64,000 bases of DNA from Blastococcus sp. HT6-4 (GTDB lineage: Bacteria > Actinomycetota > Actinomycetes > Mycobacteriales > Geodermatophilaceae): positions 2,542,001-2,606,000 of the forward strand of contig NZ_CP155551.1 in the NCBI RefSeq assembly GCF_039679125.1. The letters run 5' to 3'. Each line of letters starts with the position of its first letter. Position 1 is the stretch's first letter. Shown piece after piece: positions 1 to 64,000 of this stretch. The notes beneath the pieces were generated by a model. That model was not told where the DNA came from, made no database searches, and worked only from the letters and a program-made list of their open reading frames with translations. A program made the position numbers and the translations under genes.

Positions 1-438
1 GTCGACCTGGCCGAGCGCGGAGAGGGTCTGGAACCCCTGCCGCATGGCCAGCACCGCCGTGACCGCGATCTCGAACTCCAGCAGGTCGCTCAGCGGCGAC
101 CGGGTGAGCAGCCGGCCGTTGAGCGCGCCCCGGCCCAGCTTCTCGGCCACCCAGACCGCCGCGAGCTTGTACCGGCGCACCGGCAGGCCCATGGCGCCCA
201 TCGTGGTCCGCAGCGCCGCCCGCTGCTCGCGCAGCTCGTCGAGCAACCGCTCCAGGGGCTCCTCGAAGCGGGAGCCGCGGTGCCGGCCGAGCATCCGCCC
301 GACCAGCTCGATCAGCCCGGTCGCCGCGGCCAGGTGGTCGTTGCAGTAGACGGCCAGGAGGTCGGGGTTGCGGACGGCACCGGTGGCCGGCGGTTCGGGC
401 ACGGCGCCTCCAGACGGGACGGTGGGGACGCCGACCAT
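1..438 (-). CDS. Hypothetical helical protein, C-terminus cut by window edge
   Basis: At least 146 codons are visible and the C-terminus lies beyond base 1. The protein is rich in Leu, Ala, Arg and Glu and reads as amphipathic helices, for example a segment containing YCNDHLAAATGLIELVG followed by a Glu/Arg-rich helix. This is compatible with a helical-bundle, ferritin-like or DUF892-like fold, but no metal-binding ExxH motif is visible in the part shown. ATG at 438 is the longest start. GTG at 402 has a GGAGG four bases upstream and may be the true start. It follows the membrane gene at 475-993 by 36 bases on the same strand, so it may be the last gene of that operon. Function not recognised. 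Confidence 0.6.
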   Translation of the reverse strand, partial: MVGVPTVPSGGAVPEPPATGAVRNPDLLAVYCNDHLAAATGLIELVGRMLGRHRGSRFEEPLERLLDELREQRAALRTTMGAMGLPVRRYKLAAVWVAEKLGRGALNGRLLTRSPLSDLLEFEIAVTAVLAMRQGFQTLSALGQVD

Positions 439-474
439 TCTCGCCGCGCGCGGATCACCCCGCGCGGTGTGCGG

Positions 475-993
475 TCAGCTGCGCAGCAGCGCCACGACGC
501 CGACGCAGGCGACCGCCCAGAGGGCGCTGGCCAGCGTGCCGACGATGAAGCGCTCGGCGGCGGCCGGTGCGCGCAGCTCCGAGAAGCGCCCCAGCCCCTT
601 GACGGCGAGGATCACCGCGAGCCCCTCGGGCCACCCGGCCAGCAGCGTCGCGGCGATCGCGGTGCGCTCGAGCACCCCGATCCACGCCCCGCCGCGCAGG
701 ATGTCGGGGTCCTGCGGGCCACCGGACACCCCGGTCGCGGCCGGGTCGGCGGCGTGCAGCACGGCCGTCGCGACCGGCCCGCCCCCGGCGACGGCCGCGA
801 GGAGCGCGAGGACCGCACCGGCCTGCACCGCGCCGGCGCCCCCCGTCCCCAGCCAGGCGAGGCCACCGGCGACGGCGAGCGCCACGCCGAGGGCCACGGC
901 ACCCCCGGTGGCCCCCCGCCGCTCGCCGCGGAGGGCGAGGGCCAGCCCGGCCAGGGCGATGAGGCTCAGCAGGACCAGCGCGCCGGCCGTCAT
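475..993 (-). CDS. Small integral membrane protein, DUF3307/SatE-like
   Basis: 172 residues, starting at ATG 993 (MTAGALVLLSLIALAG). There are about five hydrophobic segments. The C-terminal third reads ILAVKGLGRFSEL, then ERFIVGTLASALWA; this resembles the end of DUF3307-type membrane proteins (K-x-x-x-R-F, then an E-x-x-x-x-G-T-x-x-S helix), which are often paired with SatD-type cytoplasmic proteins. Its ATG overlaps the stop codon of the upstream gene (ATGA at 993-990), so the two are translationally coupled and probably act together. Function unknown. The DUF3307 link is a pattern impression and needs a profile search. Confidence 0.7.
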   Translation of the reverse strand: MTAGALVLLSLIALAGLALALRGERRGATGGAVALGVALAVAGGLAWLGTGGAGAVQAGAVLALLAAVAGGGPVATAVLHAADPAATGVSGGPQDPDILRGGAWIGVLERTAIAATLLAGWPEGLAVILAVKGLGRFSELRAPAAAERFIVGTLASALWAVACVGVVALLRS

Positions 994-1574
994 CCCGCCG
1001 CCCGCTGCAGGAGCCGGGCCGCCGTGGGGCGCAGCTCCCTTTCCAGCTCCCAGCCGGCGGCGGTCAGCCGCTGCCCCACCGCCTGGCGCGAGATGCCGAG
1101 CGCGGCGGCCGCCTCGGCCTGCGTCCGCCCGTCCTCCACCAGTTCGATCGCCTCCCACGCCTGGTCGCTGCGCCGGCCGACGAGGACGACGAGCGCGCTC
1201 AGCACCGACTGCGCGTCGGCCGCGTCCGCGGGCGCCGCGCCCCGGACGGCCAGTCTGGCCGGTCGCTGCTTCGCCGCGTCCACGGCCCGCCGGGCGCAGA
1301 GGAAGGCCGGCCCGGTGGCGGCCCGGGTGCTCGGCGGCAGCGGCGTCTGGACGGCGCCCGCGCCGATCCCGATGCTCCAGCCGCCCAGCCGGGCCAGACG
1401 GACGACGACGTCGACGACGACCTCGGAGGTGTCCAGCACGCCCTGGAACTCGTCACCGGCCGTCCGCTCGAAGCCCAGCAGGGTGCGCACCTCCCCGAGC
1501 TCCGCCAGGACGCCGGCGACCCGGTCGGGTCCGCGCCGGCTCCCCCGTTGGTCGACGGTCAGGACGAAGGGCAT
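990..1574 (-). CDS. SatD-like protein with C-terminal HTH
   Basis: 194 residues. The N-terminus MPFVLTVDQRGSRRGPDRV resembles SatD-family proteins, which begin with a strand and a D-x-R-x-SR-type motif. Residues about 150-190 form a sigma-region-4-like helix-turn-helix (TQAEAAAALGISRQAVGQRL). ATG 1574 is chosen because the reading frame further upstream runs into the PPOX gene and loses protein character; AGGAGG lies about 20 bases upstream, which is far for a ribosome site. It sits 38 bases after the PPOX gene and overlaps the membrane gene by four bases. A cytoplasmic DNA-binding or sensing partner for that membrane protein is inferred. Confidence 0.65.
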   Translation of the reverse strand: MPFVLTVDQRGSRRGPDRVAGVLAELGEVRTLLGFERTAGDEFQGVLDTSEVVVDVVVRLARLGGWSIGIGAGAVQTPLPPSTRAATGPAFLCARRAVDAAKQRPARLAVRGAAPADAADAQSVLSALVVLVGRRSDQAWEAIELVEDGRTQAEAAAALGISRQAVGQRLTAAGWELERELRPTAARLLQRAAG

Positions 1575-1612
1575 GTCGCAAGCCTGGCAGCTTTCCTCCT
1601 GTGAGGCAAGGC

Positions 1613-2080
1613 TCAGAACTTGTCGGCCACCCCGGCGGGGAAGCCGCCGGTGGCCACCGGGCCCCAGCCGGTGATCGTGATCCGCAGCAGGGACTTCCCC
1701 TGCCGGGTCATGGCCGCGCGGTACTCGTCCCAGTCGGGGTGCTCCCCGCTGATCGAGCGGTAGTAGTCGACCAGCGGCTCGAGCGCCTCGGGCAGGTCGA
1801 GCACCTCGGCCTCGCCGTCGAGCTGGACCCAGGGGCCGTCCCACTCGTCGGAGAGGACGCACAGCGACACCCGCCCGTCCCTGCGGGCATTGGTCACCTT
1901 CGCCCGCTGCGGATAGGTCGAGACCACGATCCGCCCCTCGGCGTCGACGCCGCAGGTGACCGGTGACAGCTGGACCCCGTCGTCGCGCCGGCGGGTGACC
2001 AGCACGGCCCGGTGGCGCGGGCGGAGGAACTCCAGCAGGGCGGTGCGGTCGACGCGGTCGGCGGTGGCGATCCTCGGCAT
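1613..2080 (-). CDS. PPOX-class F420-dependent enzyme
   Basis: 155 residues with the split-barrel flavin/F420-binding fold of the pyridoxamine-phosphate-oxidase-like family. The visible pattern is RHRAVLVTRRRDDGVQLSPV, then IVVSTYPQRAKVTNARRDGRVSLCVL, typical of actinobacterial F420-dependent PPOX proteins: a strand, a Lys/Arg-x-x-N phosphate-binding helix and the next strand. These enzymes reduce diverse cofactors or xenobiotics using F420H2; the substrate here cannot be told. ATG 2080 (MPRIATADRVDRTALLEFL) is chosen from homologous N-termini; upstream in-frame sequence is a shadow of the divergent AI-2E gene. It is the first gene of the minus-strand group ending near base 1. Confidence 0.85.
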   Translation of the reverse strand: MPRIATADRVDRTALLEFLRPRHRAVLVTRRRDDGVQLSPVTCGVDAEGRIVVSTYPQRAKVTNARRDGRVSLCVLSDEWDGPWVQLDGEAEVLDLPEALEPLVDYYRSISGEHPDWDEYRAAMTRQGKSLLRITITGWGPVATGGFPAGVADKF

Positions 2081-2157
2081 GGGGTGGACGGTACGACGCG
2101 GGTGTGATGATCGTTTCCCACCCGGTCGCGCCCCGTCATGTGTGCTGAGATCGGAGC

Positions 2158-3486
2158 ATGAGGATCCGCGTGCCCGGTCGCACCGACTCCCCACCGGACG
2201 AGACGACCGACGAGGTCGAGCCCGACCAGCCGATCCCGGAGTCCGGCGTCCGACCCGCCACCCACGCCCCCGCCCCGACCACCCAGCGCGGGGAGCGCCT
2301 CCGGCGGGCCAGCCGGTCACTGGCCATCGCCTCGGCCGAGCTGCTGCTCGTCGTCGGCGGGGTGATCGTCCTCGGCTACGTCATCGGGAAACTGTGGGTC
2401 GTCCTGCTCCCCGTCGTCCTCGCGCTGCTGTTCACCACGGTGCTGTGGCCGCCCACGCGTTTCCTCCGCAACCACGCCTGGCCGGCGGCCCTGGCCGCGC
2501 TCACCGTGCTCCTCACGTTCCTCGCCGCCTTCGGCGGCATCATCGCGCTGATCGCCCCGCCCGTCGTGGGCCAGATCGAGGAGCTCGCCGCCGGCGTCAG
2601 CGTCGGCCTGGAGCAGCTGCAGCAGTGGCTGACCGGCCCGCCGTTCAACCTCGGCGAGGAGCAGATCGGCAGCGCGATCGAGCAGGCCACGGACACCATC
2701 CAGGGCAACGCCCAGAACATCGCCGGCTACGCCGTCACCGGCGCCACGGCGATCGGCGGCATCCTGATCAACCTGGCCCTCGCCCTGGTGCTGACCTTCT
2801 TCTTCCTGAAGGACGGCCCCCGCTGGGTCCCGTGGCTGGCCGCGCAGACCGGCCCGCCCGCCGCGCCGCACGTGGCAGCGCTGTCCTACAAGACGTGGTC
2901 GACGCTGTCGGAGTTCATCCGCCAGCAGGCCCTGGTCGGCCTGTTCGACGCGGTCTTCATCGCCCTGGGCCTGTGGATCCTCGGCGTGCCGCTGGTCCTG
3001 CCCCTGGCGGTGCTCACCTTCTTCGGCGCGTTCGTGCCGATCATCGGCGCCTTCGTCGCCGGCGGCTTCGCCGTGCTGATCGCTCTGGTGGACAGCGGGA
3101 TCACGACGGCGCTGATCGTGCTGGGCATCGTCCTCCTCGTGCAGCAGATCGAGGGCAACATCCTGCAGCCGATCCTGCAGGGCCGCGGGCTGAACCTGCA
3201 CGCCGCCGTGGTCATCCTGGCCGTCACCGCGGGCGCCAGCCTGGCCGGCATCATCGGCGCCTTCCTCGCCGTCCCGGTGACCGCGCTCATCGCCGTGTCG
3301 TACCGCTACGCGCGGGACCAGCTCGACGGGAAGTCACCGGAGATCTTCCCGGACGGCACCCGGGCGCAGATCGTGGAGGACCCGGTCGGCGCCCACCTCG
3401 AGCGCGAGGCGGCGACGGCGCCGGAAGGCCCGGCCGACGTCGACGCGGGCGACGGCGCGGCGGGGGCGACCCGAGCGCCGCGCTAG
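2158..3486 (+). CDS. AI-2E family transporter (PerM/YdiK type)
   Basis: 442 residues. A charged, Pro-rich N-terminal tail of about 50 residues precedes roughly eight membrane spans. Known family members share the layout of two N-terminal helices, a soluble loop (here about residues 130-190, with EQLQQWLTGPPFNLGEEQIG) and a C-terminal set of helices. The C-terminal half carries the typical QQIEGNILQPILQGRGLNLHA stretch (about residues 322-342) found across AI-2E/PerM proteins. Members export autoinducer-2, act as Na+/H+ antiporters, or have unknown substrates, so the name is a family label only. The acidic/Ala-rich C-tail is cytoplasmic. It is divergent from the PPOX gene, with 77 bases between the starts. 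Confidence 0.9.
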   Translation: MRIRVPGRTDSPPDETTDEVEPDQPIPESGVRPATHAPAPTTQRGERLRRASRSLAIASAELLLVVGGVIVLGYVIGKLWVVLLPVVLALLFTTVLWPPTRFLRNHAWPAALAALTVLLTFLAAFGGIIALIAPPVVGQIEELAAGVSVGLEQLQQWLTGPPFNLGEEQIGSAIEQATDTIQGNAQNIAGYAVTGATAIGGILINLALALVLTFFFLKDGPRWVPWLAAQTGPPAAPHVAALSYKTWSTLSEFIRQQALVGLFDAVFIALGLWILGVPLVLPLAVLTFFGAFVPIIGAFVAGGFAVLIALVDSGITTALIVLGIVLLVQQIEGNILQPILQGRGLNLHAAVVILAVTAGASLAGIIGAFLAVPVTALIAVSYRYARDQLDGKSPEIFPDGTRAQIVEDPVGAHLEREAATAPEGPADVDAGDGAAGATRAPR

Positions 3487-3593
3487 CTGCCCCGTCCGGG
3501 CGACCCCGCCGGGGAATGCGGGGGGCCGCGACGCAGCTGTACCCGGAGGCGCGAACGGGTGTTCCGCCGAACCGACCGCCAGGAGGTCCCACC

Positions 3594-4547
3594 GTGCCGC
3601 AGCGACCGGAGGAGCTCGTCGAACTGCTCCCCGCCGCGGAGCCGCTCCTCGCGCGGGAGGCCGAGCTCGGCGACCCGGCCGAGCGTCGCGGGCTGGTGCT
3701 CGTGCACGACCTCGCGGGCGACTTCGACGCCGCGTCCGCCGGCACGCTCGCCGGCGCGCACCTGCTGGCCACCCTGCCGCACGAGGTCGTCGCCCGCTTC
3801 GACGCCGACAGCCTGGTCGACTACCGGGCCCGCCGGCCGCGCATGACCTTCAACGGCGACCGGTACGAGTCCTTCACCGCGCCCGAGATCGCGCTGCACG
3901 CGGTCGAGGACGACGCCGGGGAGACGTTCCTGCTGCTGCACGGCGCGGAGCCGGACTACGCCTGGGAGCGGTTCGTCGCCGCCGTCGGTCAGCTGGTCGA
4001 GCGCCTGGGCGTCACCTCCGTGGTCGCGCTGCAGGCGATCCCGATGCCGGTTCCGCACACCCGGCCCGTCACGGTCACCGCGCACGCCACGCGCCGCCAG
4101 CTCATCGAGCAGTACCCGGTGTACTGGGGCGAGATGCGGATCCCGGGCAGCGTGTCGGCCCTGCTCGAGCTGCGCATGGGCGAGGCCGGGGTGGATGCCC
4201 TCGGCGTCGCCGCGCACGTGCCGCACTACCTGGCCCAGACGACCTATCCGGCCGCGTCCCTCACGCTGGTCGAGCACCTGGAACGGCTGACCGGGCTGCG
4301 GCTGCCCACCGAGGCCCTGCGCGAGGCGGCCGAGGCCAACCGCACCGAGATCGACGAGCAGATCGCCCGGTCGGCCGACAACGTCGCCGTCGTGGCCGCC
4401 CTGGAGGAGCAGTACGACTCCTTCACCGCCGCCCGCGAGGGCAGCGACCTGCTCGGCAGCGCCGGCGAGGTGCCGAGCGCCGAGGAGATCGGCGCGGAGT
4501 TCGAGCGCTTCCTCGCTGACCAGGACCGCCGCCGCCCCCGCGACTGA
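3594..4547 (+). CDS. PAC2 family protein (proteasome-assembly-chaperone-like)
   Basis: 317 residues. GTG 3594 is preceded by a perfect AGGAGG at 3581-3586 with seven bases of spacing. The body matches actinobacterial PAC2 proteins: LVHDLAGDFDAASAGTLAGA near the N-terminus, a DYRARRPRMTF segment, IALHAVEDDAGETFLLLHGAEPDYAWERF, and GVTSVVALQAIPMPVPHTRP in the core. PAC2 proteins are related to eukaryotic proteasome assembly chaperones. In actinobacteria they are widespread and their role is not settled. The C-terminal 80 residues are predicted helical and Glu-rich. It follows the AI-2E gene by about 107 bases, so co-transcription is possible. Confidence 0.9.
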   Translation: MPQRPEELVELLPAAEPLLAREAELGDPAERRGLVLVHDLAGDFDAASAGTLAGAHLLATLPHEVVARFDADSLVDYRARRPRMTFNGDRYESFTAPEIALHAVEDDAGETFLLLHGAEPDYAWERFVAAVGQLVERLGVTSVVALQAIPMPVPHTRPVTVTAHATRRQLIEQYPVYWGEMRIPGSVSALLELRMGEAGVDALGVAAHVPHYLAQTTYPAASLTLVEHLERLTGLRLPTEALREAAEANRTEIDEQIARSADNVAVVAALEEQYDSFTAAREGSDLLGSAGEVPSAEEIGAEFERFLADQDRRRPRD

Positions 4548-4600
4548 CGCCCCGGCGTCCCCGCCGCCGTCCGGCCCGGCGGGCACAGCACAATCACCGG

Positions 4601-6370
4601 GTGGCGACCTGGTCCGACCAGCCGGTGACGGCGCGGTTCGACGACCTCGTGGCCGGCACGGCGCTGTCGTTCGGGCAGGCGCACCGCGTGCTGACGGCCG
4701 AGCGCCCCGAGGACGTCGTCCCGCTGCTGGCCGACGTCGAGCGAGCCACCGCGCGGGGCCGCTGGGCGTTCGGCTACCTGGCCTACGAGGCCGCGCCCGG
4801 GCTGGACCCGCGCCGGCCGGTGGCCGACCGGCCCCCCGCCGATCTGCCCCTCGCGGTCTTCGCCCTGTGCGACCGGCCCGACGAGGTGGCACCGGTGGCC
4901 TCGCCGCGCGGGCGCGACCGCGCGTACCGGGTGGGGCCCTGGACCCAGGACTGGACCGGGTCGGGCCACCGCGCGGCCGTGGAACGGGTGCGGTCGCAGA
5001 TCGCCGCCGGGAGGACCTACCAGCTCAACCTCACCGTCCGGATGGACGCACCGGCCGCCGGACCGCTGGACGAGCGCTACGCCGATCTGGCCTGGGCGCA
5101 GCAGGGCTCCTACGCCGCCCACCTCGAGCTCGGCCGGTTCGCCGTCGTCAGCGCCAGCCCCGAGCTGTTCTTCGAGTGGCGGGGCGACCGGCTGATCACC
5201 CGCCCGATGAAGGGAACGGCCGCCCGCGGCCCCACGACCGCTGCGGACGCCGACCGCCGGAGCCGGTTGCTCGGCAGCGAGAAGGAGCGCGCCGAGAACC
5301 TGATGATCGTCGACCTGCTGCGCAACGACCTGGGGCGGCTCGCCGCCGTGGGCAGCGTGGAGGTCCCCGCGCTGTTCAGGGCCGAGCGCTACGGCACCGT
5401 CTGGCAGCTGACCTCCGACGTCACGGCCCGGCCCCGGGCCGGGACCGGGCTGGTCGACGTCTTCCGCGCCCTCTTCCCCTCCGGTTCGGTGACCGGGGCA
5501 CCCAAGCAGCGCTCGATGGAGCTCATCCGCGAGCTCGAGCCCCGACCGCGGGGCGTCTACTGCGGCGCGATCGGGGTGGTCGCCCCGCCGGGGCATCCGT
5601 ACCGGGCGCGGTTCAACGTCGCCATCCGGACCGTGACCGTCGACCGGGTGGCCGGCACGGCGGAGTACGGCACCGGGGGCGGCATCACCTGGAGCTCGGA
5701 CCCGGCCGCCGAGCACGCCGAACTGCTGGCGAAGGCGGCGATCCTGGCCGAACCGCACGAGGAGTTCGCGCTGCTGGAGACGATGGCGCACGTCCCCGGC
5801 GAGGGGCTGCGCAACCTCGGGCGGCACCTCGACCGGCTCACCGACTCGGCCGCGTACTTCGGCTTCCCCGTCGACCGGCAGGCGGTCGCCGGCCGGCTGG
5901 CCGCGGCGGTGGACGGGTACGGCGCGGCCCGGGTCCGGCTCGCCCTGCACCGGGACGGCGCCCTCGACATCGACCTGCGCCCCCTGCCGGGACCGGCACA
6001 GGGCCCCGTCCGGCTGGTCGTGGACCCGGAACCGGTCGCCGCCGGCCTGGTCTGGCTGCACCACAAGACCACCCGACGCCGGCTGTACACGGAGCGGGCC
6101 GCCCGCCACCCGGAGGCCGACGACGTCCTGCTGGTCAACGAGGCCGGCGAGGTGACCGAGTCGACGATCGCCACCGTGGCCGCGCGCCTCGACGGGACCT
6201 GGTGGACCCCGCCGCTGTCGGCGGGCTGCCTGCCCGGGGTCGAGCGCGCCCGCCTGGTGGCCGCCGGGCAGTTGCGGGAGCGGGCTCTCACCCCCGACGA
6301 CCTGCGCCGCGCCGACGCGCTCGCGCTGGTCAGCTCGCTGCGCGGCCGGCGGCCCGCCGTCCTGCTGTGA
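4601..6370 (+). CDS. pabB: Bifunctional aminodeoxychorismate synthase component I / 4-amino-4-deoxychorismate lyase
   Basis: 589 residues in two domains. Residues about 10-390 are a chorismate-binding PabB domain: PMKGTAARG near residue 200 (the Lys typical of PabB rather than the Ala of TrpE), LLRNDLGRLA, GSVTGAPK near 294 and GGGITWSSDP. Residues about 395-589 are a class IV aminotransferase-like PabC domain with HHKTTRRRLY near 487 (PLP lysine), VNEAGEVTESTIATV near 511 and PPLSAGCLPGVER. Together they turn chorismate and ammonia into p-aminobenzoate for folate. There is no fused glutaminase, so PabA must be encoded elsewhere. GTG 4601 is used. A strong hairpin follows the stop. Confidence 0.95.
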   Translation: MATWSDQPVTARFDDLVAGTALSFGQAHRVLTAERPEDVVPLLADVERATARGRWAFGYLAYEAAPGLDPRRPVADRPPADLPLAVFALCDRPDEVAPVASPRGRDRAYRVGPWTQDWTGSGHRAAVERVRSQIAAGRTYQLNLTVRMDAPAAGPLDERYADLAWAQQGSYAAHLELGRFAVVSASPELFFEWRGDRLITRPMKGTAARGPTTAADADRRSRLLGSEKERAENLMIVDLLRNDLGRLAAVGSVEVPALFRAERYGTVWQLTSDVTARPRAGTGLVDVFRALFPSGSVTGAPKQRSMELIRELEPRPRGVYCGAIGVVAPPGHPYRARFNVAIRTVTVDRVAGTAEYGTGGGITWSSDPAAEHAELLAKAAILAEPHEEFALLETMAHVPGEGLRNLGRHLDRLTDSAAYFGFPVDRQAVAGRLAAAVDGYGAARVRLALHRDGALDIDLRPLPGPAQGPVRLVVDPEPVAAGLVWLHHKTTRRRLYTERAARHPEADDVLLVNEAGEVTESTIATVAARLDGTWWTPPLSAGCLPGVERARLVAAGQLRERALTPDDLRRADALALVSSLRGRRPAVLL

Positions 6371-6375
6371 GACGA

Positions 6376-6415
6376 CGGCGGGCCGGGACCGGGAGATCCC
6401 GGTCCCGGCCCGCCG
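6376..6415. terminator. Bidirectional terminator hairpin
   Basis: A 19-base perfect inverted repeat (6376-6394 with 6397-6415) has only two unpaired centre bases, so in practice it forms an 18-bp stem with a four-base loop. It lies between the convergent pabB-pabC (stop 6370) and catalase (stop 6437) genes. There is no U-tract, as is usual in high-GC actinobacteria. Confidence 0.85.
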
Positions 6416-6436
6416 CGGCCTGCTGGCGCTACGCGG

Positions 6437-8098
6437 TCAGCCCGCCACGACCACGTGCTCGTTCGGCACGCAGTGCGTCATCACCAGACCGGTCACGTCC
6501 CGAGGCCCGTTCTTGCCGAGGTTGGCGAGCCGCTGCTGCTCCTCCTCGTTCAGGGTCTGCGTCTGCAGCGGCGGCAGGCCGCGGACGTCGTCCGCGCTGA
6601 TGCCCAGCGCGTCACCGACGCGCTGACCCCACTCGTCCTCGCACATGAAGAAGTGCCAGACCATCCGCTCCTGGATCTCGCGGCGGCACTGCTGGAGGGC
6701 GCCGACCAGGTTGGCCACCAGGTCGTCCTTCTCCCACTGCTCGCTCAGCAGGTACCGCTCGCCGGCCTGCTTGTAGTCGTTGGTCCGCGGGATCCGCTTG
6801 CGGGTGAGCCGGCCGTTGACGACCGGGCCCTGCTCGTCGTGCGTGGGGTAGGTGGCCTCACGCAGGCCGCCGGTGATCGACGGCTCGTAGTTGACGTGCG
6901 GGTTGTCGCCCACGGTGTCGCGGCCGTAGGACATCGGGCCGCCCTGCTGGTTCGTGTTGACCGGCACCTTGGGGCGGTTCACCGGCAGCTGCAGGTAGTT
7001 CGGCCCCACCCGGTAGCGCTGGGTGTCGGAGTAGGAGAACGTCCGGCCGACCAGCATCTTGTCGTCGGAGAAGTCCAGGCCGTCGACGAGCACGCCGGTA
7101 CCGAAGGCGATCTGCTCGTTCTCGGAGAAGAAGTCCTCGGGCATCCGGTTCAGGGTCATCGTCCCGACCTTGCGGAGCGGGAAGACCTCCTCCGGCCACA
7201 CCTTGGTGTCGTCGAGCGGGTCGAAGTCCAGCTCGGGGTGCTCGTCGTCGCTCATGAGCTGGACGTGCAGCTCCCACGACGGGAAATCACCGGCGGCGAT
7301 CGAGTCGTAGAGGTCCTTGGTGTGGGCACCGAGGGTCTGGGCCTGCACCGCGGCGCCGTCGGCGGCGGTGTAGGACTTCACGCCCTGCTTGGGCAGCCAG
7401 TGGTACTTGACCAGGACGGTCTCGCCCTGCGCGTTGACCCACTTGTAGGTGTTCACGCCGAAGCCCTGCATCGTCCGGTAGCTGGCCGGCAGGCCGCGCG
7501 GGCTGAAGACCAGGGAGACCATGTGCATGGCCTCGGGGGTCTGGCTGAAGAAGTCGAACGCGCGCTCGGCGACGTTGGCCTCGAAGGTGACCGGGTCCGG
7601 CTTCTGCGAGTGGATGAAGTCGGGGAACTTGATGGCGTCGCGGATGAAGAAGACGCCCAGGTTGTTGCCGACGAGGTCCCAGTTGCCGTCCTCGGTGTAG
7701 AACTTCACCGCGAAGCCGCGCGGGTCGCGCGCCATCTCGGAGGAATCGCGGCCACCGGCCACGGTGGAGAACCGCAGCGCGACGTCGGTGCGCTTGCCCT
7801 TCTCCTGGAACAGCTTGGCGCGGGTGTACTTGCTGATCGGCTCGTCACCGACGGTGCCGTCGGCCTCGAAGTAGCCGTAGGCGGTCACGCCGCGGGCGTG
7901 CACCACGCGCTCCGGGATGCGCTCCCGGTCGAAGTGGCTGATCTTCTCGAGGAACTGGTAGTTCTCGAGGGTCGCCGGGCCGCGAGCGCCCACGGTGCGC
8001 TGGTTCTGGTTGTCGTAGACCGGGTGGCCCTGACGGGTGGTCAGGACGGGCTTGCCGGCCTGGCTGGGTGCGGTGCCCTGCGATGCGACGTCGGTCAT
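6437..8098 (-). CDS. katA: Clade-3-like monofunctional haem catalase
   Basis: 553 residues, close to the small-subunit catalase size plus a short N-terminal extension. The active-site motif is [19 protein letters not shown] with the distal His near residue 67. The distal Asn lies in [15 protein letters not shown], and the proximal haem Tyr in [15 protein letters not shown]. The enzyme dismutates hydrogen peroxide in the cytoplasm. ATG 8098 overlaps the stop codon of the Fur-family gene by four bases (ATGA). A GAGGGAG ribosome site lies inside that upstream gene, so the two are translationally coupled. Control by the adjacent Fur-type regulator at the palindrome upstream of the operon is inferred. 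Confidence 0.97.
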
Positions 8099-8565
8099 GC
8101 GATCACTCCCTCTTCGATTGCACTGCTCGTTCCGTACCCGGGAGCCCTGCGCGCGACCTGGCAGTCCGCGCAGAGTCCCCAGAAGACGACCTCGGCCTCG
8201 TCGACGGCGAAACCCGCCGTGTCCGCCGGCTCCAGGCACGGGGCCCGGCCCACGACGCAGTCGACGTCCGCGACCACGCCGCACGAGCGGCAGACGAGGT
8301 GGTGGTGGTTGTCCCCCACCCGAAGCTCGAACAGCGCCGGCGCTCCGGCGGGCTCGATCCGGCGGGCGATCCCCGCGGCGACGAACGCCTTGAGCACGCC
8401 GTAGACGGCCTGCGGCGACAGCGACGGGTGCAGCTCGCGCGCTCCGGTCACGATCGTGTCGGCGTCGGCATGGGGGTGGTCGGCGAGCACGGTCAGCACG
8501 GAGAGGCGCGGCCGCGTCACGCGCAGCCCCGCCCCGCGCAGCTCGTGTGCCCAGGTGGTCTCCAT
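8095..8565 (-). CDS. Fur-family regulator (FurA/CatR-like)
   Basis: 156 residues. An N-terminal winged helix ([34 protein letters not shown]) is followed by the Fur dimerisation domain with [11 protein letters not shown] and a second CxxC (LCADC) that can form the structural zinc site. The position directly upstream of, and overlapping, a catalase gene matches FurA-KatG and CatR-CatA arrangements, in which the regulator senses peroxide or iron and represses its own operon. A 33-base near-perfect palindrome ends 15 bases before the ATG, where binding would block transcription. It could instead respond to iron; the ligand set alone does not decide. Confidence 0.92.
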
Positions 8566-8579
8566 CGACCACCACTGAA

Positions 8580-8612
8580 CGCCCTTTTTTTGATCTAGTC
8601 AAGAAAAGGGCG
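8580..8612. promoter_or_regulatory. Palindromic operator of the fur-catalase operon
   Basis: Arms of 14 bases match at 13 positions around the five-base centre TCTAG: left arm 8580-8593 (CGCCC, T7, GA), right arm 8599-8612 (TCAAGAAAAGGGCG). The inner part TTGA-N5-TCAA with flanking T/A tracts resembles Fur-type boxes. It is by far the most AT-rich stretch nearby. It sits 15-47 bases upstream of the fur ATG, so it probably overlaps the promoter. Autoregulation is inferred. Confidence 0.8.
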
Positions 8613-8648
8613 CCGCCGGCGGGGTGGACAGCGCCCCCCCCACCTCGC

Positions 8649-8738
8649 CGCTCGATGATCAGCCTCCCTGATCATCGAGCGTCCTCCCTCACCGTGCACC
8701 GAGAGGGAGGACGCCGCATGATCAGGTCAGCTGATCAT
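8649..8738. repeat. Array of three perfect hairpins sharing an ATGATCAG motif
   Basis: Three inverted repeats stand almost end to end between purU and fur. The first has 14-base perfect arms at 8649-8662 and 8668-8681 with loop CCTCC. The second has 10-base arms at 8681-8690 and 8703-8712 with a 12-base loop. The third has 8-base arms ATGATCAG/CTGATCAT at 8718-8725 and 8731-8738 with loop GTCAG. The first and third share ATGATCAG next to the loop. The array lies just downstream of the purU stop (8755), so at least one hairpin may end purU transcription; three in a row is unusual. Confidence 0.85.
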
Positions 8739-8754
8739 GGCGGGGACCCGCTGT

Positions 8755-9636
8755 TCAGGCGAAGACGATCGTGCGGTCGCCCTCGACGATGACCCGGTCC
8801 TCCACGTGCCAGGTGACGGCCTGGGCCAGCACCTGGCGCTCCACGTACCGGCCGACCCGGCGCATGTCCTCGACCGTGGCCCGGTGGTCGACCCGCGCGA
8901 CCTCCTGCTCGATGATCGGCCCGGCGTCGAGCTCGGCGGTCACGTAGTGCGCGGTGGCGCCGATGAGCTTCACGCCCCGGTCGTGCGCCGCCTGGTACGG
9001 GTTCGCGCCCACGAACGCCGGCAGGAAGCTGTGGTGGATGTTGATCAGCCGCTCCGGGAACCTGGCGCAGAACTCCGGCGAGACGATCTGCATGTACCGC
9101 GCCAGCACCACGAGGTCGACGTCACCCACGATCTCCAGCGCCCGGGCCTCGGCCTCGGCCTTGGTCGCGGGCGTGATCGGCACGTGGTGGAACGGGATGC
9201 CGGCGGCGGCCGCCACCGGCTCCAGGTCGGGGTGGTTGGAGACGACGGCGACGATGTCGGCCCGCAGGTCACCGGCGCGCACCCGGTAGACGAGCTCCTG
9301 CAGCACGTGGTCGGTCCTGCTCACGAACACCGCGACCGTCGGCCGGTGGGTCGCCTCGGTGAGGCGCCAGGTGAGCTGCCACTCCCCCGCCAGCTCCACC
9401 AGCCGGGCCTCGAGCTCGGGCAGCCGCGCCGGCAGGTCGGCCAGCACGAACTCGAGCCGCAGGGTGAAGGTGCCCCCGCTGGGGTCGGAGGAGTGCTGCT
9501 GGGAGTCGGTGATGTTCGCCCCGGCCTCGGCCATCAGGCCGCTCAGGACGGCGACGATCCCGGGGCGGTCGGGGCAGCGGACGACCAGCCGCCCGAGGTC
9601 GGTGGTGCTGGGATCGTGCGGGCCGGCGGCGGACAT
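8755..9636 (-). CDS. purU: Formyltetrahydrofolate deformylase
   Basis: 293 residues. The N-terminal ACT domain (LVVRCPDRPGIVAVLSGLMAE) is followed by a formyl-transferase-like domain. LARYMQIVSPEFCARFPERL, then INIHHSFLPAF, carries the catalytic Asn and His, and GATAHYVTAELDAGPII the catalytic Asp. The enzyme hydrolyses 10-formyl-THF to formate and THF, supplying formate for PurT and balancing one-carbon pools. ATG 9636 (MSAAGPHDP) is preferred; GTG 9675 adds 13 poorly conserved residues. It runs in the same direction as the end-joining operon upstream, 79 bases after it. Confidence 0.95.
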   Translation of the reverse strand: MSAAGPHDPSTTDLGRLVVRCPDRPGIVAVLSGLMAEAGANITDSQQHSSDPSGGTFTLRLEFVLADLPARLPELEARLVELAGEWQLTWRLTEATHRPTVAVFVSRTDHVLQELVYRVRAGDLRADIVAVVSNHPDLEPVAAAAGIPFHHVPITPATKAEAEARALEIVGDVDLVVLARYMQIVSPEFCARFPERLINIHHSFLPAFVGANPYQAAHDRGVKLIGATAHYVTAELDAGPIIEQEVARVDHRATVEDMRRVGRYVERQVLAQAVTWHVEDRVIVEGDRTIVFA

Positions 9637-9715
9637 GGCGGAAATCGTGGCAGAAACCGCCGGTTCGCCGGTCACCCGGGTCCGACGCCGGTGCGCCCCC
9701 AGCGGGGCGGTGGGA

Positions 9716-10633
9716 TCAGACCGCCGGGAGCGTCGCCCGCTGCCGGTCGGCGATGTCGAACAGGTCGCCCCACTCCTCGACCCGGGCGAGCACCTCCTCC
9801 GTGCGGAACCGCAGCGAGCCGGGGTCGGCGCCGTCGCGGACCGCGTCCACCTCGTCCCAGCCGATCGGCGTGGAGACCGTGGCGTCCGGTCGCGCCCGCA
9901 GCGAGTACGGCGCGACGGTGGTCTTCGCGGTGTTGTTCTGGCTCCAGTCGACGAGGACCTTGCCCGGGCGCAGCGCCTTCTCCATCCGCCACACGACCTG
10001 GTCGGGCGTCTCCGCGCTGAGCTCCTGCGCCAGCTTCTTGGCGTACCGGCTGGGGTGGTCGCGATCGGCCACCCGGATCGGCGCGTAGACCTGCATCCCC
10101 TTGGAGCCGGAGGTCTTCACGACCGGGTCGAGTCCGTCGTCGACCAGTCGGGCGCGGAGCCGCTCGGCGAGGTGGCAGCACTCCGTGATGCCGGTGTTGG
10201 GTCCGGGGTCGAGGTCGAGCACCAGCAGGTCGGGCAGCGCCGGCTGCAGCCTGCTGCCCACCTGCCACTGCGGCACGTGCAGCTCCAGCGCCGCCAGGTT
10301 CGCCGCCCAGGCGAGGTCGGCGACGGTCTCGAGGACGACCATCTCCAGCGTCTCGCGCCCCTTGGAGCTGCCGGGGCTCGGCACCGTCACCTTCCGCACC
10401 CAGTCGGGGGCGTGCCGGGCGCTGTTCTTCTCGAAGAAGGCCTGCCCCTCCACACCGTCGGGCCAGCGGGTGAAGGTGACCGGCCGGCCGGAGAGGTGCG
10501 GCAGCAACGCCGGTGCGATGCGGACGTAGTAGTCGATCACCTGCGCCTTGGTGAACGAGACCTCCGGGAACAGGACCTTGTCCAGGTTGGACACCTCGAG
10601 CTGCCGCCCGTCCACCCGGACCCGCTGCCTCAC
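9716..10633 (-). CDS. ligD: LigD-type polymerase/primase domain, stand-alone
   Basis: 305 residues, matching the AEP-like polymerase domain of LigD. Recognisable parts are VSNLDKVLFPEVSFTKAQVIDYYV at the N-terminus, RPVTFTRWPDGVEGQAFFEKN, and LLVLDLDPGPNTGI with the two catalytic Asp residues. KTSGSKGMQVYAPI and VDWSQNNTAKTTVAPYSLRA follow. It adds ribo- or deoxynucleotides at broken ends during Ku-dependent end joining. GTG 10633 has GGAGG five bases upstream. It lies 46 bases after the ligase gene and is third in the order ku, ligase, polymerase. Confidence 0.93.
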   Translation of the reverse strand: MRQRVRVDGRQLEVSNLDKVLFPEVSFTKAQVIDYYVRIAPALLPHLSGRPVTFTRWPDGVEGQAFFEKNSARHAPDWVRKVTVPSPGSSKGRETLEMVVLETVADLAWAANLAALELHVPQWQVGSRLQPALPDLLVLDLDPGPNTGITECCHLAERLRARLVDDGLDPVVKTSGSKGMQVYAPIRVADRDHPSRYAKKLAQELSAETPDQVVWRMEKALRPGKVLVDWSQNNTAKTTVAPYSLRARPDATVSTPIGWDEVDAVRDGADPGSLRFRTEEVLARVEEWGDLFDIADRQRATLPAV

Positions 10634-10679
10634 GGGTGCCTCCGTGCCCGGGGACGGTGGACCGCACGCGTCGGTCCGC

Positions 10680-11651
10680 TCACGGCTCCACCACCACGTC
10701 GGCGACGTCGACGTCGTCCCGCAGCCCGCGCCACGACGCGTGGCGCAGCCGGCCCTCGGCGGTCCACCCGGCGAAGGCGACCTCGCCCACGAGCTCCGGC
10801 TCCACCCACTGCGCGTCCCGGGTGACCTCCCGCGGGAGGTCACCGGCGAACGGGCTGGTGCGCCGCGGGGTCACCGCGGCCTGCAGCTCGCGCAGCGCCC
10901 GGTCGGTGAACCCGGTGCCGACGTGACCGGCGTAGACCAGCCGCCCGTCGTCGTCGTGGACGCCGAAGAGCAGCGAGCCGATCGTCCCGGCCCGCCGGCC
11001 GGCACCGGGCCGCCACCCGCCGACGACGACCGACTGCGTGCGCACGTTCTTCACCTTCACCCAGTCGGGGCTGCGCGCCCCGGGCCGGTACGGCGAGTCC
11101 AGGCGCTTGGCGACGACGCCCTCCAGCTGGTTCTCCCGGCTCGCGGCGTGCACCCGCGCTCCCCCGCCCCGGAACCACGGCGTGGTCACCCAGCGCCGGC
11201 CACCCGGGGGCAGCGCCTCCAGCCGCTCCCTCCGCTCGGCGTAGGGCAGCCCGGTCAGATCCGCGCCGTCGTGGGCCAGCAGGTCGAAGACCAGGTAGGT
11301 CACCGGGCGGGCGGCGGCCAGGCGCGGGACCTCCGGGCCGGTGCGGTGCATCCGGTTCTGCAGCGCACCGAAGTCGGGGCGGCCGGCCGCGTCCATCGCC
11401 ACGATCTCCCCGTCCACGACCGTCCGCCGGCCGCCGACGCCGGCGGGCAGCGCGGCCAGCTCCGGATAGCGGACGGTGATGTCGCCACCCTTGCGCGAGG
11501 CGAGCGCCAGGCGGTCGCCGTCGACCGCGGCGACCGCGCGGACGCCGTCCCACTTGAACTCGTAGCCCCACGCGTCGTCGTCGGCGGTCGGCAGCTCGCC
11601 CGCGACCGCCAGCATGGGCAGCGGGAGCTCGGCCGGGCCGGGCGCGACCAC
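10680..11651 (-). CDS. ligD: LigD-type ATP-dependent DNA ligase domain, stand-alone
   Basis: 323 residues. The adenylation site is YEFKWDGVRAVA with Lys at about residue 33 (KxDG motif). Later nucleotidyl-transferase motifs are VVDGEIVAMD, YLVFDLLAHDG, LEGVVAKRLDSPYRPG and DWVKVKN. An OB domain closes the protein. It seals double-strand breaks held by Ku. No phosphoesterase domain is fused here or to the polymerase, so LigD is split and lacks its nuclease in this locus. GTG 11651 starts one base after the ku stop, so it depends on ku translation. Confidence 0.95.
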   Translation of the reverse strand: MVAPGPAELPLPMLAVAGELPTADDDAWGYEFKWDGVRAVAAVDGDRLALASRKGGDITVRYPELAALPAGVGGRRTVVDGEIVAMDAAGRPDFGALQNRMHRTGPEVPRLAAARPVTYLVFDLLAHDGADLTGLPYAERRERLEALPPGGRRWVTTPWFRGGGARVHAASRENQLEGVVAKRLDSPYRPGARSPDWVKVKNVRTQSVVVGGWRPGAGRRAGTIGSLLFGVHDDDGRLVYAGHVGTGFTDRALRELQAAVTPRRTSPFAGDLPREVTRDAQWVEPELVGEVAFAGWTAEGRLRHASWRGLRDDVDVADVVVEP

Positions 11652-11652
11652 C

Positions 11653-12690
11653 TCAGGCGGTGCGGCGGGAGCGCTTGGCCGGCGGCTCCTCGCCGGCGGC
11701 GGCCTTCGTGGCGGCCGCCTTCTTCGCGGCAGCGGCCTTCTTCGCCGGAGCGGCCTTCTTCGCGGCGGTGCTCTTCTTCGCCGCCCGCTTCGCGGCGGGC
11801 GCGTCGTCGGCCCCCGCCGCGGAGGCCTTCCGCGCCGGCGCCTTCCTGGCCGGCGCCTTCCTGGCCGGCGCGGCCTTCGCCGGCGCCTTCTTCGCCGGTG
11901 CGGCCGGGGCCGGGTCGTCGCCGCGGGCCCGCTCGACGCTGCGCCGGAGAGCGCTCATCAGGTCGACGACCGCGGCGCCGCTGTCGGCCACCTCCGGCAC
12001 CGGCTGGACGTCGCCGCCGGTCGCCTTCGCCTCCAGCAGCGCGGTCATCGCCTCGCGGTAGTCGTCGGTGAACTCGGTGGGGTCGAACTCGCCGGACATG
12101 GAGGCGATCAGCGCCTCGGCCATCTGCAGCTCCTGCGGCCGGACGGCGATGTCCTCGTCGAGGAAGGCGAAGTCGGGGCGCCGGATCTCGTCGGGCCAGC
12201 GCATGGTGTGCAGCACGAGGACGCCGTCGCGGACCCGCAGCGCCGCGAGCGACTCGCGCTGCCGGATGGCGATCTTGGTGATCGCCACCTGGCCGGCGTT
12301 GTCCAGCGCGTCCCGCAGCAGGACGTACGGCCGCGTCGCGGCGCCGTCGGGCTCGAGGTAGTAGGTCTTCTCGAAGTGGATCGGGTCGATCTGCTCCTGG
12401 TCGACGAACTCGAGCACCTCGATCTCCCGCCGCGAGCTCAGCGGCAGCTGCTCGAAGTCCTCGTCGGTGAGGATGACCAGCTGACCGTCGGGCAGCTCGT
12501 AGCCCTTCGCGATGTCGCCGTACTCGACCTCCTCGCCGTCGATGGAGCAGACCCGCTTGTACTTCACCCGGCCGCCGTCGGCGGCGTGCACCTGGTGGAA
12601 GCGGATGTCGTGGTCCTCGGTGGCGGAGTAGAGCTTCACCCCGATGCTGACCAGGCCGAACGACACGGCGCCGCGCCAGATCGATCGCAT
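11653..12690 (-). CDS. ku: Ku homodimer protein with long Lys/Ala tail
   Basis: 345 residues. The N-terminal MRSIWRGAVSFGLVSIGVKL is diagnostic of bacterial Ku. The Ku core extends to about residue 255, including HTMRWPDEIRRPDF. The last 85 residues are a low-complexity tail of repeated APARKAPARKAP and AAKKAAPAKK units ending in a basic cluster. Bacterial Ku proteins with such tails bind DNA beyond the ends and bridge breaks. It is the first gene of the end-joining operon (ku, ligase, polymerase) and begins 143 bases from the DUF1360 gene upstream. Confidence 0.97.
   Translation of the reverse strand: MRSIWRGAVSFGLVSIGVKLYSATEDHDIRFHQVHAADGGRVKYKRVCSIDGEEVEYGDIAKGYELPDGQLVILTDEDFEQLPLSSRREIEVLEFVDQEQIDPIHFEKTYYLEPDGAATRPYVLLRDALDNAGQVAITKIAIRQRESLAALRVRDGVLVLHTMRWPDEIRRPDFAFLDEDIAVRPQELQMAEALIASMSGEFDPTEFTDDYREAMTALLEAKATGGDVQPVPEVADSGAAVVDLMSALRRSVERARGDDPAPAAPAKKAPAKAAPARKAPARKAPARKASAAGADDAPAAKRAAKKSTAAKKAAPAKKAAAAKKAAATKAAAGEEPPAKRSRRTA
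11690..11915. repeat. Low-complexity codon repeats encoding the Ku tail
   Basis: Imperfect tandem units read on the plus strand as variants of GCGGCCTTCTTCGCC and GCGCCTTCCTGGCCG. They encode the Lys/Ala/Pro tail of Ku. Such stretches change length by slippage, so tail length may vary between strains. Confidence 0.8.
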
Positions 12691-12833
12691 GCCGTCCTCC
12701 TCCAGCCCCGCCGTCCCGGGCGTCCGGCGACCCCGACCGGGTCAAGATCGCAGGATAGGTCCGGAGCCGTACCCGCGGCAGCCCGGACGACGCCTCCGCT
12801 CCCCCTGACGGAGGACGGCGGGGACGGCCGTGG

Positions 12834-13409
12834 TCAGACCTGCACGTCGGCCTCGTCGTCGGCGGGGGCCAGCGCCCCGTTCTGGATCGCGTCGTACACG
12901 AACTGCAGGACGTCCGAGCCGGCCACCGTGGTCATGGTCAGGGCCGCCAGCCGCGTCGCACGGGGTGCGGAGACGTAGCCGAAGACGAACGCCGTCCCGA
13001 CCCACTGCGCCAGGCAGAACGGGCAGGTCAGCAGCTCTCCGACGGCGTGCTTCACCCCGCCGTGCTCGCGCACCTCCTCGGCCACCTCCGCGTGACCCGA
13101 CGGCCCCTGGAACGCGGTGAAGGGCGCCCGGAGCGGCGCGGTCACGGGGTCCTTGGCCAGCCGGCGGGCCAGTCGGAACGTCGCGATCGTGAGGAGTGCG
13201 GCGTCGCCGAAGGGGATCCGCTCCGGCAGCTCGCGCCCCGAGGCGCGCACCACCGCCGCCCCGGCGGTCACCAGGCCCACGTACACCCCCATGGCGCCGA
13301 GGTCGCCGCCCAGCGGCCGGGCCTCCCCGTTCCCGTACTCGCGCTTCTGGATCCGGGCCCACCTGCGGAGGGGGGCGCCCATCCGCTGCACCTCGTCTGC
13401 GATCGCCAT
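12834..13409 (-). CDS. DUF1360 family membrane protein
   Basis: 191 residues. Features typical of DUF1360 proteins are IPFGDAALLTIATFRLARRLAKDPVTAPLRAPF, a conserved Arg/Lys-Asp-Pro-V-T linker after the first helix, and the C-P-F-C motif in LLTCPFCLAQWVG, followed by a membrane helix. Function is unknown; the CPFC pair faces the membrane boundary and could be redox-active or bind metal. ATG 13409. No clear operon partner; ku follows 143 bases later on the same strand. Confidence 0.88.
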   Translation of the reverse strand: MAIADEVQRMGAPLRRWARIQKREYGNGEARPLGGDLGAMGVYVGLVTAGAAVVRASGRELPERIPFGDAALLTIATFRLARRLAKDPVTAPLRAPFTAFQGPSGHAEVAEEVREHGGVKHAVGELLTCPFCLAQWVGTAFVFGYVSAPRATRLAALTMTTVAGSDVLQFVYDAIQNGALAPADDEADVQV

Positions 13410-13604
13410 GCGGCCCCAGCTACCCCCTGCGGTCCGCCCTCATGCCGTGACCCGGCACCCAGTGCGCCGACGCACACGGGCGCATGCCCGTGGGCACCCC
13501 GGGTAGGGCGGTGGTCCGACGCCGGTCCCCCGACCGGCTCCGGCGTCCCCGCGGGGACGCCACGAGGACGACGCGCGCACGCCGCGCAGAGACGGAGGCA
13601 CCGC

Positions 13605-14018
13605 ATGACGCAGCCCGAGGGCCAGACCGCGCGCGACATCTTCCCCGAGGACGACGGCATCCCCGAGGTGTCGCAGGACGACTCCCCCACGATGGACCGG
13701 GCGGAGGACCCGCAGTTCGAGCCGATGCCCGGTGAGCGGGCCAACGCCAGCGTCGACTTCGGCACGACCGCCTTCGAGCAGTCCGAGGGCGAGTCGCTCA
13801 CCGGCCGGCTCGATCGGGAGCTCCCCGACGACGCGGCCGACGTCCGCCCGGCCGAGGACCCCGACCGCGCCGACGCCCAGCTGGAGCAGGACACCTCCAC
13901 CACGCCCGACAGCGACTCGGGGACCAACCGCACCGCCGACGACATCGAGGCCACCGCCGACGCCCCCGTGGGCGGCGAAGGTCCCGAGGAGGGCGCGGTG
14001 CACGTCATCGACGGCTGA
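13605..14018 (+). CDS. DUF5709 domain protein
   Basis: 137 residues, highly acidic (many Asp/Glu) and without hydrophobic segments, so probably soluble and partly disordered. The middle part EGESLTGRLDRELPDDAADVRPAEDPDRADAQLEQD is characteristic of DUF5709 proteins of actinobacteria, where E-S-L-x-x-R-L-x-x-E-x-P-D recurs. ATG 13605 is preceded by GGAGG (13594-13598) at six bases. Function unknown; homologues are often near stress genes, as here with the sigma-F set downstream. Confidence 0.85.
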   Translation: MTQPEGQTARDIFPEDDGIPEVSQDDSPTMDRAEDPQFEPMPGERANASVDFGTTAFEQSEGESLTGRLDRELPDDAADVRPAEDPDRADAQLEQDTSTTPDSDSGTNRTADDIEATADAPVGGEGPEEGAVHVIDG

Positions 14019-14145
14019 CCCGCCGCCGCGCCTCCGCCGCCGCCCCACCTCCGGGACCACCTGCATGGGTGTTCCGCGGGGGTGGGTTGGCGCGCGCCCG
14101 CTCGGTTGTCTACGTTGAGTCAGCGGTTCAGCAGGTAGCCGCGCC

Positions 14146-14169
14146 GTGCCGGACCGCGTGGTCCGGCAC
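14146..14169. terminator. Hairpin between the DUF5709 and STAS genes
   Basis: Perfect 10-base arms GTGCCGGACC (14146-14155) and GGTCCGGCAC (14160-14169) enclose a GCGT loop. It lies 127 bases after the DUF5709 stop and 110 bases before the STAS start. It could end the first transcript or sit in the leader of the second. A smaller GGGGAC/GTCCCC hairpin follows at 14196-14212. Confidence 0.6.
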
Positions 14170-14279
14170 GGGACACGATCGACCACCGGTGGGACGGGGA
14201 CGTCGAGTCCCCGGAACGCACAGCGGTAGATTGTCCGGGCGGCCCGCCGTCCGGATGCCGCCGAGAGGAGCAACAGTCC

Positions 14280-14678
14280 GTGACCACTTCCGACCTGCCT
14301 GCCGAGGGGCAGCCCGACGTGTCGACCGAGGGCACCGAGGCGCCCTTCGACGACGTGATCACGCTCTCGACCTCCACCGATGAGGACGGCACGGTCACGG
14401 TCACGGTCGTCGGCGAGGTGGACACCTTCACCGCCCCCGTGCTGCGCTCAACGCTGGACAGCCAGCTCGAGCAGCAGCCGCGGGAGCTCGTGATCGACCT
14501 CTCCGGCGTCCAGTTCCTGGGCTCCGCCGGCCTCGCCGTCCTCGTCGAGACGCAGAAGTCCGCCCGCAGCCGCGACGTCGCGCTGCGCCTGATCGCCACC
14601 ACCCGCGCGGTCACCCGCCCGCTCGAGGTGACCGGCCTGATCGACCTCTTCACGATCGCCGACAGCCCCGCGCGCTGA
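14280..14678 (+). CDS. STAS-domain anti-sigma factor antagonist
   Basis: 132 residues. An acidic 30-residue N-terminus precedes a STAS domain with VGEVDTFTAPVLRSTLDSQL, then VIDLSGVQFLGSAGLAVLVE. Ser82 in LGSAG is at the position phosphorylated by the partner anti-sigma kinase in SpoIIAA/RsbV proteins. When unphosphorylated it would bind the RsbW-type protein and free the sigma factor. GTG 14280 is preceded by GAGGAG. The other members of the switch (phosphatase, RsbW, SigF) are 1-5 kb downstream, separated by topoisomerase IB. Confidence 0.92.
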   Translation: MTTSDLPAEGQPDVSTEGTEAPFDDVITLSTSTDEDGTVTVTVVGEVDTFTAPVLRSTLDSQLEQQPRELVIDLSGVQFLGSAGLAVLVETQKSARSRDVALRLIATTRAVTRPLEVTGLIDLFTIADSPAR

Positions 14679-14702
14679 ACGTCGCCGGGCCCGTCCCGGC
14701 GT

Positions 14703-14744
14703 ACGACGAAGGCCCCTCCGCACCGCGGCGGGGGCCTTCGTCGT
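14703..14744. terminator. Bidirectional terminator
   Basis: Perfect 14-base arms ACGACGAAGGCCCC (14703-14716) and GGGGCCTTCGTCGT (14731-14744) enclose a 14-base loop. It lies between the convergent STAS gene (stop 14678) and topoisomerase IB gene (stop 14748). Confidence 0.85.
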
Positions 14745-14747
14745 GTC

Positions 14748-15770
14748 TCAGCCGGAGAGCAGGGCGCAGACGGCCTGCTCCAGCACCTTCTGGGTGTCCC
14801 GGTCGGCCACGCCCTCCGTCGCCAGGGTCTCGTCCGCGGCGTGCAGGGCATCGGCCACGGTCTCCCCGTGCTCGAAGCGGTCGACCACCCGGGGGTCGAC
14901 GTAGCTGGCCTTGCAGACCGCCGGTGTGTTGCCCAGCTGCTCGGACACCGTCCGGTAGGCGGCGTTGACGACCTTCTTCCGCGCGGTCTTCGTCGCCGGC
15001 GGCGGCACCTCGGCCAGGATGGCGGCCATGAGGACGGTGGCGTTCCAGGTCCGGAAGTCCTTCGCGGTGATCTCCGCTCCGCTGATCTCCTTCAGGAACG
15101 CGTTGATCTCGTCGCTGGTGACGTCCCGCCACACGCCGTCGTCGGTCCGGTAGGCCAGCAGCTCCTCGCCGGTGCCCTCGGGGCGCTCCAGGAGCTGCCG
15201 CACCACGGTGGCCGTGGGGCGGTCGGTCAGCTCGACCTCCCGCTCGATGCCGCCCTTGGCCGTGTAGGAGAAGAAGGTCCGCTCCCCGCGCACCCGGACG
15301 TGCTCACGGCGCAGCGTGGCCAGGCCGTAGGTGCCGTTCTCCTCCGCGTACTGCTCGCTGCCGACGCGGAACGCACCCAGGTCCAGCAGCCGGATCGCGG
15401 TGGCCAGCACCCGCTCACGGTTCAACCCCCGGGTGCGCAGCGCCGAGACGACGGCGTCGCGCACGTCGGGCAGCTGCCGGGCGATCTCCAGCACCCGCTC
15501 GTGCTTCTCCGCGTCGCGACGGGCCCGCCAAGCGTCGTGGTACCGGTACTGACGCCGGCCGGCCGCGTCGACGCCGGTGGCCTGGATGTGGCCGTTGGGC
15601 CACGGGCAGATCCAGACGTCCTTCCAGGCGGGCGGGACGGCCAGCGCCCGGATCCGGTCGAGCCGGTCGTCCTTGATCAGCGCACCGTCGGTGTCGTAGT
15701 AGGCGAAGCCCCGCCCCGCCCGCCGGCGTCGGTACCCGGGGCCGTGCACGTCGCTGCGCCGCAGTCTCAC
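14748..15770 (-). CDS. DNA topoisomerase IB (poxvirus/eukaryotic type)
   Basis: 340 residues. The N-terminal VRLRRSDVHGPGYRRRRAGRGFAY is typical of actinobacterial TopoIB. The core has WICPWPNGHIQATGVDAAGR and QYRYHDAW; catalytic residues fall in LGAFRVGSEQYAEENGTYGLATLR and TAKDFRTWNATV. The nucleophile is Tyr290 in NTPAVCKASYVDP. It relaxes positive and negative supercoils by transient 3'-phosphotyrosine linkage. GTG 15770 is chosen over TTG 15803 because the homologous start is M/V-R-L-R-R-S-D; no ribosome site decides this. The gene sits inside a stress-sigma region, so it may be under stress control. Confidence 0.93.
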   Translation of the reverse strand: MRLRRSDVHGPGYRRRRAGRGFAYYDTDGALIKDDRLDRIRALAVPPAWKDVWICPWPNGHIQATGVDAAGRRQYRYHDAWRARRDAEKHERVLEIARQLPDVRDAVVSALRTRGLNRERVLATAIRLLDLGAFRVGSEQYAEENGTYGLATLRREHVRVRGERTFFSYTAKGGIEREVELTDRPTATVVRQLLERPEGTGEELLAYRTDDGVWRDVTSDEINAFLKEISGAEITAKDFRTWNATVLMAAILAEVPPPATKTARKKVVNAAYRTVSEQLGNTPAVCKASYVDPRVVDRFEHGETVADALHAADETLATEGVADRDTQKVLEQAVCALLSG

Positions 15771-15828
15771 GGGCGGTGGATGAGCACCGTGAGCGGTCGG
15801 CAAACCCGCCGCGACGGTGGGTCACCCC

Positions 15829-17658
15829 TCAGCGCAGGTCCACCAGGCCGTTCAGGCCGCTGATCTCCAGGACGTGCCGGGTGACGCCACCCTCCGGCGC
15901 GTGCACCACCAGGCGCCAGGCCTCGTCCCGGGCGATCCGCGCCATCGCCAGCACCACCCGCACCGCCGCGCTGCTGAACAGCGACACCCGGCACAGGTCG
16001 AGCTCCATCCGGGCGGCGCCGCCGTGGCTGGCCTCGAGCATCCTGATCCGCAGTTGCTCGGCGGCCGGGGCGTCGACCGCGCCGCTGACCCGTACCACCG
16101 GACGGTCGCCCTCCCGGTCGACGACCACCTCGGCGTTGTCGCAGACCCGGTACTGGTCGAGCTCCTCGTCGGGCGTCCGGCGCAGCCGGAAGCTCAGCGT
16201 CACCGTGGTGCCGTGGTCCTCCTCCAGCGTCACGCCGTCCACGAGCTGGCGCATGATCAGCAGGCCGCGCCCGCGGTCGCCGGGATCCCGGTCCGGCGGG
16301 CGCCACGTCCCTTGGTCCTGGACGGTCACCGTGAGCATCCCGTCGACGTCGACCTTCGCCGTCACCGACATCGGCCCCGGTTCGGCACCCCGATAGGCGT
16401 GCTCGGCGGCGTTGGCGCACGCCTCCCCGACGGCCACCATGACGCCCACCCGGTCCTGCTCGCCCATCCCGAGGCCGGCCAGCCAGGCGTTGAGCCGGCG
16501 CCGGACCCCCGGGAGCGCCGACGGCACGGCCACCAGGTCCAGATGCAGCGACTCGTGCGGGGTGGCCCGCCGGTGGGCCACCAGGACGGCGACGTCGTCC
16601 AGCCAGCCGTGCGGCCGGCGAACGCCCTCGGCGACGGCCGCGGCGAGGCCGCTGCCGGCCTCCACGTCCAGGGCACCGGGTACGGCCAGCACCTCGCGGG
16701 CGACCTCGCCGAGCCGGTCCAGCGCCTCCGCCGGGGCGTCGGCGGTGCCGAGGACGGCACCGTTGGAGAAGAGCACCAGCGTGGCGCCCTGCGGCAGCCG
16801 GTCCTCGTGCACCGGCGTGGGCGCGCCCGGCAGGCTGCCGAGGGGCGGGCGCGGCGTCACCTCCAGGAACGACGTGTCCCCGTCGGCCCCGATGACCAAC
16901 GGCGCCGGGTGCCCGGCCGCGCTGTACACGAGCCACCCCGTGGCGGCGTCGAGCACGCCGTAGAAGATCGACGCGCCCTCGACGTCGTCCATCTGGGCGG
17001 CGAAGTCGTCGAGCGCGCCGAGCACCGCGCCGGGCTCCGGGTCGCGCAGGAGGGTGGAGCGCATCGCCCCGCGGAGGCGGCTCATCGCCCCGGCCGCCGG
17101 GACCCCGTGCCCGACGGCGTCGCCGACCACGAGCGCGACCCTGCCCTTGCCGAGCGGCACCGCGTCGTACCAGTCACCGCCGGCGACGGAGACGTCGGTC
17201 GCCCGGTGGTAGCTGCCGGACAGCCGCAGGTCGGGGAGCAACGGCAACGACGGCGGGAGCAACGACAGCTGCGCGAGGTGGACGTTGCCGGCGGTGTCGG
17301 TACCGAACTCCTCGACGATCACGACGGCCCCCGGCTCCCCCGCCACCGTCATGGGGCGGGCGGTCACCGTGGCCAGGGGGCCGTCGACGCCCAGGGCCCC
17401 GTGCGCCGTCTCCGGGCGGCCGGTGCTGATGGCGATGTCCACCAGGTCGGCCACCGGCCGGCCGGCGACCTCGGGCAGACCGTTGCGCCCCGCGTCCAGC
17501 GCGCGCGCCCGCGCATTGGCCCAGAGCGGTCCCGCACCGTCGGACGCCAGGCAAAAGACGGCGTCGGGGGCGCTCTCGAGCGCGGCGAGCAGGACGGCCG
17601 ACCCCGTGTCCAGGGTGCCGTCGGGTGCGGGTGGCAGACTGCCGGAACTGGCGCTCAT
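15829..17658 (-). CDS. SpoIIE-type phosphatase fused to RsbW-like ATPase and STAS domains
   Basis: 609 residues in four parts. The first is an N-terminal PAS-like segment (LLAALESAPDAVFCLASDG; about 20-130). The second is a PP2C/SpoIIE phosphatase (GGDWYDAVPLGKGRVALVVGDAVGHG; DDVAVLVAHR; about 150-370). The third is an HATPase domain (VAVGEACANAAEHAYRG with the N-box Asn; RGRGLLIMRQLVDGV; about 375-505). The last is a C-terminal STAS domain (LCRVSLFSSAAVRVVL; about 515-609). It would dephosphorylate an antagonist such as the STAS protein at 14280 and thereby activate the sigma factor, with its own kinase and STAS modules as a built-in switch. It is divergent from rsbW-sigF across 222 bases. 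Confidence 0.9.
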   Translation of the reverse strand: MSASSGSLPPAPDGTLDTGSAVLLAALESAPDAVFCLASDGAGPLWANARARALDAGRNGLPEVAGRPVADLVDIAISTGRPETAHGALGVDGPLATVTARPMTVAGEPGAVVIVEEFGTDTAGNVHLAQLSLLPPSLPLLPDLRLSGSYHRATDVSVAGGDWYDAVPLGKGRVALVVGDAVGHGVPAAGAMSRLRGAMRSTLLRDPEPGAVLGALDDFAAQMDDVEGASIFYGVLDAATGWLVYSAAGHPAPLVIGADGDTSFLEVTPRPPLGSLPGAPTPVHEDRLPQGATLVLFSNGAVLGTADAPAEALDRLGEVAREVLAVPGALDVEAGSGLAAAVAEGVRRPHGWLDDVAVLVAHRRATPHESLHLDLVAVPSALPGVRRRLNAWLAGLGMGEQDRVGVMVAVGEACANAAEHAYRGAEPGPMSVTAKVDVDGMLTVTVQDQGTWRPPDRDPGDRGRGLLIMRQLVDGVTLEEDHGTTVTLSFRLRRTPDEELDQYRVCDNAEVVVDREGDRPVVRVSGAVDAPAAEQLRIRMLEASHGGAARMELDLCRVSLFSSAAVRVVLAMARIARDEAWRLVVHAPEGGVTRHVLEISGLNGLVDLR

Positions 17659-17733
17659 CTCGGGCCAGGAAACAACAGCGTCCCGCCCGCGGCAACCGCG
17701 CCCGGATCGTGATCGACATCGCGGCGGCGGGCA

Positions 17734-17760
17734 GGTTTCAGCGGCCGGGTGCCGCGGGTA
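17734..17760 (+). promoter_or_regulatory. Sigma-F/B-type promoter upstream of rsbW-sigF
   Basis: GGTTT (17734-17738), a 17-base spacer and GGGTA (17756-17760) match the actinobacterial SigF/SigB consensus GGTTT-N15-17-GGGTA. The start of rsbW is 121 bases downstream. Autoregulation of the operon by its own sigma factor is the usual arrangement and is inferred here. Confidence 0.7.
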
Positions 17761-17880
17761 ACCAGCAGTCTTGTGCCAACGGGATGACGGTCCGGCCCCG
17801 CCGGTGGCCCGACCGCCCGACACGACGGACCGCCGCGACTCGAGAGCCGAGCGCGCCGGGAACGAAGGAGCGGACGACGG

Positions 17881-18378
17881 ATGGTCGACTCGAGGGGCAC
17901 CCTCGCGCAGGACGGACGACGTGTGGAGCGGCTGGAGCTGCGGGTGCCCACCACACCGACCCAGCTGCCCGCCGTGCGGGCGATGGCCGGTGACCTGGCG
18001 ATGCGCATGGACTACGACCTCGACGCGGTGGAGGACCTCCGCCTGGCCGTCGACGAGGCCTGCGCGACACTGACGACGATCGCCCTCGGCGACGCCCCGC
18101 TGACGGTCGTCTTCGAGACCACCCGCGCCGGTCTCCGCATCGACGCCTGGGTTCCCACCGCCTCCGGCACCGAGGTGCCGACCGACGGCTTCGGCTGGGT
18201 CGTCCTGGCGGCGCTGGTGGACGCGGTCGAGGGACGCCGGTCCAGCCAGGGCGAGGTGCCCGCGGGGAACGGCTCCGACGCCCCGGTGGCCGTGATCTCC
18301 CTGGTCAAGTACCTGCCCGGGCACAGGCCGGCCGAGACGGGGAGCGACTCGGGGCAGAACCTCTCGGTGGCCCGGTGA
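17881..18378 (+). CDS. rsbW: Anti-sigma factor, RsbW/UsfX-like
   Basis: 165 residues with a degenerate HATPase fold: LELRVPTTPTQLPAVRAMAGDLA, then DAVEDLRLAVDEACATLTTIA. The N-box that reads EACxN in typical RsbW kinases reads EACAT here, as in the mycobacterial UsfX type, so kinase activity may be altered. It would hold the downstream sigma factor inactive. Its stop overlaps the GTG of sigF by four bases (GTGA), fixing a matched ratio of the two proteins. ATG 17881. Expression probably comes from the SigF-type promoter at 17734-17760. Confidence 0.88.
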   Translation: MVDSRGTLAQDGRRVERLELRVPTTPTQLPAVRAMAGDLAMRMDYDLDAVEDLRLAVDEACATLTTIALGDAPLTVVFETTRAGLRIDAWVPTASGTEVPTDGFGWVVLAALVDAVEGRRSSQGEVPAGNGSDAPVAVISLVKYLPGHRPAETGSDSGQNLSVAR

Positions 18379-19322
18379 CCCGGTCGGCCGCCGCCGACTC
18401 CCTCGAGGAGGAGCCGCTGAACGCCACCCCCGGCGCCGACGCGACGCCGGCCGAGGAGCCCTCGGCCGACGCCGTGGAGGAAATCGCCGCCGCCGAGCCC
18501 GCTACCGCCGAGCCCGCCGTCGCCGAGCCGGCCGTCGAGGCCGACACACCGCCGCTGTCGGAGAACCGGCGCCGGGCCGAGCGCACCGCGCCGTTGTTCG
18601 CGGAGCTGGCCACGCTGGAGAAGGACGACCCGCGGCGCGAGCGGCTGCGGGAGATCCTGGTCGAGGAGCACCTGCCCCTGGTCCGGCACTTCGCCCGCCG
18701 GTTCAGCAACCGCGGTGAGCCGTTCGACGACCTGCTCCAGGTGGGCACGCTCGGCCTGATCGCCGCGATCGACCGGTTCGACCCCACCCGCGGGGTGGAG
18801 TTCCTGTCCTTCGCGGTGCCCACGATCACCGGGGAGATCAAGCGGCACTTCCGCGACCAGGGCTGGTCGGTGCGGGTCCCGCGCCGGCTCCAGGAGCTGC
18901 ACCTGTCGCTGAACTCCGCCGTCGGCGAGCTCGCCCAGAAGAACGGTCGGGCGCCCACGCCGAGCGAGCTGGCCGAGCACCTGGGGATCCCGCGCGCCGA
19001 GGTGCTCGAGGGGCTCGCCGTCGCGAACGCCTACCGCAGCAGCTCGCTCGACGAGCGGCTCTCCGGCGAGGACGACTCCCCCACGCTGGCGGCGACGCTG
19101 GGCGCGGAGGACGCCGCACTCGAGGGCGTGGAGTACCGGGAGTCGCTGCAGCCGCTCCTGGCCACGATCCCGGCTCGTGAGCGCCGGATCCTCATCCTGC
19201 GGTTCTTCGGCAACATGACGCAGTCGCAGATCGCCGCCGACATCGGCATCTCGCAGATGCACGTCTCCCGGCTGCTCAGCCAGACCCTGGCCAAGCTCCG
19301 CGAGGGCCTGCTCAAGGACTGA
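18375..19322 (+). CDS. sigF: Stress-response RNA polymerase sigma factor, SigF/SigB family
   Basis: 315 residues. Residues 1-60 are an unusual acidic extension with repeated AEPA/VAEPAV units. Region 2 follows (LVRHFARRFSNRGEPFDDLLQVGTLGLIAAIDRFDP, then GVEFLSFAVPTITGEIKRHFRDQGWSVRVPRR). Region 3 is about residues 180-240. Region 4 is RERRILILRFFGNMTQSQIAADIGISQMHVSRLLSQTL. This layout is that of SigF/SigB group 3 factors. GTG 18375 overlaps the rsbW stop. The gene ends at a strong hairpin shared with the convergent SPFH gene. Confidence 0.95.
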   Translation: MTRSAAADSLEEEPLNATPGADATPAEEPSADAVEEIAAAEPATAEPAVAEPAVEADTPPLSENRRRAERTAPLFAELATLEKDDPRRERLREILVEEHLPLVRHFARRFSNRGEPFDDLLQVGTLGLIAAIDRFDPTRGVEFLSFAVPTITGEIKRHFRDQGWSVRVPRRLQELHLSLNSAVGELAQKNGRAPTPSELAEHLGIPRAEVLEGLAVANAYRSSSLDERLSGEDDSPTLAATLGAEDAALEGVEYRESLQPLLATIPARERRILILRFFGNMTQSQIAADIGISQMHVSRLLSQTLAKLREGLLKD

Positions 19323-19358
19323 GCCGTCCGTCGTCCCCTGGACGAGTGGCCGCGAACA

Positions 19359-19395
19359 CCGGTGGCCCGGAACCCGTGCGGTTCCGGGCCACCGG
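19359..19395. terminator. Bidirectional terminator
   Basis: Perfect 15-base arms (19359-19373 and 19381-19395) enclose a seven-base loop. It lies between the convergent sigF (stop 19322) and SPFH (stop 19415) genes. Confidence 0.88.
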
Positions 19396-19414
19396 CGTCC
19401 GACGTCGGGACGGG

Positions 19415-20644
19415 CTACTGCGGGGGCAGCTGCGGCGGGCCGTCCGGCGCGTCCGGATCCGTGCTGCCGTTCCGGTTGCGCGGGTCGGCAGCCGGACCGC
19501 TCTCCCGCACGTCCTGGGCGACCTGGGACAGCGGCGGCGGCGTCGGCACCGCGGGCGCGGTGTCGGTGATGCTGGACAGCTCGATCTTCGCCTCGGGCTG
19601 GTCGGCCGCCCGGGGCAGCTGCGACTCGAACCAGCTGCTGGTGTCGAGCCCGCCGTCCTTCGGGCCGCTGCCGCCGTCGCCGGCCGGCACGTCCATCCAG
19701 GACTTCCCTTCGGCGGCGCCGCCCAGGTTCGCCAGCCCGTCCAGCGCCTTGCTGAACTCGCTCGGGACGATCCACATCTTGTTGGCGTCGCCCTGGGCGA
19801 TCTGCGGCAGCGTCTGCAGGTACTGGTAGGCCAGCAGCCCCTGGTCGGGCTTGCCGTCGTGGATCGCCTGGAAGACCGTCTCGATGGACTTCGCCTGGCC
19901 CTGCGCCTGCAGGTACAGCGCCGCCCGCTCACCCTCGGCCTTGAGGATGCGGCTCTGCCGCTCGGCCTCCGCCTCGAGGATGGCGGCCTGCTTCTTGCCC
20001 TCGGCCGAGAGGATGGCCGCGGCCTTCTCGCCCTCGGCGGTGGTGATCGCCGACTGGCGCGCGCCCTCGGCGGTCAGGATGATCGCCCGCTTGTCGCGGT
20101 CGGCGCGCATCTGCTTCTCCATCGAGTCCTGGATGGAGGGCGGCGGGTCGATCGCCTTGATCTCCACCCGGGCGACCCGCAGGCCCCAGGGGCCGGTGGT
20201 GCCGTCCAGCACGGTGCGGAGCTGGCTGTTGATTCCGTCGCGCCCGGTGAGCGCGCCCTCCAGGTTCAGCCCGCCGACCACGTTGCGCAGCGTCGTGGTG
20301 GTCAGCTGCTCCATGCCGGTGATGTAGTTGGCGATGCCGTACACGGCCAGCCGGGGGTCGGTGACCTGGAAGTAGACGACGGTGTCGATGCCGACCTGGA
20401 GGTTGTCGGCGGTGATGACCGGCTGCGGCGGGAAGGAGATGACCTGCTCGCGCAGGTCGATCGTCGCCCGCACGCGGTCGATGAACGGCACCAGGAGGGA
20501 GAGACCGGGCGACAGCGTCCGGCTGTACCGGCCCAGCCGCTCGACGACCTTGGCCTGGGCCTGGGGCACGATGGTCACGCTCTTGGCGATCACGACGATC
20601 ACCAGCAGGGCGACGACGATCAGTGCGATGAGTGCCGCATCCAC
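19415..20644 (-). CDS. SPFH/Band 7 membrane scaffold protein (QmcA-like)
   Basis: 409 residues. One N-terminal membrane helix (LIALIVVALLVIVVIA) precedes the Band 7 domain starting VPQAQAKVVERLGRYSRTLSPGL. A long Ala/Glu-rich coiled coil follows (about 180-265, with repeated TAEGEK and LEAEAERQ units), then a disordered Pro-rich C-tail. Paired with the NfeD-like protein just upstream, it probably forms a lipid-raft-like assembly that steadies membrane complexes. The NfeD stop is 78 bases from this ATG, so the pair is likely one transcript. Confidence 0.93.
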   Translation of the reverse strand: MDAALIALIVVALLVIVVIAKSVTIVPQAQAKVVERLGRYSRTLSPGLSLLVPFIDRVRATIDLREQVISFPPQPVITADNLQVGIDTVVYFQVTDPRLAVYGIANYITGMEQLTTTTLRNVVGGLNLEGALTGRDGINSQLRTVLDGTTGPWGLRVARVEIKAIDPPPSIQDSMEKQMRADRDKRAIILTAEGARQSAITTAEGEKAAAILSAEGKKQAAILEAEAERQSRILKAEGERAALYLQAQGQAKSIETVFQAIHDGKPDQGLLAYQYLQTLPQIAQGDANKMWIVPSEFSKALDGLANLGGAAEGKSWMDVPAGDGGSGPKDGGLDTSSWFESQLPRAADQPEAKIELSSITDTAPAVPTPPPLSQVAQDVRESGPAADPRNRNGSTDPDAPDGPPQLPPQ

Positions 20645-20722
20645 AGCGGGCTCCCTTCGTCGGGGGTCACCGTCGATCCTCCCCCGCCGTGTCCACCCCG
20701 GTCAGCACCAGGGGGTCTCGGA

Positions 20723-21160
20723 TCACTCCAGCGCGTCGCCGACGACCGCCGTGGCGCCCTCGACCTCGAGGATCCGCACCGTCGTGCCGGCGGGGAAGCT
20801 CTCGCCGCTGTGCTGGGTGCGTGCGGTCCACTCGTCGGCGCCCAGCCGGATCCGCCCGCCGGAAGAATCGACGTCCTGGGTCACCTTCGCGGTCTGGCCG
20901 ATGAGGGTGTCGACGCCGTCGAGCTGCAGCGGGGTCCGGTTCGTGAGGTGCTTGGCCGCGATCGGGCGGACCAGGACCAGCAGCGCCCCCGAGACGATGA
21001 TGAAGGTGATCAGCTGCAGCCACGTCGCCCCGCCCAGCAGCGCGACCGACATCGCGCCCAGCGCGCCGCCGGCCAGCATGAGCAGGACGAGGTCGAGGGT
21101 CAGCATCTCGCCGACGGCGAGCACTCCCGCACCGATGAGCCAGAGCAGCCAGGCAGCCAT
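20723..21160 (-). CDS. NfeD family protein, short form
   Basis: 145 residues: three membrane helices (LLWLIGAGVLAVGEML; LVLLMLAGGALGAMSVALLG; LQLITFIIVSGALLVLV), then the OB-fold domain with LIGQTAKVTQDVDSSGGRIRLGADEWTARTQHSGESFPAGT. The short form lacks the serine protease domain of long NfeD. It acts with the SPFH protein encoded next. ATG 21160 is chosen because the in-frame sequence before it lacks hydrophobic character. Confidence 0.92.
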   Translation of the reverse strand: MAAWLLWLIGAGVLAVGEMLTLDLVLLMLAGGALGAMSVALLGGATWLQLITFIIVSGALLVLVRPIAAKHLTNRTPLQLDGVDTLIGQTAKVTQDVDSSGGRIRLGADEWTARTQHSGESFPAGTTVRILEVEGATAVVGDALE

Positions 21161-21233
21161 GGCCCGAGTCTCGCAGAGTTTCGGCCCCTGGTCGGCTCCG
21201 AGCCACCCGGCCGCGCCGACGTAGCCTCGGCCG

Positions 21234-21965
21234 GTGCACGACTTCCCCGCCGGCCGCCTCGCGGTCTGGGCCACCGCCTGGCTGTCCGGACGGACCTCCT
21301 ACGACGAGGCGCTGGATGCGCTCACCGGTGCGCACGCCCACCTGGTGGCCGGGATGCCGGGGAACCCGGAGGCGGCGCCGCTGGGCACGGCGCTGGCGGC
21401 GCTGCGCGGGCTGGGCGAGCGGCGGCTGCGCCTGGTGCTGCCCGTGCCCGGCGACGTGCGCGGCCTCCCGGCGGTCCCCGGGCTGGCGCCGGCCGGCCTG
21501 GAAGCCGGCCAGGCCGCCGTCGGTGATCGGGTGGTGCTCGTGCCGCGGCCCGGCCCGGAGGTGGTGGCCTGGACGGCGTTCCCGCTGGACGGTGCCGCTC
21601 CGGCCCCGCCCGTCGAGGGGACGCTGCGGGCGGCGTCCGGCGCGCTGGACCTGGCCGTCGGCGACGCGGCGCGCACCCTGGCCGGACTCGACCTGGCCCG
21701 CTGGCACCCCGAGGTGCCGGCGCTGCTGGCCGACCTGGCCCGGCCGAAGCCGGCGCCCGGGCTGCCCGCAGACCACGACCCGCTCGCGTTGTCGGTGCTG
21801 GGCCGGGCGCAGCGGCTGGCGGCCGTGCTGGACCTGGCGACGTCCGACGCACCGGGCGGGGCGGTCAACCGCGTCCAGGCCAGCGCCCGGGACGCAGCCC
21901 TCCGGCCGCTGTCGGACGCCGTCCGCGACGCGGTCGTGGCGGCGTACAACGCGATTCCCCGCTGA
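21234..21965 (+). CDS. Conserved hypothetical protein
   Basis: 243 residues from GTG 21234. It is soluble, Ala/Leu/Pro-rich, with RLAVWATAWLSGRTSYDEALDALTG at the N-terminus and SVLGRAQRLAAVLDLATSDAPGGAVNRVQA near the C-terminus. This resembles uncharacterised actinobacterial proteins of about 240-260 residues that I cannot name further. It is divergent from NfeD (73 bases apart) and ends 14 bases before the ARG-box region of argG. No catalytic motif is obvious. Confidence 0.75.
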   Translation: MHDFPAGRLAVWATAWLSGRTSYDEALDALTGAHAHLVAGMPGNPEAAPLGTALAALRGLGERRLRLVLPVPGDVRGLPAVPGLAPAGLEAGQAAVGDRVVLVPRPGPEVVAWTAFPLDGAAPAPPVEGTLRAASGALDLAVGDAARTLAGLDLARWHPEVPALLADLARPKPAPGLPADHDPLALSVLGRAQRLAAVLDLATSDAPGGAVNRVQASARDAALRPLSDAVRDAVVAAYNAIPR

Positions 21966-21979
21966 ACCACCCCCGCGTG

Positions 21980-23463
<1,484 letters not shown>

Positions 23464-23480
23464 GGGCGGCCGCGCTTCGC

Positions 23481-23536
23481 GGGTGTTGTTCGCGCTGAGG
23501 GGGTCCTGCAGCACCCCCTCAGCGCGAACAACACCC
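23481..23536. terminator. Very long bidirectional terminator
   Basis: Perfect 24-base arms (23481-23504 and 23513-23536) enclose an eight-base loop CCTGCAGC. It lies between the convergent argG (stop 23463) and hemH (stop 23563) genes. The stem is unusually long for a terminator. Confidence 0.9.
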
Positions 23537-23562
23537 CCGGAGCAGAGCGCCGGGGCCCTACG

Positions 23563-24705
23563 TCAGCTGGTCGGGCGCGGGCGGGGCGGCACGAAACAGC
23601 AGCTGGCGGGGCAGTTGGTGCCCAGCCGCGGCTCGCCGCCGGCCCGTCGCTCGGCGAGCAGGTCGACCAGCGACCGCACGAACTCCGGGTGCGTGCCGGC
23701 GGTCGCCGCGCGGGCGAAGGCCAGGCCGACCTCCTCGGCGGTCTCCTTCGCCTCGTTGTCGAGGTCCCAGATCACCTCGAGGTGGTCGCTCACGAAGCCG
23801 ACCGGGAAGAGGACGACGGCCTTCTCGCCGGCCTCGGCCAGCGCCGTCAGGTGGTCGTTGACGTCCGGCTCCAGCCACGGCACCGACGGCGGGCCGCTGC
23901 GGCTCTGCCACACCAGGTCGAACGCCCGCCCGGGAGCGGCGAGGTCGACGACCTGCTGGGCGGCGGCCATCAGCTCGGCCTCGTAGGCGTGGCCCTCCGG
24001 CCCGGCGACGGCGGCCATCGTGTCGGGGATGCTGTGCGCGGTGGCGACCACGCGGGCGCCGTCCCGGACGTCGTCCGGCAGCTCGGCGAGCGCCGCGGTC
24101 AGGGCCTCGGCGTTGGCCCGCACGAAGCCATCGGCGTCGAAGTAGTGCGGCAGCTTCTCGGCGGTCGGGCCCCCGGGCGCCGCGGCATCCCCGGTGAGCG
24201 CGGTGCGGGCCCGGGCGATGTCCTCGTGGTACTGCCGGCAGCCGGAGAAGGACGCGTAGGCCGACGTCGCGAGCACGTAGGCGTGCTGGATTCCGTCGTC
24301 GGTCATCTGCTGCCAGACGTCCTCGACGTAGGGCGCCCAGTTGCGGTTGCCCCAGTAGACCGGCAGGTCGATCCCCGCCGCACGCAGCTGCATCTCCAGG
24401 GCCGCGATCAGCGCCTTGTTCTGGTCGTTGATCGGGCTGACGCCACCGAAGTGGTGGTAGTGCTCGGCCACCTCCTCCAGCCGATCCCGCGGGATGCCGC
24501 GGCCGCGGGTGACGTTCTCGAGGAAGGGCATGACGTCGTCGTGGCCCTCGGGACCGCCGAACGACAGCAGCAGCAGCGCCTCCCGCCGGCCGGGCGGGGC
24601 GGGCTCGGCCGACGGCGGGACACCGCCGTTGTTGCGGACGGCGAGCGAGGGGTCCTCGTCGGGTCGCTGGCCGGCAGGGGTGATGTCGACGATGGCGCGG
24701 GGCAC
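23563..24705 (-). CDS. hemH: Ferrochelatase, actinobacterial (coproporphyrin) type
   Basis: 380 residues. LLLLSFGGPEGHDDVMPFLENV begins the ferrochelatase fold; YVLATSAYASFSGCRQY and VATAHSIPDTM carry active-site residues. The C-terminal GTNCPASCCF (Cys365, 369, 370) supplies cysteines for the [2Fe-2S] cluster seen in many actinobacterial enzymes. In these bacteria the enzyme inserts iron into coproporphyrin III in the coproporphyrin-dependent haem pathway. GTG 24705 has GAGGAAAG upstream. It is the third gene of a fabG-inhA-hemH operon, an order known from mycobacteria. Confidence 0.94.
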   Translation of the reverse strand: MPRAIVDITPAGQRPDEDPSLAVRNNGGVPPSAEPAPPGRREALLLLSFGGPEGHDDVMPFLENVTRGRGIPRDRLEEVAEHYHHFGGVSPINDQNKALIAALEMQLRAAGIDLPVYWGNRNWAPYVEDVWQQMTDDGIQHAYVLATSAYASFSGCRQYHEDIARARTALTGDAAAPGGPTAEKLPHYFDADGFVRANAEALTAALAELPDDVRDGARVVATAHSIPDTMAAVAGPEGHAYEAELMAAAQQVVDLAAPGRAFDLVWQSRSGPPSVPWLEPDVNDHLTALAEAGEKAVVLFPVGFVSDHLEVIWDLDNEAKETAEEVGLAFARAATAGTHPEFVRSLVDLLAERRAGGEPRLGTNCPASCCFVPPRPRPTS

Positions 24706-24774
24706 GTGGGTTCTTTCCTCTTGCGGGGTGCCGCCGGATGCACGCGCGGTCCGGCGGAGTGGCTCTGTGACGGG

Positions 24775-25548
24775 TCACACGCCTACGGCGTGGAACCCCC
24801 CGTCGACGTGGACGATCTCGCCGGTGGTGGCCGGGAACCAGTCCGACAGCAGCGCGACGACGGCCTTGCCGGCGGGCTCGGTGTCGGTGACCGACCAGCC
24901 CAGCGGGGCACGGCCCTCCCATGCCTCCTCGAACTGCTTGCTGCCGGGGATGGACTTCATGGCCATGCTGCGCAGCGGACCTGCGGCGACGATGTTGGAC
25001 CGCACGCCCTCGGGGCCGAGCTCGCGGGCCACGTAGCGGGAGGTGGACTCCAGCGCCGCCTTCGCCGCCCCCATCCAGCCGTAGACCGGCCAGGCGACCG
25101 AGGCGTCGAAGGTGAGCCCGACGACCGAGGAGGGGTTCGCCAGCAGCGGCCGGCAGGCCTGGGTGAGCGAGGCGTAGGACCACGCCGACACCTGGAACGC
25201 CGTCGCGGCGTGCTCCCAGGCGACCTCGGGGAAGCCCTCCCCCATCGCCTCCTGCGGCGCGAAACCGATGGAGTGGACGACGCCGTCGAGGCGGTCGACG
25301 CCCTGCTCCCGCAGCCGGTCGGCGAGCGTGGCCAGGTGCTCGGTGTCCGTGACGTCGAGCTCGACCACCGCGGCCTCCTGCGGCAGCCGCTTGGCGATCC
25401 GCGTGCACAGCGACAGGGCACGGCCGAAGTTGGAGAGGACGACGGTGGCGCCCTGCTCCTGGGCCAGCCGGGCGGTCGCGTAGGCGATCGACGCCTCCGT
25501 CAGGACGCCGGTGATCAGGACCTTCTTGCCCTCGAGAATCCCGCTCAT
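24775..25548 (-). CDS. inhA: NADH-dependent enoyl-ACP reductase
   Basis: 257 residues, short-chain dehydrogenase fold of the FabI/InhA type. GKKVLITGVLTEASIAYATA is the atypical nucleotide site with the FabI Ser-Ile-Ala. The catalytic pair Tyr156 and Lys163 is in VYGWMGAAKAALES. GPLRSMAMKSIPG is the substrate loop. It carries out the last reduction of fatty-acid elongation. Its ATG overlaps the fabG stop by one base (TGATG), so the two are translated together. Confidence 0.95.
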   Translation of the reverse strand: MSGILEGKKVLITGVLTEASIAYATARLAQEQGATVVLSNFGRALSLCTRIAKRLPQEAAVVELDVTDTEHLATLADRLREQGVDRLDGVVHSIGFAPQEAMGEGFPEVAWEHAATAFQVSAWSYASLTQACRPLLANPSSVVGLTFDASVAWPVYGWMGAAKAALESTSRYVARELGPEGVRSNIVAAGPLRSMAMKSIPGSKQFEEAWEGRAPLGWSVTDTEPAGKAVVALLSDWFPATTGEIVHVDGGFHAVGV

Positions 25549-26252
25549 CAGTGCCCCATCCCCAGTCCGCCGTCGACCGGGACGACCGCCCCGGTGATGT
25601 AAGCCGCCGCGTCGGAGGCCAGGAAGCGCACGACGCCGGCGATCTCGCCGGCGTCGGCGTACCGCCCCAGCGGCACCTGCCCCAGGATCTCCTGCTGCCG
25701 GGCCTCCGGCAGCTCCGCGGTCATGTCCGTGGTCACGAACCCGGGCGCCACCACGTTGGCCGTGATGTTCCGGCTGCCCAGCTCGCGGGCGATCGAGCGG
25801 GCCAGGCCCACGAGGCCGGCCTTGCTCGCCGCGTAGTTCGCCTGCCCGGCCGAGCCCAGCAGCCCGACGACCGAGGACACGAAGACCATCCGGCCCGAGC
25901 GGGCGCGCACCATCTTGGCGCTGGCCCGCTTGGCCACCCGGTAGGCGGCGGTCAGGTTCGCGTCGACGACGTCGGTGAAGTCTTCTTCCTTCATCCGCAT
26001 CAAGAGGCCGTCGCGGGTGATGCCGGCGTTGCTGACCAGCACCTCCACCGGCCCCTGGTGCTCCTCGACCTCGCCGAACGCGCGGTCGACGTCCTCGGCG
26101 CTGGTGACGTCGCACCGCACCCCGAACAGCCCGTCGGGGGCGCCGCTGCCGCGGTGGGTCACCGCCACGGAGTCACCCTGCTCGGCGAAGGAGCGGGCGA
26201 TGGCCAGCCCGATCCCCCGGTTGCCGCCGGTCACCAGCACCGACCTGCCCAC
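25548..26252 (-). CDS. fabG: 3-oxoacyl-ACP reductase
   Basis: 234 residues. The Rossmann motif is VTGGNRGIG (8-15). The catalytic Ser is in VFVSSVVG (about 127), with Tyr140 and Lys144 in ANYAASK. The C-terminus VPVDGGLGMGH is typical. It reduces 3-oxoacyl-ACP with NADPH in fatty-acid synthesis. GTG 26252 follows an AGGGGAG ribosome site. Being first of fabG-inhA-hemH, it corresponds to mycobacterial fabG1/mabA. Confidence 0.94.
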   Translation of the reverse strand: MGRSVLVTGGNRGIGLAIARSFAEQGDSVAVTHRGSGAPDGLFGVRCDVTSAEDVDRAFGEVEEHQGPVEVLVSNAGITRDGLLMRMKEEDFTDVVDANLTAAYRVAKRASAKMVRARSGRMVFVSSVVGLLGSAGQANYAASKAGLVGLARSIARELGSRNITANVVAPGFVTTDMTAELPEARQQEILGQVPLGRYADAGEIAGVVRFLASDAAAYITGAVVPVDGGLGMGH

Positions 26253-26368
26253 GTGCCACTCCCCTGCGCCGACGATCCGGTTACTCGTCGAACCTATCCC
26301 GTGGTCGCAGGTCACACCGCCTACCGGCCGGTACGGAACCACCGCCGCGCACCGGCGGGCGGCGCCTG

Positions 26369-26788
26369 TCAGCGGGCGTCGGGGGTCCGCGGTGCTCGGG
26401 ATCGCCGCAGCCAGCCGCCCCCGAACAGCGCCCAGAGGACGAGGACGGGCTGGAAGAACAACCGTGCGAGGCGCTCGCGGTCGGTGTCGAGACCGAAGGC
26501 GTCGGTGCCTTCGAGGTACTGCGCGACGTTGCCGGGGATGACGACCACGAAGAACGCCGCCAGCAGCGCACCGATCAGCCGCCGCTGGCCGGGAAGCACG
26601 AGGAAGGCCACGCCCAACGCGATCTCGACGACGCCCGAGGCCACCACCGTCAGGTCCTCGTCGACCGGGAACCAGTCGGGCACCTGGGCCCGGAACTCCT
26701 GCCGCTGGGTGGTCAGGTGCAGCACGCCGGCGCCCACCATGACCGCGCCGAGCAGCAGGCGGGCAGCGGTGCGGGCGGCCGAGGTCAT
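26369..26788 (-). CDS. DoxX-like membrane protein
   Basis: 139 residues with four hydrophobic helices and the N-terminal RLLLGAVMVGAGVLHLT, followed by EIALGVAFLVLPGQRRLIGALLAAFFV, as in DoxX family members. DoxX proteins are linked to thiosulfate:quinone oxidoreductase subunits or to oxidative-stress membrane complexes in mycobacteria; the specific role here is open. It stands upstream of fabG on the same strand, with 116 bases between. Confidence 0.8.
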   Translation of the reverse strand: MTSAARTAARLLLGAVMVGAGVLHLTTQRQEFRAQVPDWFPVDEDLTVVASGVVEIALGVAFLVLPGQRRLIGALLAAFFVVVIPGNVAQYLEGTDAFGLDTDRERLARLFFQPVLVLWALFGGGWLRRSRAPRTPDAR

Positions 26789-26857
26789 GCGCGGACCCTA
26801 ACCGCGGGCCCGCGCCGCGCGTTGACAGCCGGACCGGGCCGCCCGTAGACAGCGGGG

Positions 26858-27646
26858 ATGGCTGACGACGTCCCGCGCCGGGTGGCGCTCACGGTGGCCG
26901 ACGGCGTGGCGACCGTCCGGCTGGACCGCCCCGAGAAACTGAACGCGCTGGACCACGCGATGTTCGAGCAGCTCGTCGCGGCCGGGACCGAGCTCGTCGA
27001 GCGGGACGACGTCGGGGCGGTGGTGCTCACCGGGGCCGGGCGGGCGTTCTGCGCCGGCCTGGACTTCGGCCGGTTCGCGGCGATGGCCGAAGGCGGCGAG
27101 CGCGTCGTCGTCCCCCGCGAGCCGCTAGGCGCGGCGGGCGCGCTGGCCCAGCAGACCGTGCACGTCTGGTCGCTGGTCCCCGCGCCGGTGATCGCGGCGG
27201 TGCAGGGCGTGGCGTTCGGCGGCGGCCTGCAGATCGCGCTCGGCGCCGACATCCGGCTGGTCGCCCCCGACGCGCAGCTGTCGCTGATGGAGATCCTCTG
27301 GGGCATCGTGCCCGACATGTGCGGCACGCAGCTGCTGCCCGAGCTGGTCGGCCGCGACGTCGCCAAGGAGCTCGCGTTGACCGGGCGCAAGGTGTCGGGC
27401 ACCGAGGCGGTGCGGCTCGGGCTGGCCACCCGCGAGGCCGCCGACCCGCTCGCCGCCGCGCTGGAGCTGGCCACCGAGATCGCCGGGCACAGCCGCAGCG
27501 CGACCCGGGCGGTCAAGCGGCTGGTCGACCTCGCCGGCCGGGTGCCGCTCGCCGAAGGACTGGCCGCCGAGCAGGCGGAGATCGGCGCGCTCATCGGCTC
27601 GCCGGAGCAGGCCGCCGTCGTCCGGCGCCGGCTGGGGAAGGGCTGA
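26858..27646 (+). CDS. Crotonase-family enoyl-CoA hydratase/isomerase
   Basis: 262 residues. RLDRPEKLNALDHAMFEQL and GAGRAFCAGLDFGRFA (first oxyanion-hole strand), then QGVAFGGGLQIALGADIRLVAP (second) and LSLMEILWGIVPDMCGTQLLPELVG. The residue before ILWGIVPD is Glu, one of the two acidic positions used by hydratases. It hydrates or isomerises 2-enoyl-CoA thioesters; substrate unknown. It may serve phenylacetate degradation, since paaH lies 3 kb downstream and no paaG or paaF is otherwise present, but this is inference. It is convergent with the next gene only eight bases away. Confidence 0.9.
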   Translation: MADDVPRRVALTVADGVATVRLDRPEKLNALDHAMFEQLVAAGTELVERDDVGAVVLTGAGRAFCAGLDFGRFAAMAEGGERVVVPREPLGAAGALAQQTVHVWSLVPAPVIAAVQGVAFGGGLQIALGADIRLVAPDAQLSLMEILWGIVPDMCGTQLLPELVGRDVAKELALTGRKVSGTEAVRLGLATREAADPLAAALELATEIAGHSRSATRAVKRLVDLAGRVPLAEGLAAEQAEIGALIGSPEQAAVVRRRLGKG

Positions 27647-27654
27647 GCGGCGCC

Positions 27655-28161
27655 CTACAGCGCCACGTGGCAGTACAGCCGGGCATCCCCGGCCGAGCGC
27701 ACCAGGTCCCGGAGTCGGGAGAGGAACTCGACGAGGTCCTCCGGCGGGATGTCCGCGAGCTCCTCGGTGCGGTTCCACGCCGCCGCGATCTCCCGCAGGC
27801 GAGTGTCGTCCACGGTGACCAGGGCGGCCCGCAGCCCGTCGGTCACCGCCAGCACCATCCGGTCCCCGGACGGAGTGCACGCGATCTCGGCCCCGTGCCG
27901 CGGATCCTCCTGTACCGAGTCGTACGGCACGCCGGTGAGGAGTTCTGCGAGCGTGCCGAGCGCCACGACCGGGTCCACGCCCCGCGAGGCGAAGCCGGGG
28001 TAGCCGGGACCGAGCTCCGTCACCACGGGCTCCCTGCGGAACAGCCCGGTCTTCCGGTGGCCGGTGACCTCCGGTCGGCCCAGCGGCCCACCCGGCCGCG
28101 ACAGGGCACGGGCGGCGGCCCCGTCGTCCTCGGCGAGGAAGTAGTCCAGGTCGATTCCCAT
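27655..28161 (-). CDS. Hypothetical protein
   Basis: 168 residues from ATG 28161 (MGIDLDYFLAEDDGAAARAL). It is soluble, acidic and without signal peptide. The middle part DPVVALGTLAELLTGVPYDSVQEDPRHGAEIACTPSGDRMVLAVTDGLRAAL reads as mixed alpha/beta. I do not recognise a family. The coding is supported by reading-frame character and a normal codon pattern. It overlaps nothing and is convergent with the enoyl-CoA hydratase gene. Confidence 0.7.
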   Translation of the reverse strand: MGIDLDYFLAEDDGAAARALSRPGGPLGRPEVTGHRKTGLFRREPVVTELGPGYPGFASRGVDPVVALGTLAELLTGVPYDSVQEDPRHGAEIACTPSGDRMVLAVTDGLRAALVTVDDTRLREIAAAWNRTEELADIPPEDLVEFLSRLRDLVRSAGDARLYCHVAL

Positions 28162-28315
28162 GAGAGACGATCCTGGCAGGCCGGGCGCGGCATTCCGGGT
28201 CCCCGCCGCCCTGCCCCACCCGGGCGGGCCAGGGCGTGCACGTCAGCCCCTCGGCCGCGTCGACCACGTGTTCGCGGGTGCGCCTCCAGCCCGCCCGGTG
28301 CGTGACAGGGCGTGC

Positions 28316-29236
28316 CTACCGCGGCGCCAGCACCGACCAGGCGGCCGGCTCCACCCGCCACGTCCGCGCGTCCGCGAGCTCGTCGAGCTCGCCGTCGGCG
28401 TCGACGTCGACCGGGCCGCCCGAGACGCGCACCTCCCGGCCGCGGGTGACGAGGACGTCGGGCCGGTCCACGTGCCCGCCGGTGGTCAGGGCCGTCCCGA
28501 AGGCGACCCGCGCGACCGGGCCGGTCGCGATGCTCACGACGACGTCGAGCCATCCGTCGTCGGGCCGGGCACCCGGGGCCAGCGCCGTACCACCGCCGAT
28601 GGTCGAGCCGTTGCAGACGCCGAGCATCAGGACGCCGCGGCCGCCGTCGGCCGCCCACCCCTCCGCCTCGTGCGTGGCGATCCGGCCGTCGATCTCCACC
28701 CGCAGGTCCCAGCCGGTGCCGGCCACCCCCGCGATCGCGGCACCCAGGGGGTAGGCCGCCGCGCCGAGCCGGCCCTTGAGCCGGACGGCCTCGGCCGCGG
28801 CCTCGGCGCCGACGCCGGCGTGGACGGCGTTGACCACCACCTGCCCACGGTCGTCACGCACCAGGTCCAGGGGCCGGGGTGTCCCGGCAAGCACCGCCGC
28901 GGCACCTTCGGCAGGGTTCAGCGGCAGCCCGAGCGCGCGGGCGAGGTCGTTCCCGGTGCCGCAGGCGATGATCCCCACCGGCGCGTCGGGTGCCAGCCGC
29001 CCGGCCCGGTCGAGCGCCCGGACCACGGCGTGCACCGACCCGTCGCCGCCGAGCACGACCACGCGCCGGTCGGGCTCGCCGCCGAGCACCTCGTCCAGTT
29101 CCGCGGCGTCGGAGGTGGCGGCCACGACGACGTCGGCGCCCGTGCGCAGCTCGGTCGTCGCCGCCTGAACCGCCTCGTCGTGGGCGGTGCCCGCGGCCCC
29201 GTTCACGACCAGGAGCAGACCGGGGGTGTCGGACAT
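28316..29236 (-). CDS. Diacylglycerol kinase family lipid kinase
   Basis: 306 residues. The catalytic domain carries RRVVVLGGDGSVHAVVRAL (GGDG motif) and GIIACGTGNDLARALGLPL, both hallmarks of the DAGK/sphingosine/NAD kinase fold. The C-terminal lid domain ends at about residue 300. Bacterial members phosphorylate diacylglycerol or similar lipids; in actinobacteria some take part in phosphatidylinositol-mannoside or isoprenoid lipid metabolism, so the substrate is open. ATG 29236. The 154 bases downstream (28162-28315) hold no gene or clear structure. Confidence 0.9.
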   Translation of the reverse strand: MSDTPGLLLVVNGAAGTAHDEAVQAATTELRTGADVVVAATSDAAELDEVLGGEPDRRVVVLGGDGSVHAVVRALDRAGRLAPDAPVGIIACGTGNDLARALGLPLNPAEGAAAVLAGTPRPLDLVRDDRGQVVVNAVHAGVGAEAAAEAVRLKGRLGAAAYPLGAAIAGVAGTGWDLRVEIDGRIATHEAEGWAADGGRGVLMLGVCNGSTIGGGTALAPGARPDDGWLDVVVSIATGPVARVAFGTALTTGGHVDRPDVLVTRGREVRVSGGPVDVDADGELDELADARTWRVEPAAWSVLAPR

Positions 29237-29318
29237 GGGGCCTCCTGCCTCGTCGGGTCACGACCGTAGTGCCGCCTCCACCTGGGAGGACGGCCGGCCG
29301 GGACCGGGCCGGCCCCGG

Positions 29319-30035
29319 TCAGCCGAGCCGGTGGGCGGCGGCCGCGGCCAGGATGCCGAGCGAGTTCGTCGCCAGGTGGAGCAGCGTGGGCGCGAGGAGG
29401 CTCCCACTGCGCAGCCGGAGCCAGGCGAACAGTCCACCGGCGACGGCCGTGGCCAGGCAGCCGAGCAGCACGAGCACGGCCGTCCGGACCGGCCCGTCGG
29501 CGAGGTCGTTGGCCGCCACGGCGCTGAGCGTGGGCCGGACGTGCCAGATCCCGAAGACGGCCGCGGAGACCGCTGCCGCCCTGCTCGCGGGCAGCAGGCG
29601 GGCCAGCGCGCCGAGCAGCACGCCGCGGAAGGCGACCTCCTCCCACAGCACCGTGCCCAGCGGGATGCGGACCAGCACCTGGTAGGCGATCCCCGGGGCA
29701 TCCAGCCCGGCGACGCGGGCGTCGGCGAGCAGCGGGCGGAGCGCGGGGACGGCGAGGCCGACGGCGTAGCCGCCGGCGACGACGGCGGCGCAGGCCCCAC
29801 CCCACCGGAGCCCGGCGCCCAGGCGGTGCCGGGCGAGCCCCAGCTCCGCCCACGACAGGCCGCCGGCCCGCGCCGCCACCAGGAGCGCCGCGGTGGCGGC
29901 GAGGTTCGCGGCGACGTAGGACCCGGGATAACCGGGCAGCCGGGTCACGACGACGTTGTTCCAGGCGCTGAGGAACAGCACCGACGACGCCGCGAGGACC
30001 AGCACCCGTCGGCCGGCGGGTGGGCGAACATGCAC
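29319..30035 (-). CDS. CPBP-family intramembrane metalloprotease
   Basis: 238 residues with about seven membrane helices. The family motifs are present: GTVLWEEVAFRGVLLGAL (EExxxR), FGIWHVRPTL (HxxxP-like) and LLHLATNSLG (HxxxN/D). Such proteases process membrane substrates or modify prenyl-type proteins; some are bacteriocin self-immunity proteins. GTG 30035 faces the start of the divergent gene at 30038, leaving no promoter space, so one true start must be internal. A GTG at 30005 in this gene is one option. Confidence 0.88.
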   Translation of the reverse strand: MHVRPPAGRRVLVLAASSVLFLSAWNNVVVTRLPGYPGSYVAANLAATAALLVAARAGGLSWAELGLARHRLGAGLRWGGACAAVVAGGYAVGLAVPALRPLLADARVAGLDAPGIAYQVLVRIPLGTVLWEEVAFRGVLLGALARLLPASRAAAVSAAVFGIWHVRPTLSAVAANDLADGPVRTAVLVLLGCLATAVAGGLFAWLRLRSGSLLAPTLLHLATNSLGILAAAAAHRLG

Positions 30036-30037
30036 CG

Positions 30038-30427
30038 GTGGTGTCTTCCCGCTCCACCCGCCGGCTCACCTACCTCGCGGTGTCCGTCGCCTGCGTCGCC
30101 GCCGTCGCGTGGTTCGGAGAGCTGACCACCGGCGCACTGCTGGCCGTCGGCGGCGCCGGGGTGCTCGTCGCGGCCCGGGGACTGGCCGGCCACGCCGGCG
30201 AGGCCGCACCCCCGGTCGGCCGCCGAGGCCTGCCGTGGCTCGGCTGGCTGGTGGTGGCCCTGGTCTGGGAGGTCGTCACCCTGCTCGATCCCGGCCTCCC
30301 GACCCTGAGCGATCTCGCCGATCCGGTCCTCGCCTCCCCGGCGGCCCGCGCGGCGGCCACCGTGGTCTGGCTGGTGGCCGGGGCCTGGCTGGTCACCCGG
30401 CCCGCCCACCGGCCGGAGCGACCGTGA
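30038..30427 (+). CDS. Small membrane protein of unknown function
   Basis: 129 residues from GTG 30038 (an equivalent GTG is at 30041). There are four hydrophobic segments: LTYLAVSVACVAAVAWFGE, ALLAVGGAGVLVAARGLA, LGWLVVALVWEVVTLL and AATVVWLVAGAWLV. The stop overlaps the start of the DUF6186 gene by four bases (GTGA), so the two membrane proteins are co-expressed and possibly form a complex. Family not recognised. Confidence 0.7.
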   Translation: MVSSRSTRRLTYLAVSVACVAAVAWFGELTTGALLAVGGAGVLVAARGLAGHAGEAAPPVGRRGLPWLGWLVVALVWEVVTLLDPGLPTLSDLADPVLASPAARAAATVVWLVAGAWLVTRPAHRPERP

Positions 30428-30621
30428 GCGGCGGCGCGGTGTCCCTCCTCGGCTTCACCGCGCTGGTGGTCTGGGGAGCGGCCCTGGAGCTCTCCGCGCA
30501 CCGCGGGGACGGCCGGGCGACCCTCGCGGAGGCGCTCGCGGCAGCCATGCGCACGACCCCGGGGCGGGCGGCGGTGCTCGTCGGCTGGATCTGGCTCGGG
30601 GTGCACTTCCTGGCCCGCTGA
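30424..30621 (+). CDS. DUF6186 family small membrane protein
   Basis: 65 residues: helix LLGFTALVVWGAALELSA, a loop, then AAAMRTTPGRAAVLVGWIWLGVHFLAR. The A-M-R-T-x-x-G-R-x-A-V-L-x-x-W-x-W-L-G-x-H-F-x-A-R ending is typical of DUF6186. Function unknown. GTG 30424 overlaps the preceding stop. Confidence 0.82.
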   Translation: MSGGAVSLLGFTALVVWGAALELSAHRGDGRATLAEALAAAMRTTPGRAAVLVGWIWLGVHFLAR

Positions 30622-30756
30622 CCGGCGCGGAGGGGGGCGCGAACCACCCCGACTTCGAGCCGGCCGTCGTCGGTGGGATGGCATGGTGTGCACCAGCTCA
30701 CCGGTGGACGGGAACGGCACCGCGCGTGCGGCGACACGCGCCAGCGAGGAGGACAC

Positions 30757-31611
30757 ATGAGCGACCTGCCCGCCCGCGTGGGCGTGATCGGCGGCGGCCG
30801 GATGGGCGCCGGGATCGCGCAGGCGTTCCTGACCGCGGGCGCGCGGGTGGACGTGGTGGAGGCCGGCGGCGACGCCGCGGAGGCCGCCCGCGCCCGGGTG
30901 GCCGACGGCCTGGAGGAGGCCGCCCGCCGCGGGAAGCTGGACGGCGACGTCGAAGCCGTCCTCGGCCGGCTGACCCTGCTCGACTCCCCCGCCGACCTCG
31001 ACGCGGGGACCGGGCTGGTGGTCGAGGCCGTGCCGGAGCGGGCGGACCTGAAGGCCGAGGTGCTGCGCGCCGCCGAGTCCGCCGTCGGGCCCGACGCCGT
31101 CCTGGCGACGAACACCAGCTCCCTGTCGGTGACCGAGCTGGCGGCCGCGCTCGACCGCCCCGCACGGTTCCTCGGCCTGCACTTCTTCAACCCGGTCCCG
31201 GCGTCGAAGCTGGTGGAGGTCGTGGTCGCCGCCGGGACCGACCCCGGGCTGGTCGGGACGGCCGGCCGCTGGGTGCGGGCGCTGGGCAAGACCGAGGTCG
31301 TCGTCACGGACTCCCCGGGGTTCGCGTCCTCGCGCCTGGGCGTGCTCCTGGGCCTGGAGGCCATCCGGATGCTCGAGGAGGGCGTTGCCGACGCCGAGGC
31401 CATCGACACCGCCATGGAGCTGGGCTACCGCCACCCGATGGGCCCGCTGCGGTCGACCGACCTGGTCGGGCTCGACGTGCGGCTGGCGATCGCCGAGTAC
31501 CTGCACCGGACCCTCGGCGAGCGGTTCGCGCCGCCCCAGCTGCTCCGCGACAAGGTCGCCGCCGGCGAGCTCGGCCGGAAGAGCGGCCGCGGCTTCCACA
31601 CCTACGACTGA
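30757..31611 (+). CDS. paaH: 3-hydroxyacyl-CoA dehydrogenase, PaaH/3-hydroxybutyryl-CoA type
   Basis: 284 residues. The N-terminal NAD site is VGVIGGGRMGAGIAQAF. LGLHFFNPVPASKLVEVV carries the catalytic His, and GFASSRLGVLLGLEAIRMLEEGVADAEAID begins the C-terminal dimer domain. It oxidises 3-hydroxyacyl-CoA to 3-oxoacyl-CoA; the neighbouring paaI and other paa genes suggest 3-hydroxyadipyl-CoA as substrate. ATG 30757 has GAGGAGG upstream. It is followed 15 bases later by paaI. Confidence 0.92.
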   Translation: MSDLPARVGVIGGGRMGAGIAQAFLTAGARVDVVEAGGDAAEAARARVADGLEEAARRGKLDGDVEAVLGRLTLLDSPADLDAGTGLVVEAVPERADLKAEVLRAAESAVGPDAVLATNTSSLSVTELAAALDRPARFLGLHFFNPVPASKLVEVVVAAGTDPGLVGTAGRWVRALGKTEVVVTDSPGFASSRLGVLLGLEAIRMLEEGVADAEAIDTAMELGYRHPMGPLRSTDLVGLDVRLAIAEYLHRTLGERFAPPQLLRDKVAAGELGRKSGRGFHTYD

Positions 31612-31626
31612 CCGGGAGACCCACCC

Positions 31627-32067
31627 ATGACCGCCCCGTCGCCGCAGCGCGTCGCGGAGGATGCGGTCCGCCGCTACCTGGCCGACGACGCGACCGCCCG
31701 GGCGCTCGGCGTCACCGCGAGCGCGATCGGCCCCGGGGCCGTGACGACCCACCTCACGGTCCGCCCCGAGATGCTCAACGGCGCCGGGAGCGCGCACGGG
31801 GCGGTGCTGTTCGCCCTCGCCGACATCGCCTTCGCCCTGGCCTGCAACTCGCACGGGTACCCGGCGGTCGGGCGCTCCTGCAGCATCGAGTACCTGGCGC
31901 CCGCGTCCGCCGGTGACGCCCTCAGCGCCACCGCCGTCGAGCGCGTCGTCGTCGGGCGGGGCGGCATCTACGACGTCGCCGTGACCCGGGACGGCGACGG
32001 CGCGCTGCTGGCCGAGATGCGCGGGCACAGCCGCCGGGTCGGCGCCGTCCCGGCCGAACCGGCCTGA
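31627..32067 (+). CDS. paaI: Hotdog-fold thioesterase, PaaI type
   Basis: 146 residues. Hotdog-fold motif MLNGAGSAHGAVLFALADIAFALACNSHG (HGG-like site reads HGA), then GRSCSIEYLAPASAGDALSATAVE. PaaI hydrolyses ring-1,2-epoxyphenylacetyl-CoA and related dead-end CoA esters, protecting the CoA pool in phenylacetate degradation. It is co-directional with paaH, and ends 30 bases before the convergent paaR. Confidence 0.92.
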   Translation: MTAPSPQRVAEDAVRRYLADDATARALGVTASAIGPGAVTTHLTVRPEMLNGAGSAHGAVLFALADIAFALACNSHGYPAVGRSCSIEYLAPASAGDALSATAVERVVVGRGGIYDVAVTRDGDGALLAEMRGHSRRVGAVPAEPA

Positions 32068-32097
32068 CGACGGCCCACCGCCCGCCACCCGGATCGG

Positions 32098-32703
32098 TCA
32101 GGTCCGGGTGCGGAGCCCTTCGAAGCTCGTGCGGATCAGGGCGTCGGCGAGATCGTCGGCGGAGAGCCCGCCGTCGGGGCGGTACCACTCGGCGAGGGAG
32201 TTGACGGCACCGAACAGCAGGCGGCTGGTGACGGCAGGGTCGACGTCGGGCCGGACGTCGCCCTCCTCCTCGGCCGCGCGCACCAGGTCGGTGACGAACC
32301 GGTCGAAGGCGCGCCGCCGGGCCAGGGCCGCCCGCTCGACCTCGGAGTTGCCCCGCACCCGCAGGAGCAGGGTGACGGAGGGCAGTTCCGCGGCGAGCAC
32401 CCGGACGGAGCCGCGGACGACGTGCTCGAGCCGGTCGATCGCCCGGCCGCGGGTCGCCCCGGGTTCCTCGGTGACGGCGAAGAGCGCGTCCAGCGCACGG
32501 TCCAGCGCCAGCCGCAGCAGCTCCACCTTGCTCGGCACGTGGTGGTAGATCGCGGACTTGGTGACCCCCAGGCGCACCGCGAGCTCGTCCATGCTCGTGG
32601 CCTCGAAACCCCGCTCGATGAAGGCGGCCACCGCGATGTCGAGCAGCGACTCCAGCGAGTGCCCGGGGCGCCCCCGCCGTCCGTTGCCGGTGGTGAGCGT
32701 CAT
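32098..32703 (-). CDS. paaR: TetR-family regulator of phenylacetate genes (PaaR-like)
   Basis: 201 residues. The N-terminal TetR helix-turn-helix is SLLDIAVAAFIERGFEATSMDELAVRLGVTKSAIYHHVPSK. The C-terminal ligand domain includes ADDLADALIRTSFEGL. It overlaps the end of paaK by four bases (ATGA), so it is made with PaaK. Two near-identical palindromes in the paaK-paaA intergenic region (34100 and 34210) are its probable operators; phenylacetyl-CoA is the inducer of TetR-type PaaR proteins elsewhere. Confidence 0.85.
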   Translation of the reverse strand: MTLTTGNGRRGRPGHSLESLLDIAVAAFIERGFEATSMDELAVRLGVTKSAIYHHVPSKVELLRLALDRALDALFAVTEEPGATRGRAIDRLEHVVRGSVRVLAAELPSVTLLLRVRGNSEVERAALARRRAFDRFVTDLVRAAEEEGDVRPDVDPAVTSRLLFGAVNSLAEWYRPDGGLSADDLADALIRTSFEGLRTRT

Positions 32704-34037
32704 CGGGAGCGCTGGTCCGACAGGCGCTGCAGCTTGCCGACCGACCGGGGCAGGCTCTCCGGCTCCACGACGACGACCTCGACGCTGGTGCCGACGGTGT
32801 CCTTCACCTGCGTGGCCACCTCCGCGGCGGCCGGCGGCCGGCGCTCGGCCGGGCAGTCGGGGCGCGCCTCGACCTCGACGGTCAGGTGATCCATCCGCCC
32901 GCGGGTCGACAGCACCAGGCGGAAGTGCGGTGAGAGCCCCGGCGTGCGCAGCACCACCTCCTCGATCTGGGTCGGGAAGAGGTTCACCCCGCGCAGGATG
33001 ATCATGTCGTCGGTGCGGCCGGTGACCTTGTCCATCCGGCGCATCGCCGGGCGGGCGGTGCCGGGACGCAGCCGGGTCAGGTCGCGGGTCCGGTACCGGA
33101 TGACCGGCATGGCCTCCTTCGTGAGGGAGGTGAAGACCAGTTCGCCCTCCTCGCCCTCGGGCAGGGGCTCACCGGTGAACGGGTCGATGACCTCCGGGTA
33201 GAAGAGGTCCTCCCAGACGTGCAGGCCGTCCTTGGTCTCCACGCACTCCTGGGCGACGCCGGGGCCCATCACCTCGGACAGGCCATAGATGTCGATGGCC
33301 TCGATGTCGAGCCGCTGCTCCATCTCCTGGCGCATCTGCTCGGTCCACGGCTCGGCGCCGAAGATGCCGATCTCCAGGGAGGACGAGCGCGGGTCGATGC
33401 CCTGCTTCTCGAACTCGTCGATGACCGTGAGCATGTAGGACGGCGTCACCATGATCAGCCGGGGCCCGAAGTCCTGGATGAGCTGCACCTGGCGCGGGGT
33501 CATGCCGCCGGAGACGGGGACGACGGTGCAGCCGAGCTTCTCCGCGCCGTAGTGGGCGCCGAGCCCGCCGGTGAACAGGCCGTAGCCGTAGGCGTTGTGC
33601 AGCACGTCCCCCGGGCGCCCGCCGGCGGCGCGGATCGACCGGGCCATCGCCGTCGCCCACGTGTCGATGTCCCGCTCGGTGTAGCCGACGACCGTCGGCT
33701 TGCCGGTCGTCCCCGACGAGGCGTGCACCCGCCGGACCTGCTCGCGCGGGACGGCGAACATGCCGAACGGGTAGTTCTCCCGGAGGTCGGCCTTGCCGGT
33801 GGTGGGGAACCTGGCCAGGTCGGCGAGGTCACGGCAGTCGTCCGGGTGCACGCCCGCGGCGTCGAACGACCGCCGGTAGTGCGGCACGTTGTCGTACGCG
33901 TGGCGCAGCGTCCAGCGCAGCCGCTCCAGCTGGAGGGCGCGCAGCTCGTCGACCCCCATGCGCTCGGCCGGGTCGAGCGTGCCCGGATCGGGCGCCTCCC
34001 CCAGGCGTCTCGCGGTCGGACCCGTCGCAGCCGTCAT
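32700..34037 (-). CDS. paaK: Phenylacetate-CoA ligase
   Basis: 445 residues, normal PaaK length. VHASSGTTGKPTVVGYTERD is the adenylate-forming P-loop-like motif; IYGLSEVMGPGVAQEC and RYRTRDLTRL follow. The C-terminal lysine motif is SLPRSVGKLQRLSD. It activates phenylacetate with ATP and CoA as the entry step of the paa pathway. ATG 34037. Divergent from paaABCDE across 229 bases with two operators. Confidence 0.95.
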   Translation of the reverse strand: MTAATGPTARRLGEAPDPGTLDPAERMGVDELRALQLERLRWTLRHAYDNVPHYRRSFDAAGVHPDDCRDLADLARFPTTGKADLRENYPFGMFAVPREQVRRVHASSGTTGKPTVVGYTERDIDTWATAMARSIRAAGGRPGDVLHNAYGYGLFTGGLGAHYGAEKLGCTVVPVSGGMTPRQVQLIQDFGPRLIMVTPSYMLTVIDEFEKQGIDPRSSSLEIGIFGAEPWTEQMRQEMEQRLDIEAIDIYGLSEVMGPGVAQECVETKDGLHVWEDLFYPEVIDPFTGEPLPEGEEGELVFTSLTKEAMPVIRYRTRDLTRLRPGTARPAMRRMDKVTGRTDDMIILRGVNLFPTQIEEVVLRTPGLSPHFRLVLSTRGRMDHLTVEVEARPDCPAERRPPAAAEVATQVKDTVGTSVEVVVVEPESLPRSVGKLQRLSDQRSR

Positions 34038-34099
34038 GGCCGATGCCTCCGTGTTCAGACCCTCGTCACCGGACGGGCCGGCGGGCAGCAGGCAACCGA

Positions 34100-34122
34100 T
34101 TACCGACCAGATGGTCAGGTAA
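34100..34122. promoter_or_regulatory. PaaR-type operator 1 (paaK side)
   Basis: TTACCGACCAGATGGTCAGGTAA reads as an inverted repeat (TTACC-GACCA / TGGTC-AGGTAA), 63 bases upstream of the paaK start. The same half-sites recur at 34210. Confidence 0.75.
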
Positions 34123-34209
34123 CCAACCCCTCACCGGGGGCGCTGTCAAGTCCGGGCGCACCGTCCCGCGGCACGGGGTTGTGAGGCGGCGTGAACTCCG
34201 GCACACTGA

Positions 34210-34231
34210 TTACCGACCATACGGTCAGTAA
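34210..34231. promoter_or_regulatory. PaaR-type operator 2 (paaA side)
   Basis: The palindrome is TTACCGACC-ATAC-GGTCAGTAA, with half-sites shared with operator 1. It ends 35 bases upstream of the paaA start, so a bound TetR-type repressor would block the promoter. Assignment to the linked paaR is inferred. Confidence 0.78.
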
Positions 34232-34266
34232 ATGCGCTGACCGTCGTCGCACCCGAGGGGACGTCG

Positions 34267-35235
34267 ATGTCCGCACCCACGATCGAGCGGCCGACCGCCG
34301 ACGACGAGGCCGCGCTGCAGGCGCGGTTCGACGCGGTCATCGCCGCCGAGCACCGGATCGAGCCGCGGGACTGGATGCCCGAGGGCTACCGGAAGACGCT
34401 GGTCCGCCAGATCGCCCAGCACGCGCACTCGGAGATCATGGGGATGCAGCCCGAGGGCGACTGGCTGCTGGCTGCGCCGAGCCTGCGGCGCAAGGCCATC
34501 CTGCTGGCCAAGGTGCAGGACGAGGCCGGCCACGGCCTGTACCTGTACTCGGCGGCCGAGACCCTCGGCGCCGACCGGGCCGACCTCACCGACAAGCTGA
34601 TCGAGGGCCGGCAGAAGTACAGCTCGATCTTCAACTACCCGACCCTCGCCTACGCCGACGTCGGGGTCATCGGCTGGCTGGTCGACGGCGCCGCGATCTG
34701 CAACCAGGTGCCGCTGTGCCGGTCCTCCTACGGGCCCTACGCCCGGGCGATGATCCGGGTCTGCAAGGAGGAGTCGTTCCACCAGCGGCAGGGCTTCGAG
34801 CTGCTGATGACGATGATGCGCGGCACTCCCGAGCAGCGGGCGATGGTGCAGGACGCCGTCGACCGGTGGTGGTGGCCCTCGCTGATGATGTTCGGCCCGC
34901 CGGACGACGACAGCCCCAACTCGGCGCAGTCGATGGCCTGGGGCATCAAGCGGCACAGCAACGACGAGCTGCGGCAGCGCTTCGTCGACATGTCGGTGCC
35001 GCAGGCGCAGGTCCTCGGCGTCACGCTCCCCGACCCGGAGCTCGCCCACGACGCGGAGACCGGCCACTACCGGTTCGGCGCGATCGACTGGGACGAGTTC
35101 AAGCGGGTGGTCGGTGGGCAGGGCCCGTGCAACGACGAGCGGATCACCCGCCGGCGCGCGGCCCGCGACGACAACGCCTGGGTGACCGAGGCCGCCACGG
35201 CCTACGCGCGGAAGCACGCCGGGGTGGCTGCCTGA
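34267..35235 (+). CDS. paaA: 1,2-phenylacetyl-CoA epoxidase, catalytic subunit A
   Basis: 322 residues, diiron ferritin-like subunit. ARGs and acidic metal-site helices appear in [37 protein letters not shown] (ExxH) and [14 protein letters not shown] (second ExxH). It epoxidises the ring of phenylacetyl-CoA with O2, using electrons from PaaE. First of the tight paaABCDE operon; its stop overlaps paaB by one base (TGATG). Confidence 0.97.
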
Positions 35236-35603
35236 TGAGCACCGACCTGACCAGCGAGGGCGGGCACGGCGCCGTTCCCATGGGCCCGGAGGTGCCGGTC
35301 GAACCGAAGCCCGCGACCACCCGGCGCGACTGGCCGCTCTACGAGGTGTTCGTCCGGGGCAAGCGCGGCCTCAACCACGTGCACGTGGGCTCGCTGCACG
35401 CGGCGGACGACGAGATGGCCGTGCACAGCGCACGCGACCTCTACACCCGGCGCAACGAGGGCGTCAGCATCTGGGTGGTCAAGGCCGCCGACATCACCGC
35501 GTCCAGCCCCGACGAGAAGGACCCGATGTTCGCCCCGAGCGGCGACAAGGTCTACCGCCACCCGACGTTCTACGAGATCCCCGAGAACGTCCCCCACATG
35601 TGA
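35235..35603 (+). CDS. paaB: 1,2-phenylacetyl-CoA epoxidase subunit B
   Basis: 122 residues. RRDWPLYEVFVRGKRGLNHVHVGSLHAAD and ARDLYTRRNEGVSIWVV are typical of PaaB; the N-terminal 25 residues are a variable Pro-rich tail. PaaB has no metal site and bridges the PaaAC heterodimers. Overlaps paaA by one base. Confidence 0.95.
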   Translation: MSTDLTSEGGHGAVPMGPEVPVEPKPATTRRDWPLYEVFVRGKRGLNHVHVGSLHAADDEMAVHSARDLYTRRNEGVSIWVVKAADITASSPDEKDPMFAPSGDKVYRHPTFYEIPENVPHM

Positions 35604-35617
35604 GGCGAGATCCGGCC

Positions 35618-36529
35618 ATGGCGCACGAAGAGACGGTCTACGAGGCGCTCGACCACGCGCCCGGGGACGAGGGGCACTGGGCCTTCGGCACCGGGTTCGA
35701 CGAGCCGCTGGCCGGGGTCGACACCACCGTGCCCGACGGCGTCGACCCGGCCGATCTCGGCACCTACTGCCTGATGCTCGGCGACGACGCCCTCGTGCTC
35801 GCGCAGCGGCTCACCCAGTGGGTCACCGCCGCCCCCGAGCTGGAGGAGGAGGTCGCCGTCGCGAACGTGGCGCTGGACCTGCTCGGCCAGGCCCGGCTGC
35901 TGCTCGCCCGGGCCGGCTCCGTCGGGGTGCTCGGCCGGTCGCGCGAGAGGGCGACCGCATCGATCCCCGACGAGGACGCCCTGGCCTACTTCCGCGACCC
36001 CGACGAGTTCCGCTGCACCGACCTGGTGTCCGCGCCCAACGGGGACTTCGCGCGGACGATGGTCCGCCTGCTCGTGGCCTCGACGCTGCGGCTGGCCCTG
36101 TTCGCCCGGCTGCGCGGGTCGCGGGACCCGGTGCTCGCCGCGATCGCGGCCAAGGGCGTCAACGAGCTGACCTACCACCGCGACCACGCCGCCCGCTGGG
36201 TGCTGCGCCTCGGCGACGGCACCGAGGAGTCCCACCGCCGGGCGCAGGCCGGCGTCGACGCCGTCTGGCCGCTGCTCGACGACGTCTTCGGCGCCACGGA
36301 CGTCGAGCGGCGGCTCATCACCGCCGGCGTCGCCGTCGACCCGGCCGGCACCCGTGACGAGGTGACCGGCGTGCTCCGCCAGGTGCTGGACCGGGCGACC
36401 CTGACGACGCCCGCCTGGCCCGACGGGACGCCGCCACGCGGCCGCGTCGGCGTGCACGGCCCCGAGCTGACCGACCTGCTCGGCGAGCTGCAGGGCCTGG
36501 CCCGGCAGCACCCGGCGGCCACCTGGTGA
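35618..36529 (+). CDS. paaC: 1,2-phenylacetyl-CoA epoxidase structural subunit C
   Basis: 303 residues, ferritin-like but without the diiron ligands of PaaA. YCLMLGDDALVLAQRLTQWVTAAPELEEEVAVANVALDLLGQARLLL and FCRDPDEFRCTDLV-like text identify PaaC (sequence here YFRDPDEFRCTDLV). It forms the structural heterodimer with PaaA. ATG 35618 is 14 bases after paaB; GTG 35600 would overlap and is less likely. Overlaps paaD by four bases. Confidence 0.94.
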   Translation: MAHEETVYEALDHAPGDEGHWAFGTGFDEPLAGVDTTVPDGVDPADLGTYCLMLGDDALVLAQRLTQWVTAAPELEEEVAVANVALDLLGQARLLLARAGSVGVLGRSRERATASIPDEDALAYFRDPDEFRCTDLVSAPNGDFARTMVRLLVASTLRLALFARLRGSRDPVLAAIAAKGVNELTYHRDHAARWVLRLGDGTEESHRRAQAGVDAVWPLLDDVFGATDVERRLITAGVAVDPAGTRDEVTGVLRQVLDRATLTTPAWPDGTPPRGRVGVHGPELTDLLGELQGLARQHPAATW

Positions 36530-37029
36530 CCGCCGTGACCAACGACCCGCGGGCCGTCGCCGAGACCGTCACCGACCCCGAGCTGCCGGCCCTCACCCTC
36601 GCCGACCTCGGCGTGCTGCGCGACGTCCGCGTGCACGACGGCACCGTCGTCGTCGACATCACCCCCACCTACAGCGGCTGCCCGGCCATGGGCGTCATGC
36701 GCGCCGACCTGCTGCACGCCCTGCACTCGGCCGGGTTCGACGACGTCGAGGTGCGCACCGTGCTCTCCCCCGCGTGGAGCACCGACTGGATCAGCGAGGA
36801 CGGCCGCCGCAAGCTCAGCGCCGCGGGCATCGCGCCGCCCGGCCGCGCGCCCGAGCGCACCGAAGGCCCCGTGCCCCTGCAGCTCGGACCGACCCGGCGG
36901 ACGGCGCCGTGCCCGCTGTGCGGCTCCCCCGACACCGAGGAGCTCAGCGAGTTCGGCGCGACGGCGTGCAAGGCGCTCCGCCGGTGCCGGAGCTGCCGCG
37001 AGCCGTTCGAGCACGTGAAGGAGATCTGA
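36526..37029 (+). CDS. paaD: PaaD, maturation protein of the phenylacetyl-CoA epoxidase
   Basis: 167 residues. An N-terminal MIP18/DUF59 domain has VTDPELPALTLADLGVL and TYSGCPAMGVM with its Cys. A C-terminal zinc-ribbon carries CPLCGSPDTEELSEFGATAC and CRSCREPF. Known PaaD proteins are needed for in vivo activity, probably in Fe-S or diiron assembly. GTG 36526 overlaps the paaC stop (GTGA); ATG of paaE overlaps its stop. Confidence 0.93.
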   Translation: MTAVTNDPRAVAETVTDPELPALTLADLGVLRDVRVHDGTVVVDITPTYSGCPAMGVMRADLLHALHSAGFDDVEVRTVLSPAWSTDWISEDGRRKLSAAGIAPPGRAPERTEGPVPLQLGPTRRTAPCPLCGSPDTEELSEFGATACKALRRCRSCREPFEHVKEI

Positions 37030-38105
37030 TGAGCGCCCCGCCGCGCCGCCGGCCGCAGTTCCACCCGCTGACCGTCGCGGGGGTCGAGCGGCTCACCGAC
37101 GACGCCGTCGCCGTCACCTTCGACGTCCCGCCCGAGCTCGCCGACGACTACGCCTTCCGGCCCGGGCAGGCGCTGACCCTGCGCCGGATCGACGGCGACC
37201 GCGACGAGCGCCGCTCGTACTCCATCTGCGCCCCGATGGGGGCCGCGCCACGGGTCGGCGTCCGGGAGGTCCCGGGCGGGTTCTTCTCCTCCTACCTGGT
37301 GCACGAGGTGCAGCCGGGCGACGAGATCGACGTCCTCCCGCCGTCGGGCACGTTCACCGCCGACCTCTCGCAGCCCGGCGACCACGTCTTCGTCGTCGCC
37401 GGCTCCGGCATCACGCCGGCGCTGTCGCTGGCCGGGACGGTGCTGCGCGACGGCGTGTCCACCGTGACGGTCTTCTACGGCAACCGGCGCACGAACACGG
37501 TCATGTTCGCCGACGAGCTGGCCGACCTGAAGGACCGCTACGGCGCCCGGCTGCAACTGGTGCACGTGCTCTCCCGCGAGCAGCGCGACGCCGAGCTCAC
37601 CAGCGGCCGGCTCGACGGCGACCGGCTGCGCACGCTCGTCGACAACCTGGTCGACGCACCACACGTCGACCACTGGTGGCTGTGCGGGCCGCACGGGATG
37701 GTGCAGGACGCCCGGGAGCTCCTCGCCGGGCTCGGGGTGCCCGCGGAGAAGGTGCACCAGGAGCTGTTCTACGTCGACGACGTCCCACCGGAGCCCGTCC
37801 GGGGTGACGAGGAGACGGTCGACGGGCCGAGCGCCCAGGTGACCGTCGTCCTCGACGGCCGGACGACGACGCTGGCCCTGCCGCGCGACGAGCCGGTGCT
37901 CGACTCGGCGCAGAAGGTGCGCGGCGACCTCCCCTTCGCCTGCAAGGGCGGCGTGTGCGGGACCTGCCGGGCGCGCGTGACCGACGGCGAGGTGACCATG
38001 CGGCGCAACTACGCGCTCGAGCCCGGGGAGGTCGAGGCCGGCTACGTCCTGACCTGCCAGTCGCTGCCGGTCTCCGACGCCGTGACCGTCGACTACGACG
38101 CCTGA
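37029..38105 (+). CDS. paaE: 1,2-phenylacetyl-CoA epoxidase reductase subunit E
   Basis: 358 residues. FAD domain with RRSYSICAPMG (about 60), NAD domain with HVFVVAGSGITPALSLAGT (about 118), and a C-terminal plant-type [2Fe-2S] ferredoxin domain with CKGGVCGTCRARVTDGE and VLTCQS. It passes NADPH electrons to the PaaA diiron site. Last of paaABCDE; hmgA begins 57 bases later and may be read through. Confidence 0.96.
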   Translation: MSAPPRRRPQFHPLTVAGVERLTDDAVAVTFDVPPELADDYAFRPGQALTLRRIDGDRDERRSYSICAPMGAAPRVGVREVPGGFFSSYLVHEVQPGDEIDVLPPSGTFTADLSQPGDHVFVVAGSGITPALSLAGTVLRDGVSTVTVFYGNRRTNTVMFADELADLKDRYGARLQLVHVLSREQRDAELTSGRLDGDRLRTLVDNLVDAPHVDHWWLCGPHGMVQDARELLAGLGVPAEKVHQELFYVDDVPPEPVRGDEETVDGPSAQVTVVLDGRTTTLALPRDEPVLDSAQKVRGDLPFACKGGVCGTCRARVTDGEVTMRRNYALEPGEVEAGYVLTCQSLPVSDAVTVDYDA

Positions 38106-38162
38106 GCCCCGCGGTGGCCCCGCCGCCCGCCCGCTCCATCCCCGCCTGAAGGAGGCATGTCC

Positions 38163-39386
38163 GTGGCGTTCTACCGGCAGGTGGGCGAGGTCCCACCGAA
38201 GCGGCACACCCAGTTCCGCCGGCCCGACGGCGGCCTGTACTCCGAGGAGCTCGTCGGCGAGGAGGGGTTCTCGTCGGACTCCGCGCTGCTCTACCACCGG
38301 GGCATCCCGTCGGCGATCGTCGACGCCCGCCCGTGGGAGCTCCCCGACCAGACGCTGACCCCCAACGCACCGCTGGTGCCGCGGCACCTCAAGCTGCACG
38401 ACCTCTTTCCCGGCGAGGAGGCCACGTCATTCCAGGAGCGCGGGTCCACCGATGCGGTGACCGGCCGGCGGCTCGTGCTGGGCAACGGGGACGTCCGCAT
38501 CTCCTACGCCGTCTCCTCGGTGCCCTCGCCGTACTACCGGAACGCGACCGGTGACGAGTGCGTCTACGTCGAGCGCGGCGCGGCGACGGTGGAGACCTCG
38601 TTCGGCGCCCTCGAGGTGGGCCAGGGCGACTACGTGATCCTGCCGCGGACCACCACGCACCGCTGGGTCCCGACCGGGAACGAGCCGCTGCGGACGTACG
38701 TCGTCGAGGCCAACAGCCACATCGCCCCGCCCAAGCGGTACCTCTCCCGGTACGGGCAGTTCCTCGAGCACGCGCCCTACTGCGAGCGGGACCTGCGCGC
38801 CCCCACCGAGCCGCTGCTGGCCGAGGGCACCGACGTCGAGGTCTACGTCAAGCACCGCGGCGCCGGCCCCGGCGGGCTCGCGGGCACCGTCCACGTCGTC
38901 CCGGAGCACCCCTTCGACGTCGTCGGCTGGGACGGCTGCCTCTACCCGTACGCCTTCAACATCGCCGACTTCGAGCCGATCACCGGCCGGGTCCACCAGC
39001 CGCCGCCGGTGCACCAGGTCTTCGAGGGCCACAACTTCGTGATCTGCAACTTCGTGCCCCGGAAGGTCGACTACCACCCGCAGGCGGTGCCGGTTCCCTA
39101 CTACCACTCCAACGTCGACTCCGACGAGATCATGTTCTACGTCGACGGCGACTACGAGGCCCGCAAGGGGTCCGGCATCGGCAAGGGATCGGTCTCCGTG
39201 CACCCGGGCGGGCACTCGCACGGCCCGCAGCCGGGCGCGGTGGAGCGGTCGCTGGGGATCGAGTACTTCGACGAGCTGGCCGTCATGGTCGACACCTTCC
39301 GGCCGCTGGATCTGGGTGAGGCAGGCGTCGCCGCCGACGACGGGAAGTACGCCTGGACCTGGTCGGGACGGGGCCCGTCGTCGTGA
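38163..39386 (+). CDS. hmgA: Homogentisate 1,2-dioxygenase
   Basis: 407 residues. VAFYRQVGEVPPKRHTQFR at the N-terminus, VYVERGAATVETSFGALEVGQGDYVILPR in the cupin core, VVGWDGCLYPYAFNI, and YYHSNVDSDEIMFYVDGDYEARKGSGIG carrying iron-site residues. It opens the ring of homogentisate to maleylacetoacetate. GTG 38163 is preferred because AAGGAGG is seven bases upstream; the ATG at 38157 is only one base from it. It overlaps fahA by one base. Confidence 0.94.
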   Translation: MAFYRQVGEVPPKRHTQFRRPDGGLYSEELVGEEGFSSDSALLYHRGIPSAIVDARPWELPDQTLTPNAPLVPRHLKLHDLFPGEEATSFQERGSTDAVTGRRLVLGNGDVRISYAVSSVPSPYYRNATGDECVYVERGAATVETSFGALEVGQGDYVILPRTTTHRWVPTGNEPLRTYVVEANSHIAPPKRYLSRYGQFLEHAPYCERDLRAPTEPLLAEGTDVEVYVKHRGAGPGGLAGTVHVVPEHPFDVVGWDGCLYPYAFNIADFEPITGRVHQPPPVHQVFEGHNFVICNFVPRKVDYHPQAVPVPYYHSNVDSDEIMFYVDGDYEARKGSGIGKGSVSVHPGGHSHGPQPGAVERSLGIEYFDELAVMVDTFRPLDLGEAGVAADDGKYAWTWSGRGPSS

Positions 39387-40588
39387 TGACCGGCTGGCTC
39401 GACCTGCCGGCCGACACCGGCTTCGGCCTCGGCAACCTGCCCTACGGCGTCTTCTCCACCGCGGGCACCCGGCCCCGCACCGGGGTGGCGATCGGCGGCT
39501 CGGTCCTCGATCTGCACGGCGTCACCGGCGACGACGCGCACGCCACCGGTTCCCTCAACGCCTTCATGGCCCGGGGCCCGGAGGCGTGGGGGGCGCTGCG
39601 GTCGGACCTGACGGAGTGGCTCACCGACGCGGCGCACCGCGAGCGGGTCGAGCCGCACCTGGTCCCGCAGGGCGAGGTGACGATGCACCTGCCGGTCGAG
39701 GTGGCCGACTACGTCGACTTCTACAGCTCCCGGCACCACGCGGAGAACCTCGGCCGGATGTTCCGCCCGGACTCGGCAGCGCTGACGCCGAACTGGAAGC
39801 ACCTGCCGATCGGCTACCACGGCCGCTCCGGCACGGTGCGGGTCTCCGGCACCCCGGTGGTCCGCCCGTCCGGTCAGCGCAAGGCGCCCACCGACGACGC
39901 TCCCACCTTCGGGCCCTCGCAGCGCCTGGACATCGAGGCGGAGGTCGGCTTCGTCGTCGGCACGCCCTCGGACCTCGGCCGCCCGGTGCCGCTGGGCGCC
40001 TTCCCGGAACACGTGTTCGGCGTCTGCCTGGTCAACGACTGGTCGGCCCGCGACCTGCAGTCCTGGGAGTACGTGCCGCTCGGCCCTTTCCTCGGCAAGT
40101 CGTTCCTCACCTCGGTGTCGCCCTGGGTGGTGCCGCTGGCCGCACTGGACGAGGCCCGCGTGGCCCCGCCCGCCCGCGACCCGAAGCCGCTGCCCTACCT
40201 CGACGACACCGGCAGCGAGCCCTGGGGCCTGGACATCGCCATCGAGGTCCACCTCAACGGCGAGCTGATCTCCTGCCCGCCTTTCGACCTCATGTACTGG
40301 ACGCCGGCGCAGCAGCTCGCGCACATGACCGTCAACGGCGCCAGCCTGCGCACCGGCGACCTGTACGCCTCCGGCACCGTCTCGGGCCCCCGGCCGGACC
40401 AGCGCGGCTCGTTCATCGAGCTCTCCTGGGGCGGGGAGGAGCCGCTCCGGCTCGCCGACGGCTCGACCCGCACCTTCCTCGAGGACGGCGACGTCGTCAC
40501 CCTCACCGCCACCGCGCCGGGAGCCGGCGGCAGGCGGATCTCCCTCGGCGAGGTAACCGGCCGGATCGAGCCGGCATCCGCGCGATGA
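39386..40588 (+). CDS. fahA: Fumarylacetoacetase
   Basis: 400 residues. An N-terminal SH3-like domain precedes the catalytic beta-roll. EVADYVDFYSSRHHAENLGRMFRP, GYHGRSGTVRVSGTPVVRP, IEAEVGFVVGTP and NDWSARDLQSWEYVPLGPF contain the metal and catalytic residues. It splits fumarylacetoacetate into fumarate and acetoacetate. With hmgA it completes homogentisate (tyrosine/phenylacetate-type) degradation; no maleylacetoacetate isomerase is seen here. ATG 39386 overlaps the hmgA stop. Confidence 0.95.
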   Translation: MTGWLDLPADTGFGLGNLPYGVFSTAGTRPRTGVAIGGSVLDLHGVTGDDAHATGSLNAFMARGPEAWGALRSDLTEWLTDAAHRERVEPHLVPQGEVTMHLPVEVADYVDFYSSRHHAENLGRMFRPDSAALTPNWKHLPIGYHGRSGTVRVSGTPVVRPSGQRKAPTDDAPTFGPSQRLDIEAEVGFVVGTPSDLGRPVPLGAFPEHVFGVCLVNDWSARDLQSWEYVPLGPFLGKSFLTSVSPWVVPLAALDEARVAPPARDPKPLPYLDDTGSEPWGLDIAIEVHLNGELISCPPFDLMYWTPAQQLAHMTVNGASLRTGDLYASGTVSGPRPDQRGSFIELSWGGEEPLRLADGSTRTFLEDGDVVTLTATAPGAGGRRISLGEVTGRIEPASAR

Positions 40589-40659
40589 GCACGACCGCAC
40601 CCCACCGCACCGCCACCGACGCCCGCGCGGTGGGCAGGCCTGCTCCCTACGCTGACGTG

Positions 40660-40863
40660 ATGTTCTTCCTCTTCGGTCTCGGCACCAAGCAGAAACCCCT
40701 CGGTCCCGGCGAGACCCGCACCTGCCCGAACTGCCACAACACCACGCGCTGGACCCGCGTCCGGCAGTACAAGCAGTTCTCGCTGTTCTTCGTGCCGGTC
40801 GCCCGCTGGAAGCGCCGGCAGCTCGAGGTGTGCGGCATCTGCGGCACCACCGTCGCGGTCTGA
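40660..40863 (+). CDS. Zinc-ribbon protein, small
   Basis: 67 residues: a hydrophobic start (MFFLFGLGTKQK), then CPNCHNTTRWTRV and CGICGTTVAV, two CxxC pairs forming one zinc ribbon, with QFSLFFVPVARWKRRQ between. Such short proteins are common in actinobacteria and have no known role. ATG 40660 is chosen by homologous length; ATG 40585, overlapping the fahA end, would add 25 residues. It marks the end of the core-like block. Confidence 0.82.
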   Translation: MFFLFGLGTKQKPLGPGETRTCPNCHNTTRWTRVRQYKQFSLFFVPVARWKRRQLEVCGICGTTVAV

Positions 40864-40914
40864 GCCCACTCCCCTGCCGCGTTGCCGAGCGTCGTCGTCG
40901 GTACGCGGATCGCC

Positions 40915-40942
40915 GTCGGAGGCGGACGAGGTCGCCTCCGAC
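40915..40942. terminator. Terminator hairpin
   Basis: Perfect arms GTCGGAGGCG (40915-40924) and CGCCTCCGAC (40933-40942) enclose an eight-base loop. It lies between the convergent zinc-ribbon gene and the TusA-like/ferritin-like gene, touching the latter's stop codon. Confidence 0.8.
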
Positions 40943-42135
40943 TACATGAAGTTGCCCGTGTGGAGCGCAGAGAGCTCCGAGGCTTCGTCGTCCGGGAAAC
41001 CGAGCCTGTGCAGCCGCTGACGCCTGCCGTCGTCCATGGCGCCGTGCAGGTCCTGGACCGCGCGATAGCCGCGAGCGATCGCCTCGGGCGTCCAGGAACC
41101 GGCCGCGAGGAGCACGAGGGAGTCGAAGACGTCCGCATTGAGTCCTGCGGTGTCGGCCAGCGCGTCGTGCCGCCGCTCGACCGCGGCCCGCAGTCGTCCT
41201 CTCAGTGTGGGGTCGAGCCTGCCCTGGTGCTCGAGGTGTGCGACCCCGAACGCCACGTGCCTGGCCTCGTCGACGCGAGCGAGACGGGTGACCTGTCGGG
41301 TCACCGGGTCCGGCGCGTGTTGGTCGAGGAAACCGAGCAACGACAGGAAACTGCCCTCACCGAGCACGGACAGCAGGAACGAGGCGAGGGAGAAGTCCGG
41401 CTCGTCGAGCAGCGAGTGGAGCGAGGCCCGCCCACCGGCCGAGCTCGTCCCCATGTCACTGCCGGTCAACAGGGCGCGACGGGTGAAGATCTCCATGTGG
41501 CGGGCTTCGTCGGCGGCCTGCACCGCGAGCAGTTGGAGCACCTCGTGGAAGTGCGGATGGACTCGGGCCAGCAAGCGGGACGGGATGACCAAGGCGGCCT
41601 TCTCGTTCTCGACGAGGTAGGTCATCACCTGGACGACGGCGGTCTCGATCTCGGGCGCCAGTGGATCCTGGATCGCCCAGTCGACCGCCGTCGCCGGATC
41701 CCACTGGGCGGCCGCCGCGTGGGCGTAGAGGCGAGGTGCGAGATCGGCCCAGACGACGTCCCGATCGGCGATGTCGAAGCCCGGGGTCGGACCACCGGCC
41801 TCCACGAGAGCGCCACGAGCCGCGAGCCCCCAGTTCGCCGGTGGGTGGCGGACGATCCCTGCGGGAGTCGGCCCGCCGGCCCGCTCCGCCCCAGCCCACC
41901 GCCGCTCCTCGGCTTCCCCGCGGACCACGTCGTACCCGCCGTCGGGGTCGACGGAGAATCCGTGGCCCTGGGCCCGGCACCAGGCGCGCAGGTGGACGCC
42001 GAGCGAGGGGTCGGTCCCGCGGACCCGCAGCCGACCGCGGACCGGGAGAGACTGGAGCCCTCGTTGCACCAGCATGTGCGCACCGTTGTCGAAACCGAGC
42101 CGCGCCAGGTCCAGCAGCGCGGCGGGAGCGGTCAC
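40942..42135 (-). CDS. Degenerate TusA-like domain fused to diiron ferritin-like domain
   Basis: 397 residues. Residues about 8-73 follow the TusA/SirA pattern: DLARLGFDNGA, then LPVRGRLRVRGTDPSLGVHL, and AWCRAQGHGFSV matching the TusA WC-x-x-x-GH turn. The catalytic Cys-Pro of true TusA is absent. Residues about 125-305 are a four-helix diiron site with two repeats of carboxylate plus EARH: E176 or E178 with E210-A-R-H213, and E260 with E290-A-R-H293. That is the full ligand set of a ferritin-like oxygenase. The enzyme is thus probably an O2-using diiron protein with an attached sulfur-carrier-like substrate domain. GTG 42135 overlaps the upstream stop (GTGA). Last gene of a three-gene operon; substrate unknown. 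Confidence 0.8.
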   Translation of the reverse strand: MTAPAALLDLARLGFDNGAHMLVQRGLQSLPVRGRLRVRGTDPSLGVHLRAWCRAQGHGFSVDPDGGYDVVRGEAEERRWAGAERAGGPTPAGIVRHPPANWGLAARGALVEAGGPTPGFDIADRDVVWADLAPRLYAHAAAAQWDPATAVDWAIQDPLAPEIETAVVQVMTYLVENEKAALVIPSRLLARVHPHFHEVLQLLAVQAADEARHMEIFTRRALLTGSDMGTSSAGGRASLHSLLDEPDFSLASFLLSVLGEGSFLSLLGFLDQHAPDPVTRQVTRLARVDEARHVAFGVAHLEHQGRLDPTLRGRLRAAVERRHDALADTAGLNADVFDSLVLLAAGSWTPEAIARGYRAVQDLHGAMDDGRRQRLHRLGFPDDEASELSALHTGNFM

Positions 42136-42992
42136 GGCGCGTACCCCGCATCTCCGATCGAGCCGTCCCGGCCATAGAAGCCGCTCTCGTCGACGGCGTC
42201 GACCAATGGGCCGTAACCACTGACTCGACCTCGGCGCCACTCGTGCAACCCCTCCAGATCCATCAGCGGACGCACCTCGGGATCGGCGTACGACATCGAG
42301 AGCAGCAGCTCGATGAAGCGGTGGGTCAGTTCGGAAGGGCCGGTGTCGACCGTCGTCATCGTGCAGTGGTCGAAGACCGGTGTCTGCGCCAGCACCCGCG
42401 TCGTCTCGCTCGGCAGGACGCCCTCCTGGAGGAAGAGCAGGTGGTTGCCGTCGATCATGCAGGCGGCATCCACTTCCCCGGCCATCAACGCCCGGGCAGC
42501 GTCTCGTTCGCCGCCGATGTGGTCGCCGTGAAGACCGACCCCGACGTCGAAGTGGTGGACGGACAGGTCGTTGTCCGGATCCAGGTCGCTGGCCCGCAGG
42601 AGTGACAGCGGCAGCAGCGTGGCCTGCGGTGAGTCGATGGCACCCGTACCCACCGACCGTCCCTTCAGGTCCGTGACCGAGGTGATGCCGGAGTCGGTGC
42701 GGACCACGATCACCGAGGTGAGGTCCTGATCCGTGTCGCGCATGACCGTCGAGCGGACCGTGCGTCCCCTGGCAGCGGCCAGACGGTCGGCCCGTATCCA
42801 CGCAAGGGGTGAGTTCCATGCGGCGTCCAGGTGACCGGCGACGAGGTCCTCGACCTGGCGCTCGTAGTGGGAGTAGAGGACGAAGTCGAACGGCAGGCCC
42901 GCGGCGCGGAACCACCTGCGAAACCCCTCCCAGATCGTCACGACCTTGGCGTCGTACGCGACGGCACCCATCACGAGCACGTCCCCAGGCAT
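42132..42992 (-). CDS. PhnD-like substrate-binding protein without signal peptide
   Basis: 286 residues. The two-lobed binding-protein fold of the PhnD (phosphate/phosphite/phosphonate) family shows in HYERQVEDLVAGHLDAAWNSPLAW, SVIVVRTDSGITSVTDLKGR, then SVGTGAIDSPQATLLPLSLL. It begins MPGDVLVMGAVAYDAK, with no secretion signal or lipobox, and no ABC permease or ATPase is near, so it is likely cytoplasmic and not part of a transporter. It may be an enzyme, like THI5-type proteins of the same fold, or a substrate-presenting subunit. ATG 42992 overlaps the dehydrogenase stop (TGATG), and its end overlaps the TusA-like/ferritin gene. Confidence 0.82.
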   Translation of the reverse strand: MPGDVLVMGAVAYDAKVVTIWEGFRRWFRAAGLPFDFVLYSHYERQVEDLVAGHLDAAWNSPLAWIRADRLAAARGRTVRSTVMRDTDQDLTSVIVVRTDSGITSVTDLKGRSVGTGAIDSPQATLLPLSLLRASDLDPDNDLSVHHFDVGVGLHGDHIGGERDAARALMAGEVDAACMIDGNHLLFLQEGVLPSETTRVLAQTPVFDHCTMTTVDTGPSELTHRFIELLLSMSYADPEVRPLMDLEGLHEWRRGRVSGYGPLVDAVDESGFYGRDGSIGDAGYAP

Positions 42993-44155
42993 CAGGCGTC
43001 CGCCCCGTCGAACAGCGGCAAGCCGAGGCTGATCCGGCCGACGAAGTCCTGGAGGGCCGCGGTCGTGGGTGCCATGACGCGTGCCGCGAGCGTGTCACGG
43101 AAGCGGCGCTCGACTCCCAGTTCCTTGCGGAAGGCTGCACCGCCGCAGAGCTTCATCACCCCGTCCGCGACGTCGGAGGCCGCCTCCGCGGCGACCGCCT
43201 TGACCTCCAGCACACGGAGCGTGCCGTCGCCCCGTCCGGAGGCCAGTGCCGCCAGGGTGTCGGCGAGGAAGGCCTCGACGCCGTCGACGACCATCCGAAG
43301 CCGGGCGAACTCGGCACGCGCCACCGGTTGTTCCGCGAGCGAGGCGCCGAGATGCTCCAACCGGGTGTGCGTGAGATGCGTCGACGCGTCAGCGAGGAGC
43401 GCCCGCATCAGCCCCAGGGAGAAGGCGGCGTTGCCCACGAGGAACGTGGGCAGTGCCGTGGCCAGCGCAATGGTCAACCCCTCACCGTCATGTCCCAACT
43501 GCGCGTCGGTGGCCACTCGAACGCCTCGGGCCTGGATCGGCCGGGAGGAGTTCCCGCGGAGCCCCACGCCGTCGAACGGTCCACTGATGGTCAGTCCGGG
43601 AGCGTCCGCCGGCACGAACCAGAGGGTCATCGGTCCCTTGGCGCGAACCGGGCGGCTGGACCACACGTAGCTGTCGGCCTCACCCGCCGAAGTCACCCAG
43701 CTCTTGGTCGCGTCGAGCTGGACGTGGTCGGCGTGCGGTGTCGCGCTGCTCATCGGCGCCCAGAAGTGGCTACGTGACCCCGGTTCCGAGAAGGCCAGCG
43801 TGCTGACGTGTTCACCTCGGGCGATCGCCCGCCGGACCTCCTCGGGCCCGTGCGCCTCCAGCACGGCGCTCGCCGCGTAGTGCATGAGCAGAACCATCGC
43901 CGCTGACCCGTCGGCCGCTGCGACCCGCTCGACCACCGCAGCCATGTCCGCCAGCGATCCACCGTGCCCACCGACCTCGCGGGAACTCAGGAGACCGAGA
44001 GCTCCCGCCCGCGCCAGCGCATCGAGGCTGGCTCGGGGGAAGGTGCCGGTGGCGTCGATGGCGACCGCCTCGGGGCCCACCGTGTCGGCGAGGGCAGCGG
44101 CCAGTCGGCTGGACAGGTCCGACGTGGGACCCTCAACGATGGGGGTGGCGGTCAT
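42992..44155 (-). CDS. Acyl-CoA-dehydrogenase-like flavoprotein
   Basis: 387 residues, complete ACAD architecture: helical N-terminus (LGLLSSREVGGHGGSLADMAAVVERVAAADGSAAMVLLMHYAA), beta domain (ALAFSEPGS-like region STLAFSEPGSRSHFW; SWVTSAGEADSYVW) and C-terminal helical domain ending DTLAARVMAPTTAALQDFVGR. The segment VMAPT (about 360-364) occupies the place of Y-x-G-T with the catalytic Glu in classical enzymes, which here is Ala. So an altered reaction, such as flavin-based oxygenation or a base at another site, is possible. First gene of the operon with the PhnD-like and ferritin-like genes. ATG 44155. Confidence 0.85.
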   Translation of the reverse strand: MTATPIVEGPTSDLSSRLAAALADTVGPEAVAIDATGTFPRASLDALARAGALGLLSSREVGGHGGSLADMAAVVERVAAADGSAAMVLLMHYAASAVLEAHGPEEVRRAIARGEHVSTLAFSEPGSRSHFWAPMSSATPHADHVQLDATKSWVTSAGEADSYVWSSRPVRAKGPMTLWFVPADAPGLTISGPFDGVGLRGNSSRPIQARGVRVATDAQLGHDGEGLTIALATALPTFLVGNAAFSLGLMRALLADASTHLTHTRLEHLGASLAEQPVARAEFARLRMVVDGVEAFLADTLAALASGRGDGTLRVLEVKAVAAEAASDVADGVMKLCGGAAFRKELGVERRFRDTLAARVMAPTTAALQDFVGRISLGLPLFDGADA

Positions 44156-44599
44156 GTCGGAAGCCTGCCGCGCTGCCGAGCGAGGGGCCAGAGCCGCGAT
44201 CGCCGTTGAACCCTGAACGCGATCGGCCGACCGCTGCCGGCCGCGCAGACGCCGTCGCTACACCGCCCGGCTGGAGCCGACTCTGCCTCACGGGGCTGCC
44301 GGCCTCGTCGGTTGGACGTCGGCGCGAGACTCCTGCCCCCGGGTCCGCCGACGAGACCCTGCCTGCCGTCGCCGTCGCTCGGTGTCACCGACCACGACGA
44401 CGATGGTCACCGATCGCCCCGGACCGCGGAGCCCGGTCGAGGTGAGGCGCTGGGCGGTCCACGTGCTGCTCAGGAAGGCGTGCTCCGGTCGTCCTCGGTC
44501 GGCGTCCGGCGGCCGGCGGCCGGGCACCGCCTGGGAGTTCCTCGTGCTCGGGCGCCCGATCGGGGGCGCACCTCACCGCCGGGTCTCGCTCGCCCGGAC
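44156..44599. other. Intergenic, no gene recognised
   Basis: 444 bases between the ACAD-like start and the MFS stop, all genes on the minus strand. Short open frames exist on both strands but look like GC-rich chance frames without protein character. The promoter of the ACAD operon should lie here near 44156-44300; I cannot point to a convincing -10/-35. Confidence 0.6.
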
Positions 44600-46195
44600 C
44601 TACATGGCTGCGCGATCACGCCGAGCGGTCACCGTCCCCGAGCAACGTGAGTCCACCGGTGCCCCCGGAGGAGGGCAGTCAGATGGACCCACCGGTCTCG
44701 ACACGCTGTTCTCCTCCGCAGCGAGAGCTGGAGCCGGCGCCCGGACCAGCCACCGCCGCCGGGCGCCCAGCAGGAAGGCCGCAGCCGCCGTGGCGACTGC
44801 CAGAACGGCCGTCGCCGCGAGGACACCGCGAGTCGTGGAGACGAATTGCGCCAGCAGCAATGGTCCGCACAGCCCGCCCAGTCGATTGAAGAGCGAGACC
44901 CTTCCCGTTGCACGCCCCCGCGTGTCATAGCCGGTCAGGGTCGCAGCGATGGGGAGGAAGACGGCCGCCATCGTGTTGACGAGGAAGAGCACCGCGGCCA
45001 GCACTCCGACAGCGAGCCAGCCGATCGACGCGATCGTGCCGACTGCAGTCAGGGCGATCATGACGCAGGCGGCACCCCCCGCGAGGACCGCGAGAAGGGT
45101 GATCGGCCCGGTCCTGCGGTATGCCACGGCAACGACCAGAGCACACGGCACCATCACCAGGGCCGTCATCGTGAGCAGCTGATTCGCGGTCGTGACGGAC
45201 ACCCCGCCCGATCTGGCTACGGAGGGCACCCAGGTGGCGAGCCCGAACGTCAGCAGGCCGATCAGGAAGGCGAAGAGTTTCTGGACGTCGCGCGACAGCA
45301 CCAGCACCACCGATGCACTGATGTCGTCACCGAGAGCCGGGGACTCAGGACTTCGACGTCGAGCCGGGATGACGGGCGTCAGTGCGATCAGGACGAGCCC
45401 CGTCGGAGCACCGATCAGCCACAGGACTCTCCAGCCGAAGATCGGCTCGAGCCACAGTGCGGACCCTGCCGCCACCAGATAGCCGACGGCCGTCGCTACG
45501 ACGGACAACCCCACGACCCAGTGGGCCCGCCGTCCGTGGAACTCGTCGGCGAGCACGGTCACCAGGAGGGGGGCCAGACCGCCCACCGCGAGCCCCATGA
45601 CGGCACACATGACGAGGTTCCCCGCGAAGCTCGGCATCGAGCCGCACATGCTCGTGACTGCGAACCCGAGAGTGGCCAGCAGATACGCCGGTCGCCGTCC
45701 CAACCGGTCGGCGAGGCTCCCGAAGACGATGGCCCCCAGAGCCGTGCCACTCAGGCCGGCCACTGCGAGGAAGGACGCGGCCTGGGGAGAGATCCCGTAC
45801 TCGGCGCGCAACCCGGGGATGACGAAGCCCAGCGTCGACGTCTTGCTGATGTCGATGGTCAGTCCGAACGTGGCGACCGTCGCGACCGCGAAACCGCGAG
45901 CTGACGACGGCGAACCGTCGGACGGCCCGGGCGGTGGACGCGTCGGGCGGAGGGCCGCCCCGAGAAGGAAGAGCACGATCCCCACTCCGGCGACGTACAT
46001 CTCGGGCATGTCGGCAAGCGGCATCCCGTGCAGCGCGCGGGAGGCCTCCGTCGACTGCATCTGCATGGCCGGCGCCATCTCCCGCATCCGGAAGGTCCGG
46101 ACCAGGTTGACACCGGTGGCGACCACGGCGATCAGGACGCCGGCCGCCATGACCGTGGAGACGTACGGGGTCCTGTGGTCGTGCGAGGCCTTCAC
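44600..46195 (-). CDS. MFS transporter with extra Met-rich N-terminal membrane domain
   Basis: 531 residues. Residues about 110-490 are a 12-helix major facilitator with the signature GSLADRLGRRPAYLLATLG and the start TIDISKTSTLGFVIPGLRAEYGIS, like metabolite/aromatic-acid symporters. Before it are two extra helices (YVSTVMAAGVLIAVVATGVNLV; MYVAGVGIVLFLLGAAL) joined by a loop with seven Met in about 30 residues (MREMAPAMQMQ...HGMPLADMPEM). GTG 46195 with GGAG upstream. The Met-rich loop recalls metal-binding segments of copper proteins. It lies upstream of the ACAD operon on the same strand with 444 bases between, so linked function is only a guess. Confidence 0.85.
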   Translation of the reverse strand: MKASHDHRTPYVSTVMAAGVLIAVVATGVNLVRTFRMREMAPAMQMQSTEASRALHGMPLADMPEMYVAGVGIVLFLLGAALRPTRPPPGPSDGSPSSARGFAVATVATFGLTIDISKTSTLGFVIPGLRAEYGISPQAASFLAVAGLSGTALGAIVFGSLADRLGRRPAYLLATLGFAVTSMCGSMPSFAGNLVMCAVMGLAVGGLAPLLVTVLADEFHGRRAHWVVGLSVVATAVGYLVAAGSALWLEPIFGWRVLWLIGAPTGLVLIALTPVIPARRRSPESPALGDDISASVVLVLSRDVQKLFAFLIGLLTFGLATWVPSVARSGGVSVTTANQLLTMTALVMVPCALVVAVAYRRTGPITLLAVLAGGAACVMIALTAVGTIASIGWLAVGVLAAVLFLVNTMAAVFLPIAATLTGYDTRGRATGRVSLFNRLGGLCGPLLLAQFVSTTRGVLAATAVLAVATAAAAFLLGARRRWLVRAPAPALAAEENSVSRPVGPSDCPPPGAPVDSRCSGTVTARRDRAAM

Positions 46196-46348
46196 GAGCG
46201 CTCCGAGGACTCGACGAGAGCTGGATGGACGGCGTCTTCCCGGCCCGCACCACCCACCCAGGCCGCGCTCCCCTCCCAGGCGGCACCCGGTGCCACGGAC
46301 CCCTGACGGTCTCGTCGGCCACCGTCCCGCCGGCGCCAAGGCCTGCTC

Positions 46349-46380
46349 CTGATCGGGAGGGCGCCGGCCCGCCCGATCAG
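46349..46380. terminator. Hairpin downstream of the haloperoxidase gene
   Basis: Arms CTGATCGGG (46349-46357) and CCCGATCAG (46372-46380), 14-base loop, about 115 bases past the stop of the haloperoxidase gene. The rest of the 46196-46494 spacer shows no gene. Confidence 0.55.
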
Positions 46381-46494
46381 CACCGACCCGCGGAACCCGC
46401 CGTCCGACCTCAGCTCACACCGCCTGCCCTGAGCGCGAAACGCTCCCGCGCGTGTCCCCGACCCGGTCGGTGCCGTCACCGCGGCGACGGTCGG

Positions 46495-47991
46495 TCACCT
46501 TCCTCCGAGCTTGTTCTGGATGAACGTGTACGCCGCGTCCCCGATACCCGTGGCGTACTGGGCCGTGTTCTCGATCGACGACCGGAAGTGCACGCCGGCC
46601 CAGAATCTGCTCAGGCTGCAGTCGTTGGCCATGTCGGTCCACGTGTCCCAGTGCAGGACGAGGTCGTTGGCCGGTGTCACCCCGGGCTCGACGAAGGACG
46701 ACCCCTTCATCCGTGGGAGGGTGATGTCGATCTGGTCGGTGCCGAGGAATCGTCGCGCCGCCTGGGCGTAGGCGAGGCAGAGCGCCGCCGAGCCGGAGGG
46801 GTACTCCGGGTGATCCGCCGTCGTGAGGTAGCTCCGCCACTCGGAGCCCCTGATGTCGCTGACGGTCCCCTTTCCGGGGCCACCCCAGGCGGTCAGCTTC
46901 TTGTTGCCGTAGAGATGGCGGATCGCGCTGAACGGACGGACCGAGTCGAACTTCCGCTTGAAGTACCAGCTGGCGACGGCAGCATCGAATATGGCGATCT
47001 CCACCGTGGCGACGTAGTGGATGGTCTTCTCGATGTCCATCCGACCCGCCATCGCCGCTGCACCGCCGGCGACGATCCCGAGGGCGAAGATCTTGTCGTT
47101 GAACAGTTCGGCGATCATCTTCTGCCGGTCAGTCATCTGCGCCGACGCATCGATCACCTCGTCCACCTGTCGCCTGTACGACGGCCCACGGTGGTGCATG
47201 CTCTTGAACGGGGGCGACAATGTGAGATCTGACGGTCTGCCGTAGGTGATCGGCTTGACCTGACCGTACTGCGGTGTCACGAACTGCTGAACCGTGAAGA
47301 TGCCGTCCCTGGAGATTATGTTCGGCTGCCAGCGGGACGGATCAGTCAACTCGTAGGCGGTATTGACCGGCCGATATCCGGTGTAGTCCGCATAGGGCTG
47401 TCGATTGTACGTACGCCCCCCCGCGTCGCCCGCACGGTTCGAGCCGTCGTTGCGCCGTGCTTCCAGGACCATTCTGGCCGCGAGATTGCCGATTCCGGCC
47501 GGAGAGGTTCGGTTCTCCTCCCTGTTGTCGGGATCGAGGCCGGCCGACGCCACCATCGCGCGCCACTCGGCATGGGCGTGCGGAAAGGTGACGTTCAGCG
47601 TCGTATAGGCAGCGTAGATGACCGCCGTGTTCTTGTTCCGGATCGTGTCCTCGCTCCGGGGACGGCGACCGAGGTCGGAGAATATGCCGACGGCCGTCTG
47701 GTGGTACGGAGCGATGGCGTCGAACCAGGCCAGCTCGGGCAGCAAGAGCTGATCGACGACGAGTGTGGCATCCGATCCGTCCGGCGTCTGCAGCCGCTGC
47801 ACCCGCTCGAGGGGAGGGTAGATGACCTCGAACAGGGCGTTTCCGTGATCGATGTCGAATACGCCACCGACCGGTGGCGCAGCCTCGGCCCGCCCGGCCG
47901 CCAGATGCTGCATGACCACTGTGGCGGCGGCGACGGATCCGGCCGTCGCCAACATCTGACGTCGACTCAGGCTCACACTCTCGGATATCAC
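46495..47991 (-). CDS. Tat-exported vanadium-dependent haloperoxidase homologue
   Basis: 498 residues. A Tat signal (SLSRRQMLATAGSVAAATVVM with cleavage near AEA-A at about 37) leads to a vanadium-haloperoxidase/PAP2 fold. Vanadate-pocket motifs are WYFKRKFDSVRP (Lys345/347, Arg352), HPEYPSGSA (396-402 region) and LSRFWAGVHFRSS (Arg462, His468). Ser401 stands where classical enzymes have the acid-base His of PSGH, so halide oxidation may be reduced or changed. It may also be a phosphatase-like or isomerase relative. GTG 47991 has GGAGGG upstream. Codon use is less GC-skewed than the core genes, suggesting transfer. Neighbours are the MFS gene and a gene-poor stretch. Confidence 0.85.
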   Translation of the reverse strand: MISESVSLSRRQMLATAGSVAAATVVMQHLAAGRAEAAPPVGGVFDIDHGNALFEVIYPPLERVQRLQTPDGSDATLVVDQLLLPELAWFDAIAPYHQTAVGIFSDLGRRPRSEDTIRNKNTAVIYAAYTTLNVTFPHAHAEWRAMVASAGLDPDNREENRTSPAGIGNLAARMVLEARRNDGSNRAGDAGGRTYNRQPYADYTGYRPVNTAYELTDPSRWQPNIISRDGIFTVQQFVTPQYGQVKPITYGRPSDLTLSPPFKSMHHRGPSYRRQVDEVIDASAQMTDRQKMIAELFNDKIFALGIVAGGAAAMAGRMDIEKTIHYVATVEIAIFDAAVASWYFKRKFDSVRPFSAIRHLYGNKKLTAWGGPGKGTVSDIRGSEWRSYLTTADHPEYPSGSAALCLAYAQAARRFLGTDQIDITLPRMKGSSFVEPGVTPANDLVLHWDTWTDMANDCSLSRFWAGVHFRSSIENTAQYATGIGDAAYTFIQNKLGGR

Positions 47992-49318
47992 AGGAAATCG
48001 CCCTCCATATCGCTGCTGTCGAATCGGGACCGTATCGCTGCACGCTTCCTCGTCGCACCACCGGCCGATGGAGTCGATTCCCGGGGCTCGAAATCCGAAC
48101 CGATATGCACGGCAGGATCACCGCAGGACCAGTGGGTTACGCTGACCATCACCCGGATACACGGGGAGAGAATTCCGGTTCCAGTCGACCGGATTGCAGT
48201 CGGGACACTTTGCGGGTCTGCCAGGAGAAGCGTCTCGCCCGCAGCCCGATGGTCACATCCGGTACACCGGGGGTCAACGCAGAGCGCGAATGACGAGCTG
48301 AACAGGAAAGCAGTCGACCGGCCCGTTTTCGACGCTCCGGGCGGCGGGCCCGGCCTGGGCGCAGGCGGGGACGGGTCGTCGCCCGGTAGTGGCCGGAACC
48401 GCCGCGGTATGGACCGTCGAGACGGCGCTGCGAAGCCCTCGCGCTCGGAACGCGCGCAAGATCGGCCTTTCTGGCACGACTCCGGCGAGTGCATCGCGCC
48501 GGGCACAGGGATGCGCTCCGGGCCGATCGGACGTCGATCCCCGCGGCCTGCACGGTGCCTTCCGGGATCGTCGGTGGTTCGAGCGATGCAGGGGTCCGCA
48601 AACGTCCGGATGACGACCGCAGGATTCCGCCGTTGCGCGCCGTCGCGGAGGGGATATCGGCGCGTCCACGACGATCGCCCGACTCCTGCGGCTCGTTCGT
48701 GTGGGGAATCTGCACAGTCGAACGCACGACCGCGGTGGTTCCTGGCGCGGTTCCCACAGCCACGGAACAGCGCGGTGCCGCTACGCTGCGCGCAGCGTGG
48801 ACAGGCGGAAGCCGCCGGTGCGGCGATCTCGCTGGTGTCCCCGCCGCTCTCACGCTGCCCGGCGTCAGGGCACGCGTCAGGGCGGTCGGCGAGCGACGCC
48901 ACGAGTGCCCGGGCAACACCGTGTCGTCCAGCGACTGCCCCATGCACGGCACGTCTGCGTCGGCAGGCATGGCAGGCAGGCGGGGGATCTCCGCAAGGAC
49001 CATCCCTCTCCGGTACGGCTGGCGTACGCGTGGATCCGATCGACCATGCGGCACGCCGGCCTCGGGCCGGCGAGCCCGTCGTGTTCACCGCCGTCGGCGG
49101 GCACGTCGATCCCGACGTGAGCGGTCTTCGGGTCTACTCCCCTCGCTGCAGTATCGGCCGACCACCGCCGCAGTCCGACGAGGGGCGACTCCGCCCGGGT
49201 GGACCAGCACGAGGCCGGGCCCCGGCTGAGGCCCGTGCCGTGAATGGCTCTGGCCCCACCTGAATGCGAGCCGGGGACCACCCGGCTTCGCGACCTGCCC
49301 ACCGCGCGGCGACGCCGG
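47992..49318. other. Gene-poor 1.3 kb stretch
   Basis: No protein family can be recognised in any of the six frames; open frames here lack consistent codon bias and fold-like sequence. The left end (47992-48300) has more A/T than the surroundings and must hold the haloperoxidase promoter. The rest may be decayed coding DNA or an island junction. No RNA gene, insertion sequence or repeat array was seen. Confidence 0.6.
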
Positions 49319-50101
49319 TCAGCGAACTTCGCCCACGTCGTTCCCGGTGGTGCTCGTCTCCGCCGGGTCGTCCATCGCACCGTCGTGCCGGGCACCGGAC
49401 CGGCCGGGGGCGATCCGGCCCTCGGCCGACCACCCGACGGCCACGGCGAGGGCAGCGAACCCGTCCGGGACCGGCACGTCCGCCAGGACCATCTCGCCGG
49501 GCAACGCTCCGTCGACCGACACGGTTGCGACCGGGAGCCGGGCGTCCACCACGAAGCTGCGCAGATCGCGGTGCAGCCCCTCGCCGGTGCACTTCACCAC
49601 CGCCTCCTTGCGCACCCAGGTGGCGAGAAAGCGCTCGGGTGCGGCGGGGCCACCCCGGGCGATCCACCGGGCCTCCGCCGCCGGCAGCACGTGCTGCGCG
49701 ACCACCAGGCCGTCGGGGGGTCCGGGTGCCTGCTCGAGGTCCACACCGACCGGTACGTCGGCGAGCGCGACCAGGGCGCGGCCGCCGCTGGAGGACACGG
49801 AGCAGTACCGACGGTGGCCGCCGGGGGTCTCGGCCGTCCGGGGGCCCGCGCCCACCGGCACGCGGACGTCCTCGACCCGGCAGCCCGCCTCGGCCGCGAC
49901 GATGCCGCGCAGCAGTGCCCGCCGGGCCAGCAGCCGATCCGCCTCGCACGACCCCAGCCGTGCCCACCGGGCGTGGTCGTCCCCGGACAGCCCGGCCCGT
50001 GCCGCGTCGCACGGGTGCGACCGCAGGTCGAGCGACCACAACTCGATCCCCGCGACCGGCGAGGGCATGCGCCGTGACCTCCGCAGCGCGCCGTCGGTCA
50101 C
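49319..50101 (-). CDS. Sfp-type 4'-phosphopantetheinyl transferase
   Basis: 260 residues. VPVGVDLEQAPG carries the Mg-binding Asp and WVRKEAVVKCTGEGLH the WxxKEA motif with the catalytic Glu/Lys; these define Sfp-type PPTases. It loads phosphopantetheine on the three carrier domains of the adjacent NRPS proteins. GTG 50101 overlaps the stop of NRPS2 (GTGA), so it is translated with the synthetases; GTG 50107 or ATG 50068 are alternatives. A 40-residue charged C-tail follows the domain. Confidence 0.93.
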   Translation of the reverse strand: MTDGALRRSRRMPSPVAGIELWSLDLRSHPCDAARAGLSGDDHARWARLGSCEADRLLARRALLRGIVAAEAGCRVEDVRVPVGAGPRTAETPGGHRRYCSVSSSGGRALVALADVPVGVDLEQAPGPPDGLVVAQHVLPAAEARWIARGGPAAPERFLATWVRKEAVVKCTGEGLHRDLRSFVVDARLPVATVSVDGALPGEMVLADVPVPDGFAALAVAVGWSAEGRIAPGRSGARHDGAMDDPAETSTTGNDVGEVR

Positions 50102-53100
50102 GACCACCGGCCCAGCACCTCCTCGATGCGCTGGGTGGTCTGCTCGACGTGCGGCTGCACTAGGAGGCTGATGTGGTCACCGGGCACCGGAACGGTCGCC
50201 ACATCCGGCGTCCAGCGGTGCCAGCCGAGGTCGGCCCAGCGGCTCTCCCCCCGGCTCGCCTCGGCCACGAGCACGGTCAGCGGGAAGTCGACCGGGCGCA
50301 TGCGCAGACGCAACACCGCCTGGGAGTCCTGGTGCAGGCGCAGCGAGTGGATCGCATTCGACGGCAGCACCGTGTCGCCGGCGGCGGGCGCCCGTACCCG
50401 GCGGCGGGCGAGGACCAGGCGGCTGCGGACCCCGTCGGCGGCAGCGACGACGTGGCGCAGCGGCGTGCGGGACCACAGCGGGGGGGCGTAGGTGTCCAGG
50501 AGGACGGTTGCCCCTCTCCGGTCGCCCAGCCGGCGAGCCGCCTCCACCGCGACCAACCCGGACGCGGAGTGGCCGAGCAGGTGGACCGGCCCCGGCGGGA
50601 ACCGCTCGCGCAACGTCGCGGCGACGAGCTCCCCCGTCAGGGCGAGATCCGGGACGTCGTAGCCCAGCGGCGGCATGGGCCGGATGAGCGCCCACACCGG
50701 CCGCTCGGGATCCAGCCGGGCCAGGAAGTGCCGCAGCACCAGGCTGGTCTCCCCGTCCCGGGTGACCAGGACCGTCGGCGCGAGGCGTCCCGTCGCCCGG
50801 ACGGCCACCAGCCGGGGCTCCCGCTGGGGACAGGTCGCGTCCCGGCCCAGGTTCTCGTAGGCCAGCGCCGTCATGCCCCTCGGGGTCGACCGGCTCAGCA
50901 GTTCGTGCAACGGGATGGCGGCCCCCAGCACGGCGCTCAGCTGGCCGGTGAGCCGGGCCGCCAGGAGGGAGTTGCCACCTGCCTCGAAGAAGTCGTCGTC
51001 CGGGCCGACGTCCTGGCGGTCGAGCACCGAACGCACGACCGACAGCACGACCGGTCCCAGACCCCGGCGGGTGATGTCGTCGAGGTCCGACGATACGGCC
51101 GCCGTCGACCGCGGAGGCGCCTCTCTGCGCAGGGCGTGCCGGTCCAGCTTGCCGCTGGGCAGCCGGGGCAGGGCCGAGCGCAGGACCACCGCCTCCGGCA
51201 GCCACGCCGCGGGAAGCCGTGCCGCGAGGTGCTCCCGCACGCCGACCAGCTCGGGTTCGACGAACAGCACCAGGTGCCGGTCGCCCGGGCCCTCGATCAT
51301 CTCCACCGCGGCATCGCGGACACCCGGCATCGACCGGGCCACCGCCTCCACCTCGCCGAGCTCCACCCGCTGCCCGCGCAGTTTCACCTGCCGGTCCCGA
51401 CGTCCGACGTAGTCGAGCCGGCCGTCCTCGCGCCACCGCACGACGTCCCCCGTGGCGTACCAGCGCACCTGCCGGCCGCCGTCGTCCGGGACGACGGAGA
51501 ACGGCCCGTCCCCGGCCGGCATCCGACGGCCGGGGGCGTCGGGGTCGTCGTACCCGTCGGCCACGCACGGACCGCCGAGGTGCAGCTGCCCGGCGGTCCC
51601 TACCGGGACCCGCCTGCCGTGCCGGTCCAGCACGCGGGCGAGCGTGCCCGGGTGCGGCCGGCCGATCGGCGGCCGGCGGCCGCCGGTCAGGTCGTCGGTG
51701 GTGATCATCGCCGCCGTGGCGGTCACCACGGTCTCGGTCGGGCCGTAGACGTTGAGGAGCTGCGCCTCCGGCACGGTCAGCTGGTGCAGCCCGGGGATCG
51801 CCGCGGGCATGACCTCGCCGCCCACGCACAGCCGCCGGCAGGAGGTCAGGGCGCCGGGTCGCGCCACCCGCAGCACCGCCTCGTACAGCGCGGGGACGAA
51901 GAACGTGTCCGTGATCCCGTGCTGCTCGATCAGGTCCGCGAGGGCCAGCGGGTCGACGGCCTGCCGGTCGTCGGCGAGGGTCAGGCGGCCGCCGACCGCC
52001 AGCACCCAGAACAGGTACATCGCCGCGTCGAAGGTGAGCGACGAGTGCAGCAGGTAGCGGACGCCTGAGGGCGCGAGCGTGGTGCGGTAGGAATCGACGC
52101 GCGCCACGATCGCGCTGTCGGGGACCCGCACCGCCTTCGGCCGTCCCGTGGAGCCCGAGGTGAACAGGACGTAGGCCAGGTCGTCCGGCGACCGCTGCGG
52201 CCAGGCGTCCGGCGTCCGGGCGGGGGCCCGCGACGGAGCACCCAGGTCGTCGACCGCGACCGCGATCCGGCCGGTCGCCTCGGCGAGCGCCCCGGCCCAG
52301 CTCTCGGCGCCCACGACGACCGACGCGCCCGACCGGCGGAGCAGGTCGGCCTGCCGGGCGGACGGATGGGCGCTGTCGATCGGCAGGAACGTGCCGCCGG
52401 CCCGGAGCACGGCGAGCAGCGCGACGACCATCCCGGGGACCCGCCGGCTGGACACCGCGACCCGCGTCCCGGTGGTCACCCCCGCATCGGCCAGGGCGCC
52501 GGCGAGCCGCTCCGCCCGGGCGACGAGGTCGGCGCCGGACCAGCAGACGTCACCGGCCACCAGCGCCGGCTCCGGCGAGCGCGCCACGGCCTGCCACACG
52601 GTGGTCACCAGGTCGCTCCGGGGCACGTCGTCGAGCCGCCCCTCCCACGACCGGATCAGCGCCGCCTCCGCCTGCTCCACGCGCTCGGCGCCGGCGACCG
52701 GGACGTCCGGTGCACCGCAGATCAGCTCCACGAGCCGGACGACGTCCGCGACCAGCCGGCCGGCCGCCTCGTGACCGATCCGCACGCTGTCGTACTCCAG
52801 CCGCAGGCCCAGCCCACCGTCGCGGCTGACCACCGTCCACGCCAGGTCGGCCTTGGCCTCCCCCAGCGGTGGATCCAGGTGGATCACCGCGGGACCGGCC
52901 GCTCCGAGGGTCGAGCTCTCACCCCCGTCCAGCCAGGTGACGTACGCGTGCAGGGGGACATCGGTCGTGGAGGACGCGCCGGCCTGCCGCAGCCGGTCGA
53001 CGACCCGGTCGAACGGCGGCGGCTGCTGCAGCGCGGCGGCCACCGTGTCCCGGATCCCGGTCATCACCTGGTCGGGCGAGCGGGTCAGGGCATCCGGCAA

Positions 53101-54111
53101 CGGCACCGCGACCGTCTCCACGAGGAAGGACACCACGTCCTCGCCGTCGTCGAGCCGCCACCGCAGGTCGACCGGGACGCCGAGCACCGGGGTGTCGACG
53201 TCCAGGGTCTCGGCGATCGCCGCCCCCAGTCCGGCGCACACCACCGCGAACGGCGCGACGTCGTGGGCGCCGGCGGTCCGGTGGACGGCCTCGGCCAGGG
53301 GGCCGGGCAGGTCGGTGCGCAGCACGGCGACCGGCCCCGGCCGGCCGGCGCCGGCCTGTCCCTGCCCCGCCTCCACCCCGGCCTCCAGCAGCGCGTCGGC
53401 GGAGGCGGTCACCGCGTCCTGCGACTCCGGCGAGGTCTGCAGCCGGCGGACCTCGCGGGCGACGTCACGGGCCGATCGCGGCACCGGCCGGTCGAACCCG
53501 GCTCTCGTGACCAGCGCGTCGTACCGCGCCCCCACCTCGTCGACGAGCACGGCCAGCGAGGAGGCGTCGCAGGCGAGGTGGTGCACGACGAGGACCAGCA
53601 GGTGCTCCTCGTCGCTCCAGCGCCCCAGCCCGGCGCGCCAGATCCGGCCCTCGGCCGGCGAGAACGGTTCCTCCACGAGGATCCGGACCCAGGCCAGGGC
53701 CGCCTCGTCGAGCACCTCCTCGGCACCGTTCCCGGTCCGGCTCGACCGCCCCCCGGCCGGACCGGGCCCGGCCCCGGCCAGCCGGGTCGCCACCACGTCC
53801 GGCTCGATCCGGTCGTCGACGACCTGCACCGGGCCGTCGGGGCCGCCGTCGACCCGGCTGCGGAGCCACTCGTGCCGGGTGGGCAGCGCCCGGACCGCGG
53901 TGAGGAGCGCCTCCTCGTCGAGCGGGCCGGACAGCCTCATCACGACGCTCTCGGCGTAGGCCACCGAGCCCGGGTCGAGCTGCTGCAGGAACCACAGCCG
54001 CTCCTGGTTGGGCGCCAGCCGGGCCGGCGCGTCCCTCCGGGCGCGGAGCGCCTCGGCGAGCCGCCGGCGCTTCTCGTCCGCGAGCGGGGACCCCGGCGCG
54101 CCGGTGCTCAC
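50098..54111 (-). CDS. Nonribosomal peptide synthetase, module C-A-T-TE
   Basis: 1337 residues. The N-terminus carries docking/linker helices before the C domain (about 30-450), with VVHHLACDASSL as the C3 motif; its second half reads DA rather than DG. The A domain (about 470-980) has VLFTSGSTGRPKAVRV, NVYGPTETVVTA, TGDVVRW and PSGKLDRHAL. The specificity code read by GrsA alignment is D-A-Y-F-C-G-V-V-T-K, not matched to a known amino acid by me. The carrier domain has FFEAGGNSLLAARL. The thioesterase has HLLGHSASGLVAVEAAR and GDHISLL with its His. It adds the third residue and releases the product. GTG 54111 overlaps the NRPS1 stop. Confidence 0.93.
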   Translation of the reverse strand: MSTGAPGSPLADEKRRRLAEALRARRDAPARLAPNQERLWFLQQLDPGSVAYAESVVMRLSGPLDEEALLTAVRALPTRHEWLRSRVDGGPDGPVQVVDDRIEPDVVATRLAGAGPGPAGGRSSRTGNGAEEVLDEAALAWVRILVEEPFSPAEGRIWRAGLGRWSDEEHLLVLVVHHLACDASSLAVLVDEVGARYDALVTRAGFDRPVPRSARDVAREVRRLQTSPESQDAVTASADALLEAGVEAGQGQAGAGRPGPVAVLRTDLPGPLAEAVHRTAGAHDVAPFAVVCAGLGAAIAETLDVDTPVLGVPVDLRWRLDDGEDVVSFLVETVAVPLPDALTRSPDQVMTGIRDTVAAALQQPPPFDRVVDRLRQAGASSTTDVPLHAYVTWLDGGESSTLGAAGPAVIHLDPPLGEAKADLAWTVVSRDGGLGLRLEYDSVRIGHEAAGRLVADVVRLVELICGAPDVPVAGAERVEQAEAALIRSWEGRLDDVPRSDLVTTVWQAVARSPEPALVAGDVCWSGADLVARAERLAGALADAGVTTGTRVAVSSRRVPGMVVALLAVLRAGGTFLPIDSAHPSARQADLLRRSGASVVVGAESWAGALAEATGRIAVAVDDLGAPSRAPARTPDAWPQRSPDDLAYVLFTSGSTGRPKAVRVPDSAIVARVDSYRTTLAPSGVRYLLHSSLTFDAAMYLFWVLAVGGRLTLADDRQAVDPLALADLIEQHGITDTFFVPALYEAVLRVARPGALTSCRRLCVGGEVMPAAIPGLHQLTVPEAQLLNVYGPTETVVTATAAMITTDDLTGGRRPPIGRPHPGTLARVLDRHGRRVPVGTAGQLHLGGPCVADGYDDPDAPGRRMPAGDGPFSVVPDDGGRQVRWYATGDVVRWREDGRLDYVGRRDRQVKLRGQRVELGEVEAVARSMPGVRDAAVEMIEGPGDRHLVLFVEPELVGVREHLAARLPAAWLPEAVVLRSALPRLPSGKLDRHALRREAPPRSTAAVSSDLDDITRRGLGPVVLSVVRSVLDRQDVGPDDDFFEAGGNSLLAARLTGQLSAVLGAAIPLHELLSRSTPRGMTALAYENLGRDATCPQREPRLVAVRATGRLAPTVLVTRDGETSLVLRHFLARLDPERPVWALIRPMPPLGYDVPDLALTGELVAATLRERFPPGPVHLLGHSASGLVAVEAARRLGDRRGATVLLDTYAPPLWSRTPLRHVVAAADGVRSRLVLARRRVRAPAAGDTVLPSNAIHSLRLHQDSQAVLRLRMRPVDFPLTVLVAEASRGESRWADLGWHRWTPDVATVPVPGDHISLLVQPHVEQTTQRIEEVLGRWS

Positions 54112-57100
54112 TGCTCCCCCAGCCGGGCCAGCAGGGCGGTGACCTGGTCCTCGGGGAGCTCGTCGATCCGGGCGAGCAGTTCCTCGACCTCCGTCATGCT
54201 GAGCTCCGCGACGGCGGGGGGTGGCGCGGGCGGCTCCGTGTGCGGCGCACCCTCCGGCAGGAGCCGGTCGATCACCGCCGCGACATCGGCCACCCGAGGA
54301 GCAGCGAGCACCTCCCCCATCGGCAGGTCGACCGCGAAGTCCGCCCGCAGCCGGGCGACCATCCGCGCAGCCAGCAGGGACTGGCCGCCGAGCGCGAAGA
54401 ACGACTCGTCCGCGGGCACCGGACGGCCCAGGAGCTCCGCCCAGACCGCGGCGACCCGTCGCTCGGTCGGCGTCCCGGGCTCCCGCCCGCCGGTGACGAA
54501 CGCGGTCCGCGGGCGCGGGAGCCGACCCCGGTCGATCTTCCCGGTGGTCGTCTCCGGCATGGCGTCGAGCACGACCAGTGCCTGCGGGACCATCCACTCG
54601 GGCAGCTCCCCCAGCAGCTCCCTGCGCAACCGGTCCGCCGGGTCCTCGCCCACGGGCTGCCTGTCGCCGGCCACCTGGACCCAGCCCACCAGGACCGGGG
54701 CTCCGCTGACCACCTCGACGGCGTCCACGGCTGCGCGGAGCACTCCCTCGCAGCGCTCGAGGACCGCCTCGACCTCCCCGGGCTCGATGCGCCGCCCGCG
54801 CACCTTCAGCTGCCGGTCGGTCCGGCCGAGCAGGTCCACCTCGCCGTCCGCCGTCCAGCGCGCCCGGTCACCGGTGCGGTACCAGCGCCGGCCGTCGCGG
54901 ACGACGAACCGCTCCGCGGTCCGCACCGGGTCACCGAGGTAGCCGTCGGCCAGCAGCTCCCCGCCCAGCAGCAGCTCACCGGTGACGCCGGGGGGCAGCC
55001 GGTGGCCCGCGGCGTCGCCCACCCGTGCGAGCACGCCGGCGATCGGCCGTCCCACGGGGACCCGGCCCGTCTCCGCGCCCGTGCAGGTGTGCGCGAGCGC
55101 CCACACGGTGCACTCGGTGGGCCCGTACTCGTTGACGAGGGTGGCCCGGGGCAGGACGGCCCGGTGCGCGCTCACCAGCGACGGCGGGCAGGCCTCGCCA
55201 CCGAGTGTCACCAGCCGCAACGAGGCCAGGCTGTCGGCCGCGGCCAGGTCGAGCAGCAGTCGGTGGTGCGACGGCACGATGTCCAGCTGGCCGACCCCGT
55301 GGCGGTGCACCAGCCCGGCCAGCAGCTCCGGGTCCAGGCGCTCCTCCTCCCGGGCCATCACCAGGACGCCGCCGGTCCAGAGGTACCAGCCGATGATGCC
55401 CAGCCCCGCGTCGAAAGCGAGGTCGTGGCTCACCAGGGCCACCGGCGGCCGGTCGGGATAGGCCTCCACCCGCGCCACCGTCGAGGCCGCGAAGGCCGCC
55501 TGACCGACGACGACACCCTTGGGCTCCCCGGTGCTGCCGGACGTGAACAGCACGTACGCCGCGGGTCGGGGGGCGCTGTCCGCCTCCTCCCACGGCTGCG
55601 CGAGCTCCGGCAGGGCGTCCATCACCGCCCGGTCGAGCACCGTGCGCGCGCCCGCACCCGCGGCCACGGCAGTGAGCCGGGCGGCCGGCAGGGTCTCTCC
55701 CACCGGCACCGGGACGGCGGCCGCCCGCCAGCACCCCACCACCGCAGCGACGGCGTCCGCGCAGCCGTCGAGCGCGACGACGACGGCCTCGCCGGGCCGG
55801 GTCCCGTTCGCGGTGAGCCAGGCGGCCACGGCGCCGGCCCGGTCCCACAGCTCGGCGCGGGTCCAGGTGCCGGTGGAGTCGACGACCACCTGGGCGGTGG
55901 GCTCCTCGGCCACCCGGAGCCGGAACTGGTCCAGCACGGTGGTGGGCACCGGCTCGGCCGGCCGGCCCTCCCACTCGTCGAGCCGCCGCTGCTCGGCCGG
56001 GGTGAGCAACGGGAGCGCGGCCACCGGGGCGTCCGGCTCCCGCAGCGCCGCCGCGAGCAGCCCCAGCCACCTTTCGACCAGCACCTCGACGGTCCCCCGG
56101 TCGAAGCGGGCGGTGGCGTAGACGGCGTCGAGGACGAGTTCGCCGTCCCGGCGCTCCAGGTACAGGTCGAGGTCCGAGTAGGCCGCGGCGCTGGGCCGGC
56201 CGACCCTGCGCATCCGGCCACCGGGCACCGTGAGGTCCGGCTGCTGCGCCTCCAGGAGGTTCAGGAGCACCGTCGGCGCCTCCTCGCGGACGGCCTCGCC
56301 GACCTCCCGCATCGCCAGTTCCACGGGCAGCCACCGGTGCGGCTCACCCGCCGCGGCCTCCACCGCGACCCGGCGCGCCACCTCGGCGAAACGGGGATCG
56401 CCGGAGACGTCGACACGGAACAGCGCGGTGTTGATGCAGCAACCCACCACGCGGTCCAGAGCGGGGTCCCCACGGCCGGACGACGGGCCGGAGAGCACCA
56501 GCTCCTCTCGGCCGGCCGACCGGGCGAGCAGGATCCCCAGCGACGCGGCCAGGACGGCGTACGGGGTCACGCCCAGCCGCCCGGCGACCTCGGTGAGTCC
56601 CGCGTCCAGCCGCTCGCCGACGGGGAGCGACACGACGGCGCCGGTGAGGTCCGGCTGGGCCGGGCGTGGGCGGTCGTAGGGCAGCACCGCTCCCCCGACG
56701 CCGGCGCTGCGGTGCAGCTGGTCGGTGACGTACGCGACGGCGGCCCGGCGCCGCTCCCCGGTGTGCTCGGCGGTCCACTCGACCAGGTCGGCGTACTCGA
56801 CCGCGGGCACCGGCAGGTCCGTGGCGCTGCCGCCGGCGCGGACACATGCCGCGATCTCCTCGGCGATCAGGCCGAGACTCCAGCCGTCCGCGACCGTGTG
56901 GTGCACCACCAGGAGCAGCGCGGGGCCCTCCGGGGTCGACGCCACACCGGCGCGCACGAGCGGTGCCGAGCCCAGGTCGAAGGGCGCCGCGGCGAAGTCG
57001 TCGGCCAGGGCCTCGAGCGACGGCCGGTCCGGCGCGGCCGGGAGGTCGGAGAACGGAACCGCGACCTCCGGGTGGACCACCTGCTGCAGGCCGTCGGCGG

Positions 57101-59153
57101 TCAGCTCGAACGCGGTGCGCAGGGCGGCGTGCCGGGCCACCAGGTCGGCCACCGCCCGATGGAGCAGCCCGGCCTCGGTGCCGGAGGGGAACACCAGTGC
57201 CTCGACCAGGTTCGACCGGCCCGCACCGCCGCGGACGTGCTCCAGGTACCAGAACGACTCCTGCCGTGCCGCGGCCGGGAGCCGGTAGCCGGCCGGGCGG
57301 GGACGGCGGCGCAGCACCGGCCCGGCGACCGCGGGCGGCCGGTGCCGCACCCGGTCGGCGAGCGCGGCGACCGTCGGGCCGGCGAGCAGGTCGGCGGGGG
57401 CGACGTCGACTCCCAGGTCGTCGCGCAGGCGCGCGACCACGCGGGCGACGCCCAAGCTCTGGCCACCGGCGCCGAAGAAGTCGGTGTTCCGGTCGGCCTC
57501 GGCACCCAGCACGGCGGTGAAGGCGGCGGCCACGCACCGCTCGACGTCGTCCCGCGGTGGTTCGGCGCCCGGGCCCGCGGCCGCCGCCGGCCGAGGCGGC
57601 GCGGGCAGCCGGCGGCGATCCACCTTGCCGCCCGGTGTCAGCGGGAGCGCGTCGAGGACCACCACCGCGGCCGGACGCAGGTGCCGGGGCAGCCGCTCGG
57701 CGAGCGCGGCGAGCAGCCCCTCCTCGGTCAGCGTCGCTCCCGGCACCGGCCCGACGAACGCGACCAGCCGCTCCTCGGGGCCGCGCGCATCCACCTCGAC
57801 GGCGGCCGCCGACACCCCGGGCAGGCCACCGAGGACCGTCTCGATCTCCTCGGGCTCGATCCGCTGACCACGGATCTTGACCTGCCGGTCCCGGCGGCCG
57901 CAGAAGTGCAGCAGGCCCTCGTCGTCCCACCGCACCAGGTCGCCGGTGCGGTAGCGGGGCTCCCCCGTCGCGGGGTCGGGCTCGAAGGCCGGGTGATCGG
58001 GCCGGCCCGCGTAGCCCCTGGCCACGCACGGGCCGGCCACCCACAGCTCCCCGACCGCTCCGTGCGGCACCGGTCGCCCCGCCTCGTCCAGCACCGCCAC
58101 CGCGGTGTTCGGGTGCGGCCGGCCGATCGGGACGTCGTCCCCCTGCCAACCGGCCGGCACGTCGAACGCCGTGGCCGCGACCGTCACCTCGGTCGGTCCG
58201 TAGTCGTTGACCAGCCGCGCCCCCGGGAGAGCCCGCCGCGTCGCGGCGACGAGCCCCGGCGGCAGCACCTCACCGCCGAGGATGACCTTGCGGACGGAGT
58301 CCAGATCGCCCGGCCGGGCCAGCTCCACCAGCGTCGCGAACCAGGACGGCACGGGTTCCAGGTGGGTGATCCGCTCGGCCCGGACGACCCCCGCCACCCG
58401 CCCCGGGTCGCCGGCCAGCCCGTCCGGCACCATCACCAGGCAGCCGCCGCGGGCCACCGTCGAGTAGAGGCCGCCGACCGCGCCGTCGAACGTCATCGAG
58501 CTGTGCAGCAGGTAGCGGCAGGGCTCGTCGGGCCGGTCCAGGTACGCCGGCAGCCGGTGCAGCACGTTGGCGTGCGAGACCTGCACGCCCTTGGGCCGGC
58601 CCGTGCTGCCGGAGGTGAACAGCACGTAGGCGAGCGCGGTCGGCAGCACGTCCGCCGGGGGGCACGGTTCGTCCGGCAGCGGCGCATCGAGGTCGACGAC
58701 CCGCCCGCCCGGCCCCAGCACCGCGGCCGCCCGGTCGGGCGAGAGCCTCGCCCCGGCGAGCGTGCGCGCGCCGGAGACCTCGGCGACGTACGCCCAGTGC
58801 TCGTCGGGGGCACCGGGGTCGACCGGCACGTAGGTGACCCCGGAGCGGACCAGGGCCAGGATCGCGGGGACCAGCGCGGGTGACCGGGTGGCCACCAGCA
58901 GCACCGCGTCCCCACGGTGCAGCCCGGCCAGCTCGAGCGCGTGGCAGCGTCGGGCGACCTCTGCCTCGAGCTGCCGGTAGGTCCACCGGACCGTCGTCCC
59001 GTCGTCGCCGAGCACGACCAGGGCCTCGCGCTCCGGGAACGCCGCGGCCGACCGCGCCAGCAGGTCACCGAGCACGTTGCCGGGGGCCGGGAGCGTCGGC
59101 CCCACCACCCACTCAGGTCGACCGCTGGCCCGTGCGCCGGGCGGCTGATGCAT
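54108..59153 (-). CDS. Nonribosomal peptide synthetase, modules A-T-C-A-T
   Basis: 1681 residues. A1 (about 15-525) starts synthesis: VLFTSGSTGRPKGVQVSH, NDYGPTEVTVAATAF, YRTGDLVRWDD, PGGKVDRRRL; code D-G-G-P-I-G-D-V-A-K. T1 has FFGAGGQSLGVAR. C (about 640-1065) has LVVHHTVADGWSLGL, an intact HHxxxDG motif. A2 (about 1090-1560) has VLFTSGSTGEPKGVVV, NEYGPTECTVWAL; code D-A-G-I-T-G-E-V-W-K. T2 has FFALGGQSLLAARM. The last 40 residues (SMTEVEELLARIDEL) look like a docking helix to NRPS2. Codes are read by eye from GrsA positions and give no confident substrate; acidic residues at position 322 in A1 and A2 may suit basic amino acids. ATG 59153 has AGGGGA eight bases upstream. Confidence 0.93.
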   Translation of the reverse strand: MHQPPGARASGRPEWVVGPTLPAPGNVLGDLLARSAAAFPEREALVVLGDDGTTVRWTYRQLEAEVARRCHALELAGLHRGDAVLLVATRSPALVPAILALVRSGVTYVPVDPGAPDEHWAYVAEVSGARTLAGARLSPDRAAAVLGPGGRVVDLDAPLPDEPCPPADVLPTALAYVLFTSGSTGRPKGVQVSHANVLHRLPAYLDRPDEPCRYLLHSSMTFDGAVGGLYSTVARGGCLVMVPDGLAGDPGRVAGVVRAERITHLEPVPSWFATLVELARPGDLDSVRKVILGGEVLPPGLVAATRRALPGARLVNDYGPTEVTVAATAFDVPAGWQGDDVPIGRPHPNTAVAVLDEAGRPVPHGAVGELWVAGPCVARGYAGRPDHPAFEPDPATGEPRYRTGDLVRWDDEGLLHFCGRRDRQVKIRGQRIEPEEIETVLGGLPGVSAAAVEVDARGPEERLVAFVGPVPGATLTEEGLLAALAERLPRHLRPAAVVVLDALPLTPGGKVDRRRLPAPPRPAAAAGPGAEPPRDDVERCVAAAFTAVLGAEADRNTDFFGAGGQSLGVARVVARLRDDLGVDVAPADLLAGPTVAALADRVRHRPPAVAGPVLRRRPRPAGYRLPAAARQESFWYLEHVRGGAGRSNLVEALVFPSGTEAGLLHRAVADLVARHAALRTAFELTADGLQQVVHPEVAVPFSDLPAAPDRPSLEALADDFAAAPFDLGSAPLVRAGVASTPEGPALLLVVHHTVADGWSLGLIAEEIAACVRAGGSATDLPVPAVEYADLVEWTAEHTGERRRAAVAYVTDQLHRSAGVGGAVLPYDRPRPAQPDLTGAVVSLPVGERLDAGLTEVAGRLGVTPYAVLAASLGILLARSAGREELVLSGPSSGRGDPALDRVVGCCINTALFRVDVSGDPRFAEVARRVAVEAAAGEPHRWLPVELAMREVGEAVREEAPTVLLNLLEAQQPDLTVPGGRMRRVGRPSAAAYSDLDLYLERRDGELVLDAVYATARFDRGTVEVLVERWLGLLAAALREPDAPVAALPLLTPAEQRRLDEWEGRPAEPVPTTVLDQFRLRVAEEPTAQVVVDSTGTWTRAELWDRAGAVAAWLTANGTRPGEAVVVALDGCADAVAAVVGCWRAAAVPVPVGETLPAARLTAVAAGAGARTVLDRAVMDALPELAQPWEEADSAPRPAAYVLFTSGSTGEPKGVVVGQAAFAASTVARVEAYPDRPPVALVSHDLAFDAGLGIIGWYLWTGGVLVMAREEERLDPELLAGLVHRHGVGQLDIVPSHHRLLLDLAAADSLASLRLVTLGGEACPPSLVSAHRAVLPRATLVNEYGPTECTVWALAHTCTGAETGRVPVGRPIAGVLARVGDAAGHRLPPGVTGELLLGGELLADGYLGDPVRTAERFVVRDGRRWYRTGDRARWTADGEVDLLGRTDRQLKVRGRRIEPGEVEAVLERCEGVLRAAVDAVEVVSGAPVLVGWVQVAGDRQPVGEDPADRLRRELLGELPEWMVPQALVVLDAMPETTTGKIDRGRLPRPRTAFVTGGREPGTPTERRVAAVWAELLGRPVPADESFFALGGQSLLAARMVARLRADFAVDLPMGEVLAAPRVADVAAVIDRLLPEGAPHTEPPAPPPAVAELSMTEVEELLARIDELPEDQVTALLARLGEQ

Positions 59154-59260
59154 CGGTGAGTCCCCTGCTCGCAAGTGTGACGGCCCGACACAGGGTGGCA
59201 CATGCGGTCACCGTTCCGGCACCATGCGTCTTCATACCCCCAGATCGAGCAGGGAGTCGA

Positions 59261-60952
59261 GTGACCACCGCGCTGCGCCGGCTGTACCGACTGTTCGGCG
59301 TCGGCCACCGACGCCGGTGGGCGCTCCTGCTGCTGCTCGTCGGCGTGAACGGCCTGATGGAAGCCGTCGCCACCGCGCTGGTCTTCGCGCTGGTCGGCCT
59401 GCTGGCCGGCGGCTCGGTCGGGCTGCCCGTCCTCGGCGTGATCACCACCGACGCCCTGGGCATGTTCGCCGGGCTGGTCACGGTCGCGTTCCTCGTGCGC
59501 GCCGGCCTCGTCATCCTGCAGAACGCGGTGCTCTACCGGGTCAGCTACCAGGCCGGCGCCGAGCTGGAGGAACGGCTGCTCGCGGGCTACCTGTCCCTCC
59601 CCGCGCGCGACCTCCGGCGCCGGGGGCACGCCGAACTCGTCCGCAACGTGCACGACACGGTCATCGTCGTGGTCGAGGAGTGCCTGATCGCCTCCGTGCT
59701 GACCATCGGCAACGGACTGCGCATGTTCGCGATCGTCGCCGTCATGGTCGCCGTCGCGCCCGTGCCGTCGCTGTTCGCCGCCCTGGTGTTCGGCCCGGTG
59801 CTGTGGCTGGTGTCCCGGCTGGCCCGCAGGCCGGTCCGCCGGCTCGGTGAGCAGGTGGAGGCGACGCTGGCACGCAGCCTCCACCAGGCGACGGAGACCT
59901 TGGCGCTGTCCGCCGAGATCCGCGCGGCCGGCCGGACACGGCAGTTCAGCGCCCGGTTCGGCGACACCCGGCGGCAGCTCGCCCGCGCCGCGGGTACCGA
60001 GGAGGTGATCGGTGCGGTCCCCCGGTTGACGGCGGAGACCCTGCTCGTCCTGTTCGTGGTGGGCTACGTGGCGGTGGCCTTCGCCCGAGGGGCGGAGGAG
60101 AGCGTCCTGCCGACCCTCGGGCTGTTCACCTACGCCGCGCTGCGGGTGCTCCCTTCGCTGATCGAGGCGGTCTCGCTCGTGCACTCGGTCAACCACGCGG
60201 GTCCCGCGCTCGAGACGGTGATGGCAGACCTGCCCCTGCTCGCCCGGCCGACCGCCGAGGAGCCCCCCGTCCACCCGGTTGACACCATCAGGTTGTCCCG
60301 CGTGACCGTGGAGATCCCGGAGACCGGCCGGACGGTGCTGTCCGATGTCGACCTGGAGCTGCGCCGCGGCGACGTCGTGGCCGTGGTCGGCCGCAACGGC
60401 TCGGGGAAGTCGACCCTCCTCGACGTGCTCGCGGGCGCCCTCCCGCCGGCGCGGGGCGAGATCGTCGTCGACGGGACGCCCGTCCGGGCGGGGTCGGGCT
60501 CGTGGTTCGCCGGCGTCGCGCAGGTCTCCCAGCACGTCCACCTCCTCGACGCCGACATCCTCACCAACGTCACGCTCGACCCGTCCGGGGCCGAGGCGGA
60601 CGATCCGCGTCTGGCGGCCGTCATCGACGAGGTCGGGCTGCGGCCCGTGGTCGAGCGGCTGGCCGGCCGGACCGTCGGGGAGGACGGTCGATCGCTGTCC
60701 GGCGGTGAGCGCCAGCGGGTGGCGCTGGCCAGGGCGCTCCACCGGGACGCCGACGTCCTGCTCGTGGACGAGGGCTCCTCGGCCCTCGACCGCGCTGCGC
60801 GGGATGCCCTGGCCGACCTGATCCACCGCGGCGCCGCGGACCGGATCACCGTCCTGGTGACGCACGACCCCGAACTCGTCGTCACGTGCAACCGCCGCAT
60901 CCTGGTCGAGGACGGTCGACTGCACACCGAGGAGCTCGACGCCCGGACCTGA
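59261..60952 (+). CDS. ABC exporter, fused membrane and ATPase domains
   Basis: 563 residues. Six membrane helices (about 20-300) are followed by an ATPase domain with [16 protein letters not shown] (Walker A), LSGGERQRVALARAL (signature), LLVDEGSSALD (Walker B) and VTHD (H-loop). The type is that of half-transporters exporting peptides, siderophores or lipids, working as a homodimer. It is divergent from NRPS1 with 107 bases between, so it probably exports the peptide product. GTG 59261 is preceded by AGGGAG. Confidence 0.92.
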   Translation: MTTALRRLYRLFGVGHRRRWALLLLLVGVNGLMEAVATALVFALVGLLAGGSVGLPVLGVITTDALGMFAGLVTVAFLVRAGLVILQNAVLYRVSYQAGAELEERLLAGYLSLPARDLRRRGHAELVRNVHDTVIVVVEECLIASVLTIGNGLRMFAIVAVMVAVAPVPSLFAALVFGPVLWLVSRLARRPVRRLGEQVEATLARSLHQATETLALSAEIRAAGRTRQFSARFGDTRRQLARAAGTEEVIGAVPRLTAETLLVLFVVGYVAVAFARGAEESVLPTLGLFTYAALRVLPSLIEAVSLVHSVNHAGPALETVMADLPLLARPTAEEPPVHPVDTIRLSRVTVEIPETGRTVLSDVDLELRRGDVVAVVGRNGSGKSTLLDVLAGALPPARGEIVVDGTPVRAGSGSWFAGVAQVSQHVHLLDADILTNVTLDPSGAEADDPRLAAVIDEVGLRPVVERLAGRTVGEDGRSLSGGERQRVALARALHRDADVLLVDEGSSALDRAARDALADLIHRGAADRITVLVTHDPELVVTCNRRILVEDGRLHTEELDART

Positions 60953-61055
60953 CCGCGGTGAGCCACCTGGCCACCGCCTGCGGGACGGAGCTGTGGCTGC
61001 CGCACGACGGACGGGCGCCGAGCCCGGCGCACTCGACGAGGTCCTGGCCCGACCC

Positions 61056-61211
61056 GAGCGTGCAGTCCAAATCACCCGCTCCGGCGGTCCCCAGGTCCTC
61101 GACGTCGTCGACATCCGCGATCCGGAGGCCGGTCCCGGGCAGCAGCTCTACGACGCCTCCGCCGCCGGCGTGAACTTCGCCGACACCCACCACGCCCTGT
61201 CGACCAACTGA
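61056..61211 (+). pseudogene. Fragment of a quinone oxidoreductase (zinc-independent MDR family) gene
   Basis: About 50 codons read RAVQITRSGGPQVLDVVDIRD, then GPGQQLYDASAAGVNFADTHHALSTN and stop. This matches the start of NADPH:quinone reductases (MRAVQVTxxGGPEVLxVVDxPxPxPGPGQxLVxVxAAGxNFxDTH), but the expected Met is missing (preceded by PE) and the remaining ~270 residues are gone. So it is a truncated relic. It sits 100 bases after the ABC exporter gene at the edge of the NRPS locus. Confidence 0.82.
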
Positions 61212-61317
61212 ACTGACACCCAGCGCCTCGCCGACACGCGTCGCGCCACGGCCCCTATGGACGCCAGCCGATCACCCCGACCAGGGCGGGTCGGTCCGTT
61301 GCCCGAGTGCGGAGCAC

Positions 61318-61396
61318 CGAGGTCTCGAGGGGCATCGCTCTTCCTCCGGCTGCCAGGGAGGTCACGGTGCCGAGGGGGCCCGGCATCGAGACCTCG
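61318..61396. repeat. Inverted repeat with 11-base arms near the response regulator stop
   Basis: CGAGGTCTCGA (61318-61328) and TCGAGACCTCG (61386-61396) are perfect inverses 57 bases apart. The right arm touches the end of the response regulator gene. It could be a terminator with a long loop or a leftover of rearrangement. The rest of 61212-61401 shows no gene. Confidence 0.55.
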
Positions 61397-61401
61397 CCGC
61401 G

Positions 61402-62058
61402 TCACCGGTCGGGAACGGTGTCCAGGTACCGCAGGACGGCGGTCACCCGCCGGTCGGTGGCGTCGGTGGGGGGCAGGTCGAGCTTGGCGAAGATGCTGCG
61501 GATGTGCTTGTGCACCGCCCCCTCGGTGACGAACAGCCGCTCCGCGATCGCCGTGTTGCCCAGCCCTTCGGCCATCAGCGCGAGCACCTCCCGCTCGCGG
61601 GCGCTGAGCCGGTCCAGCCCGTCGTCGGGCCGGCTGCGGGCGAACAGCTGCGCCACGACGTCCGGATCGATCGCGCTCCCCCCGTTCGCCACCCGGTGCA
61701 GCGCCTCCAGGAACTGCTCCACCCGGCCGACCCGCTCCTTGAGCAGGTAGCCCAGCCGCCGGGCCCCGCCGGCGAGCAGCTCGGTTGCGAATGCCTGCTC
61801 CACGTAGGCCGAGAGCACCAGCACGGCCAGCTCCGGGTGACGGCGGCGTGCCTCCACCGCGGCGACGATGCCCTCGTCGGTGTGCGTGGGCGGCATCCGC
61901 ACGTCGACGATCGCGACGTCAGGCCGGTGCCGGTCCACTGCGGCCAGGAACTCCTGGGGCGTCCCGGCGGTGGCGACGACGTCGAGCGACTCCGCCCGCA
62001 GCAGCAGGGCCAGACCCTCCCGGAGCAGTGCGTCGTCCTCGGCGATCACGATCCGCAC
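61402..62058 (-). CDS. NarL/LuxR-family response regulator
   Basis: 218 residues. Receiver domain: [19 protein letters not shown] (acidic pocket) and VDVRMPP with phospho-acceptor Asp52, Lys in LLKERVG. C-terminal LuxR HTH: LSAREREVLALMAEGLGNTAIAERLFVTEGAVHKHIRSIFAKL. It pairs with the histidine kinase upstream. GTG 62058 (VRIVIAEDD) overlaps the kinase 3' end by 13 bases. Target genes unknown; the nearest are the kinase itself and the small membrane/ABC genes on the other strand. Confidence 0.95.
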   Translation of the reverse strand: MRIVIAEDDALLREGLALLLRAESLDVVATAGTPQEFLAAVDRHRPDVAIVDVRMPPTHTDEGIVAAVEARRRHPELAVLVLSAYVEQAFATELLAGGARRLGYLLKERVGRVEQFLEALHRVANGGSAIDPDVVAQLFARSRPDDGLDRLSAREREVLALMAEGLGNTAIAERLFVTEGAVHKHIRSIFAKLDLPPTDATDRRVTAVLRYLDTVPDR

Positions 62059-63311
62059 GGCAGCTCCGCCTCCACCACGGTCGGCCCCCCGGCGGGGCTG
62101 ACCACCCTCAGGGTCCCGTCGTGGGCCTCGACCCGGCCGCGGATGCCGGCCAGCCCCGACCCCGCGCGCTCGTCGGCGCCGCCGCGGCCGTCGTCCGCCA
62201 CCCGCACGACCAGCCGGCCATCCCCCTGCCGCACCGTCACCGTGGCCGCCCGCGCCCCGCTGTGCCGGGCCACGTTGGTGAGCGCCTCCGCGACCGCGAA
62301 GTACGCCGTCGCCTCCACGCTCGCCGGACACCGGACCGATACGTCGACCTCGACCTGGCACGGCACGGGGCACGCCGCGGCCAGCCCGGCGAGCGCCTCG
62401 GCGAGCCCGCGGTCGGCGAGCACCGGCGGCACGATGCTGCGGACGACGGAGCGGAGCTCGGCGAGCGCCAGCTCCGCCGCGTCCTGCGCCCGCTCCAGCA
62501 GCTCGTCGGTACCCGCCGGGTCGCGGGCGAGCGAGCGGCGGGCCGCACCGAGCAGGACGGTCACCGCCACCATCCGGTTCTGGGTGCCGTCGTGCAGCGA
62601 CCGCTCGATCCGCCGCAGCTCGCTGACGTGGGCGTCGAGTGCGGCCGCCCGGCTCGCCGTCAGCTGGGCGACCCGCAGCGAGAGGTCCGTGCCCGGCGGC
62701 GTCAGGAACCAGCGGGCCGTCCGCGCCTGGAGCCGGGCCATCCTCGGCGCCGCCCCGACGGTGAGCGCGGCCCAGCCCAGTCCCAGCAGCGCGACCGCGA
62801 GGACACCCGAGACGGTGTCCTCGCCCCACCACCAGAGCCCCTCGGACTCCACCTCGTCGGGCAGCAGCGGCCGCCAGAGCGGATAGGTCGTGTCCCGGAC
62901 GGCGTACAGCGGCAGCACGACGCCGATCAGGGTCCAGAGCAGTCCGCCGGTCGCGTGCGCCGCCACCCAGGCGAGTTCCCGCCCGACGACGGGGCTCCGC
63001 AGGGCGGCCCGGACGGTGCGCGGAACGGGCCCGGGGCTCGGGACCTCGACCCCCCACCGGCCCAGCCGCGCCCGCTCGCGGTCGGCGAGGCCGCGTACGG
63101 CCCGGAGCGCTCCGGGTACCAGCAGCAGACCCACGCCGATGAGGGACGCCGCGGCGACCAGCAGCAGCCAGGCGAAGAGGACGAACGCCAGCAGCGCGGT
63201 GCCCAGCCCGCCGGCGAGCTGCTCGACCGCCGTGAGCGTCGTGCGGGCGACCGCGGCGGTCGCCGGCCGGAGCCCCGCGGACCGCGCGGACCCCGGCGGC
63301 GAGATCGGCAC
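62046..63311 (-). CDS. Sensor histidine kinase, HisKA_3 type
   Basis: 421 residues with two or more membrane pairs (about 33-65 and 118-190) forming a sensor module. The dimerisation/phospho-acceptor domain has [20 protein letters not shown] (His240), and the HATPase domain [15 protein letters not shown] (N-box) and [16 protein letters not shown] (G-box). It phosphorylates the response regulator encoded downstream. Signal unknown. The divergent genes at 63468 onward (membrane protein, ABC ATPase) are typical targets of such systems. Confidence 0.94.
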
Positions 63312-63467
63312 ACCCGGACGCTAGGAGGCCGCGGGCCGCACGTCATCACCCCTCACCCGGAAGTACAGCCTGCACCACCCCCGGTGGGCAGCGTGCGGGA
63401 TGGGACGAGCCGCCCGGACTCCGAAGGATCGAGGACGTCCCCATCCGCCCCTCCCGAGGAGCTCCCC

Positions 63468-63692
63468 GTGCCCGATCCCTACGCCCTCGATCCCCAGGGC
63501 CCACCCACGCCCGCCCGGCCCACGACCGGCGGCGCGCTGCGCGCGTTCCTGTGGGCCCTCCTGGCGCTCAGCGTCGGCGGCAACACCCTGTCCTCGTTCG
63601 CGAGCGTGCCGGTGTGGGTGAGCCTGTCCTTCGGACTGGTCACCGCGGCGTGCATCGCGGGGCTGGTCCTCGTGCACCGCCGCGCCCGATGA
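63468..63692 (+). CDS. Small membrane protein, possible ABC-system partner
   Basis: 74 residues: a Pro-rich cytoplasmic N-terminus, then two hydrophobic segments ([39 protein letters not shown]). GTG 63468 has GAGGAG six bases upstream. It overlaps the ABC ATPase start by four bases (ATGA), so it is co-translated with it. Family not recognised. Confidence 0.75.
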
Positions 63693-64000
63693 CCACCGCG
63701 GTCACCCTCCCCGAACGGCCGGGGACCCCGGCCGGGTCGCCGGCCGTGCAGCTGGTCGGCGTGAGCCGCATCCACCCACCGGACGTCCGCGCCCTGGACG
63801 ACGTGAGCCTCACCGTCGACCGCGGCAGCTACCTCGCGGTCATGGGCCCGTCGGGCTCGGGCAAGAGCACCCTGCTGCACTGCGCCGCCGGGCTGGACTC
63901 GCCGACCAGCGGCCAGGTGCTGCTCGCCGGGCGCGAGATCGGCGGTCTGGACGAGACCCGCCGCACCGAGCTGCGCCGCGAGCACGTGGGGTTCGTCTTC
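63689..64000 (+). CDS. ABC transporter ATP-binding protein, cut by window end
   Basis: 104 codons visible. [27 protein letters not shown] precedes Walker [20 protein letters not shown] and [30 protein letters not shown]. This is the N-terminal half of a MacB/LolD-like ABC ATPase; a FtsX-like permease usually follows, outside the window. ATG 63689 overlaps the small membrane gene. The divergent two-component system probably regulates it, a common BceAB-like arrangement. Confidence 0.92.

What the first reader, a model, noticed from the sequence alone, without database searches (positions are those of the whole stretch)
40942..42135. Diiron ferritin-like oxygenase with a TusA-like N-terminal domain lacking the sulfur-carrier cysteine
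Two complete carboxylate plus EARH half-sites (E176/E178 with E210-H213; E260 with E290-H293) show a diiron enzyme. The N-terminal ~65 residues follow the TusA pattern (T-D-P, then W-C-x-x-x-G-H) but lack the Cys-Pro that carries persulfide. A broken carrier domain fused to an oxygen-using diiron domain suggests a substrate-docking role or an unusual organosulfur reaction. I know of no characterised protein with this architecture.
Basis: partly seen in the sequence, partly recalled or inferred. Interest (0 to 1): 0.78.

Follow-up and report, generated by a model that had tools for sequence, protein, structure and literature searches.

The report
Interchangeable enzyme on Cys-less TusA domain
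A bacterial iron enzyme carries a sulfur-carrier-like domain that has lost its sulfur-carrying residue, and a related disabled domain in the same small gene cluster is elsewhere joined to a completely different, radical-forming enzyme, which suggests that it is a docking handle for interchangeable enzymes in an unexplored pathway.

Summary
The minus-strand gene 40942-42135 (397 aa) has a TusA-like N-terminal domain without Cys-Pro and a ferritin-like diiron domain. In 50 family members the ligands E178, E210, H213, E260, E290 and H293 are invariant, and none has a Cys before residue 34. AlphaFold gives a beta-alpha-beta-alpha-beta-beta unit, pLDDT above 90 at residues 11-70, then a helical core like VlmB, ADO and R2lox. 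Profile comparison links the N-terminus to genuine TusA.

New here: it is gene 3 of an overlapping cassette with a FadE16-like flavoprotein lacking the catalytic Glu and a PhnD-fold binding protein. Of 43 genomes with that binding protein, 34 have this TusA-diiron gene beside it, 5 instead have the Rv1681-type radical SAM protein, which bears a related Cys-less TusA-like domain, 4 have neither, none has both. So a degenerate TusA domain is attached to an O2-using diiron module or to a radical SAM module in the same cassette. Best reading: it docks alternative C-H-activating enzymes onto a shared partner or substrate. Substrate and reaction are unknown.

The parts
40942..42135 (-). TusA-like + ferritin-like diiron fusion protein, 397 aa, GTG start, gene 3 of the cassette
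   Evidence: ORF and translation; relatives; structure
41920..42120 (-). TusA-like domain, residues 6-72 (E6-9 H19-28 E35-39 H45-56 E59-62 E68-71)
   Evidence: hhalign against genuine TusA 96.6%, E 6e-10, controls; pLDDT block means 91-94 over residues 11-70
42082..42087 (-). residues N17-G18, where TusA has Cys-Pro (placement by eye)
   Evidence: G18 47/47; no Cys before residue 34 in any of 50 rows
41215..41655 (-). four-helix diiron core, residues 161-307
   Evidence: helices; Foldseek and VIA matches to ADO, VlmB, R2lox
41602..41604 (-). E178, expected iron ligand
   Evidence: 50/50 invariant
41497..41508 (-). E210-A-R-H213, expected iron ligands
   Evidence: 50/50 invariant
41356..41358 (-). 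E260, expected iron ligand
   Evidence: 50/50 invariant
41257..41268 (-). E290-A-R-H293, expected iron ligands
   Evidence: 50/50 invariant
42132..42992 (-). PhnD/PtxB-fold binding protein of the Rv1680 type, 286 aa, starts directly in the mature fold; 4-bp overlap with the diiron gene
   Evidence: NF049985 229.2 bits, below its cut-off of 400; PF12974 103.7 bits; AlphaFold pLDDT 90.6, first strand at residues 6-11; PtxB TM 0.70; junction
42992..44155 (-). FadE16-like acyl-CoA-dehydrogenase-fold flavoprotein, catalytic Glu replaced (VMAPT for YEGT); 1-bp overlap with the binding-protein gene
   Evidence: NF049984 339.9 bits, below its cut-off of 600; PF02770/PF00441; alignment to solved ACADs; V360, M361, P363 and T364 51/51, A362 50/51

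Best explanation
The gene encodes the O2-using version of the third enzyme of a small uncharacterised pathway. SHOWN: (1) an N-terminal TusA-like domain without the persulfide Cys-Pro is fused to a domain with a complete, invariant diiron ligand set; (2) the gene overlaps a PhnD-fold binding-protein gene, which overlaps a FadE16-like flavoprotein gene whose product lacks the acyl-CoA dehydrogenase base; (3) in other genomes the same pair is followed by a radical SAM protein carrying a related Cys-less TusA-like domain, and none of 43 genomes has both kinds beside the pair. INFERRED: the TusA-like domain is a docking or substrate-presenting module that brings a C-H-activating enzyme to the binding protein or flavoprotein; the substrate is a small anionic compound held by the binding protein in the cytosol; the diiron core (structural relatives VlmB, ADO, R2lox) does with O2 what the radical SAM core does with a 5'-deoxyadenosyl radical. 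The substrate is not known.
For: Fusion and fold. Cassette: a binding-protein gene is next to the diiron gene in 20 of 22 loci of the species-wide scan, the other two (L016, L017) being cut by contig ends; an ACAD-like gene lies in the same 20 (a short frame in L012, and only 41% identical to the window's in L018). Apart from antisense frames no other family recurred in more than 9 of the 49 loci compared, on a filtered ORF set. The window junctions overlap by 4 and 1 bp; a 4-bp overlap between binding protein and diiron gene appears in 34 of 53 extracted rows (some genomes twice, starts chosen by script). In L092 and L095 the gene order differs but the three genes stay together. Exchange: 31 genomes with the binding protein among 397 of the order are 27 diiron and 4 radical SAM; 12 further ones from a phylum draw of 396 are 7 diiron, 1 radical SAM and 4 neither. 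Radical SAM type: NF049973 537.6 bits against cut-off 380; its N-terminus against the diiron N-terminus 92.6%, E 6e-8, against TusA 90.2%, E 1.8e-7, 22 controls at most 1.4%. In the binding-protein tree the radical SAM clade groups with 7 divergent diiron cassettes at 100/100, apart from the other 43 diiron rows. G000 has no Rv1681-like protein: best 75.3 bits against cut-off 380.
Against: Four genomes have the pair without a TusA-X gene next to it. Two of them (G190, G420) have an Rv1681-like radical SAM protein without the TusA-like domain elsewhere in the genome, and G499 has the end of one directly upstream whose N-terminus is beyond the contig, so the domain is not indispensable in that lineage. 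G245 has a diiron cassette and also a TusA-less radical SAM protein. The TusA-like domain is less conserved than the core (mean pairwise identity 51% against 67%). A same reaction for both modules is inferred from context alone. The exchange rests on 5 radical SAM cassettes and on a short N-terminal domain that in them lacks the first strand. Four of five AlphaFold models have mean pLDDT of only 54-62, and the fold of the N-terminus was not tested by structure search. The binding-protein tree is unrooted and several branches are long. G420 also holds a Cys-less TusA-like sequence outside the cassette (L191).
Confidence: 0.55

Rival explanations
1. The two third enzymes do different chemistry: the conserved flavoprotein and binding protein make or capture an intermediate, and radical SAM and diiron enzymes take it to different products, as tailoring enzymes do. 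The TusA-like domain is still the shared docking part.
For: Radical SAM or TusA-less loci carry DoxX/DoxD-like and glycosyltransferase genes (TIGR04282 among them) whose families did not recur in diiron loci. L099 has a MetE-like gene overlapping the pair instead. G245 keeps both a diiron cassette and a TusA-less radical SAM protein.
Against: No genome of 43 has both TusA fusions beside the pair, which fits alternatives for one step better than branch points; the diiron cassettes show no widely shared further gene.
Confidence: 0.25
2. The TusA-like domain is still a sulfur-handling domain that uses another thiol, such as C53 or a Cys of the partner, so the pathway moves sulfur.
For: C53 sits in the TusA W-C-R-x-x-G-H stretch and is present in 39 of 50 members. 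DoxD-like neighbours of radical SAM type or TusA-less loci match a thiosulfate:quinone oxidoreductase family weakly. The flavoprotein has sub-cut-off matches to SfnB and 3-sulfinopropanoyl-CoA desulfinase models, among many other acyl-CoA dehydrogenase models.
Against: C53 is Ala in 11 of 50, and no Cys lies at or near the TusA carrier position.
Confidence: 0.1
3. The N-terminal domain is a relic of a fusion without present function, and the enzyme is an ordinary ADO/VlmB/R2lox-like oxygenase.
For: Lower conservation of the N-terminus; TusA-less radical SAM relatives exist.
Against: W52 48/50, R54 50/50, G57 48/50 and G18 47/47 stay conserved while the carrier Cys is lost, and a related domain is present on a second, unrelated catalytic module in the same cassette.
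Confidence: 0.1

Closest known systems
TusA (PF01206) sulfur carrier
   Same: Strand/helix order of residues 6-72 (TusA topology recalled), W-C-R-x-x-G-H segment, profile similarity to genuine TusA at 96.6%; E. coli TusA chains 1dcj and 3lvj appear weakly, E 0.45-0.48, in the profile search of solved structures
   Different: No Cys-Pro; fused to a catalytic domain; below the Pfam gathering score
VlmB azoxy synthase / cyanobacterial aldehyde-deformylating oxygenase / R2-like ligand-binding oxidase
   Different: About 14-20% identity in the matched rows; the matches cover the core only; substrates differ from one another and are unknown here
AurF (PF11583)
   Same: 28.1 bits over residues 202-302
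   Different: Just below the gathering score 29.6; only part of the domain matched
Rv1679-Rv1680-Rv1681 type cassette (NCBIfam NF049984, NF049985, NF049973)
   Same: Same flavoprotein and binding-protein families and a related Cys-less TusA-like domain on gene 3
   Different: Gene 3 is radical SAM there and diiron here; the window's first two genes score below those models' cut-offs
Oxygen-dependent / oxygen-independent enzyme pairs (HemF/HemN and the like; recalled)
   Same: Two unrelated enzyme classes occupying one place in a pathway
   Different: Here a shared accessory domain is kept through the exchange; the reaction is unknown

Membership tests
TusA sulfur carriers | TusA fold / profile | tested here: met
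   hhalign 96.6%, E 6e-10; controls at most 3.5%; predicted strand/helix order. Pfam hit below gathering score; not tested by structure search
TusA sulfur carriers | Carrier Cys followed by Pro | tested here: not met
   N17-G18 in the window; no Cys before residue 34 in any of 50 rows
Ferritin-like diiron oxygenases/oxidases | E, ExxH, E, ExxH on four helices | tested here: met
   Six residues invariant in 50/50, on four successive helices of the model
Ferritin-like diiron oxygenases/oxidases | Binds two metals and activates O2 | not testable with these tools
   Needs protein
VlmB / ADO / R2lox | Same core fold | tested here: met
R2-like ligand-binding oxidase (NCBIfam PRK08326) | Score above equivalog cut-off | tested here: not met
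   18.8 and 15.6 bits against 315 and 194
Acyl-CoA dehydrogenase (partner gene) | Catalytic Glu (YEGT position, or the isovaleryl-CoA dehydrogenase position, the latter recalled and placed by eye) | tested here: not met
   VMAPT in place of YEGT; P236-x-F238 51/51 near the other position
PhnD/PtxB ABC-transporter binding protein (partner gene) | Fold | tested here: met
   PtxB E 1.8e-22, TM 0.70
PhnD/PtxB ABC-transporter binding protein (partner gene) | Export signal and transporter genes | tested here: inconclusive
   The protein starts in the mature fold (first strand at residues 6-11), but no signal-peptide predictor was run; no family recurred widely beside it, but not each neighbour was named
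Rv1679-Rv1680-Rv1681 type cassette | Third gene is a radical SAM protein of NF049973 | tested here: not met
   Third gene is diiron; best NF049973 match in G000 is 75.3 bits against cut-off 380

The most novel reading that the evidence does not exclude
A TusA domain that lost its carrier cysteine has become a docking handle: in one conserved cassette it recruits either an O2-dependent diiron oxygenase or an O2-independent radical SAM enzyme to a cytosolic binding protein and a base-less flavoprotein, so that one unknown pathway, present also in mycobacteria as the Rv1679-Rv1681 type genes, runs with or without oxygen by exchange of one module.
Probability: 0.4. Interest if true: 0.85.

Novelty: new variant of a known kind. 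Interest (0 to 1): 0.72.

Why it matters
It joins an unexplained mycobacterial gene set (Rv1679, Rv1680, Rv1681; the last often labelled moeX, a recalled label) to a second, oxygen-using form in harmless actinomycetes where it can be studied. It gives a candidate role to a TusA-like domain that cannot carry persulfide, and it is a natural case of exchange between a diiron and a radical SAM enzyme with the accessory domain kept. It also puts a question to the label of Rv1680 as a putative phosphonate transporter component (PMC8562490, one passage seen): the window's relative leaves no room for an export signal in its model, and its steady neighbours are enzymes.

Tried and rejected
ParB-like hit (L063, 62% over 32 residues of the linker 65-96): a different protein, taken as chance. 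Other catalytic modules on the same degenerate domain: profile A4 in 296 genomes of the phylum gave 10 places at 51.7 bits or more, all cassettes already known here, then a gap to 41.5 bits; only the best 30 places became loci. Of the 29 loci read afterwards (20, 9), 19 have CP, 4 (L168, L170, L171, L174) keep a Cys without the Pro, and 6 have no CP. Five of these six look like chance; L191 (G420, 25.2 bits) is a Cys-less TusA-like sequence near a helix-turn-helix-like sequence in another frame and was not resolved. So a third kind of fusion is not excluded. In the four genomes without TusA-X, L191 is the only candidate for a separate Cys-less domain; G190, G499 and G420 also have TusA-like matches with CP. 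Plasmid carriage: no match. Arsenosugar pathway: suggested by TIGR04282/TIGR04283 names beside TusA-less radical SAM type loci and ArrX/AioX among structure matches, but these families do not recur in the diiron loci, and I did not pursue it. Function from papers: searches for Rv1679-Rv1681, moeX and fadE16 gave no function (listings, and passages of two papers); a hypoxia proteome names FadE16 in one clinical strain (PMC5017210, passages), which is weak. The structure matches shown cover residues 122-397 only. Alignment A3 had one row in a wrong frame and was replaced by A4. In one search the ACAD tree contains the divergent L018 row, and its grouping with radical SAM cassettes is not used; only 3 of 5 radical SAM cassettes are in it. 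Rows dropped: one search left out identical proteins and those under 330 aa; one search left out identical and odd-length proteins; one search left L018 out of the ACAD set.

Full report

The N-terminal domain. Pfam TusA is hit only weakly (15.1 bits, E 0.022). Its closest stand-alone matches in the order are mostly genuine TusA proteins with CPLPV (9 of the 10 frames read; the tenth is the ParB-like L063), a divergent family member reaches E 1.4e-4 (L092), and profile comparison with nine genuine TusA proteins gives 96.6%, E 6e-10. Twenty-two unrelated segments gave at most 3.5%. None of 50 rows has a Cys before residue 34. W52, R54 and G57, which these TusA proteins mostly also have, stay (48, 50 and 48 of 50).

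The cassette. The gene follows a PhnD-fold binding-protein gene (42132-42992; 4-bp overlap) and a FadE16-like flavoprotein gene (42992-44155; 1-bp overlap). In the species-wide scan 22 loci were found; 20 have both partners next to the gene and two are cut by contig ends. Apart from antisense frames no further family recurred in more than 9 of 49 compared loci. In two distant genomes (L092, L095) the order is changed, yet the three genes remain neighbours, which speaks for a functional unit. The flavoprotein has VMAPT where acyl-CoA dehydrogenases have the catalytic Glu (V, M, P and T 51/51, A 50/51), so it is probably not a dehydrogenase. The binding protein starts in the mature fold, is confidently modelled (pLDDT 90.6) and is nearest PtxB and PhnD. 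H155, D157, E162, H209 and C210 are conserved in at least 60 of 62 rows; a ligand or metal site there is inference.

The exchange. The first two genes match NCBIfam models named after M. tuberculosis Rv1679 and Rv1680, below the cut-offs. In genomes that hold a closer Rv1680 relative the next gene is a radical SAM protein (CxxxCxxC motif; NF049973, 537.6 bits in L077, 433.7 in L091). Its N-terminal stretch gives a sub-threshold TusA hit in L077 (14.5 bits) and none in L091, and as a profile of five sequences matches the diiron N-terminal profile at 92.6%, E 6e-8, and the TusA profile at 90.2%, E 1.8e-7 (22 controls at most 1.4%). It lacks the first strand and any Cys-Pro. Counting: order draw of 397 genomes, 31 with the binding protein at E 1e-30 or better: 27 diiron, 4 radical SAM. 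Phylum draw of 396 genomes, 14 with it, 12 new: 7 diiron, 1 radical SAM, 4 neither. Of the 4, G190 and G420 have a TusA-less Rv1681-like protein elsewhere, G499 has the end of one just upstream with its N-terminus beyond the contig, and G370 has a MetE-like gene overlapping the pair. The window genome has no Rv1681-like protein (best 75.3 bits against 380), and G052, G070 and G343, radical SAM type, have no diiron relative. In the binding-protein tree (59 rows) the five radical SAM cassettes form a clade (99/98) grouped with seven divergent diiron cassettes (100/100), so the diiron type is not one block against the rest in that unrooted tree (2 changes needed).

Mechanism. My reading is that the TusA-like domain docks the catalytic module to the binding protein or the flavoprotein, and that the diiron (O2) and radical SAM modules serve the same kind of step, removal of a hydrogen atom from an unreactive position. 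Shown are the fusions, the shared partners and the exclusive occurrence beside the pair; the docking, the common step and the substrate are inferred. The main doubts are the TusA-less radical SAM relatives, DoxX/DoxD-like and glycosyltransferase genes that occur near radical SAM type or TusA-less loci but did not recur near diiron loci, an unresolved Cys-less TusA-like sequence outside the cassette in G420 (L191), and the small number (5) of radical SAM cassettes.

Known or new. Paper searches for TusA with ferritin-like, diiron, radical SAM and fusion terms, for oxygen-dependent/independent pairs and for Rv1679, Rv1680, Rv1681, moeX, fadE16 returned nothing whose title or abstract start describes this architecture or cassette; passages of two papers were seen. 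One of them labels Rv1680 a putative phosphonate transporter component (PMC8562490). Each domain is of a known kind; the combination and the exchange appear undescribed in what I could search. The name moeX for Rv1681, the TusA topology and the HemF/HemN comparison are recalled.

Noticed in passing
L078:9263-9751 (G038): Only a C-terminal part of the diiron gene, with neither partner gene found in the 12-kb stretch, among genes that also flank the intact cassette in L156/L157: apparent decay of the cassette.
   Followed up: partly
L119:1366-3039 minus; L118:1883-3709; L120-L123: Rv1681-like radical SAM domain behind what looks like a metallophosphoesterase domain (judged by eye in the frames read, L118-L120; the start of the same motif in L121-L123), in L119 beside a TIGR04283 glycosyltransferase.
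   Followed up: partly
L168, L170, L171, L174: TusA-like proteins or segments that keep the Cys but lack the following Pro (GCADGL).
   Followed up: no
L191 (G420): Cys-less TusA-like sequence ending in a TusA-like IRKG stretch, near a helix-turn-helix-like sequence in another frame.
   Followed up: partly
L099:7259-8470: MetE-like protein (PF01717) overlapping the binding-protein gene by 4 bp where other genomes have the TusA fusion.
   Followed up: no
L076:4674-5633, L099:4369-5028, L101:331-1038, L116:6258-6806, L151:7272-8216: DoxX/DoxD-like membrane protein near radical SAM type or TusA-less loci, not clustered with any gene of the diiron loci.
   Followed up: partly
window 46495-47991 minus: Vanadium-haloperoxidase-like protein (VCPO_2nd, 193.8 bits) with a weak Tat-signal match, near the cassette.
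   Followed up: no
window 39383-40588 plus: Fumarylacetoacetase (449 bits) next to the cassette on the opposite strand; its family did not recur beside the cassette elsewhere.
   Followed up: no
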